Position numbers and translations under genes: made by a program | NCBI GenBank assembly: GCA_027083695.1 | Contig: JALWNI010000103.1 | Location: forward strand, 1 to 42,585 | Source of the DNA: Nautiliaceae bacterium | GTDB lineage: Bacteria > Campylobacterota > Campylobacteria > Campylobacterales > Nautiliaceae | Reading direction: 5' to 3' | DNA: 42,585 bases | The notes under the pieces: model-generated | What the model was told of the DNA's origin: nothing | Database searches by the model: none | Seen by the model: only the letters and a program-made list of their open reading frames with translations | In this document: positions 1-42,585 of the stretch, piece after piece | Numbering within the stretch: position 1 is the first letter of the stretch | How the letters are laid out: each line of letters starts with the position of its first letter

Positions 1-321
1 TTCATATCCAAATACCGTCAAATCCACATCGTGCTGACAAGTTTTTGTAGCTATTATCAAATCCCCTATTTTAAGATCACTCTCAATCGCTCCCGCAACT
101 CCGCTGAAAAGAATTTTATTAGCATTAAATTTTTCTATCAAAATAGCAGCAGTTGTAGCTGCATTTACTTTGCCTATTTTAGAATAGGCAAGTATCAAAT
201 CCAAATTTTTATATTTAGCAAAATAATATCTGTTTCTTGCATATTCTATAATTTCTTTAACCTCAACTTTTTCTAAAATCGGATCAAGCTCTTCTCTCAT
301 TGCACACATAATGCCAATCAT
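1..321 (-). CDS. mtnN: 5'-methylthioadenosine/S-adenosylhomocysteine nucleosidase (partial, 3' end off window)
   Basis: Reverse translation from 321 gives MIGIMCAMREELDPILEKVEV..., MTAN/Pfs-like N-terminus; continues with VNAA-type motif; truncated by window edge. Confidence 0.75.
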   Translation of the reverse strand, partial: MIGIMCAMREELDPILEKVEVKEIIEYARNRYYFAKYKNLDLILAYSKIGKVNAATTAAILIEKFNANKILFSGVAGAIESDLKIGDLIIATKTCQHDVDLTVFGYE

Positions 322-355
322 TTATATCCTTTTTTAATCATTATTCAAACTATAT

Positions 356-538
356 TTTCCTCAACCCTTATTTCCTACTTCCTCTTTTCTGCTTCCTACT
401 TCCATCTTCCTTCTACCTACTCTCTACTTCCTTCTCCATTTTCTCATCCACTCATACACCCATACACCCATCTACTCATCCACTCATACACCACCCCTAC
501 ACCCATTTACCCATCCACTCATACACCCATTTACCAAC
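356..538 (-). repeat. Purine-rich (minus strand) degenerate repeat tract; three exact 16-mer copies of CATCCACTCATACACC plus CTACTTCCT-type units
   Basis: CATCCACTCATACACC at 445-460, 477-492, 512-527; CCTCTTTTCTGCTTCCTACT at 381-400 recurs exactly inside hypF (3830-3849). Confidence 0.85.
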
Positions 539-1288
539 TCAATTCTCTTTTCTCAAAAAATATTTTTGAGTAAGAGTTAAATGATGATTTAATTCACATT
601 CAACAAGTTCTTCTTCAAAATAATCCGCTTCTTTTTCAATTTCACCTTTTGGATTTATTACTTTGCTTTTACCCCAAAATCCAAGTCCATCTTCAAATCC
701 TACTCTATTACAAAAAGCAACATACCCGCCACTTAAAATCGCCATATTTTTTAAAATAGCTTCCCACTGCTCTTGAATTAAAAGTTTATTATCTTTAAAC
801 TCTCTTGCCGGTGAAGCAGAAATTACTATAATTAAATCCGGTTTTTCTTTTGATACAAAATTTAAAGCATAACCGCTAAATACATCTTCACATATAAATA
901 TAACAGTTTTGCCAAATTTACTTTTAAAACATTCAAAATCTTTTCCAGCAAAGAAAAATCTTCCTTCTTCAAATACTCCATATGTAGGAAGATGAACTTT
1001 GTGATGAATATGAAGTTCATCTCCTAAATAAATTGCACTATTGTATATTTTACCATTTTCTCTAATAGCTGCTCCAAGTACAACATCTTTATCAAAACTC
1101 AAATTTTTAAAGTATTTAATATCAAAAGCATCTTCAAGCAAAGCATCTTTTATTTTATATCCGTTCATACTAAGCTCAGGAAAAACAACCAAATCAGCAT
1201 CTGTTTTTTTAATAAATTCTAAATGTTTTTCCAAATTATCAGGACTTAATTTTGGTCTAATTTGTGCTAAGGCTACTTTCATAAGCAT
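539..1288 (-). CDS. Carbon-nitrogen hydrolase (nitrilase) family protein
   Basis: ORF 249 aa; Glu (VVFPELSMNGY), Lys (HHKVHLPTYGVF) and Cys (ICEDVFSG) regions typical of nitrilase superfamily; likely start at internal Met (MKVALAQ). Confidence 0.85.
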   Translation of the reverse strand: MLMKVALAQIRPKLSPDNLEKHLEFIKKTDADLVVFPELSMNGYKIKDALLEDAFDIKYFKNLSFDKDVVLGAAIRENGKIYNSAIYLGDELHIHHKVHLPTYGVFEEGRFFFAGKDFECFKSKFGKTVIFICEDVFSGYALNFVSKEKPDLIIVISASPAREFKDNKLLIQEQWEAILKNMAILSGGYVAFCNRVGFEDGLGFWGKSKVINPKGEIEKEADYFEEELVECELNHHLTLTQKYFLRKEN

Positions 1289-2184
1289 AACACTTTCTCT
1301 AAACTTGCCATATCGGTTATTGGATATGTTTTTTTCTTAGTAACTTTTCTGTTTATCCCCATTAAAACTTTTCCGCCGAATTCTACAAAATAATCCACAT
1401 CATTTTCATAATTTTTGACAGATTGTTTATAAAGAACAGGTTTTGTAAGCTGAACCGGAAGCACTTCAAGAGCCTCTTTTTTTGTTGTATATTTTTTTGC
1501 TGTTACATTGCTAACAACAGGAGCAAATTCATCTTTTAAATATTCATCTAAAAGCTCTCTAAGTGGCTTGACTGCTACTTCAAGCAGCGGAGAATGACTA
1601 GCAACACTCATATTAAGAAGCATTGCCCTTTTTGCTCCCGCTTTTTTAATAATATCTTCCATTTTTTCTAAATCGCTTTTAATTCCTGATAAAACAATTT
1701 GCCCGTCACTGTTGTAATTTGCCGGATAAACCCTAAGTCCGCTCTCTTTACAGATATTTTCAACTACCTCATCATCTAGTCCTAGTACTACCATCATAGA
1801 CCCTGCCTCATTTTCAAAAGCTTTATTCATAAGCTTTCCTCTCTCATGCACCACTTTTATTGCATCTGCTAAACTAAGCCCCCCTGCACTTACAAGAGCG
1901 CTAAACTCCCCTAATGAATGACCTAAATTAAAAGCTATATCTTTATTATTGTTTTCATCAAAAAGTCTTTTTGCAACTGCACTATAAAGAAGGATTGCTG
2001 GTTGAGTATACTCAGTTTTATTTAAATCTTCATTTTCTTCAAACATAAGCTTTTTAAAATCAACCCCGATAGCATCGCTTGCCTCTTCAAACATCTCTTT
2101 TGCTTTTTTAGAATTTTCATAAAAATCTTTTCCCATTCCTACAAACTGACTCCCTTGTCCAGGAAACAACGCACCTATTGCCAT
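1279..2184 (-). CDS. fabD: Malonyl-CoA:ACP transacylase
   Basis: ORF 301 aa; LFPGQGSQFVGMGKD, GHSLGEFSALV active-site motif, SVASHSPLL. Confidence 0.93.
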   Translation of the reverse strand: MAIGALFPGQGSQFVGMGKDFYENSKKAKEMFEEASDAIGVDFKKLMFEENEDLNKTEYTQPAILLYSAVAKRLFDENNNKDIAFNLGHSLGEFSALVSAGGLSLADAIKVVHERGKLMNKAFENEAGSMMVVLGLDDEVVENICKESGLRVYPANYNSDGQIVLSGIKSDLEKMEDIIKKAGAKRAMLLNMSVASHSPLLEVAVKPLRELLDEYLKDEFAPVVSNVTAKKYTTKKEALEVLPVQLTKPVLYKQSVKNYENDVDYFVEFGGKVLMGINRKVTKKKTYPITDMASLEKVLCL

Positions 2185-2204
2185 TTTTATCCTTTTTTAC
2201 AAAA

Positions 2205-4457
2205 TTATATCAAATTATCTATTCCCCATTTAATTTGACCAAGAGAAATTCCCCCGTCATTAATTGGAGTATTTTGATTAAAATAGATTTTTTTATTGCT
2301 TTTATTTAAAATACTTTTCATTAAAGTTTTATTTTGAAACACTCCCCCGCTTAGAATTACAGGCAAATCAATATCTTTTGAGATAGAAATTATAATATCA
2401 GCTAATGTATTTAAAAAAGTAGTAGCAATAAGCTCTAAATTTCCTCTGTTTTTTACCACAAATCTTATAAGTTCGCTTATATCAATCTCTTCATTTTCAA
2501 TTGCCCAAAGTCTTTTATCGGTTTTTAAATTTTCATTATAAAACGATTCTATTCTCATCCCAGAATAGCCTTCATAATGATTCTTATCAATATATCCTCC
2601 AAGATACGCCACAATATCAAAAATTCTTCCCATTGAAGAAGTTTTTAAGAAATTTTTATCATCTAAATTTTTAACTAAATTAAACTCTTTATAATTTTTA
2701 GCCAGATTTTCATCAATGTTTTTGAGAAGATTCACAGCCATTAAAGAAGGATTTTTGACAGCCTTTTCACCTCCGACTAAGCTAAAATATTTAAAATGAT
2801 AAAGCCTTTTGAAAGAATTTTCATTTGCTATAAAAACTTCTCCGCCCCATATATTTTTATCTTCCCCATATCCTGTCCCGTCAAAAGAAAATGCTAAAAA
2901 CTCACCCTTTAAATTAAATTCAAACATAGCTGAGAGAATATGAGCGTAATGGTGCTGGATTTGATAAAACGGAAGATTTTGATTTTTTGCCCATTTTGTG
3001 GATTCATACTCTGGATGCAAATCTCCTATAATAATGTCCGGCTTAAACGAATATAATCTTTTAAAAGTTTCAATTGTTCTTTCAAAATATTCAACTGCAT
3101 CAATTGTAAGTAAATCTCCTATATGAGGAGAGAGGATGACTTTGTCTTTAAAACTCAGGGCAATTGTATTTTTCTGGTTTGCACCCACGGCTAAAATATT
3201 TGGTTTTATCTTTTTATCTATACTAAAACTCTTAGGTGCATATCCGCGAGAGAGCCTATAAGTTAAAATTTTTTCATCAACACCGCAAATTACACTGTCA
3301 TCACACGCATTTACAATATCCCTGTCATAATCCAAAACAAAATCCACAACATCACCAAGTTTTTCATTTAATTCTTCAAAACTTCTGATAATCGGCTCAT
3401 TTGAAATATTTGCGCTTGTAGCAACAATCGGAAAATCAATAAATTCAAACAAAAGATAGTGAATCGGAGTATAAGGCAAAAAAACACCGTATCTGTCGAT
3501 ATTATCGGCAATGCCTTTTAAATCAATTTTTTTCTTAACCACTACAATCGGTTTTTCTTTGCATAGGATAAGTTTTTCTTCAAATTCATTAATTTCACAA
3601 TACTTTTTAATTTGCTCAATATCTTTAAACATCATAGCAAAAGGTTTGTATGGACGATTTTTTCTCTCTCTAAGTTTTTTTACAGCCTCTTTATTTGTAG
3701 CATCACAAACTAAATGAAATCCGCCAAGCCCTTTAATAGCCCCTATTTTCCCATTTTTTAAAAATTTAGTGATTTTTTTAAAAATTTGTATAACTTCTTC
3801 GCTTCTTTCCTCTACCCTTTTTTCTACTCCCTCTTTTCTGCTTCCTACTCTCTCCTTCCTACTTCCTGATTCCTCTTCCCACTCTCCATTTTCCACTTTC
3901 CACTTTAAACTTAATCTCGGTCCGCACTCATAACAGCTTATCGGCTGTGCGTGATATCGTCTATCAAGCGGATTGTTATACTCTTTTTCGCATTTTTCAC
4001 ACATTTTAAATTTTTTCATTGAAGTGTTTTTTCTGTCATACGGGATATTTTCAATTATTGTATATCTTGGACCACAATTGGTGCAGTTTATAAATGGATA
4101 TAAATACCGTCTATTTTTTTCATCAAACATCTCTTTTAAACACTCATCACAAATTGAAATATCAGGGGATATAAATGTAGTTTTTGAAGAATTTTTGGAG
4201 TGAATTATTTCAAAATCACGATAATTTTTTAAAGGTAGCTTTTCAAAAGTTACTTTATCGATTTTTGCAAGAGGTGGCAGATTGTTTTTTAAAATATCTA
4301 TAAATTTATCTCTGTTTTCGCCTTCAATCTCAACTATTACACCCTCTCCACTATTTAATACATAACCTTTTAAATTAAGCTTTTTTGCTATTTTATAAAC
4401 ACTGGGTCTAAATCCTACACCTTGGACAATACCTTCAATTAAGAATCTGTATCTCAA
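2205..4457 (-). CDS. hypF: [NiFe]-hydrogenase maturation carbamoyltransferase HypF
   Basis: ORF 750 aa; acylphosphatase GIVQGVGFRP, two zinc fingers (CDECL...CTNCGPRYT, CEKC...CYECGPRL), YrdC-like KGLGGFHL, Kae1-like HHYAH. Confidence 0.97.
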   Translation of the reverse strand: MRYRFLIEGIVQGVGFRPSVYKIAKKLNLKGYVLNSGEGVIVEIEGENRDKFIDILKNNLPPLAKIDKVTFEKLPLKNYRDFEIIHSKNSSKTTFISPDISICDECLKEMFDEKNRRYLYPFINCTNCGPRYTIIENIPYDRKNTSMKKFKMCEKCEKEYNNPLDRRYHAQPISCYECGPRLSLKWKVENGEWEEESGSRKERVGSRKEGVEKRVEERSEEVIQIFKKITKFLKNGKIGAIKGLGGFHLVCDATNKEAVKKLRERKNRPYKPFAMMFKDIEQIKKYCEINEFEEKLILCKEKPIVVVKKKIDLKGIADNIDRYGVFLPYTPIHYLLFEFIDFPIVATSANISNEPIIRSFEELNEKLGDVVDFVLDYDRDIVNACDDSVICGVDEKILTYRLSRGYAPKSFSIDKKIKPNILAVGANQKNTIALSFKDKVILSPHIGDLLTIDAVEYFERTIETFKRLYSFKPDIIIGDLHPEYESTKWAKNQNLPFYQIQHHYAHILSAMFEFNLKGEFLAFSFDGTGYGEDKNIWGGEVFIANENSFKRLYHFKYFSLVGGEKAVKNPSLMAVNLLKNIDENLAKNYKEFNLVKNLDDKNFLKTSSMGRIFDIVAYLGGYIDKNHYEGYSGMRIESFYNENLKTDKRLWAIENEEIDISELIRFVVKNRGNLELIATTFLNTLADIIISISKDIDLPVILSGGVFQNKTLMKSILNKSNKKIYFNQNTPINDGGISLGQIKWGIDNLI
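3799..3905 (-). repeat. In-frame copy of the purine-rich repeat family within the hypF linker
   Basis: Encodes WKVENGEWEEESGSRKERVGSRKEGVEKRVEERSEEV; 20-bp exact match (3830-3849) to intergenic repeat at 381-400. Confidence 0.8.
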
Positions 4458-4602
4458 AATATACCTTTGGATTTTTAAGAAAAGTATATCAAATAAAAAG
4501 GAGGGAAAAATAAAAAAGGAGAAAAAATGAAAAAGCTTTTTGCACTGAAAGTATAATAGATTTTAATTAAATAAAAATTAAAACTGTAAAATTAATGTAA
4601 AA

Positions 4603-5202
4603 TTAATAAATCAAATCTTTAACTTCAATTTTGTATCCGTTAAATCTGAATTCAGCCTCTTTAAGATAATAAAAAAAATTATCTTCGCTTACACCTTTAT
4701 ATTTTTTTATAAAATCCTCAAAATATTCCCAAAACTTTTTTATCAGTTTTTTTTCATAAATTTTTATTATTCTGTTTTGAGTAAAAAGTTTTTTAAGCTC
4801 TTTTTCATTAAAATCATAATTTTTAAGAGAACTGAGCATAATATTATAAATTTTTCCTCCAAAATCAATTGTCAAAAAATTTTGTGCTGATTTAATGTTT
4901 TTATTTTTAGGTATATAAAGATACTCTTCAAACTCTTTTATATCTTCTTTTTTTAAAAATTCATCTTCACATATTTGTGCCATCACTATTCTAATATTTT
5001 TAATCTCTTTTACAACTGTGGCATAAGAGATATTGTACTTTTGCGAAATTTCTTTTGGAGTCATTTCATCTAAAAAGCCTTTTAATATTTTTGCTTTCCT
5101 CTCTAATTTTTTTGGAGAAAATTTTCTTTTGCATTTGGCGCACTTAAAATTTCCGTCTTTAAGCTTATATAAAATATAATGTCCACAATAAATACAGCTC
5201 AT
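4603..5202 (-). CDS. Transposase-derived zinc-ribbon/HTH protein (IS1595/ISXO2-like remnant, possible domesticated regulator)
   Basis: ORF 199 aa; CxxC...CAKCKRKFSPKK zinc ribbon, HTH MTPKEISQKYNISYATVVKEI, C-terminal YLKEAEFRFNGYK resembling the IS1595 transposase EFRFN motif; DDE core not recognisable. Confidence 0.6.
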   Translation of the reverse strand: MSCIYCGHYILYKLKDGNFKCAKCKRKFSPKKLERKAKILKGFLDEMTPKEISQKYNISYATVVKEIKNIRIVMAQICEDEFLKKEDIKEFEEYLYIPKNKNIKSAQNFLTIDFGGKIYNIMLSSLKNYDFNEKELKKLFTQNRIIKIYEKKLIKKFWEYFEDFIKKYKGVSEDNFFYYLKEAEFRFNGYKIEVKDLIY

Positions 5203-5232
5203 AACTTTCCTTTAATCTAATTTTAAGAAATT

Positions 5233-5246
5233 TGAATTATAATTCA
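5233..5246. promoter_or_regulatory. Perfect 14-bp palindrome TGAATTATAATTCA upstream of the transposase-like gene
   Basis: Self-reverse-complementary; contains TATAAT; 31 bp upstream of the minus-strand start at 5202. Confidence 0.6.
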
Positions 5247-5410
5247 GTTGATGTTTTTAGAAAAAATCCTTCCCTTTTACTCCTTTTTTAATTTTTATAT
5301 CTGTTATTTACTTTTTTAATATATCTATTAATTATGAATATTATTATAAAATTATAAAATAAGTCCTGAAATTATACAAGAACTTGTTGTTTTTAAATAA
5401 AATTTAAGTT

Positions 5411-5428
5411 ATTGAATTATAATTCAAT
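5411..5428. promoter_or_regulatory. Perfect 18-bp palindrome ATTGAATTATAATTCAAT upstream of the nickel transporter operon
   Basis: Same TGAATTATAATTCA core as 5233-5246; contains TATAAT; 17 bp upstream of ATG at 5446. Confidence 0.65.
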
Positions 5429-5445
5429 AAAAAAAAGGAGCACAA

Positions 5446-6108
5446 ATGCATATTCCAGACGGATATTTATCACCAACAACAGTAGCAGTAAGTTATGCTA
5501 TTATGATTCCATTATGGGCTTATGGATTTAAAAAGCTTAAAGAAAAACTTGATGAAAAAACACTCCCTTTACTTGGCACATTAAGTGCATTGAGTTTTCT
5601 TATTATGATGTTTAATGTCCCTGTACCGGGAGGCACCTCTGGACACGCAATTGGAACGGCTCTAATTGCCATTATGTTTGATCCTTGGATAGCTTTTATG
5701 GCTGTGTCTTTTGTTTTGCTAATTCAAGCAGTAGTATTTGGAGATGGAGGTATTTCAACATGGGCTGTTAATTCATTTGATATGGCTTTTATTGCAGCGT
5801 TTGTAGGATATTATACTTTTAAATATTTAAAAGACAAAACAAAATTCGCACCTTTTATTGCAGGATGGCTTTCTATTAATGTAGCAGCATTAAGCGATTC
5901 AATTATTTTGGGAATTCAACCTATTTTCTGGCATGATGCGGCAGGACATCCATTATATTTTCCATTTGGTTTGAGTGTTGCTATTCCTTCAATGATGATA
6001 GCTCACCTTTTTGTATTTGGAGTGGTAGATGGGGCATTCACACAAATAGTTTATTCATTTTTACAAAAAAGAGCTGAACAAAAAATTAAAGAGGAGGTTG
6101 CAATATGA
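5446..6108 (+). CDS. cbiM: Nickel/cobalt ECF transporter substrate-binding permease CbiM/NikM
   Basis: ORF 220 aa; MHIPDGYLSP N-terminus (metal-binding), VPGGTSGHAIG; adjacent to hyp genes suggests Ni. Confidence 0.93.
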   Translation: MHIPDGYLSPTTVAVSYAIMIPLWAYGFKKLKEKLDEKTLPLLGTLSALSFLIMMFNVPVPGGTSGHAIGTALIAIMFDPWIAFMAVSFVLLIQAVVFGDGGISTWAVNSFDMAFIAAFVGYYTFKYLKDKTKFAPFIAGWLSINVAALSDSIILGIQPIFWHDAAGHPLYFPFGLSVAIPSMMIAHLFVFGVVDGAFTQIVYSFLQKRAEQKIKEEVAI

Positions 6109-6416
6109 ATAAAAAAGTAAAAGTTGCATTAGCGGTACTTGCCGTAATGCTTTTAGCGGTACCAATAGGATTATTAACCGATGCACCGGCATGGGGAGAA
6201 TGGGATAACGATTATTATAAAAAAGTATTGGGATTCATTCCAAAAGGAATGGAAAAATTTCACTCTTTTATTAATCCGATTTTACCTGATTACTCACTTC
6301 CGGGTACAAATGATGTAGTAGGATATTATGTAAGTGCTATTGTCGGAGCTATTTTAGTATTCGCAATATGGTTTATAATAGGAAAAATCCTTGCAAAAAA
6401 ACATTCTAATAACTAG
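6105..6416 (+). CDS. NikN/CbiN-like small membrane subunit
   Basis: ORF 103 aa, two predicted TM segments, position between M and Q components, GFIPKGMEKF in place of PDGLEK. Confidence 0.65.
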   Translation: MNKKVKVALAVLAVMLLAVPIGLLTDAPAWGEWDNDYYKKVLGFIPKGMEKFHSFINPILPDYSLPGTNDVVGYYVSAIVGAILVFAIWFIIGKILAKKHSNN

Positions 6417-6942
6417 AATATTTTTTATTCTGGTTTTTTTTACCCTTTTAAGTCTAAAAAACTATATATATCTTATATTTGTTATTCCTATTCTTTGGAT
6501 TATTAGTATAAACAATGCCTATTTTTTAACAAAAAGAGTGTTAAAAGCAATTATCATTTTTAATTTAGGCGTAACACTTGGTTATATTTTAATGGCATTT
6601 ATAAAAAATATTAATCCATGGCACTACATTATTTATATAAATTTAAAAGTTTTTGTATTGACATATTTTGTATTTTGGTTTTTTTCTGTTATTTCACCTG
6701 TTCAATTTATGTCATTTTCAAAAGATTTAGGATACCTGACAACAATAACATTATCCCAAATTTTTTCCTATAAAAAAACATTTGAAGATTTTAGATTAGC
6801 TTTTAAATCAAGAGTTTATAAATTAAAAGATAAAGACCCAAAATTTATAACAAGGACTTTTGACTTTTTCTTAACAAAGGCTCTAAAAGACGCAAATGAA
6901 AGAACATTAGCTATGAAAGCAAGAGGATTTTTCAATGATTGA
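6391..6942 (+). CDS. ECF transporter T component, CbiQ/NikQ-like
   Basis: ORF 183 aa; membrane protein with C-terminal ANERTLAMKARGF motif typical of EcfT/CbiQ; overlaps upstream gene. Confidence 0.8.
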   Translation: MQKNILITRIFFILVFFTLLSLKNYIYLIFVIPILWIISINNAYFLTKRVLKAIIIFNLGVTLGYILMAFIKNINPWHYIIYINLKVFVLTYFVFWFFSVISPVQFMSFSKDLGYLTTITLSQIFSYKKTFEDFRLAFKSRVYKLKDKDPKFITRTFDFFLTKALKDANERTLAMKARGFFND

Positions 6943-7684
6943 TATAAAAAACCTTTATTATAAATATGAAAAACATACAGCACTTGAAAATATAAATTTT
7001 AAAATTAACAAAAATGAAAAAATTGCTTTGCTTGGAAGCAACGGCAGTGGGAAATCAACACTTTTAAGAATTTTAGCCGCACTTTATTTTCCTACAAAAG
7101 GAGAATATTTCTTTAATAAAGAAAAAATAACAAAAAAAACTGCTAAAAAATTAAGGCCTAAAATTGGTATTCTCTTTCAAAATCCAGATTCAATGATATT
7201 TAATCCAACTGTATATGACGAACTCTCTTTTTCATTAAAAGAGTTCGGATTTAAAGATATCGATGAAAGAGTTAAAAAAGTTGCAAAAGAATTTAATTTA
7301 GAAAAATTTTTTAATAAATCTCCAATAAATCTAAGTGGAGGTGAAAAACAAAAAGTAATGCTTGCAAGTATTTTGGCTTACGAGCCAGAAATCTTATTGT
7401 TAGATGAACCAACAACGGCTATGGACCCTAGAACAACCGGGTGGTTTATTGATTTTTTGATTGAACTCAATAAAACTGTTATACTTGCAACTCATGATTT
7501 GGCAGTTGCATATGAAACATCTGATAGAGCAATAGTTTTAGATGAAAATCATCAAATAATTTTTGATGGTGAAATGGAAGAGCTTATGAAAAATTTAGAT
7601 ATTTTGATAAAAGCAAATCTAATTCATAAACACAAACATAAACATAAACGTTTTATACATTCACATTATCACACACATTTTTGA
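6935..7684 (+). CDS. cbiO: ECF transporter ATPase CbiO/NikO with His-rich C-terminus
   Basis: ORF 249 aa; Walker A GSNGSGKST, LSGGEKQKV, Walker B ILLLDEPT; tail HKHKHKHKRFIHSHYHTHF. Confidence 0.93.
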   Translation: MIDIKNLYYKYEKHTALENINFKINKNEKIALLGSNGSGKSTLLRILAALYFPTKGEYFFNKEKITKKTAKKLRPKIGILFQNPDSMIFNPTVYDELSFSLKEFGFKDIDERVKKVAKEFNLEKFFNKSPINLSGGEKQKVMLASILAYEPEILLLDEPTTAMDPRTTGWFIDFLIELNKTVILATHDLAVAYETSDRAIVLDENHQIIFDGEMEELMKNLDILIKANLIHKHKHKHKRFIHSHYHTHF

Positions 7685-7717
7685 TATAATAAACAATCAT
7701 TCATAAAAGGAGTAAAT

Positions 7718-8485
7718 ATGTGTACAGATTGCGGATGCGGTACAGGACATAAACATGAGCATAATCATTCTCATGAACATAAACATATTAATGAAGATAT
7801 AAAAAACAACCCTCAATTATCACATAAAGTAACTGTGATTGAAAAAATTTTAAGCAAAAACAATCAAATGGCGGATGAAATAAGGGCTGAATTTGATAAA
7901 CATCATATAACTTGCTTTAATATGATGAGCTCTCCCGGAAGCGGTAAAACTACAACACTTGAAAACCTAGCAGAAAAACTTCCTTTTAAATTTGGAGTAA
8001 TTGAAGGAGATCTTGAAACAAGCAGAGATGCTGATAGAATTAGAAACAAAGGTATCTGGTCTTTCCAACTTCAAACAGGAAGAGCGTGTCATTTAGATGC
8101 AGGAATGGTAAAACACGCAATTCCTCATTTTCCTTTTGAAGATACTGAAATAGCTTTTATTGAAAATGTAGGAAATTTGGTATGCCCTGCAAGCTATGAT
8201 GTAGGAGCTCATTATAATATGGTTTTTGTTTCAGTTCCGGAAGGAGATGATAAAATAGAAAAATATCCTGTAATGTTTAGAAAAGCCGATATTATAATTA
8301 TCACAAAAGCAGATATGCTTGAATTTTTTGATTTTGATGTACAAAGAGCAAAAGAAGCGGCACACAAACTTTCACCAAATGCACCGGTAATTTTATTAAA
8401 TAATAAAACAGGTGAAGGACTTGATGAAATAATTAACTGGATTAGTGAAAAAAGAAAAGAGCATTTAGAAAAGTTAGGAGCATAA
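7718..8485 (+). CDS. hypB: Hydrogenase nickel incorporation GTPase HypB
   Basis: ORF 255 aa; N-terminal CTDCGCG, His-rich stretch, SSPGSGKTT, FIENVGNLVCPA. Confidence 0.97.
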   Translation: MCTDCGCGTGHKHEHNHSHEHKHINEDIKNNPQLSHKVTVIEKILSKNNQMADEIRAEFDKHHITCFNMMSSPGSGKTTTLENLAEKLPFKFGVIEGDLETSRDADRIRNKGIWSFQLQTGRACHLDAGMVKHAIPHFPFEDTEIAFIENVGNLVCPASYDVGAHYNMVFVSVPEGDDKIEKYPVMFRKADIIIITKADMLEFFDFDVQRAKEAAHKLSPNAPVILLNNKTGEGLDEIINWISEKRKEHLEKLGA

Positions 8486-8486
8486 A

Positions 8487-8798
8487 ATGTGTTTGGCAAT
8501 ACCTAGTAAAGTACTTAAAATTGACGAAAATAATATGGCAGAAGTTGATACTCTTGGAGTTAAAAGAGTTGTTAGTCTTGATTTGATGCCAGAACCTGTG
8601 AAAGAGGGAGATTATGTACTTATCCATGTTGGTTATGCAATGGGTAAAATTGATGAAAAAGAGGCACTTGAAAGTTTAGAAGTGTATAAAATGCTAGCAG
8701 AAGCAGCCTCACAAGAAGAAGATGAAATACCGCCTGAAAAATTAGTTGTTGAAGACGGTCCTCTTTTGTATAAACCACCAAAAGAGGATGAAAAATGA
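8487..8798 (+). CDS. hypC: Hydrogenase assembly chaperone HypC
   Basis: MCLAIPSKV N-terminus, 103 aa, HVGYAMGKIDEKEA. Confidence 0.96.
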   Translation: MCLAIPSKVLKIDENNMAEVDTLGVKRVVSLDLMPEPVKEGDYVLIHVGYAMGKIDEKEALESLEVYKMLAEAASQEEDEIPPEKLVVEDGPLLYKPPKEDEK

Positions 8799-9910
8799 GT
8801 TTATCATTAAAAGATTTATATTCTAAATTCAGGGACCCAGCCACAATAAAAGCATTAAAAAAAGAGATTGAAAAAGAGGCTGTTAAACTAAAAGAACCTA
8901 TGAGGGTTATGGAGATATGCGGAGGACATACTCATACAATTATGAAATATGGCATAAAGCAAATATTGCCTGATAATATAAATTTTATTCACGGTCCTGG
9001 CTGTCCTGTATGTGTTATGCCAAAAGAGAGGATTGATCATGCAATAATTTTAGCAAAACAGCCTGATGTAATTTTAGCCACTCTTGGTGATATGATAAGA
9101 GTACCGGGGAGCACTTCAAGCCTTGCAAAAGCAAGAGCTGAGGGGGCAAATGTGGTTCCTCTTCATTCAACACTAGATGTACTAGAAATTGCAAAAGCTA
9201 ATCCAGATAAAAAAGTGGTCTTTTTTGCAATTGGATTTGAGACAACAACTCCTATGACTGCCGCACTTATGAAAAGAGCATTAAATGAAGGTGTTAAAAA
9301 TATATATTATCACATCAACCATGTCTTAGTTCCACCTCCAATGAGAGCAATCATGGATGGTGGAGAAGCAAGAATTAATGCTTTTATAGGCCCAAGTCAC
9401 GTAAGTGTAATAATTGGAGCAAAATCTTATGAATTTTTAGCAAAAGATTATAATACACCTGTGGTTGTAGCTGGATTTGAGCCTGTTGATGTAATGGAGA
9501 GCATTTTAATGCTTTTAAAACAAAAAAATGAAGGTAGATGCGAAGTAGAAATTCAATATAAAAGAGCCACAACTTATGAAGGAAACCTCGTTGCACAAAA
9601 ATTAATTGATGAATTTATGGAAGTTAGAGACTCTTTTAGATGGAGAGGTCTTGGAGACATTCCCTATTCAGCACTTAAACTAAAAGATAAATTCAGCGAA
9701 TTTGATGCTGAAAAAGTCTGGGCTGATGTATTGCCAAATAAGCCAATTGATGACCATAAATTATGTATTTGCGGGGAAATATTAAAAGGACTAGCAAATC
9801 CAAAAGAGTGTAAAGTATTTGCAACGGCTTGCACTCCAAGCAATCCTCTTGGAAGCTGTATGGTTAGTGATGAGGGAGCTTGCAATGCATATTACAGATA
9901 TGGGAGATGA
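8795..9910 (+). CDS. hypD: Hydrogenase maturation protein HypD
   Basis: ORF 371 aa; MEICGGHTHTIMKYG, HGPGCPVCV, FFAIGFETTTP. Confidence 0.97.
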   Translation: MSLSLKDLYSKFRDPATIKALKKEIEKEAVKLKEPMRVMEICGGHTHTIMKYGIKQILPDNINFIHGPGCPVCVMPKERIDHAIILAKQPDVILATLGDMIRVPGSTSSLAKARAEGANVVPLHSTLDVLEIAKANPDKKVVFFAIGFETTTPMTAALMKRALNEGVKNIYYHINHVLVPPPMRAIMDGGEARINAFIGPSHVSVIIGAKSYEFLAKDYNTPVVVAGFEPVDVMESILMLLKQKNEGRCEVEIQYKRATTYEGNLVAQKLIDEFMEVRDSFRWRGLGDIPYSALKLKDKFSEFDAEKVWADVLPNKPIDDHKLCICGEILKGLANPKECKVFATACTPSNPLGSCMVSDEGACNAYYRYGR

Positions 9911-9980
9911 GTGGGCGGATGAGTCTGGGTATATTGGTGAATGAGTATATGAGTGAATTAAAAAACAGATGAATAAAAAG
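9911..9980 (+). repeat. GGATGAGT/GTATGAGTG-type repeat tract directly after the hypD stop codon
   Basis: gtgggcggatgagtctgggtatattggtgaatgagtatatgagtg resembles the minus-strand reading of 440-538. Confidence 0.55.
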
Positions 9981-10003
9981 TTTAGAGTATTAAAAGGAGT
10001 ATT

Positions 10004-10981
10004 ATGAAAATCACTCTTGCATACGGCGGCGGTGGAGAAGAGACAAACAAATTGATAAAAGATCTTTTTTATGAAAATTTTAAGAATGATATTTTAATAA
10101 AAGCAGAAGATGCTGCAATAATAAATATAGATGGTAAAACAGCTTTTACAACTGATTCATTTACAATAGATCCTATATTTTTTAATGGTGGAGATATTGG
10201 AAAATTAAGTATTGCTGGAACTTGTAATGATTTAGCCATGATGGGAGCCGAGCCTAAGTTTTTAAGTATCTCTTTTATAATTGAAGAAGGATTACATTTT
10301 AATGATTTAAAAAAGATCGTAGATTCAATAAGCACAGAATTAAAAAAAGTAAATGCAAAAATAGTTTGCGGAGATACTAAGGTTGTACCAGCTGGAAGTG
10401 TAGATAAAATTTTTATAAATACTAGCGGAATTGGAAAAGTTATAAAAGATAATATTAGCGCACATAACCTAAAAATAGGTGATAAAATATTAGTTAGCCG
10501 GGATATCGGAAGACACGGAAGCGTAGTTTTAGCTAAAAGATTTGGTGTAGATACTGAAATTAATAGTGATTGTAAAATACTTTGGGATGAAGTAAAAGCC
10601 CTAATTGATGAAGGAATTGAAATTAAAGCTATGCGTGATGCAACAAGAGGCGGGCTTAGTGCAGTATTAAATGAATGGGCTGAGGCAAGCAATATTAGGA
10701 TCGAAATAGAAGAAGATAAAATTCCAATAAGTGATGAAGTAAGCGGACTTTGTGAAATTTTTGGATTCGAACCAATGGATTTGGCAAATGAAGGAACTTT
10801 TATTGTTGCGGTAGAAAGCAAAGATGCTGAAAAAACAAAAGAAATTCTAAAAAAATTTAATAAAAATGCTTCAATCATAGGAGAAGTGGTTGAAGGTGAA
10901 AAAGTTGTATTAAAAACACCTTATGGCTCTAAAAGATATATAGATTTGCCAAAAGGTGAATTATTACCAAGGATATGTTAA
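10004..10981 (+). CDS. hypE: Hydrogenase maturation protein HypE
   Basis: ORF 325 aa; AIRM-like domains, RDATRGGL, C-terminal LPRIC. Confidence 0.96.
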   Translation: MKITLAYGGGGEETNKLIKDLFYENFKNDILIKAEDAAIINIDGKTAFTTDSFTIDPIFFNGGDIGKLSIAGTCNDLAMMGAEPKFLSISFIIEEGLHFNDLKKIVDSISTELKKVNAKIVCGDTKVVPAGSVDKIFINTSGIGKVIKDNISAHNLKIGDKILVSRDIGRHGSVVLAKRFGVDTEINSDCKILWDEVKALIDEGIEIKAMRDATRGGLSAVLNEWAEASNIRIEIEEDKIPISDEVSGLCEIFGFEPMDLANEGTFIVAVESKDAEKTKEILKKFNKNASIIGEVVEGEKVVLKTPYGSKRYIDLPKGELLPRIC

Positions 10982-11655
10982 TGCAGGAAAAAATAGTAAA
11001 GATGTTCGATGAAATAGCTCCAAGTTATGATATAGTAAATAGAATAGTGAGTTTTGGAAACGATAAAATTTGGAGAGAAAAAGCAATTAAAGAAGTTTTA
11101 AAATTTTCAAATCCTAATCCAAAAGTATTAGATGTGGCTTGTGGAAGCGGAGATATGATAGAAGTTTGGAGAAAATATACTAACGACATAACCGGACTTG
11201 ACCCAAGTATAGGAATGCTTGAAATTGCTAAAAAAAGATTTAAAGATGTTGATTTTTACCAAGGTCTTGCACAAGATCTCCCTTTTGAGAATCAAACTTT
11301 TGAATGCATAAGTATTTCATTTGGAATAAGAAATGTTGTAGAAATAGATAAAGCAATAGATGAATTTGCAAGAGTATTGAAAAAAAATGGAATATTACTT
11401 ATTTTGGAATTTACAAAACCAGAAAAAAAATCTACACTTAGAAATTGTATTGATTTTTATTCAAATAAAATACTTCCAAAAATTGGAGGAATTATCAGCG
11501 GAAATAAAGAGGCCTATGAATATCTTCCAAATTCTATTCAAAACTTCTATACATTAACAGAGCTTTGCAAAAAATTAAACACTAAATTTGAAGTTTTAGA
11601 GGCAAAAACATTTAAGTTATCCCCTACTTCTATGATAATAGCAAAAAAAATATAA
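10981..11655 (+). CDS. ubiE: Demethylmenaquinone methyltransferase (UbiE/MenG)
   Basis: SAM motif VLDVACGSGDM, SFGIRNV, GNKEAYEYLPNS; ORF track starts at 10975, ATG at 10981 overlaps the hypE stop. Confidence 0.9.
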   Translation: MQEKIVKMFDEIAPSYDIVNRIVSFGNDKIWREKAIKEVLKFSNPNPKVLDVACGSGDMIEVWRKYTNDITGLDPSIGMLEIAKKRFKDVDFYQGLAQDLPFENQTFECISISFGIRNVVEIDKAIDEFARVLKKNGILLILEFTKPEKKSTLRNCIDFYSNKILPKIGGIISGNKEAYEYLPNSIQNFYTLTELCKKLNTKFEVLEAKTFKLSPTSMIIAKKI

Positions 11656-11680
11656 AGATTAATTCTTTATATTTTTATTA
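11642..11680. terminator. Bidirectional terminator hairpin embedded in both convergent stop regions
   Basis: AATATAAAG (11649-11657) / CTTTATATT (11665-11673) with T/A runs on both flanks between ubiE and hydE. Confidence 0.7.
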
Positions 11681-13365
11681 ATAATCGCATTCCCAAATGC
11701 CTCTATACTACCACTTATTTGAAGAGCTTTTGGGATATATACTTTATAATTTTTATCAATATAGCTATAAATTTTATTTAAAAATTCACCCTTAAATAAA
11801 TCTCCAACAATTATAGCTCCATTTAAACCATTATCTTTGTGAAAAGAATCATACTGATTTGATAAAAATTCAGCAAAACTCTCTACCACACCATATGATA
11901 AAAGATAATTGTCAACACCTGCTAGATTAAAACTCATAACCGTTCTAATTGCCCATAAAGGATTTAAGTTGTTTTTATCCATTTTATAATCAATTCTAGG
12001 ACCTTTTTTGGCCATAGCAGAACTTGATAATTCTAATATTTTTTCAAATCCCTTATCTATATTATCAGCAACTCCTAACAATATTCCAATTAATCCCCAT
12101 AAATAATAAATTCCTTTTTTTTCGCTATTTATATCAGTATTTATGGCATTTTCAAAAAGATTTGGTCTTTTTTCTTTAAAATTTTTAATAAGTTTTGCTC
12201 CTGTTTCGTTCATTATAGCAATCTGAGAAAAAATATCCTCAAAATTTTCAAAAGTAAACTTAAAATCAATATATTCAATTAATCCAAATTTAGGAGAATT
12301 AATAAGTATCTTATTCTCATCTTTATAAAAACAAAACCCCATTATATTTTTATCTTCTAATTCCCATTGTTCCAAAACACCATAAAATCCACTAAAAACG
12401 GGTGATGTCTCTTTTGAATTGATCTTTCCTAAATTTTCTAATCTATCTATTACTCCATTTTTATATCCATACTTTTTATATTTTCCTTCTGCTTGTATAT
12501 TTTTTTCAAATTTAGGGATTATACCCCTTTCACCTCTTTCAATTAAAATATCTTTATTTCTAGAATCTGTTACAACTGCAAAAAGAGGATCCTCTAATTT
12601 CACTTCAAAACTTAAATCTTTATTATTATCACTTTTTTTAAATCCTAAAAGCTCATACTCACTTATTTCAAATAAGAGCTCTGTTACCATACAATCAGGA
12701 AGTTTTACATAAAATGCAGGAATAGAAGAATTAAATGTTTTTTTAAATTCAATATTTGTTTTTAATTTCACAAAAGGCTTTTCGATACTTGCCAAAGCTT
12801 TTGCATCTCCTTCAAATGACATAAAATATTTAGCAATTGCCGCTAAATCTTTTGCTATAATAAAATCAGCATTTTCTAAATCTTTACTAACTTCAAAACT
12901 CCCATTCATAGTTTGAATAAAAATATTTTCATTTTTAAGTTTTTTAGCTAAATTTTCAAAAAATTCTTTTCTTTTATCTTTACTAATCCATTCACCTTTT
13001 GCTTCATAACCACATACTTCACAATGATGAAAAATATCAAAGAAGTGTTCATTTCTTTCATCTTTAACTTCTCTAAGGCATTTTGGACAAGGTGGAAGTG
13101 AAATTTTTGGAAAGTTTCTTACTAAATCATCTTTAAATTCTTCAACAACCTCAGCTCTTAAAGATTTTAAGAAAATTGACAAAGGTAGCTCTGCTGAAAT
13201 TTTTTTTGAAAAATTCTCAATTTCCTCCTCACTTCCTTCTACATAAGCATATAAATTTTCTAAATCTCTACTCAGTCCAAGTTTAATATCTTTTGCATTT
13301 CTTATAAGAATTTTTTCTATAACACCGTTATTTGAATCTAATTTAAAAACAAATCTTAAAATCAT
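11659..13365 (-). CDS. hydE: HydE, hydrogenase accessory protein, HypF-like
   Basis: ORF 568 aa last in hydABCDE order; CPKCLREVKDERNEHFFDIFHHCEVCGYE aligns with HypF zinc finger. Confidence 0.8.
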   Translation of the reverse strand: MILRFVFKLDSNNGVIEKILIRNAKDIKLGLSRDLENLYAYVEGSEEEIENFSKKISAELPLSIFLKSLRAEVVEEFKDDLVRNFPKISLPPCPKCLREVKDERNEHFFDIFHHCEVCGYEAKGEWISKDKRKEFFENLAKKLKNENIFIQTMNGSFEVSKDLENADFIIAKDLAAIAKYFMSFEGDAKALASIEKPFVKLKTNIEFKKTFNSSIPAFYVKLPDCMVTELLFEISEYELLGFKKSDNNKDLSFEVKLEDPLFAVVTDSRNKDILIERGERGIIPKFEKNIQAEGKYKKYGYKNGVIDRLENLGKINSKETSPVFSGFYGVLEQWELEDKNIMGFCFYKDENKILINSPKFGLIEYIDFKFTFENFEDIFSQIAIMNETGAKLIKNFKEKRPNLFENAINTDINSEKKGIYYLWGLIGILLGVADNIDKGFEKILELSSSAMAKKGPRIDYKMDKNNLNPLWAIRTVMSFNLAGVDNYLLSYGVVESFAEFLSNQYDSFHKDNGLNGAIIVGDLFKGEFLNKIYSYIDKNYKVYIPKALQISGSIEAFGNAIINKNIKN

Positions 13366-13949
13366 CTATTTTCTCCTAATTCACAACCTTTTAATGATGC
13401 TTGCGGAACTCCTCTTTTATATGAAGTTCTTGCAATTTCTTGAATATCAACATTTGGATTTTTAATTTCACACTCAACACCAAGTTTTGAAAGTTCATTA
13501 ATCAAAATTCTTTCCATTAATTTACTGGCTTTTTTTACTGGCTCAGTAATTGTAAATGTAGTATCTTCACCAATTACATAAGGAACGACTCCTATAATTT
13601 TCGTTTCAGGCAAATCTCCCATCATATGTATCATTTCAAGCGTTTGGAGCATTTCAACTTCATGAGCGCTTCCTTGCCAGCTTATACACTCAGGCACATC
13701 CAAAAAATCAAAAAAATAGACATCTCCTATTTTAGCATCATCAACATCCACAGTATCAAAAATAAACACTTTATCATATTCTACAATAATAGGAATTAAA
13801 CGCTGAGCAAGTGTTCCACCGTCTATCAAATCAACCTGATGATTTTTAAATTCATATTTTTCATCAAGATAATTTATCAAATGAACACCTATACCCTCAT
13901 CCCCAAATAATATATTCCCTATACCTAAAACTAATATTTTCATTAACAA
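13362..13949 (-). CDS. hydD: [NiFe]-hydrogenase maturation endopeptidase HydD
   Basis: ORF 195 aa; LGIGNILFGDEGIGVHLI protease motif, DGGTLAQRLI. Confidence 0.93.
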   Translation of the reverse strand: MLMKILVLGIGNILFGDEGIGVHLINYLDEKYEFKNHQVDLIDGGTLAQRLIPIIVEYDKVFIFDTVDVDDAKIGDVYFFDFLDVPECISWQGSAHEVEMLQTLEMIHMMGDLPETKIIGVVPYVIGEDTTFTITEPVKKASKLMERILINELSKLGVECEIKNPNVDIQEIARTSYKRGVPQASLKGCELGENR

Positions 13950-13966
13950 CCTTTACTATGGATAAT

Positions 13967-14033
13967 ATAAGTGAAAAGAGAAAAATTAAAGTATTTAACT
14001 TTTCTTTTTTCACTTATTCCCCAAAAAGGGGAA
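13967..14033 (-). other. Intra-operon RNA hairpins between hydC and hydD
   Basis: 24-bp near-perfect arms 13967-13990/13994-14017 with 3-nt loop, preceded (transcript sense) by TTCCCC-AAAAA-GGGGAA at 14017-14033. Confidence 0.7.
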
Positions 14034-14037
14034 AAGA

Positions 14038-14760
14038 TTAATGTTCTTCTCCTTCTTTTTCCCATTTCATTCCAGAGAAAATCGCATCCATTCCACCATT
14101 TTTACCAAATACTGCATTATATACAGCCATATAAATATGAATGAATACAACAATAATAATCAACCACATAAAAATGTGATGCCAAAGTCTTACATATGCA
14201 AGTCCACCGCAAATACTTTCAACCCATTTAGCAAATGGATATAATGCTCCACCTAATCCTTGATGATACACTTCTGCATATAAGGCAAGTCCTGTAATTA
14301 TAATTCCATAAAAGAAAACATAAAGCATAGTATATGCCCAAAATTGTAATGGATTATATACACCTTTTGTATGAGGGTGTTTTGAAACCAACAAATAATA
14401 TCCAATTTGTTGTAAAGCAACTTTAATATTAAATGCATCTAAAATTGATTTTCTCTCATATTTTGCTTCTGGAAAAAAGAAAAAATAAATTGTTTTATAA
14501 AGAACTGCTCCAATCATTGCAAAACCAAAAATAATATGCCACTCTCTAATATTTGCTTGTAAAAATCTTGTTGGAGTGGCAGAAGGAGTACCAAAAGTAA
14601 TATAAGGATTTGCAATATAAAAACCAGTTGCTACAAGAGCGAAAATAGAAATAGCTCTTATCCAATGTTGCCATCTATACCCAGCGGAAAATTCAATTCC
14701 GCCAAGATAATTTCCTAATACTTTTAAAAATTTCATTTTTGCCTCCTTAGCAAGCACCAT
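14038..14760 (-). CDS. hydC: Hydrogenase cytochrome b subunit HydC
   Basis: ORF 240 aa; multi-TM, YRWQHWIRAISIF, RLWHHIFMWLIIIVVFIHIYMAVY. Confidence 0.93.
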   Translation of the reverse strand: MVLAKEAKMKFLKVLGNYLGGIEFSAGYRWQHWIRAISIFALVATGFYIANPYITFGTPSATPTRFLQANIREWHIIFGFAMIGAVLYKTIYFFFFPEAKYERKSILDAFNIKVALQQIGYYLLVSKHPHTKGVYNPLQFWAYTMLYVFFYGIIITGLALYAEVYHQGLGGALYPFAKWVESICGGLAYVRLWHHIFMWLIIIVVFIHIYMAVYNAVFGKNGGMDAIFSGMKWEKEGEEH

Positions 14761-16483
14761 ATAATGGGTCTACTCTAAATTCACCAAGTTTTTTACCTTT
14801 AACATCCATTACATGTACTGCACATGCAATACAAGGGTCATAGCTATGAATATTTCTAATAATTTCAAGCGGTTTTGTTGGGTCTTGAAGTTTCATACCA
14901 ATTAAGTTTGCTTCATAAGCACCTTTTTTACCATTACCATCCATTGGTCCTGCATTCCAAGTTGATGGAACTACTGCTTGCCAGTTTTCAATTTTTCCAT
15001 CTTTAATTCTACACCAGTGAGATAACATTCCTCTTGGAACATCACCAATATATCTTCCTTTATATTCTTTGTTTTTATCTATAACATATGGAGCTACTGT
15101 ACTTTGGTCAACTTTTAAATTTTCTACGAGATTATTAAATGCTTCAATACCATAATCAGCAATTGTTTTTGTTTGAAGCATTCTTGCAGCAGTTCTTCCA
15201 AGTGTTGTGAATAGCGCTTCTGCTGGAAGTCCTGTTTGTGCTAAGAATTCATCAACAACTTTTCTTACTTTTTCATTTCCTTTTGCATAGTTAACAGCCA
15301 TACATGCAAGAGGACCAACTTCCATAGGTGTTTTATCATATCTTGGAGATTTAATCCATGAATATTTACCTTCTGGATTAACAACTTTTGTAGGAACAAC
15401 TTTACCTTCACCATTAATACTTTCACCATCAACATATCCAGTATAATCAGGAATAGTTTTACCATTATATGGTTGTAAGAATCCTGTATCTTTATACCAA
15501 GAGTGAGTAACATCTTCTTCAATTTTGCTCTCATCAATTTCATAGAATTTACCAAGATCAAAATCTTTAATATATCCACAAGCATCAAATAACCAAGAAT
15601 TAGCACCTGTTTGCATTGTTTTATATGTAATGTAATTACCAAGATTATTTTTTTGAGTTACACTTGGTTCTTTGCCGTAAGCCTCAGCTGCCATTACAAT
15701 ATCAGCATAATAAGCTCTGTTTGTATAATCGGCAAGCTCTTTAAATTTAGTCATATATTCAGCAAGTCTTGCAGGATCTTGTAAATCCATAATACAAGTC
15801 ACACCACCAACAGTTAAACTTTGTGGATGTGGGTTTTTACCACCAAAAATTGCCATCATTTGTGCTGCAATTCTTTGCATTTCAAGAGTTTTTAAATAAT
15901 GGCTTAGAGCAATTAAGTTTTGCTCAGGTGTAAATCTCATTGTTGGATGTCCCCAATATCCATTTTTAAATGGTCCTAAATCTCCTCTTGCTGCAAATGC
16001 TTTTACTCTTTTTTGAACTTCTGCTAACTCATCAGCACCAGTTGCAATTGGTTCATATCCTTTTGGAACATATTTAAATGCCAAATCACTTGCTTTTTTA
16101 GGATCTGCTTTAAGTGCACTAATAATATCAACCCAGTCAAGCGCATGTAATTGATAAAAATGAACAATATGGTCATGATAAAATAGAGCCATATTTAATA
16201 ATGTTCTAACAAGCTCAGCATTTAGAGGAGGTTTAATTCCTAATGCATTCTCTACTGCTACAATTCCAGCTCTATAATGTGAATATGTACATACCCCACA
16301 AATTCTTTGTGTCATGAAACCAGCATCTCTTGGATCTCTGCCTTTTAAAATAATTTCAATACCTCTAAAAAGTGTCGCACTTGAATAAGCATCTTTAATC
16401 ACATTATTTTCATCAAGTACAACTTCTACTCTTAAATGTCCTTCAATTCTTGTAATCGGGTCTACTACTACTCTTTTAGCCAT
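14747..16483 (-). CDS. hydB: Uptake [NiFe]-hydrogenase large subunit HydB
   Basis: ORF 578 aa; RICGVCTYSH and DPCIACAVH with C-terminal extension VMDVKGKKLGEFRVDPLYGAC. Confidence 0.98.
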   Translation of the reverse strand: MAKRVVVDPITRIEGHLRVEVVLDENNVIKDAYSSATLFRGIEIILKGRDPRDAGFMTQRICGVCTYSHYRAGIVAVENALGIKPPLNAELVRTLLNMALFYHDHIVHFYQLHALDWVDIISALKADPKKASDLAFKYVPKGYEPIATGADELAEVQKRVKAFAARGDLGPFKNGYWGHPTMRFTPEQNLIALSHYLKTLEMQRIAAQMMAIFGGKNPHPQSLTVGGVTCIMDLQDPARLAEYMTKFKELADYTNRAYYADIVMAAEAYGKEPSVTQKNNLGNYITYKTMQTGANSWLFDACGYIKDFDLGKFYEIDESKIEEDVTHSWYKDTGFLQPYNGKTIPDYTGYVDGESINGEGKVVPTKVVNPEGKYSWIKSPRYDKTPMEVGPLACMAVNYAKGNEKVRKVVDEFLAQTGLPAEALFTTLGRTAARMLQTKTIADYGIEAFNNLVENLKVDQSTVAPYVIDKNKEYKGRYIGDVPRGMLSHWCRIKDGKIENWQAVVPSTWNAGPMDGNGKKGAYEANLIGMKLQDPTKPLEIIRNIHSYDPCIACAVHVMDVKGKKLGEFRVDPLYGAC

Positions 16484-16486
16484 CTA

Positions 16487-17614
16487 TTACTCCTTAGGAT
16501 TTTTAATTGCACTAATTGCTGCGTGTGCTGCTATTGCTACACCTGCGATTGTTAAAATCGTAATTCCAACTTTATCAGCTGTCGCATCTGCACTAACTGA
16601 TTCAAATTTGTGATTTGCAAGAGGCTCTTCATAAGGTGCCATTGAATCCCAAAAATCTGGTTCACTACATCCAATACATCCATGTCCTGCTTGTACCGGC
16701 CAAGATGTATGTTGGTTAAATCTCTCTCTTGAACAGTTGTTGAAAGTATATGGACCTTTACATCCTACTTTATATAAACAAAATCCATTCATTGCTTCTT
16801 GTGAACCAAACTCTTCTACAAATTCACCTGCATCAAAATGTCCTCTTCTTTCACATAAATCATGAATTCTAAGTCCATAAGCAAATTTTGGTCTATTGAA
16901 ATTATCAACTGCTGGCAATTGACCAAAAAGAATTACATACATAATAGTTCCAACAATATTTCTATCACTTGGAGGGCATCCAGGAACGTTAATAACTTGT
17001 TTATTTACAACTTTATGCACACCTACTGCACCTGTTGGATTAGGGTACGCAGCCTGAATACCACCAAAAGAACTACATGTACCAACTGATATAATAGCCT
17101 TTGCATCTTTTGCGGTTCTTCTTACTTTTTCAAGTCCTGTTTCTGCTTCTGGACCTATTGTTAAAAAGTCTCCATTATCTTTTGTCGGTACTCCACCTTC
17201 TACGCATAGAATATATCTACCTTTAAATTTTTTAACTGCTTCTTCGAAGTTTTGTTCTGCTTGCCATCCAGCAGCCGCCATAATAGTGTCATGATATTCC
17301 AAATTGATATAATTAAAAATTAAATTATCAATTGTAGGAGCATCAGTTCTTAGTAAACTCTCACTACATCCGGTACATTCTGCCAAATGCAACCAAATAA
17401 CAGGAAGTCTATCGCTGACTTCTGCTGCTTCTGCTACAACAGGAGCAAATGACGCTGGAAGTCCTAATGCTACTGCCATAGTACCTGACCATTTTAAAAA
17501 ATCCCTTCTTGTAAAACCATTTTCTTCTAAAATTTCTGAAAGTGGTTTTGATGCGATACCTGGAAGTTTTCTAAGTTCCGCAATCCTTTGTTTTACTTTT
17601 TGTACATCTAACAT
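16487..17614 (-). CDS. hydA: Uptake [NiFe]-hydrogenase small subunit HydA (Tat substrate)
   Basis: ORF 375 aa; Tat motif TRRDFLKWSG, CTGCSES, C-terminal TM anchor. Confidence 0.98.
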   Translation of the reverse strand: MLDVQKVKQRIAELRKLPGIASKPLSEILEENGFTRRDFLKWSGTMAVALGLPASFAPVVAEAAEVSDRLPVIWLHLAECTGCSESLLRTDAPTIDNLIFNYINLEYHDTIMAAAGWQAEQNFEEAVKKFKGRYILCVEGGVPTKDNGDFLTIGPEAETGLEKVRRTAKDAKAIISVGTCSSFGGIQAAYPNPTGAVGVHKVVNKQVINVPGCPPSDRNIVGTIMYVILFGQLPAVDNFNRPKFAYGLRIHDLCERRGHFDAGEFVEEFGSQEAMNGFCLYKVGCKGPYTFNNCSRERFNQHTSWPVQAGHGCIGCSEPDFWDSMAPYEEPLANHKFESVSADATADKVGITILTIAGVAIAAHAAISAIKNPKE

Positions 17615-17653
17615 TTCGTTCCCCTTAAATGAAGATTAATTCAATACAAACAA

Positions 17654-17682
17654 ATTATACATAAATATATATTCATTTTCAA
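17654..17682 (-). promoter_or_regulatory. Predicted sigma70 promoter for hydABCDE
   Basis: Minus-strand TTGAAA (17677-17682) - 17 nt - TATAAT (17654-17659). Confidence 0.65.
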
Positions 17683-17703
17683 GATTAATTTTGATTTAAT
17701 CTT
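17681..17703. promoter_or_regulatory. Inverted repeat AAGATTAA-N7-TTAATCTT abutting the hydA -35 box
   Basis: Perfect 8-bp arms; a third half-site AAGATTAA at 17632-17639. Confidence 0.5.
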
Positions 17704-17712
17704 TATTTTTTA

Positions 17713-18864
17713 TTAATGACTCACACAAATAGCACAAATATCAAAACATTTAAATATAAAATCTGCATATTTCTCATCTTCATTAATAAGTGCAGCTTGT
17801 GCGGGTGAGAGATTTTGTTTATTACCATTTGCAAGATTAAATTGAGTAGGTACAATAATGTTATATTTCTTTATTTTTTCATTTTCAATTTCTATTTCGT
17901 GTATTAAACTTCCTCTTGGAGCCTCAATTGAAATTTTCCCTTTTCCATTTTTGTTTCTTGGTTTTATAAAATTTTTTTCGTTAATATCAATTTTATCAAT
18001 CTCTTTTATTAAATATTCAAATATAAGATTCACTTCATATAACCTTGCAAAAATTCTGGTATAAACACTATCTTTATGTTCTTCATATATTTTATTAATC
18101 AAAGGATTTTTTAAATTTCTAGCAAGAGGACCCACTTCATAAAATTTATCATTATATAAAGCATTTTTATTAAAAGAAGAGGTTTTTTCTTCATTTACAA
18201 ATTTTATTTCTCCATTTGCTCTAAAAAACAGATTATTCCCTAATACCAAAAATTTATTTAAACTTTTACCAATATTTTTGGGAATATCCTCAAAAAGTAT
18301 CTCTAAATCTTTTGAATATCCTTCAATATTCATAATTTCCTGATATCTTTCAAACATTTTCAGTAAAAAATTTTTGATTTTTATAATTTCTAGATTTGTC
18401 AAATCACTTGTAATTCCTCCTGCTATCGCATATGAATTATGCGGAAACTGACCTGCAATTAGTGCTATAATCTTTGCTATATCTCTGCTAAATTCTAATG
18501 CTTTAAAATAATCAATATCTTTTATAGAAGGAAACAGCGTTAAATAAAACCATTTAATATGATTTTGAATAATTTCAAGACCTACGGTTATTTCCCTTAA
18601 TATTTTTGCTTTTTTAGTAATTTTTATTTTTAATGCATTTTCAATCACCTCAGCAGTGGCAATCAGATGGGAATGTCCACATATCCCACAAACTCTTGGA
18701 TTAATTACACTTGCATCATTATAATGTCTATTTTTTAAAAAATCTTCTATTCCTCTATATTGCCAAAACTCAATTTCTGCAAATTCTATTATATTTTGGT
18801 TTTTATGTAATTTTAAAGTAGCTTCACCTTCAATTTTTGTAATTATTTTTTTAGTTATCTTCAT
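17713..18864 (-). CDS. Cytosolic [NiFe]-hydrogenase large subunit, sensor-like (no C-terminal extension)
   Basis: ORF 383 aa; RVCGICGHSH, EAPRGSLIHEI, ends exactly at DICAICVSH*. Confidence 0.85.
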   Translation of the reverse strand: MKITKKIITKIEGEATLKLHKNQNIIEFAEIEFWQYRGIEDFLKNRHYNDASVINPRVCGICGHSHLIATAEVIENALKIKITKKAKILREITVGLEIIQNHIKWFYLTLFPSIKDIDYFKALEFSRDIAKIIALIAGQFPHNSYAIAGGITSDLTNLEIIKIKNFLLKMFERYQEIMNIEGYSKDLEILFEDIPKNIGKSLNKFLVLGNNLFFRANGEIKFVNEEKTSSFNKNALYNDKFYEVGPLARNLKNPLINKIYEEHKDSVYTRIFARLYEVNLIFEYLIKEIDKIDINEKNFIKPRNKNGKGKISIEAPRGSLIHEIEIENEKIKKYNIIVPTQFNLANGNKQNLSPAQAALINEDEKYADFIFKCFDICAICVSH

Positions 18865-19711
18865 CTATCAGCTTTCTTTCAAGTCTTTCATTTCTTAAAC
18901 TTTTCGCAACTCCTGATATTGTCAAATATGCTCGTTTACTTACCCCTATTGGAATTTCTGCTGGAATACCCATAAACTTTTCTGTCATAAAAAGATTTTT
19001 TTTAGGGAAATTTCTTTCAGTACATCCAAAACATGGAGTTCCGGCTCTTGGTTTTGAATTTACTTCATTCCATAATATTTTATTGCAGCTACTATGAGTA
19101 AAAGGTCCTTGACAGCCTTGTTCATAAAAAAGACAACCTTCTTTTTCTCCAAAATTCTTAGCATCAATTTTCCACTCGAAATATTCATTTCTTATACATC
19201 CCATATGAGAGGTATAGCTAAATATCTCTTTTGGTCTAAATTCATTATCTAATAACATTTTTTTATTTTCTATTAGCATTTCAATAGCATATGCAATCCA
19301 TTCAGGATGAGGAGGGCAGCCGGGAACTGCAATAATTTTATCTTTAAATGGAAAAAATATCCCTTTTTTATTTTTATTAAATAATACTCCCTCTCCAAAA
19401 ATACCACCATAAACAGCACATGTCCCAATTAACAATACCTTTTTTGATAATTTAATCATTTGAGTAATTAAATCTATAAGATCGAAATCCATTCTTAAAA
19501 AGTTCTCTTTTATCGCTCCTTCAATTACAAGCAAATCACATTTTTGAATTTTAAATTCATTTGTCGGAAATAAAGGATGATAAAGAAGTTTTATTTTTTG
19601 TAAAAGAGTTTTTATTTCTGGATAATTATAAAAAGAATGAGAGCATCCATAACAACTAACCCCATCAATCCATATAATTTTAGGCTTTGAGAGCATTGTA
19701 AATATTCTCAC
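18851..19711 (-). CDS. Cytosolic [NiFe]-hydrogenase small subunit (no Tat signal), HupU/group 2-like
   Basis: ORF 286 aa; GVSCYGCSHSFYN, GTCAVYGGI, VPGCPPHPEW, PRAGTPCFGCTE; no twin-Arg leader. Confidence 0.85.
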   Translation of the reverse strand: MRIFTMLSKPKIIWIDGVSCYGCSHSFYNYPEIKTLLQKIKLLYHPLFPTNEFKIQKCDLLVIEGAIKENFLRMDFDLIDLITQMIKLSKKVLLIGTCAVYGGIFGEGVLFNKNKKGIFFPFKDKIIAVPGCPPHPEWIAYAIEMLIENKKMLLDNEFRPKEIFSYTSHMGCIRNEYFEWKIDAKNFGEKEGCLFYEQGCQGPFTHSSCNKILWNEVNSKPRAGTPCFGCTERNFPKKNLFMTEKFMGIPAEIPIGVSKRAYLTISGVAKSLRNERLERKLIDEDN

Positions 19712-20261
19712 TTACAGGTTCAATATATTCATCTAAATCTTTACCTAAAATTCCTTCTCTAAATAAAAACGCAAGTCCTCCTATATATCCCATAAAAAGA
19801 CCAAATGCAGCAAAAAAATCTTGATTTTTTAATTCTTTTCTTCTAACACCTTCTTCAAAAAATATCATTATTTCAGTTACAAACGCACTAACACAAAGCA
19901 TCCCTTCGCAGCCATTATTAAATATCTCTTTATTTGATAAATAAACTCTCATAAAATAATCCACAAGCTCAGGTTCACTTTTTGCCATTTTAAAATAGAG
20001 TTCTACAATTTTTTTGATTTTTTCTTTACTTGGTATTTCAATTTCATTTATTTTTCTTATCTCCTCTCCAAATTTTTTAGAAGTATATATTAACAGTTCT
20101 TTCGCCAAAGACTCTTTTGAGGGGAAATAATTATACATATTTCCAACACTCATTCCCATTTCTTTTGCTATATCTGATATTGTCGTGTTGTAAAAACCTT
20201 GTTTTGCGAATAGATTAAGAGCGGTTTTCATTATTTCAAGTTTTTTCTCCTCTTTACTCAT
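19680..20261 (-). CDS. TetR/AcrR-family transcriptional regulator
   Basis: ORF 193 aa; N-terminal HTH TTISDIAKEMGMSVGNMYNYFPSKESL; 32-nt overlap with downstream hydrogenase gene. Confidence 0.9.
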   Translation of the reverse strand: MSKEEKKLEIMKTALNLFAKQGFYNTTISDIAKEMGMSVGNMYNYFPSKESLAKELLIYTSKKFGEEIRKINEIEIPSKEKIKKIVELYFKMAKSEPELVDYFMRVYLSNKEIFNNGCEGMLCVSAFVTEIMIFFEEGVRRKELKNQDFFAAFGLFMGYIGGLAFLFREGILGKDLDEYIEPVSENIYNALKA

Positions 20262-20321
20262 CTTTCTACCTTTTAAGAAAATATTTAAAGTATTATATTA
20301 TAATTTCAAAAAAGGTTTAAT

Positions 20322-20666
20322 ATGCATGAATTTTCAATTGTTGATTCACTTCTTCATTTGGCAGAAGAACACGCTGCAAAACACAATGCAAAAAAAGTAA
20401 CAAAACTAGAAATAAAAATAGGTGTATTAAGCGGAGTAGAACCAGAACTCTTAAAAACAGCCTTTGAAACTTTTAAAGAGGGAACAATTTGTGAGGATGC
20501 TGAATTTATTATGAATATTCAACCTGTAATTATTAAATGTAAAGAGTGTGGATTTGAAGGTAAACTGAATAAAGATGAATATCTTTGTCCAAAATGCAAT
20601 AGTGGTAATTTAAAAATTATAGATGGAGAAGATATGTATTTAATGAGTTTGGAACTTGAAGAATAG
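20322..20666 (+). CDS. hypA: Hydrogenase nickel incorporation protein HypA
   Basis: ORF 114 aa; MHEFSIVDSLL, CKECGF...CPKCNS zinc site. Confidence 0.97.
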   Translation: MHEFSIVDSLLHLAEEHAAKHNAKKVTKLEIKIGVLSGVEPELLKTAFETFKEGTICEDAEFIMNIQPVIIKCKECGFEGKLNKDEYLCPKCNSGNLKIIDGEDMYLMSLELEE

Positions 20667-20695
20667 CTCCTAACAAATTATAGGAGCTATTTTAA
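20662..20695 (+). terminator. Rho-independent terminator of hypA
   Basis: AATAGCTCCTA (20662-20672) / TAGGAGCTATT (20681-20691) followed by TTTT; hairpin also encodes the C-terminus of the convergent ORF. Confidence 0.8.
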
Positions 20696-20972
20696 TCTTA
20701 TAAAGATTTCTATTTATATACAAATTTCCGCTAAATGGGTCATATTCCACATCTTCCGGCAAAAAACAGGTTTTTAAATCTTCAAAAACCAAATCTTCAA
20801 ATCTAATTTTTTTATCAAAAAATTTTTCTATTACTACTTTTGTATTTGTTACTCTCACATCATTACCAAGAATATATTCAACCATTGCCTCAAACTCTTC
20901 AACCTCATCATACTCTTTTATTTTACCTTGCCAAGTATCTAAAAAATATTCAAGAGCTTCAATTCCTCTCAT
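20670..20972 (-). CDS. Hypothetical protein
   Basis: ORF 100 aa in intergenic slot, no recognised domain. Confidence 0.55.
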   Translation of the reverse strand: MRGIEALEYFLDTWQGKIKEYDEVEEFEAMVEYILGNDVRVTNTKVVIEKFFDKKIRFEDLVFEDLKTCFLPEDVEYDPFSGNLYINRNLYKIKIAPIIC

Positions 20973-20982
20973 GTTCCCCTCC

Positions 20983-21534
20983 TTAACAATAATCAGCCAA
21001 TAATCCTTCTTTTAACTGCTTATAAGTATCTTCTCCCACAAACTTTTTAACAATTTCAAGTCCGAAACATATCGCAGTTCCCGGACCTTTACTTGTCAAT
21101 ACATTTTTATCTTCAACTACTTTTGCATCGCTTACATAGCCCTCTTTTTTGATATTTTCTTCCCATCCCGGATACGCCGTATATTTATCTTTAAGTACAC
21201 CGGCAGTTTTTAAAGCATAAGGAGCTGCACAGATAGCACCAACATATTTTCCTTTACTGTCCATCTCTTTAAGAAGTTTTTGAACATATTCATCATTTGC
21301 AAGATTTACAGCTCCCGGAAGACCCCCTGGCAATACTACCAAATCAAGCTCATCTGCATTTACAAGCTCTATTTTTGTATCTGGAATCACTCTTATATTG
21401 TGAGCTCCATAAATTACATCTCCCCCAACACCTGCTACAATTACATCAAGCCCGCCTCTTCTCATTACATCAATCAAGCTCATAGCTTCAATTTCTTCAA
21501 ATCCATTTGCCAAAGGAACACATACTTTTGCCAT
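20983..21534 (-). CDS. DJ-1/PfpI family protein
   Basis: ORF 183 aa; ANGFEEIEAMSLIDVMRRGG, VLPGGLPGAVNL, GAICAAPYAL nucleophile elbow. Confidence 0.92.
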   Translation of the reverse strand: MAKVCVPLANGFEEIEAMSLIDVMRRGGLDVIVAGVGGDVIYGAHNIRVIPDTKIELVNADELDLVVLPGGLPGAVNLANDEYVQKLLKEMDSKGKYVGAICAAPYALKTAGVLKDKYTAYPGWEENIKKEGYVSDAKVVEDKNVLTSKGPGTAICFGLEIVKKFVGEDTYKQLKEGLLADYC

Positions 21535-21556
21535 TTCACCCTCCTTTTTTTATATA

Positions 21557-22252
21557 TTATATCACATTTTCAATTTTGACTCTTAAAAACGGATACTCTT
21601 TTACATCTTTTAAAATAACTCCAAAAGTACCCTTTAATTCAGGAAGTTTTTTAATGTTTTTTATCTCTCCATCAACTTTTACAGTTAATGATTTTATTTT
21701 ATTGGCTATTACAAACTGATGAGAACATAAAAGCTCGTCTTCTTTTACTACATTAAAATCCTCACATGCATAAACAACGCTTCCATCAAAACTTGGAAGC
21801 TCCTCAATATCTTCTAAATGATATTCATAACTTTTTTTAGTTTCTAAAATCTCTTCTAAAATAGGATCACTTGGCTCAAACCATTTAGGAAGCTTAATTC
21901 CTTCAATTTCAAAATTTCCGTAATCTCTTAAAAGAGCCAAAAATCTTTTAATGTTTTCAACTCTTGGATGAAGATGAATATCTCTTCCTATAATTAATTT
22001 GCCATCCTCTAACTTTTCCAAATCAAACTCATCAAAATTACTCTCACTAAACAGATATCCATCATCCATTTCATCAAAATATTCTCTTACAATATCAGGA
22101 ACTTTTTCATAAGTAAAATGCTTCGCTATCAAAGCAATCACAGCTTCTTCTGCCATAGGTTCATAAGTAATTGAATCTTTATATTTTACAGGATGTAAAA
22201 ATATATCGGCTTTTATATTTTTTAAGGGTAAATTTCCTATTGATATAACCAT
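21557..22252 (-). CDS. Hypothetical protein
   Basis: ORF 231 aa, acidic, directly upstream of the DJ-1 gene and downstream of hemN; no recognised domain. Confidence 0.6.
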   Translation of the reverse strand: MVISIGNLPLKNIKADIFLHPVKYKDSITYEPMAEEAVIALIAKHFTYEKVPDIVREYFDEMDDGYLFSESNFDEFDLEKLEDGKLIIGRDIHLHPRVENIKRFLALLRDYGNFEIEGIKLPKWFEPSDPILEEILETKKSYEYHLEDIEELPSFDGSVVYACEDFNVVKEDELLCSHQFVIANKIKSLTVKVDGEIKNIKKLPELKGTFGVILKDVKEYPFLRVKIENVI

Positions 22253-22260
22253 TTTATCTC

Positions 22261-23619
22261 CTAAATAGATTTTGAAAATACCTTTTGATTTGCCATTTTT
22301 TTAAAATATTCATCAAAAGGCAGAACAATATTTCTTATAAGCAGACTTCCCGTTTTATTCACTTTTATTTTATCATCACTTATTTCCACGAGATTTTCAT
22401 CCACGAATTCTTGAAGTTCTTCAAGCTCGTTTTTAAATTTTTCTTTAAAATCAATACTAAATTTGTTTTCAAATCTTTTAATATCAAAACTGAAATTTGC
22501 CATCATTTCCATAATTATATATTTTCTGATTTTATCCTCTTCATTTAAAATCACTCCTCTAAATATAGGGAGTTTACCCTCATCAATCGCTCTTTCATAA
22601 TTTTTCAAATCTTTATAATTTTGAAAATATGCATCATCTGTTTCACTTATGGAAGTGAGACCAATTCCTATCAAATCAGCTCCACCTTTTGTCGTATATC
22701 CTTGAAAATTTCTATGAAGCTCACCTTTTTCAATAGCCTTAAAAAGTTCATCATCAGGCTTTGCAAAATGATCCATTCCAACCATTTTATATCCGTTATT
22801 TTCAAAAAAATCTATTACATATTTGAAAATTTTAAGTTTTTCTTCCGGTGAAGGAAGAGTTGTTTCATCTATTTTTCTCATCCCTTTTTTCATCCAAGGA
22901 ACATGAGCATAATTAAAGACAGCAACTCTATCAGGGTCTAATTCTTTCACAAGATTTAAGGTATTTTTAAATGTATCAAGAGTTTGAAAAGGAAGACCAT
23001 AAATCAAATCAATATTAATAGAATCAATCCCGGATTTTCTTGCAATATCAACAGCCTCTTTTGTCAAATCAAAAGGCTGAATTCTATTGACTGCTTTTTG
23101 TGTTTCATCATTAAAATCCTGAACCCCAAAACTTATTCTATTAACCCCATATTTTCTCATTACATCCATATGTTCTTTACTAAAAAACCTAGGATCAATT
23201 TCAACACTTATTTCAGCATCATTTTCAAAATTTTTAAAATGTGAATAAATCAGCGAATAAATCTCTTCAAGTTCATCAGGTGTAAAAAATGTAGGTGTCC
23301 CACCACCAAAATGAAGTTGGCGTACAATTCTATTGGTATTAAGATATTTTGAGAGTATATCAAGCTCTTTTTTCAAATAATCAATATACTTTTTCCTTTT
23401 ATCAGCTTTGCTGGTATATACAACATTACATCCACAAAAATAACATGCACTCTTACAAAAAGGAAGATGAAAATAAAGGCTTATGGGTTTGTCTCCTTTT
23501 AAAAAAGGAATAATATCATCTGGTGTTAAATCTTTAAACTCCACAGCTGTGGGATATGAAGTGTATCTTGGTGCATGTCTTGAAAATTTACTTAATTTTT
23601 TAAAATCTATTCCACTCAT
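22261..23619 (-). CDS. hemN: Oxygen-independent coproporphyrinogen III oxidase
   Basis: ORF 452 aa; radical SAM CKSACYFCGCN, LHFGGGTPTF, RISFGVQDF. Confidence 0.96.
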   Translation of the reverse strand: MSGIDFKKLSKFSRHAPRYTSYPTAVEFKDLTPDDIIPFLKGDKPISLYFHLPFCKSACYFCGCNVVYTSKADKRKKYIDYLKKELDILSKYLNTNRIVRQLHFGGGTPTFFTPDELEEIYSLIYSHFKNFENDAEISVEIDPRFFSKEHMDVMRKYGVNRISFGVQDFNDETQKAVNRIQPFDLTKEAVDIARKSGIDSINIDLIYGLPFQTLDTFKNTLNLVKELDPDRVAVFNYAHVPWMKKGMRKIDETTLPSPEEKLKIFKYVIDFFENNGYKMVGMDHFAKPDDELFKAIEKGELHRNFQGYTTKGGADLIGIGLTSISETDDAYFQNYKDLKNYERAIDEGKLPIFRGVILNEEDKIRKYIIMEMMANFSFDIKRFENKFSIDFKEKFKNELEELQEFVDENLVEISDDKIKVNKTGSLLIRNIVLPFDEYFKKMANQKVFSKSI

Positions 23620-23628
23620 TTTTCTATC

Positions 23629-24504
23629 CTATCTAAATTCTCTTGCAAATTCCCTGCCCGCATTTTCCCATTCATCAAAAGAAATAAGCATCTCTTTTTT
23701 AATCATTTTTTCATCTTTAAGAAGTACCGCTTTAATTTTTATAGAATCATCAACCATTATTTTTGCATTTACTCCCACAGGAGCATGGCATCCAAGATTG
23801 AGCTCATCGACAAAATCTCTCTCAATTGTAACTTCAACTTTTGTTCTTAAATCGTTAAGAGGTTTAACGGCATTTATTATCTCTTCATCATTTATTGTTT
23901 CAATTCCAAGAGCTCCTTGTCCCATTGCAGGTACTATAATATCTGTATCCAAAACTTCATAATATTTTACTTCTTTTAACATATTGAGTCTTTTAATTCC
24001 TGCATAAGCTAAAATAATTGCATCATATCTGCCTTCTTTTAATTTTCTGATCCTTGTATCCACATTTCCTCTAAGATCTGTAATAACTAAATCTTCCCTA
24101 AATGCTTTAAGCTGCATAGCTCTTCTAATTGAACTGGTACCAACTACTGCATTATGTGGAAGTTCAGCCAATGTTTCAAAAGCCTCAGATAAAAAAATAT
24201 CTTCAACTGCTTCTCTTTTTGGAATTGCTGCCAATGTGAAATGTTCTTTGTCATAAACAGTCGGAAAATCTTTAAGTGAATGCACGGCAATTTGAGCTTC
24301 ACCGTTTAAAAGTGCCTCTTCCACTTCTTTTATAAAAAGCCCTTTCCCACCTATTTGGGCAAGAGGTTTATCAAGAATTTTATCACCAGTTGTTGTTACA
24401 ATTCTAAGCTCTACTTCATGTCCAAGATTTTCAAGTCTTTTTTTTACCCATTCAGCCTGCCACAATGCAAGTTTGCTGCCTCTTGTCGCAATTGTCAGTT
24501 TCAT
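23629..24504 (-). CDS. hemC: Hydroxymethylbilane synthase (porphobilinogen deaminase)
   Basis: ORF 291 aa; ATRGSKLALWQ, HSLKDFPT, dipyrromethane Cys in NLGCHAPVG. Confidence 0.96.
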   Translation of the reverse strand: MKLTIATRGSKLALWQAEWVKKRLENLGHEVELRIVTTTGDKILDKPLAQIGGKGLFIKEVEEALLNGEAQIAVHSLKDFPTVYDKEHFTLAAIPKREAVEDIFLSEAFETLAELPHNAVVGTSSIRRAMQLKAFREDLVITDLRGNVDTRIRKLKEGRYDAIILAYAGIKRLNMLKEVKYYEVLDTDIIVPAMGQGALGIETINDEEIINAVKPLNDLRTKVEVTIERDFVDELNLGCHAPVGVNAKIMVDDSIKIKAVLLKDEKMIKKEMLISFDEWENAGREFAREFR

Positions 24505-24539
24505 TATTATCCTTTTTTTAATTTAATTATATCAAAGTG

Positions 24540-25517
24540 TCATAAAAGTTTTGCCGCATCTTTACTGTGATAGCTGATAATCATATCAGCCCCCGCTCTT
24601 TTAAATGAAGTAAGAATTTCCATCATTAAACTCTCATAGTTCATCCAGCCGTTCATACTTGCCGCTTTTACCATTGAATATTCTCCGCTTACATTATAAA
24701 CACAAAGAGGTTTTAGTGTATTTTCTTTTATCTCTTTTATTACATCCATAAATGCAAGTGCCGGTTTTACCATAAGTATATCCGCACCCTCAGCTTCATC
24801 TATCAGACTTTCTAAAAGAGCTTCTCTTTCGTTTGCCACATCCATCTGATATGTTTTTCTGTCTTTTGGGAGATATTCATTTGCAACAGGTGCACTCTCA
24901 GCCGCATCTCTAAACGGTCCGTAAAATGCAGAAGCAAACTTTGTAGAATAACTCATAATAGGAATATGACTAAATCCCTCATTATCAAGAGCGTCTCTTA
25001 AAGTTTCAATAATATTATCCATCATACCGCTTGGTGCTATCATATCAGCCCCGGCCTTAGCATGAATTAAAGCCTGTTTTGCACTTATTTCAAGTGTTGC
25101 TTCATTATCCACCGTTTTTAGTTTGGGATTTATAATACCGCAGTGTCCGTGGTCTGTAAATTCGCAAAAACAAAGGTCTGTAATAATTGCTATTTTATCC
25201 CCAAAAGCTTCTTTTGCCGCTCTTACGCTTCTTGCAATCAAACCTTCTTCACTTAAAGCATCGCTTCCGCATGAATCTTTAAGTTTTGGAATACCAAAAA
25301 GTATTACAGCTCTAATACCCAAATCTATACATTCGGCGATTTCATCCAAAAACTCTTTTTCTCCAAACTGATAAACTCCGGGCATAGATTTAATTTCATT
25401 TTTACCTTTTAATCCTTCTTTTATAAAAACTGGCATAATTAAATCATTTTTTGTTACATAATTTTCTCTTATTAAATCTCTTATATTGCTATTAAGTCTT
25501 AATCTTCTAAGATTCAT
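24540..25517 (-). CDS. hemB: Delta-aminolevulinic acid dehydratase
   Basis: ORF 325 aa; DLCFCEFTDHGHCG, GADMIAPSGMMD, MVKPALAFMD. Confidence 0.97.
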   Translation of the reverse strand: MNLRRLRLNSNIRDLIRENYVTKNDLIMPVFIKEGLKGKNEIKSMPGVYQFGEKEFLDEIAECIDLGIRAVILFGIPKLKDSCGSDALSEEGLIARSVRAAKEAFGDKIAIITDLCFCEFTDHGHCGIINPKLKTVDNEATLEISAKQALIHAKAGADMIAPSGMMDNIIETLRDALDNEGFSHIPIMSYSTKFASAFYGPFRDAAESAPVANEYLPKDRKTYQMDVANEREALLESLIDEAEGADILMVKPALAFMDVIKEIKENTLKPLCVYNVSGEYSMVKAASMNGWMNYESLMMEILTSFKRAGADMIISYHSKDAAKLL

Positions 25518-25518
25518 T

Positions 25519-26544
25519 TTATCTCCTTGTAATTTCCTTACACAAATCTACAAAATATTTTGCATTCTCTACCGGTACATCGGGTAAAATTCCATGTCCT
25601 AAATTAAATATATGCCTATGCCCTTTCATAATTTTTGCAATTTTTTCCACTGCTTCTTTTGTAGCTTCTTTATTATAAAGTCTTGTTGGATCCATATTTC
25701 CTTGAAGCGTATAATTGTCTTTGAAAATTTTTAAAGCATATTCAATAGGTGTATTCCAGTCAACTCCCAAAACATCAAATTCTCCATCCATTCCATCCAT
25801 ATAAAGCCCTACACCTTTTGAAAATAATATAATAGGAACACTGCTATATTTTTCTTTTATATCTTTTGCAATTTTTCTCATATAATCCCAAGAAAATTCA
25901 AAAAATTTATCTCTTTCAAGCGCACCTCCCCAGCTGTCAAACACCATAACAGCATCAGCACCTGATTCTATCTGTTTAAGAAGATATTTTGTAGTCTGCT
26001 CAGTTACTTTTTCAAGAAGTTTATGTAGAGTTTCGGAATCTGCATAAACCATTTTTTTGATTTTTGCATACTGTTTAGAACCTCTGCCTTCTACCATATA
26101 AGTAGAAACCGTCCAAGGAGAGCCGCAAAATCCTATTAATGCTTTTTCTGGTGGTAACTCTTTTTTTATTTGTTTTATCCCTTCATATACATATGAAATT
26201 TTATTATATGCATCATTGTCCAGTGAAACAATATCTTCAATTTTTGAAATTTTTTTATCAAAAATCGGCCCAATCCCTTTTTCAAATCTCAAAGGAAGAC
26301 CCATTTCCATAGGTAAATTTAGTATATCGCTAAAAAGTATTGCCGCATCAACATCTAATCTTCTTATAGGTTGAAGTGTAATTTCAGCTACAATTTCAGG
26401 ATTACGCGTCATATCAAGAAAATTACCAATCTTTTTTCTTATTTCCATATATTCAGGAAGATATCTTCCAGCTTGTCTCATCATCCATACAGGAGTATAA
26501 GGTGTCTCTTTTCCAAAACATGCATCAATAAAAATCTTTCTCAT
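25519..26544 (-). CDS. hemE: Uroporphyrinogen decarboxylase
   Basis: ORF 341 aa; [37 protein letters not shown]. Confidence 0.97.
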
Positions 26545-26589
26545 TTTTTATCCTTTTTATATTCTTCCATATTTACCACTTCTAAAATT

Positions 26590-26643
26590 CCTATCTTTTG
26601 TTTACAATGTCTTGATTCCTTTTTCCCTCTATCCTACTTCCTA
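26590..26643 (-). repeat. GTAGGAAGTAGG-type purine-rich tract directly after the hemA stop codon
   Basis: Minus strand TAAGTAGGAAGTAGGATAGAGGGAAAAAGGAATCAAG; same family as 356-538 and hypF insert. Confidence 0.6.
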
Positions 26644-27900
26644 CTTAAATATTCCCTTTTCCATATGATATTCACATTTATTCATATCCATTTTAAGTGA
26701 ATTTTCTCCAAAAAGCCTTTTTATTACTGAAACAAATATATCAACTTCTGCACTATCAGCCATTTTTCTAAGTGTCATATTTGGATGATGTAAAAATCTT
26801 TTAAATGCATTATGAAGTATTTTTTCTACTTCTTCTTCAAGTTCTGCTGGAATATAATGTTTTTTTACAGCATTTTTTAGAGCTCTTTTAGAACATTCAT
26901 GAGCTTTATCCTGCAAAAATTTAATAACAGGTTCAATTGAAACAGCTTGAAGATATTTTTCAAATTCTTTTACGCATTTTTTTATAACTTCATTTGCAGT
27001 TTCTACCTCTTTTTTTCTTTTTTTTAAATTCTTTTCACTAATTTCTTTTAAATCATCTACTTTTATAACTTTTATATCAGAACATTCTATATCTTCAATA
27101 TCATTTGGTATCGCCAAATCAAACCATAATCTCTTAAAACTTTTTGGTTTAATATGTTCATTTTTTATAACATAACTTGGTGCTGAGGTGGCAGAGAAAA
27201 GAAGTCTGTAATTATTAATAAGTTTTGGAAGAGATTCGAGTGAGTGTATATCAATATTTACTTCATCTCCTAGCTCTTCTTTGAGTGCAAATGCATTTTC
27301 AACCGTTCTATTTACAAGAATTATATTTACACCTTCTTTTATTAAATTTTTACAAACAATTCTTGCTGTATCACCTACACCTATCACTACTGCACTGTAA
27401 CCACTTAAATCTTCAAGTTCTTCTTTTGCACTTCTTACAGCAATACTTGCAACACTTACGGGTTCACTTGAAATTTGAGTTTGATTTCTTATCTTCTTAG
27501 CGCATTTAAAAGAAAAATGAATAAGTCTTGTTAAATCCTGAGAAATAAAATGCTTTTCATACGCTTCTACAAAAGCATCTTTAAGCTGTCCTGTAATTTG
27601 TGTTTCGCCAACAACCATAGAATCAAGAGAAGCTGCTACTTTAAAAATATGCTCAATGGCAGTCGAATTTTCATAAATTTCAGCTTTTAAAAACTCCTCA
27701 GGAGTTATAACTTTGTAAAAAACCTTATCATATAATTCATTTAAATCTCTTTTTGTATCAAAAATAACTTCAATTCTATTACATGTTTGAAGATACATAA
27801 CTTCTTTAAATTCTTCAAAATCTTCCAGTGTAAGTTTTGAAAGTTTACTTCTGAGAGTAACATCAGAATTTCTGTAATTAAAACTTATTACAAAATACAT
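26641..27900 (-). CDS. hemA: Glutamyl-tRNA reductase
   Basis: ORF 419 aa; LQTCNRIEV, GETQITGQLKDA, VIGVGDTARIV. Confidence 0.95.
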   Translation of the reverse strand: MYFVISFNYRNSDVTLRSKLSKLTLEDFEEFKEVMYLQTCNRIEVIFDTKRDLNELYDKVFYKVITPEEFLKAEIYENSTAIEHIFKVAASLDSMVVGETQITGQLKDAFVEAYEKHFISQDLTRLIHFSFKCAKKIRNQTQISSEPVSVASIAVRSAKEELEDLSGYSAVVIGVGDTARIVCKNLIKEGVNIILVNRTVENAFALKEELGDEVNIDIHSLESLPKLINNYRLLFSATSAPSYVIKNEHIKPKSFKRLWFDLAIPNDIEDIECSDIKVIKVDDLKEISEKNLKKRKKEVETANEVIKKCVKEFEKYLQAVSIEPVIKFLQDKAHECSKRALKNAVKKHYIPAELEEEVEKILHNAFKRFLHHPNMTLRKMADSAEVDIFVSVIKRLFGENSLKMDMNKCEYHMEKGIFK

Positions 27901-27902
27901 AT

Positions 27903-28373
27903 TTATACCTTTTTAATAAACTCCGTTTTTATATAAATATTTTTTGAAAGAATATGTCCCGGAGTATCTCCAAGACGGATATTTTTAAATACCTCGCCTC
28001 GTTTAATCGTACTTCCGCCTTTTACATTTAAATCTTTTATTACCATTACATTATCACCGTTTTTTAAAATATTTCCATAAGCGTCTTTTTTTATTTCAAT
28101 TTCTGTATTCGCCCATGCTTCTTCATCTGGTTCGAGATACATCATATCAAGTAAATCGCTCCTTCCAAGTTGTTTTAAAAGTCTATATGTTAAAACCTTT
28201 ACAGCACTTTTTTCACTCCACATCGAATCATTCAAACACTGAAAATGATTTTCATCTAAATTAGTACTTTCAATTTGATTTTTACATTTTTCACACAAAT
28301 TTACATATTCATCTTTTGGTTCAACTTTAAAAGAAGTCACATTATTCTCACTTCCACACAATTCACATATCAT
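27903..28373 (-). CDS. PhnA-like zinc-ribbon protein
   Basis: ORF 156 aa; CELCGS...CEKCKNQ, YGNILKNGDNVMVIKDLNVKG typical of PhnA/YjdM C-terminal domain. Confidence 0.75.
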   Translation of the reverse strand: MICELCGSENNVTSFKVEPKDEYVNLCEKCKNQIESTNLDENHFQCLNDSMWSEKSAVKVLTYRLLKQLGRSDLLDMMYLEPDEEAWANTEIEIKKDAYGNILKNGDNVMVIKDLNVKGGSTIKRGEVFKNIRLGDTPGHILSKNIYIKTEFIKKV

Positions 28374-30892
28374 TTATTCTCCTTAAATTCTGGATGATAA
28401 TCATTATTTTCATTATTTTCACTAAATTCAATAGGTTTACTAACTTTATGCATAATTCCCATAATCAATGTTACCAATGCTACTACAAACCAAGCTCCCA
28501 TTCCTGCAAACAATACTCCAACCCACCAATAACCGTTTGCAACTCCTTGACCATAACTATGAAGACCTTGTGCTATATAAAAATTGACCCCAAAATATGT
28601 CATTAAAATGAAAAAGAAACTTAAAAATGAAAGAAGTGAAAAAATAAATTCTCCTCTCATTTTAGGAATCATTTTTGAGTGAATTACAAGAGCATAAACA
28701 ACCATACTAATTAAACTCCAAGTCTCTTTTGGGTCCCAAGACCAGTATCTTCCCCAACTTTCATTAGCCCAAACACCTCCTAAGAAAGTACCAATACTTA
28801 GTAATGCCAAACCAATATATAAAGCAATATAAATAATATTATTTAACTGTTTAATTTGTAAATCCAAATCCCTTTTCATGTATTTTTTAATTGCAAACAA
28901 TATCATATTTAGCAATCCCAGCATACTACCAACAGCTAAAAACCCATAACTTGACGTAATAACTGCAACATGCACTAAAAGCCAATATGATTTTAATACA
29001 GGTACAAGATTTGTTATTTGAGGATTTATGTTATTAAGATGTGCAACCATCATAAACATACCTGCAACAAAAAAGCCTGCACCAAACGCAAGCATTGAAC
29101 GCCTGAAAAAGATTAATGAAGCAAAAGCAGCACCCCATGCAATAAATATAATTGATTCATAAGCATCTGACCAAGGAGCATGTCCTGCAACATACCATCT
29201 TAATAACATATTACCAGTATGAAGTAAGAATGCAATCCATCCAAGTGCAACTACTATTATTTCTATTTTTTTAAATTTTTTAAGTTTTAAAATTTCAATA
29301 AACCCTAAAATTATTGCAATTAATCCAAGAGTCGAATATATGCCTATTAATTTTGGAAAAATTTGTAGTCTATTATAAGTAATTTCCCATTTAATTCTAC
29401 TAGGACTTGGTAAAATTTTTCCACTATATGATTTTTGAAGCTCATAAATTTTAAGTCTTGCATTTTTAACTTCTTGTGTATTGTAAGTTTTTACACCATA
29501 AACTAAATTCTTAAATAAATTGAAATAAAAATTAGCATCCATAGGGCTCATAAGTCTCATTTTAACAGCTTGTTCAAGTTCAGGCAAGGAAAACCATTTA
29601 TAATTCATTTTTGCAGAATTTGGTGTTGGAAAGAGATGAAAAATAGATGCTGTATAAACAGTAAAGGCTACATAAACCCTTTCATTTATTTTTAAATATT
29701 CTCTTTGCAAAACATTTCTATCTTTATCAGGTGTTCTTAATGCTTCATCAACTTGTTTTTGAAATATAAAGTTACCTTTTGAATCAAAAAAAGCATTATA
29801 AGGCGCATATTTTCCTTTTATGTTTAATAATTTACGAATTTTAGGGTGACCAACATAAATTAAAGGAAGTTTTTGAAATTCTGATGGATACGCAACCATT
29901 CCGGCAACAATTTGATTATAGTTCATTCCTAAAATATGTGATTTAAAAGTCATTTTGTGAACAATATCTAAATCAAGTGTATCCATTGGTTCAATTCTAC
30001 CTCTTTGTTGAACTAGTGTTAAAGCCCACTGATTTGAAGGTTGAAGTGATTTTTTTATATATTCTTGTAAATTAAATGCTTGGAGATTATGTGACGACAT
30101 TAAAAACAATGCAATACCAAAAAGCCCACTTTTTTTAAGTTTTTTTACAGTAAGCATAAATCTTGATTTTCTATAAATCATACTCCAAATAAATCCGATA
30201 GCCAACAAAAGATAACCAAGATAAGTTACATACATACCCGGGTCATGATTTACAGAAAGAATACTTCCTTTTCCATCCATATCAAAACTGGCCTGATAAA
30301 ATCTATAACCTCTATAAACCAAAATATGATTCATATAAATATGATATTTAAAAGTCTTATGGTGTGCTTTGTCAATAATAGTAATATAACTATCATAACT
30401 ACTAGGTTGCATACTTCCTGGATATTTATGAATAACAAATTTATCAAGTCTTACGGTAAATCCAAGTTTCTTAGGATAAACATCAGCAGGATTTGCCCTA
30501 CTTTTTTCTACCATTATATAATTTTTACTTTCTCCAATTCTTAAATGCAGCTGTCCTTCATAACCAAAATATCTAGTAATAGCAGCACCGATTAATATTA
30601 CAATTATTGATAAATGTAATAAAAAAACAGGAGGTTTTTTGTAAGTTTTAAATCTAAACATAACTCCTATTAAATTAATACCCAAAAGCCATAAAATAAT
30701 TTCAAACCATTTTGTAGCATAAACATATTTCCAAGCATCATTTAAATTAAAAGTATGTATTACACCCATTGAATCCACATAAAAACCAAGAGTTGCCCAT
30801 GCCATAGCAGCAATAAAAATCAAAGATAAAACAACTGCCATTTCAAGTGAAAAGAAAAAATTATATATTTTTTTTAATGGTGAATTATTCAT
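28370..30892 (-). CDS. ccsBA: Fused system II cytochrome c biogenesis protein CcsBA
   Basis: ORF 840 aa; ResB-like N-terminus, CcsA tryptophan-rich WANESWGRYWSWDPKETWSLISM. Confidence 0.95.
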   Translation of the reverse strand: MNNSPLKKIYNFFFSLEMAVVLSLIFIAAMAWATLGFYVDSMGVIHTFNLNDAWKYVYATKWFEIILWLLGINLIGVMFRFKTYKKPPVFLLHLSIIVILIGAAITRYFGYEGQLHLRIGESKNYIMVEKSRANPADVYPKKLGFTVRLDKFVIHKYPGSMQPSSYDSYITIIDKAHHKTFKYHIYMNHILVYRGYRFYQASFDMDGKGSILSVNHDPGMYVTYLGYLLLAIGFIWSMIYRKSRFMLTVKKLKKSGLFGIALFLMSSHNLQAFNLQEYIKKSLQPSNQWALTLVQQRGRIEPMDTLDLDIVHKMTFKSHILGMNYNQIVAGMVAYPSEFQKLPLIYVGHPKIRKLLNIKGKYAPYNAFFDSKGNFIFQKQVDEALRTPDKDRNVLQREYLKINERVYVAFTVYTASIFHLFPTPNSAKMNYKWFSLPELEQAVKMRLMSPMDANFYFNLFKNLVYGVKTYNTQEVKNARLKIYELQKSYSGKILPSPSRIKWEITYNRLQIFPKLIGIYSTLGLIAIILGFIEILKLKKFKKIEIIVVALGWIAFLLHTGNMLLRWYVAGHAPWSDAYESIIFIAWGAAFASLIFFRRSMLAFGAGFFVAGMFMMVAHLNNINPQITNLVPVLKSYWLLVHVAVITSSYGFLAVGSMLGLLNMILFAIKKYMKRDLDLQIKQLNNIIYIALYIGLALLSIGTFLGGVWANESWGRYWSWDPKETWSLISMVVYALVIHSKMIPKMRGEFIFSLLSFLSFFFILMTYFGVNFYIAQGLHSYGQGVANGYWWVGVLFAGMGAWFVVALVTLIMGIMHKVSKPIEFSENNENNDYHPEFKENK

Positions 30893-30896
30893 ATAT

Positions 30897-31313
30897 CTAT
30901 CCTTTATAACTTTGTGCTATTTCTTTTAAACCTTTTAAGAAAACTTGTGGAGGTCTAGCACCGATTATGACACGATAAAGCTCACCATTAGGTTTAATGA
31001 ATAAAATTGTAGGGGTAGAGCCTGTAAAATAACTTTGTACTTCTACCGGAATATTGTCTTTATCCGCAAGATAAAATACAGGTACAAAATTAGAATTAAT
31101 GTAATTTGCAACTTCATTATCAGTATACACTTTTGAAGCTAAATATCTACAAGGAGGACAATGAGATAAAGATATATCAACCATAATTAATTTATGCTCT
31201 TTTTGAGCAATCATTTTTGCTGTATTATAACTAATAGCCCAATTAACTTTACCACTCCAATCAAATGCAAAAGCAAACAAAACACCTACTACTAACAATA
31301 ATAATTTCTTCAT
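30897..31313 (-). CDS. Secreted thioredoxin-like protein
   Basis: ORF 138 aa; signal peptide, HCPPCRYLASKVY, FTGSTPTILFIKPNGE. Confidence 0.85.
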   Translation of the reverse strand: MKKLLLLVVGVLFAFAFDWSGKVNWAISYNTAKMIAQKEHKLIMVDISLSHCPPCRYLASKVYTDNEVANYINSNFVPVFYLADKDNIPVEVQSYFTGSTPTILFIKPNGELYRVIIGARPPQVFLKGLKEIAQSYKG

Positions 31314-31388
31314 ATTTCTCCTTTTTAGGAGTATTTTAACATAAATATCATATTAATGTAACATTAATGAAAGAAAAAAAAGGAGAAA

Positions 31389-31946
31389 TTATTCAGATAA
31401 AGCTTCTAACAGATTAGGATGAGCAAAGTGAGTCATAATTCTATCATTATGGCATTTTACACAACTAACATTTTTACCTTCACTTTTTGGTTTCCAATAA
31501 TATTCTTCATGTATTTTTTTAATATTTTCACTCAATCCAACAGCTTTTTCAGGATTTTTAATACCTTGATGACATTTTAAACATCCACTGTCATAAACAT
31601 AATTTTGCATTTCATTGAAATTCTCTTTAAAATTAACCATTTTTATAAGTCCGACATGCGCTAAGAAATCTCTTGTACCGCTAATTCCTTTTGCAACTAA
31701 ATATCCCGCTATTGAGTTATGAGGTAAATGACAATCTGTACATTCACTAGCTGCAAACCCTTGTGGATTATTACCTCCGTGAACACTAAACGCAAATGTT
31801 TCACCCATTGGTTTCATTTCATGACAACTCATACAAAATTCAGGTTTTCCTGTTTCTTCTACTGCCACAGCAGCAATGTACGCTATTCCTAAGCCAATAA
31901 TAGCCCCACAAATCAAAGAGCCAATAATAATTTTTTTATTTGCCAT
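31389..31946 (-). CDS. NapC/NrfH-family tetraheme cytochrome c
   Basis: ORF 185 aa; N-terminal TM anchor and four CxxCH motifs (CMSCH, CTDCH, CLKCH, CVKCH). Confidence 0.92.
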   Translation of the reverse strand: MANKKIIIGSLICGAIIGLGIAYIAAVAVEETGKPEFCMSCHEMKPMGETFAFSVHGGNNPQGFAASECTDCHLPHNSIAGYLVAKGISGTRDFLAHVGLIKMVNFKENFNEMQNYVYDSGCLKCHQGIKNPEKAVGLSENIKKIHEEYYWKPKSEGKNVSCVKCHNDRIMTHFAHPNLLEALSE

Positions 31947-31986
31947 AACACTTTACCTTTTTTTGATTTGATTATATGTAAAGTTT

Positions 31987-32001
31987 GTGCTTAAAAAGTG
32001 C
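31987..32001. promoter_or_regulatory. Candidate operator GCACTTTTTAAGCAC (minus strand) upstream of the tetraheme cytochrome gene
   Basis: Two GCAC half-sites spaced 11 bp, upstream of TATAAT (31971-31976, minus). Confidence 0.5.
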
Positions 32002-33628
32002 TTTTTTTATTTAAATCTATAACAAAAATCGCACCTTTGTCAGAATTATATGCAAAAAGTTCTCCATTAAAATGTTGATTTATAATAACTTTACTCATAT
32101 AAAGGCCTATTCCTGTACCTTGCGATTGAAATTTGGTAGTAAAATATGGTTCAAAGATTTTATCTTTTATCTCTTCTGGGACACCTCCCGCGTTATCCTC
32201 AATTTCTATTTTTTTCCCTCTTATTCGAATCCAAATTTTTCTATTTTTAATATCTCTTTCTTTAAGAACATCTATTGCATTATTTATTATATTTAATATA
32301 ACTTGCGAAAACTCACTTCTATAACCCAAAATTGATTCTGTTTTTATAAATTCGACTTCTACATTTACTTTATTTTGTTTCAATCTTCCTTCTATTAATT
32401 TTAAAGCATCTTCAATAATTTCTCTTGGACAAAACTCAACTTTTTTAGTGTCTTTTTTAAAAAAATTAGTAAAATCATCAATAGTTTGTGACATATAATT
32501 TATTTGTGCATAAGCTTGATTTTTAAATTTTTCAATAAAATCTGGTGTTAATTTATTTTTACTGACAGCCAATTCAAAATTTTGAATTAATAATGAAAGT
32601 CTAGTTAAAGGATGTCTCCATTGATGTGCTATATTACCAAGCATTTCACCAAGAGCCGCTAATTTACTTTGAGCTATAAGCAATTGTTCTTTTTCTTGTC
32701 TTTTTTCAATCTCTTGTTTTACTCTTTTATCCAGTTCCTGATAAAATGAATATAACGGTTTTGAGAAAAACATTCCAAGAGGAATAGCAAAAAATATAGA
32801 AATTATTATCATAATAAGTGTTAAAGTTTTTGATATTTCATTTGTTTTATTAATCAAATTTTTATTTTGTATAAAAACCATTTTCATTTTTTTATTTAAT
32901 TTTTTAACATATATTCCATCTGTAACAAAACCTTCATCAGTTTTTAATATTTTCTTATTTAAAAAATAATTAAAAACATCATTTAAATTTTTCTCTTTAT
33001 ATATATCCGAAAAAAGAATATTTCCAAATTTATCTATAACTAAAAAATGATAAAAATTATTATTTTTAAAAAGTCCTCTAATTAGAGCTTTTACTTCAAT
33101 AAAACCTGGGTATTTTTCTATTTTAACAGGCGAAAAAGCAATAAATTCAATACCATTATTTTTAAATCTTTCTTTAAAAAAGATATTTTTGTCACTTTTT
33201 AAATTTTCAACTTTTAAAGGTTTCCCATAATTGTTACAATAAATAGTATTAGCAAATTTTTTACAGGATATTATATCTTTACCATAATTATTGAAATAAT
33301 CAATCTGTTTTAAATCATTATTTGCATATAACATTGTTTTAAAAACCGACTTCAAAATTTCATCATTAGGTGTAAAAGTAGAATTAAAAATATCGTTTTT
33401 AGCAAGAGCAAGTGTAGTATTTTTAATAGTATTTTCTTTTGCTTTATAATTTAAATAAATATTTTCTGCCAAAATTCTGATTTTATCTTCAAATTCTTGT
33501 GTTGTTAATCGAGTAAACATATATATAGAAGTGTAAGTTGTTATAACAATAATTACAAATGCAAATATTACAAAAGCAAAGGTTAAATCAAATTTAAAAT
33601 CACTTGAATTTTTCAATTTTATATCCAA
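31991..33628 (-). CDS. Membrane sensor histidine kinase
   Basis: ORF 545 aa; periplasmic sensor between two TMs, GNIAHQWRHPLTRLS H-box, NAIDVL N-box, GTGIGLYMSKVI G-box. Confidence 0.95.
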   Translation of the reverse strand: MDIKLKNSSDFKFDLTFAFVIFAFVIIVITTYTSIYMFTRLTTQEFEDKIRILAENIYLNYKAKENTIKNTTLALAKNDIFNSTFTPNDEILKSVFKTMLYANNDLKQIDYFNNYGKDIISCKKFANTIYCNNYGKPLKVENLKSDKNIFFKERFKNNGIEFIAFSPVKIEKYPGFIEVKALIRGLFKNNNFYHFLVIDKFGNILFSDIYKEKNLNDVFNYFLNKKILKTDEGFVTDGIYVKKLNKKMKMVFIQNKNLINKTNEISKTLTLIMIIISIFFAIPLGMFFSKPLYSFYQELDKRVKQEIEKRQEKEQLLIAQSKLAALGEMLGNIAHQWRHPLTRLSLLIQNFELAVSKNKLTPDFIEKFKNQAYAQINYMSQTIDDFTNFFKKDTKKVEFCPREIIEDALKLIEGRLKQNKVNVEVEFIKTESILGYRSEFSQVILNIINNAIDVLKERDIKNRKIWIRIRGKKIEIEDNAGGVPEEIKDKIFEPYFTTKFQSQGTGIGLYMSKVIINQHFNGELFAYNSDKGAIFVIDLNKKSTF

Positions 33629-34250
33629 TGCCTCTTATATTTTTAATAAAATTTTCTTTTAATTTACTTCTTAATTTTTTTACTTGTGTTCTAATTGTAT
33701 TATTACATATATCTTTTCCATCCCAAACATAATCTCTAAGTCTTTCAAGCTCTACAACTTGACCAATATTTTTAATAAGCATTTCAAGAAAATATTTTTC
33801 ATTTTGCGTTAAATCAACTTCTTCATTTTTATAAAAAAGTTTAAGTTTATCCAAATCAAATTTATAATTTTCAGTAATTTTTATTTCATTGGTATTTTTA
33901 AACACTAGTCTTTTTATTCTAAGTTCTAATTCTTTAAGTTCAAAAGGTTTTTTAATATAATCTGCTGCTCCAATATCAAAAGCTTGCTCTATATGATTTA
34001 TATCCGAATAAGCAGTAATAAAAATAACAGGAACATCTTTTGCATAATTTTTAAGTTCTTCATAAAGTTCATAACCGTTCATTTCAGGCATATTTATATC
34101 CAGTAAAAAAATATCATAATGATCGGGATATACTTCTTCTAATGCTTTTAATGGTGAAGAGTAATAATCTACCCTATTATCTTGTAATTCTAAATAATTT
34201 TTTATTGATTCTCCGATAAACTCATCATCTTCTATTAATAAAATTCTCAT
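33600..34250 (-). CDS. OmpR-family response regulator
   Basis: ORF 216 aa; LLIEDDEFIGESI, LLDINMPEMNGYEL, winged-helix NTIRTQVKKLRSKL. Confidence 0.95.
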   Translation of the reverse strand: MRILLIEDDEFIGESIKNYLELQDNRVDYYSSPLKALEEVYPDHYDIFLLDINMPEMNGYELYEELKNYAKDVPVIFITAYSDINHIEQAFDIGAADYIKKPFELKELELRIKRLVFKNTNEIKITENYKFDLDKLKLFYKNEEVDLTQNEKYFLEMLIKNIGQVVELERLRDYVWDGKDICNNTIRTQVKKLRSKLKENFIKNIRGIGYKIEKFK

Positions 34251-35104
34251 TTAATTACCTTTATATTTGGATGAAATGCTTTTGTGGATAAAATAATATT
34301 ATCACCTATTTTTATCTCCTTCGCTTCTGTTTGAGACAACACACACTCTACAATATTATTACCAATACTTATAACTGCTATATCAATAATATCTGCCTTA
34401 ATTATATCAATAATTTTTCCTTTAACAGTAAATTTTTCACTTGTTTTTGAATTAATCAAAAGTTTTTTTGCATTTCCATATTTTATTATTTTTCCATGTT
34501 TTAATTCTACTAAATTATCTGCAAGTTTATAAACTTCACTTGATGAATGACTAACCATTATCGTCGTCAAATTAAATTCTTTATGAAAATAAAATAATTT
34601 CTCTTGCAAATCTTCTCTTCTTTTTTCATCTAATGCGGAAAAAGGTTCATCCAAAAGTAATAATTTAGGCTTTCTCATTAAAGCTCTGGCAATTGCCACT
34701 CTTTGTTTTTGTCCTCCGCTCAAAGTATTGGGATATCTATCTTTTAAATTTGCAATTCCGCTTATTTTTAATAAATATAATGCTAATTTTTTATCATTTT
34801 TTACATATAAAAGATTATCTATTACCTTCATATTTGGAAAAAGAGCAAAATCTTGAAAAACGAATCCTATTCCTCTTTTTTGAGGTGGCAAAAATTTATT
34901 TTTATCCTGCCATATTTCATTATCAACAATGATTTTGCCATTACTCTTTTCAAGCCCAGCCAATATTCTTAAAAGAGTTGTCTTTCCACTTCCGCTTTCA
35001 CCTGTAAGTGCTAAAAATTCACCTTTCTTTATATTAATGGAAACATTTAATTCCATATTTTGAACAATGCCTTTTAATTTTTTTCTTACATCAATAAATA
35101 TCAT
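34247..35104 (-). CDS. modC: Molybdate ABC transporter ATP-binding protein
   Basis: ORF 285 aa; GESGSGKTT, LSGGQKQRVAIARAL, C-terminal TOBE/Mop domain. Confidence 0.93.
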   Translation of the reverse strand: MIFIDVRKKLKGIVQNMELNVSINIKKGEFLALTGESGSGKTTLLRILAGLEKSNGKIIVDNEIWQDKNKFLPPQKRGIGFVFQDFALFPNMKVIDNLLYVKNDKKLALYLLKISGIANLKDRYPNTLSGGQKQRVAIARALMRKPKLLLLDEPFSALDEKRREDLQEKLFYFHKEFNLTTIMVSHSSSEVYKLADNLVELKHGKIIKYGNAKKLLINSKTSEKFTVKGKIIDIIKADIIDIAVISIGNNIVECVLSQTEAKEIKIGDNIILSTKAFHPNIKVIK

Positions 35105-35768
35105 ATTTTCTTCTTTGATTATGATTTATAAAATATACAACAAACAATACTACAAAACTTATCAAAAGTAAAATAGCACTATAAATATGCGCTGAATGAT
35201 AATCTAAATTCTCGACATAATCATAAATAGCAACACTAGCGACTTCTGTTTTTCCCGGTATTGATCCTCCAACCATCAAAACTACTCCAAATTCCCCTAT
35301 TGTATGAGCAAAAGTTATTACAATTGCAGTAAGCAAAGAAGGTTTTATATTTGGAATAATAACTTTAAAAAGAGTAATTATTTTATTTTTTCCGCTTAAA
35401 TAAGAAGCTTCTATTATATTTTTATTCAAAGATTCAAAACCGCTTTGAATAGGTTGAATCATAAAAGGAAAAGAATATATCGCACTCGCAACAACAAGTC
35501 CATAAAAAGAAAAAACCAGCTTAATATTAAAAATCTTATAAACTAATCCTCCCAAAAAAGAATCAGGAGATAAAAAAACTAATAAATAAAATCCCAATAC
35601 GGAAGGAGGCAATACAATTGGCAAAGCAGTTATTGTTTCCAAGAAAGGCTTAAATTTTGATTTAGTACTTGATAAATACCATGCATAAGGAATACCTATA
35701 AAAAGTAAAATTAAAGTTACAATAAATGCAAGTTTAAATGACAAAATAAAAGGCGTAAAATCAATCAT
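35091..35768 (-). CDS. modB: Molybdate ABC transporter permease
   Basis: Multi-TM with LPIVLPPSVLGFYLLV and HTIGEFGVVLMVGGSIPGKT; ORF opens at 35822 but MIDFTPF start at 35768 fits TOBE-gene overlap. Confidence 0.93.
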   Translation of the reverse strand: MIDFTPFILSFKLAFIVTLILLFIGIPYAWYLSSTKSKFKPFLETITALPIVLPPSVLGFYLLVFLSPDSFLGGLVYKIFNIKLVFSFYGLVVASAIYSFPFMIQPIQSGFESLNKNIIEASYLSGKNKIITLFKVIIPNIKPSLLTAIVITFAHTIGEFGVVLMVGGSIPGKTEVASVAIYDYVENLDYHSAHIYSAILLLISFVVLFVVYFINHNQRRKYDIY

Positions 35769-36153
35769 CCAACACCTCAACAACAGAAATATCAGTAGAT
35801 TTAAAATATAAATAAGCTTCATCTTTAAAATTAATATACTCTTTTAGCATTAAAACTTCAAAATCATATTCAAAAAATTTACATTTTATTCTTGCTAAAA
35901 TTTCACCAAAATTTATTTCTTCTATTTTCACTTTTAATCTATTTTCATAATTATATTTATCTTTATTTAAAAATAATTTAGTCGGTTTTATATACAATTT
36001 TGCTTTTTTATTTTTTTTTAAATTTAAATTTAGTTGCAATATTAAAACATTTATTCTTTGATTATTGCATTTAAAATGTAAAAGATTCAAATTTTCTACT
36101 GATATTATATTTTCTAAAACAGCTATAATATAATTCATATTATTGGTATCCAA
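35761..36153 (-). CDS. TOBE/Mop-like molybdenum-binding protein
   Basis: ORF 130 aa between modA and modB; two beta-rich repeats ending in YLYFKSTDISVVEV typical of TOBE. Confidence 0.65.
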   Translation of the reverse strand: MDTNNMNYIIAVLENIISVENLNLLHFKCNNQRINVLILQLNLNLKKNKKAKLYIKPTKLFLNKDKYNYENRLKVKIEEINFGEILARIKCKFFEYDFEVLMLKEYINFKDEAYLYFKSTDISVVEVLDD

Positions 36154-36850
36154 ACTTTTTAAAAATCTGTTTAGCTTGTTTGCTTAACAAAAAATCATAA
36201 AATTTTTTTGCTGCTTTTCTTTTGGTTATTAATAATTCAGCCTGATTAATTGGTTTATACAGTTTTGGATTAATATCTTTATAATAAAATTTTCCCATAT
36301 TTTTAATATTTTTTGAAAATATAAGCGATTTACTAATAATCCCTACATCTGCACCATTTTTTACATATGATAATACTGCTGCTATTGTTTCTGCATAAAC
36401 CAATTTATTTTTAATTTTATTATAAATTCCGGCATTTTTAAACACTTCAACTGCTGCTTTACCATAAGGGGTTGTTTTTGGTTTAGAAATGGCAATTGTT
36501 TTATATTTGACAATATTTTTTAGTGATAAATTTTTATATTTAGTAGAAAAAAGACCTATTCTTCCTTTTGTATAAACCTTAGGCGGTAAAATGCCAATAT
36601 CTTTTGAATAAAGAAATTTCGGATATTTCATATTAGCAGACAAAAAAACATCATAAGGAGCACCTCTTAAAATCTGTGCCGTAAGCTTTCCACTGCTTGA
36701 TGTAATAAATTTTACTTTAACATTAGGATATTTTTTATTAAAGGCTTTGATAATTTTAGGCATTACATAAGTAAGATTAGCAGAAGCAGCAACATATATC
36801 TGAGAAGCAAACGTTAAAACACCACATATTAAAAAAAACAATTTTTTCAT
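36140..36850 (-). CDS. modA: Molybdate-binding periplasmic protein
   Basis: ORF 236 aa; signal peptide, VAASANLTYVMPKIIKAF, TSSSGKLTAQI, GAPYDVFLSAN. Confidence 0.95.
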   Translation of the reverse strand: MKKLFFLICGVLTFASQIYVAASANLTYVMPKIIKAFNKKYPNVKVKFITSSSGKLTAQILRGAPYDVFLSANMKYPKFLYSKDIGILPPKVYTKGRIGLFSTKYKNLSLKNIVKYKTIAISKPKTTPYGKAAVEVFKNAGIYNKIKNKLVYAETIAAVLSYVKNGADVGIISKSLIFSKNIKNMGKFYYKDINPKLYKPINQAELLITKRKAAKKFYDFLLSKQAKQIFKKFGYQ

Positions 36851-37002
36851 ATCTATCCTCCATAAAGGCTTCCCGAGCGGAAAAAAAACCTTTATGGAGG
36901 TGGGTTTCTTTCCAACTCGGGAGGCTTAATTTTTTCAAATTAAACCCTATCGGCTATATTTCCATAGTAAAAACCTTAGGAAATATAGCTCGAAACCCTT
37001 TT
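36848..37002 (-). ncRNA. Structured 5' leader of modA; candidate Moco-type riboswitch controlling the Shine-Dalgarno
   Basis: P1 GGGTTTC/GAAACCC (36992-36998/36902-36908), receptor hairpin 36953-36989 with CCTAAG...TATGG, GAAA-tetraloop hairpin 36926-36943, interleaved stems 36916-36922/36871-36877 and 36889-36900/36857-36868 covering the SD. Confidence 0.8.
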
Positions 37003-37008
37003 TTTTGA

Positions 37009-37037
37009 ATTGTATATCAAATCTATTTTAATGTCAA
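37009..37037 (-). promoter_or_regulatory. Predicted promoter of the modA leader
   Basis: Minus strand TTGACA (37032-37037) - 17 nt - TACAAT (37009-37014). Confidence 0.7.
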
Positions 37038-37065
37038 TTAAAAAAGTTTCATTTTTTATCATAAA

Positions 37066-37080
37066 GTGCCATAAAAGTGC
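37066..37080. promoter_or_regulatory. Candidate operator upstream of napA (GCACTTTTATGGCAC on minus strand)
   Basis: AAAGTGC repeats at 37063-37069 and 37074-37080, 11-bp spacing; same layout as 31987-32001. Confidence 0.5.
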
Positions 37081-37167
37081 TTTTTTTCTTAATTTTTGCT
37101 GAAAAAACAGTAAAAAGGTTGTAAAAGAGTTATTATAATAATGTTAAAATCCTAAAAGGAGTGAAAT

Positions 37168-39987
37168 ATGTCAATGAATAGAAGAGATTTTTTAAAAACA
37201 ACAGCAGCTGTTGCAGCAGCAAGTGCAGCTGGGATAGCAATTCCAGAAGACGCAAAAGCAGCAGCAGATAATACCCAAGCAGATTGGCATTGGGATAAAG
37301 CTGTATGTAGATTTTGTGGTACCGGATGTGGTATTATGATTGCTACAAAAGGAAATAAATGTGTAGCTGTTAAAGGTGACCCTCTAAATCCAGTAAATAG
37401 AGGGATTAACTGTATAAAAGGTTATTTTAACGCAAAAATTATGTATGGAGCTGATAGATTAACACAACCTCTTTTAAGACTAAATGAAAATGGAGAATTT
37501 GATAAAAATGCTCCATTTAGACCAGTTAGCTGGAAAAGAGCATTTGATGAAATGGAAAGACAATTTAAAAAATATTACAATAAATATGGACCAACATCAG
37601 TTGGTATCTTTGGTTCAGGTCAATATACAATTGAAGAAGGTTATGTTGCACTTAAATTAGTAAAAGCAGGATGGAGAAGTAATAATATCGACCCAAATGC
37701 TAGACACTGTATGGCAAGTGCGGTTGTTGGATTTTATCAAACTTTTGGTATTGATGAACCAGCTGGATGTTATGATGATATTGAAATTACTGATACTGTT
37801 ATTACTTGGGGTGCTAATATGGCCGAAATGCATCCAATTCTTTGGTCAAGAGTATCTGATGCAAAACTAAACAACCCAGATAAATATTATGTAGTTAACC
37901 TCTCAACTTACAGAAACAGATGTTCAAACCTTGCTGATATGGAAATTATTTTCAGACCAAATACTGACCTTGCGATTATGAACTACATTGCAAGAGAAAT
38001 TCTTCATAGAGGTGCAGTAAACTGGAATTTCGTTAAAAAATACACAGTATTCGCAACAGGTTTTCCTGATATCGGATATGGTATGAGAAATCCAAACTCA
38101 CCATATGTAACTCCAAAAGAAAAAGATACAGTAGAAAAACAAGCTAGAAAAGTTATAACAGAAGAAGAAGCTATCGCACTTAGTCCAATTGGTAAATGGA
38201 AAGCTGGCGATATTATGTACATGAAACATGCGAAAGGAAAAGGCCCATTTAAACATTGGGAAATTACATTTGAAGAATTCAAAAAAGGTGTTGAGCCATA
38301 TACACTTGATTATGTCGCAAAAGTAGCAAAAGGTGATAAAGACGAATCACTTGAAAGTTTCAAAAGAAAACTTAAAAAATTAGCTGATTTATATTGTGAT
38401 CCAAATAGAAAAATAGTATCTTTCTGGACAATGGGATTCAATCAACATGTTAGAGGAAGCTGGGTTAATGAACAAATTTATATGATACATTTACTTCTTG
38501 GTAAACAAGCAGAACCTGGAAATGGGGCATTCTCTCTAACTGGACAACCAAGTGCTTGTGGTACTGCAAGAGAAGTTGGAACATTTGCTCACAGACTTCC
38601 AGCAGACTTATTAGTAGCAAATCCAAAACATAGAAAAATAGCAGAAAAACTTTGGAAAATTCCTCATGGAACAATTAATCCAAAAGTTGGTTATCATTTC
38701 TTAAAAATGATGAGAGAACTTGAAGCTGGTAATTTAAAATGGGTATGGGCACAAGTAAATAACCCTTGGCAAAATACTGCAAATGCAAACCATTGGCTAA
38801 AAGCAGCAAGAACTATGGATAACTTTATAGTAGTTAGTGATTGTTATCCGGGTGTATCTGCAAGGGTTGCCGACTTAGTATTACCAATTGGTATGATTTA
38901 TGAAAAATGGGGAGCATATGGTAATGCTGAGAGAAGAACTCAACATTGGAGACAACAAGTAGTAGCTCCTGGTATCGCAATGCCAGATCTTTGGACTCTT
39001 ACAGAATTTGCAAAAAGATTTAAATTAAAAGAAGTATGGCATGAATGGAAACTGCCTGATGGAACAGTTTTACCTGATGTATTAGAAGAAGCAAAAGCTA
39101 TGGGTTATAGCCCAGAAGACACACTATTTGATGTATTATTTAATAGAGAAGAATATCGCAAAAACTTCCCTTGGCCAGATCCAATTGCAAGAGATGAAGG
39201 TGGTAGAATGCATCCAAATACCGAAGCTGAGGGAGATTTCAGAAATGTTGTAGGAAGCGATGGTAAAGTATTTAATGGATATGGATTCTTTATCCAAAAA
39301 GCAATGTGGGAAGAATATAGAAAATTTGGTATTGGTAGAGGTCATGACTTAGCTGACTTCGATACATATCAAAAAGTAAGAGGACTTAGATGGCCAGTAG
39401 TAAATGGACATGAAACAAAATGGAGATTCAATGTAAATTATGACCCATATGCAAGAAAATATGCAAAACCAGGTGATAAATTTGCATTTTATGGTCATTT
39501 ATTAAAAGCAATTCCAAGAGGTGACTTAAAAGGTCCTAAAACTCATAAAAAATATCCATTACCAAATAAAGCAAAAATCTTTTGGAGACCATTTATGGTA
39601 CACCCAGAAGACCCTAAATATGATACAAAAGGTTATAAATATTGGCTATGTACAGGAAGAGTTCTTGAACATTGGCATACAGGAACTATGACTATGAGAG
39701 TTCCAGAACTTTATAGAGCAATGCCAGAAGCATTATTATATATGAATCCAAAAGATGCAAAAGAATTAGGACTTGAAAGATTTGATTTGGTAGTTATTGA
39801 AAGTAGAAGAGGAAAAGTTAAAGCAAGAATTGAAACAAGAGGTAGAAATAAACCTCCAAGAGGTCTTGTTATGATTCCATGGTTTGATGAAAAAATTTTA
39901 ATTAACAAATGTACTCTTGATGCGACTTGTCCATTAAGTAAAGAAACAGATTATAAAAAAGCGGCAGTAAAAATTTATAAAGCATAG
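37168..39987 (+). CDS. napA: Periplasmic nitrate reductase catalytic subunit
   Basis: ORF 939 aa; Tat motif [20 protein letters not shown] 4Fe-4S site, [10 protein letters not shown] Mo-ligand Cys region. Confidence 0.97.
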
Positions 39988-39995
39988 GAGAAATT

Positions 39996-40811
39996 TTGGA
40001 TAGAAGAACATTCCTTAACAATCTAATCCAACTCTCAGCAGCTGCAACAGCTGCTGGTGCAGTTGTTAGCGGATTTGCGGAAGAAAATAAAAATAAACCT
40101 TTGGCATTAAGACCGCCAGGAGCATTACCTGAAAAAGATTTTATTAAAACATGTATTAGATGCGGTCTTTGTGTTGAAGCGTGTAAAAATAGAGAAAATA
40201 AAATGATTGTTAACGGAAAAGAGATAGATACTTTATATCTAGCGGCACCAGGTGATAGTGTACCTATTGGGACACCTTTTTTTAATCCAAGAACTGGTCC
40301 ATGTTTTATGTGTGATGATATTCCTTGTATGTATGCGTGCCCTACTGGTGCACTTACACCAAAAGAGTGTGAAAATAATAAAGGTGAAGTTGCAATAGAT
40401 TATGCAAAAATGGGTGTTGCTGTTATTGACCCAAGCAGTTGTATTGCTTTTTGGGGTCTTCAATGTACAGCATGTTATAGAGCGTGTCCGGAAATAGATA
40501 AAGCCATTACAATTGAATGGAAACAAAATAAAAGAACGGGAAAACATGCTTATAGAATTCCTGTTGTTCATGAAGATTATTGCACAGGATGTGGAATGTG
40601 TGAAATGGCATGTGTTACAGAAAAACCAGCCATAAAAATATTTCCAAGAGAAGTATTCCTTGGAAAAGTTAGTAACAGATATGTAAAAGGATGGAGTAAA
40701 CAAGACCAACAAAGAGTTAAAAATGCAAGTACCAAAACAACAACAAAAACTCCTTGGAGTAAAGAAAATCCACTCCAAAATTTAAATCAGGGAGTAAACT
40801 GGAATGAATAA
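39996..40811 (+). CDS. napG: Ferredoxin-type protein NapG (TTG start)
   Basis: ORF 271 aa; Tat-like DRRTFLNN, multiple CxxCxxC 4Fe-4S clusters. Confidence 0.95.
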   Translation: MDRRTFLNNLIQLSAAATAAGAVVSGFAEENKNKPLALRPPGALPEKDFIKTCIRCGLCVEACKNRENKMIVNGKEIDTLYLAAPGDSVPIGTPFFNPRTGPCFMCDDIPCMYACPTGALTPKECENNKGEVAIDYAKMGVAVIDPSSCIAFWGLQCTACYRACPEIDKAITIEWKQNKRTGKHAYRIPVVHEDYCTGCGMCEMACVTEKPAIKIFPREVFLGKVSNRYVKGWSKQDQQRVKNASTKTTTKTPWSKENPLQNLNQGVNWNE

Positions 40812-41646
40812 AATATTAAAAAACAAATATTTAATTTTAAGAAGATTTATTCAATTTGGAATATTGTTTTTATATTTTGGTGCGAATTATTATGGCTGGA
40901 AAATTTTGATAGGAAATTTAAGCTTTTCAAAATTATTTAACACTATTCCACTTACAGATCCTTATGCATTTTTACAAATGTTGTTTGCAGGAGCCGTTAT
41001 AAGTTCCAATTTAATTATTGGTCTTATTATTGTACTTCTATTTTATGGAATAATTGGAGGAAGAGCATATTGTAGCTGGGTATGTCCTGTTAATTTGATT
41101 ACAGATTTGGCCGCATGGGTTAGAAGAAAAACTCATCATGAAAAAGATAATTTAGTAAGTGCAATTAAAATAAAAAAATTTAGATATGCTTTTTTAATTG
41201 TAATGCTTATTTTTTCAGCTATAATTGGTGCAGCAGCTTATGAATTTATAAATCCAATCGGATATTTCACAAGAGGTGTAGCTTTTACTCTCGGATTTGG
41301 ATGGGTATGGCTTCTTGTAATTTTTATTTTTGATGCTTTTGTCCTTAAAAATGGTTGGTGCGGTCATATATGCCCTGTTGGAGCAATGTACAGCTTAATA
41401 GGAAGCAAAAATATTATTCGTGTATATCATACAAAAGAGAATTGTACAAATTGTGGAGATTGTTTGAGTATTTGTCCAGAAAATCAAGTACTATCTCCGA
41501 TAATTAACAAAAAAAGCGATTACATTCACGGAATAGAATGTACAAATTGCGGTAGATGCATAGAAGTGTGTAATGATAATGCATTAAATTTTTCACTTAG
41601 AAATTTCATAAAAGGAGAAAAAAATGAAAAAAATAGTTCTAATTAG
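40804..41646 (+). CDS. napH: Membrane ferredoxin-type quinol dehydrogenase NapH
   Basis: ORF 280 aa; TM segments, GGRAYCSWVCPVN, CGHICPVGAMYSL, two C-terminal 4Fe-4S motifs. Confidence 0.95.
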   Translation: MNKILKNKYLILRRFIQFGILFLYFGANYYGWKILIGNLSFSKLFNTIPLTDPYAFLQMLFAGAVISSNLIIGLIIVLLFYGIIGGRAYCSWVCPVNLITDLAAWVRRKTHHEKDNLVSAIKIKKFRYAFLIVMLIFSAIIGAAAYEFINPIGYFTRGVAFTLGFGWVWLLVIFIFDAFVLKNGWCGHICPVGAMYSLIGSKNIIRVYHTKENCTNCGDCLSICPENQVLSPIINKKSDYIHGIECTNCGRCIEVCNDNALNFSLRNFIKGEKNEKNSSN

Positions 41647-42130
41647 TGCAGCAACTGCACTTATTCTTTTAACAGGATGCAATCAAATGAATTCTTCAAC
41701 AAATAACACAGTATCAAATAAATCTGTTAAAATTACAGGTATTAGAAAAGCATCTTTAAATGCTGATTCACAAAATTTACCTGTTGTTAAATATAATAAT
41801 CAACCACCAATTCCTGGAAAAGTAAAACTTTACAAAACATCTTATGTAACAGCACCTCCAATGATTCCTCATAGTATTAAAGGAATGGTTCCAATAACAA
41901 TTCACAATAATATGTGTCTGAATTGCCACTTGCCTCAAAATGCAAAAGCATTAGGTGTTACTCCAATGCCGCCTGATCATTTTGTTGATAATTTTGAAAA
42001 TGGAAAACATGTAAGAAGAGTAGCAGGTAGCAGATATTTTTGTACAACTTGCCATGCTCCTCAGGCAAAATTAAATCCAGTTGTGGAAAATAGATTTGAA
42101 TCTATGAAAGCAAATGTTGGACTTAAATGA
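41624..42130 (+). CDS. napB: Diheme cytochrome c NapB with apparent lipobox
   Basis: ORF 168 aa; LILLTGCNQ lipobox, CLNCH and CTTCH heme motifs. Confidence 0.92.
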   Translation: MKKIVLISAATALILLTGCNQMNSSTNNTVSNKSVKITGIRKASLNADSQNLPVVKYNNQPPIPGKVKLYKTSYVTAPPMIPHSIKGMVPITIHNNMCLNCHLPQNAKALGVTPMPPDHFVDNFENGKHVRRVAGSRYFCTTCHAPQAKLNPVVENRFESMKANVGLK

Positions 42131-42585
42131 TAAATAAGAAAAAAAGAGAGTTTTTTAGGAGAATTTCTTCTCCTTTTAAATCTTTTATATACCCTCCTTA
42201 TTATAAAAATAAAGATGATTTTTTAAATTGTATTGAATGCGAGACAAAAGAATGCTTGCATGCTTGTAAAGAAAACATCATAGAAATTGAACAAGAAAAA
42301 CCCGTAATAAAATTTGGAGTAAACGGATGCACATTTTGCGATGAGTGTGCAGCCGCTTGTCCAAAAGATGTTTTAAATATAGAAAATAAAAAAAATAAAT
42401 TAAATGCTGAATTTATTATAAATCCTAAAACCTGTCTTGCATGGAATCAAACAATGTGTTTTTCTTGTCAAGATATTTGTGAAGAAAATGCTATAATTTT
42501 TAAAGGATTATTTAATCCTATAATAGATATAGATAAATGTACAGCTTGTGGATTTTGTATCAGCGTTTGTCCAACATATGCAATT
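42127..42585 (+). CDS. napF: Ferredoxin-type protein NapF (partial, runs off window)
   Basis: ATG overlaps napB stop; MINKKKREFFRRISSPF... with CxxCxxxC and CTFCDECAAACP, CTACGFCISVCP clusters. Confidence 0.85.
   Translation, partial: MINKKKREFFRRISSPFKSFIYPPYYKNKDDFLNCIECETKECLHACKENIIEIEQEKPVIKFGVNGCTFCDECAAACPKDVLNIENKKNKLNAEFIINPKTCLAWNQTMCFSCQDICEENAIIFKGLFNPIIDIDKCTACGFCISVCPTYAI

Follow-up and report, generated by a model that had tools for sequence, protein, structure and literature searches.

Which signal does a TetR-family regulator answer to when it is encoded together with a [NiFe] hydrogenase, and which promoters does it control? The question is raised by the window analysed here, a stretch of 42,585 nt from a Nautiliaceae bacterium (Nautiliaceae MAGs are the closest named relatives of its genome). 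According to ORFs and to Pfam and NCBIfam matches, its minus strand carries, in this order, the genes for the TetR and for the small (S) and large (L) subunits of a cytosolic hydrogenase, then hydA, hydB, hydC and hydD, which encode a membrane-bound uptake hydrogenase (MBH), and a gene for a 568-aa protein, at what we take to be the position of Wolinella HydE (Table 1). To our knowledge, all known H2 sensors work through a histidine kinase. The original prediction for this locus was non-canonical H2 sensing with the TetR as output.

As had been predicted, the S ORF overlaps that of TetR by 32 nt when it is read from the GTG start (17 nt from the ATG at 19696), S and L overlap by 14 nt (S ends at 18851 and L starts at 18864), and TetR is divergent from hypA, whose start at 20322 leaves a gap of 60 bp. 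Besides TetR, Pfam recognized L (NiFeSe_Hases, 3.8e-44), S (Oxidored_q6 and NiFe_hyd_SSU_C) and HypA. hypF is also present in the window, further along than hypA, as are hypB to hypE. A further statement, that the locus lacks a histidine kinase and an NtrC-type response regulator, holds in part: among the genes scanned we saw no NtrC-type regulator, but a histidine kinase with an OmpR-type regulator does occur in the window. This pair lies 12 kb away and adjoins genes for an ABC transporter and its solute-binding protein, and no link to hydrogenase was seen for it.

Table 1. Genes and predicted sites in the window (PWM, position weight matrix score).
Feature	Position	Strand	Basis or remark
TetR-family regulator, 193 aa, C118-x4-C123 (CEGMLC)	19680..20261	-	ORF, TetR_N 4e-16
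Cytosolic [NiFe] hydrogenase small subunit (S)	18851..19696, alternative GTG start 19711	-	ORF, families
[NiFe] hydrogenase large subunit (L), 383 aa, no C-terminal extension	17713..18864	-	ORF, NiFeSe_Hases
hydA, Tat-exported MBH small subunit, predicted target	16487..17614	-	ORF, families
hydB, MBH large subunit, predicted target	14747..16483	-	ORF, families
hydC, cytochrome b subunit	14038..14760	-	families
hydD, maturation protease	13362..13949	-	families
568-aa conserved protein, end of hyd operon	11659..13365	-	without Pfam match
hypB, hypC, hypD, hypE, possible target operon	7718..10981	+	
hypA, divergent from TetR	20322..20666	+	
Predicted TetR operator TGAATTAATCTTCATTTA	17626..17643	-	PWM 19.0; between hydA -10 box and start codon; genus-conserved
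Weaker palindrome match, hydA -35/-10 spacer	17662..17679	.	PWM 10.4; where the other Nautiliaceae genera have their site
Predicted hydA promoter TTGAAA-17-TATAAT	17654..17682	-	11/12 matches
Possible TetR site 15-32 bp upstream of hypB	7686..7703	-	PWM 13.3
Histidine kinase	31991-33628		
OmpR-type regulator	33600-34250		

We surveyed 397 genomes sampled from the phylum Campylobacterota. The TetR profile matched in 115 of them and the L profile in 114, and by this tally of profile matches 112 genomes have both. An intact TetR without the hydrogenase was found in two genomes (G175 and G375); the remaining odd cases are a TetR fragment (G235), a hydrogenase at a contig edge (G323) and a distant large subunit (G024), and all other genomes have neither gene. 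Among 60 relatives about 34 carry TetR and hydrogenase, essentially the same genomes for both, with the gene order TetR-S-L and usually with hydABCD next. The S ORF directly follows that of TetR in 136 loci and overlaps it in 106, and S and L overlap in 117 of 123 loci, counts that at times include the same genome twice and are not independent. The hosts are vent and sediment bacteria related to Campylobacter, in which the small cytosolic hydrogenase is almost always accompanied by a TetR. The TetR-S-L arrangement recurs phylum-wide, far beyond chance, and is not a local oddity. Absence of TetR from the loci of relatives had been named as a sign against the original prediction; the neighbourhood survey revealed instead near-universal linkage of the pair in Campylobacterota. 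A second, independent TetR-hydrogenase pairing is present on a Runella plasmid (L322:3145-4829), where two TetR genes lie directly upstream of a group 2a hydrogenase, with no similar Cys pair in the alignment.

Judged from its sequence, the hydrogenase has a sensor-like anatomy. The Tat motif RRxF[LI] was found in 0 of 137 small subunits, and the S of the window is without a Tat leader, next to a HydA that has one. Its L stops at DICAICVSH, three residues past the last Cys, next to a HydB with an extension; both features are as predicted. In 126 of 128 L proteins the chain ends three residues after the last Cys, which leaves a maturation protease nothing to remove. L keeps the four NiFe Cys and the equivalents of E28, R509 and D574. 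The canopy Asp (which we take to be D118 in E. coli Hyd-1 numbering) is replaced by Ser in the L of the window, and is lost in 103 of 110 L proteins and kept in 7. In addition, the L2 motif of the window is D-I-C and not the canonical D-P-C, the Pro being lost, and the L1 motif ends with His in 107 of 110 L proteins. In Nautiliaceae, S and L evolve faster (median identity 70 and 65%, respectively) than TetR (89%) or the MBH subunits (85-89%). The S of the window keeps all FeS-cluster Cys ligands. Most other Campylobacterota families have Asn or Asp in place of the second Cys of the proximal CxxC; at C18 of the window S, a proximal-cluster ligand, Nautiliaceae have Cys, and the clade's remaining families Asn or, in rare cases, Asp.

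In FastTree phylogenies of S and of L, the Campylobacterota proteins form one clade, apart from groups 2a and 2b, with a support of 1.0. As both trees place S and L outside group 2b, the kinship with HupUV/HoxBC that had been proposed is not supported. With HoxBC/HupUV (group 2b), S/L has in common the cytosolic location, the lack of a Tat leader and of a cleavable extension, and a regulator encoded alongside; HoxBC/HupUV control an energy-yielding hydrogenase, as is predicted here for the MBH. Unlike in HoxBC/HupUV, however, L1 ends with His and not Gln, the canopy Asp is lost, and the output gene is that of the TetR, with neither a kinase (HoxJ/HupT) nor an NtrC-type regulator (HoxA/HupR) adjoining. 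S/L would act like a regulatory hydrogenase, yet is not a member of group 2b. Catalytic group 2a hydrogenases (Huc-type) share with S/L the fold and, for most Campylobacterota though not for the window, the Asn that replaces the second CxxC Cys of the proximal cluster, but they form a separate clade, have a C-terminal extension and keep the canopy Asp (5/6). The original prediction gave as its alternative a catalytic group 2d enzyme. Campylobacterota relatives (huaSL) are indeed filed under group 2d (PMC12286921), but this label does not settle function, and a published account leaves the role of the group unsettled, with regulation as one possibility (PMC10052474). The members of group 2d, among them Aquifex Hase III and the HupSL/HuaSL of Campylobacterota, are cytosolic, like S/L; our trees compare the Campylobacterota proteins with groups 2a and 2b. 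The papers that we found on group 2d describe neither a general TetR linkage nor an MBH operator or the Cys pair. Another group 2 hydrogenase, encoded between hypD and hypE in G081 (L226:3989-6423), has a CxxD proximal motif and a C-terminal extension, and no TetR link.

The TetR carries the C-X4-C pair that had been noted, found in its translation as NGCEGMLCVSA. Cys118 and Cys123 are invariant in 136 of 136 hydrogenase-linked TetRs and are missing from 7 of 8 unlinked paralogs, the eighth (CDNGYEC) lying in a hydrogenase region. In this region (L083 of G042, 5517-16088) TetR-S-L is divergent from hydABCD, and two TetR paralogs (43% and 39%), one with the altered motif and the other without any, follow the hyd operon. 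Stand-alone paralogs without the Cys pair (L223, L224, L227, L228, L229, L230) occur in genomes that also have a linked TetR, and might share the palindrome described below. The match to PF00440 (4e-16) and the fold both identify the protein as a TetR: the AlphaFold2 model (pLDDT 89) has the standard all-helical fold, which Foldseek matched to TetR structures with a probability of 1.00. In the model the Cys pair lies where a helix begins, behind the loop modelled with the least confidence (residues about 101-120). Although the best NCBIfam match is FadR (NF053878, 7e-13), the protein is not a FadR, as the match reaches 48.7 bits against a cut-off of 200 and spans residues 4-113 only; it shares the HTH similarity with FadR-like regulators, and differs from them in the C-x4-C pair and the hydrogenase partner. 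Some TetR proteins, such as NemR, sense redox state through reactive Cys, with functional Cys in the ligand-binding domain. The TetR studied here would resemble them in this respect; we know of no hydrogenase partner for NemR-type proteins.

The linkage, the Cys pair, the sensor-like anatomy and the palindrome with its distribution can be read from the genomes themselves, and on this basis we modestly favour TetR-S-L as an H2-responsive switch, in which the genes for H2 use are controlled by TetR and the presence of H2 is signalled to it by the sensor-like, co-translated hydrogenase. In the mechanism that we infer, TetR would bind the palindrome TRAATGANTATTCATTYA in the hydABCD promoter and, depending on the lineage, also the promoters of nickel-uptake and hyp genes, group-4 hydrogenase-like operons and reductases such as nrfHA, and would repress these operons when H2 is absent. 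S/L, made from the same transcript, would serve to detect H2 in the cytosol and not to gain energy; with H2, reduced S/L would alter TetR, probably via contact and Cys118/Cys123, and the operon would be released. A part for the Cys pair in the signal is plausible, if not quite probable. Rather unlikely, in our estimate, is the specific version in which the hydrogenase passes H2 electrons directly to TetR, the FeS chain of S docking at and reducing the Cys118/Cys123 site. The two Cys would then act as a pair of thiols, or would bind a cluster or metal that the dimer shares, and the electron output of the enzyme would switch the repressor without phosphorylation or a diffusible ligand.

These features point to a so far undescribed kind of H2 sensor, with a TetR as output. 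If true, this would define the set of genes for H2 use in the chemolithoautotrophs that dominate vents, and would yield a small promoter-repressor module responsive to H2, testable in ordinary laboratory strains; the function of group 2d, so far unsettled (PMC10052474), would gain an answer from a TetR output acting on a known operator. The N. profundicola genome paper calls the enzyme an H2-sensing group 2 hydrogenase, in passages that do not mention the TetR (PMC2628731). In the open-access literature, to which our search was confined with subscription papers outside its scope, we found no link of the TetR to MBH control.

We consider it moderately likely that the hydrogenase is the H2 input of TetR, because of the near-universal co-transcription, the overlapping genes, the sensor-like anatomy and the fast evolution, and because the Cys pair tracks the hydrogenase linkage and no soluble H2 uptake is found in S. 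denitrificans (PMC4149538). Alternatively, TetR may regulate the MBH but sense a small molecule or redox state by itself, S/L being a catalytic group 2d hydrogenase of the same regulon that feeds the reductive TCA cycle by reducing a low-potential carrier. Small molecules are the usual signals of TetR proteins, and this, together with the modelled standard fold, like that of ligand-binding regulators such as FadR, would count against an S/L input; the conserved NiFe ligands, E28, R509 and D574, and the ferredoxin-linked role suggested for relatives in Aquifex and Sulfurimonas, would suit catalysis. The main difficulty comes from G175 and G375, which keep TetR, the Cys pair and the palindrome without an S/L pair, so that TetR may work without S/L; either these are recent losses, or TetR senses redox alone. 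On the other hand, S/L follows TetR, mostly with overlap, in nearly every genome, whereas the MBH need not adjoin it. A catalytic S/L is also at odds with the loss of the canopy Asp, with its fast evolution, with the lack of soluble activity in S. denitrificans, with transcripts that are near-absent in S. multivorans and lowered by H2 in A. butzleri, and with A. aeolicus Hase III being hard to detect. We regard this alternative as unlikely. Two expression results count against the H2 switch that we prefer: S. multivorans hydB is transcribed in all conditions tested (PMC5357620), which endogenous H2 could explain, and the fall of huaSL with H2 in A. butzleri is not predicted by simple shared derepression.

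That TetR controls the MBH regulon appears very likely. The palindrome was first spotted by side-by-side comparison of Nautiliaceae hydA promoters, in or after the -35/-10 region, and was found before hydA in most TetR-bearing genomes; it presumably resembles the B. subtilis FadR box. At least 13 of the 18 consensus positions match in 102 of 109 hydA-type promoters of TetR-bearing genomes, compared with about 7% in shuffled sequence. Using held-out PWMs (trained on other lineages than those scored; threshold 12), we detected the site in 13 of 15 Nautiliaceae, 14 of 15 Arcobacteraceae-type (a family identity inferred from gene content) and 69 of 79 remaining hydA promoters, while shuffled promoters reach 12 in 0.6%. 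The lowest scores among the hydA-type promoters seem to belong to a more distant, second copy of the hydrogenase within the locus. Among MBH promoters of TetR-less genomes, 0 of 13 reach PWM 10; these controls include the same-family G010 and two members of genus g13 (G028, G046), of which other members have TetR. Since motif statistics within the window are not significant (6 matches versus 4.7 expected), the case for the operator rests on comparison between genomes. The position of the predicted operator at the hydA promoter, a strong one by prediction, suits repression. Another repeat before hydA in the window (AAGATTAA...TTAATCTT) was dropped, as relatives do not conserve it.

The adjacency of TetR and hupSL has been noted before, in Sulfurospirillum multivorans, and was read as repression of hupSL (PMC5357620). 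TetR genes often regulate their neighbours; nevertheless, that the TetR simply represses the hydrogenase operon to which it belongs seems quite improbable, because the strong conserved palindrome lies before the MBH genes, in trans too (a site with PWM 20-25 precedes MBH genes that do not adjoin TetR in 6 of 6 cases examined, one of them about 750 kb away), whereas among 144 promoters of TetR genes PWM 12 is reached in just 14, in some within the hypA coding start. The palindrome over the hypA start codon is probably a coding constraint on MHE-S. The inverted repeat AACCTTTTTT...AAAAAAGGTT between hypA and TetR consists of two ribosome-binding sites and is not an operator. With no convincing operator between hypA and TetR, the proposed regulation of hypA is not supported, and neither is the group 2b kinship. 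The linkage, the Cys pair, the predicted operator and the H2-induction data below strengthen the original idea of a non-canonical H2-sensing system with a TetR output; the direct redox control of TetR by the hydrogenase that it also contained may be doubted, given the two genomes that have TetR and its Cys pair but no hydrogenase. Least probable of all is that another regulator binds the palindrome and the link to TetR is coincidental, for, although TetR binding is a prediction and Cys-less paralogs occur in some of the genomes, the palindrome follows the presence of TetR at the level of a genus and of a family, orthologs strongly conserve the HTH region, and paralogs are found in few genomes only.

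Candidate sites were also found beyond hydA. The possible site before hypB in the window parallels sites before NiCoT-hypBCD in other families; a site precedes a NicO-like nickel transporter with hypBCD in G023, G052, G037 and G054 and, in Nautiliaceae, sites precede complex-I-like membrane genes, which are probably group-4 hydrogenase operons. Four TetR-bearing Arcobacteraceae-type genomes have a site before nrfHA (PWM 13.7-19.6), which is missing (3.8) from a member of the same genus that lacks TetR. A site before pssA in G000 and G002 is a coincidence within the start-codon region. Scans that allow up to two mismatches give noise in AT-rich genomes; apart from hydA, nrfHA and NiCoT-hypBCD, the regulon members are therefore tentative.

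Published data on A. butzleri hDNRA1 agree with the predicted regulon: with H2, expression of both hynAB sets and of nrfA increased and that of huaSL decreased (PMC12286921). Since 1191 of 2260 genes changed in this response (PMC12286921), the match with the predicted targets is not specific, and the agreement is not proof. In G404, perfect or near-perfect palindromes (L311, L313) lie before a NapC-type/multihaem cytochrome pair and a molybdopterin oxidoreductase, and by these sites the regulon may extend to electron acceptors.
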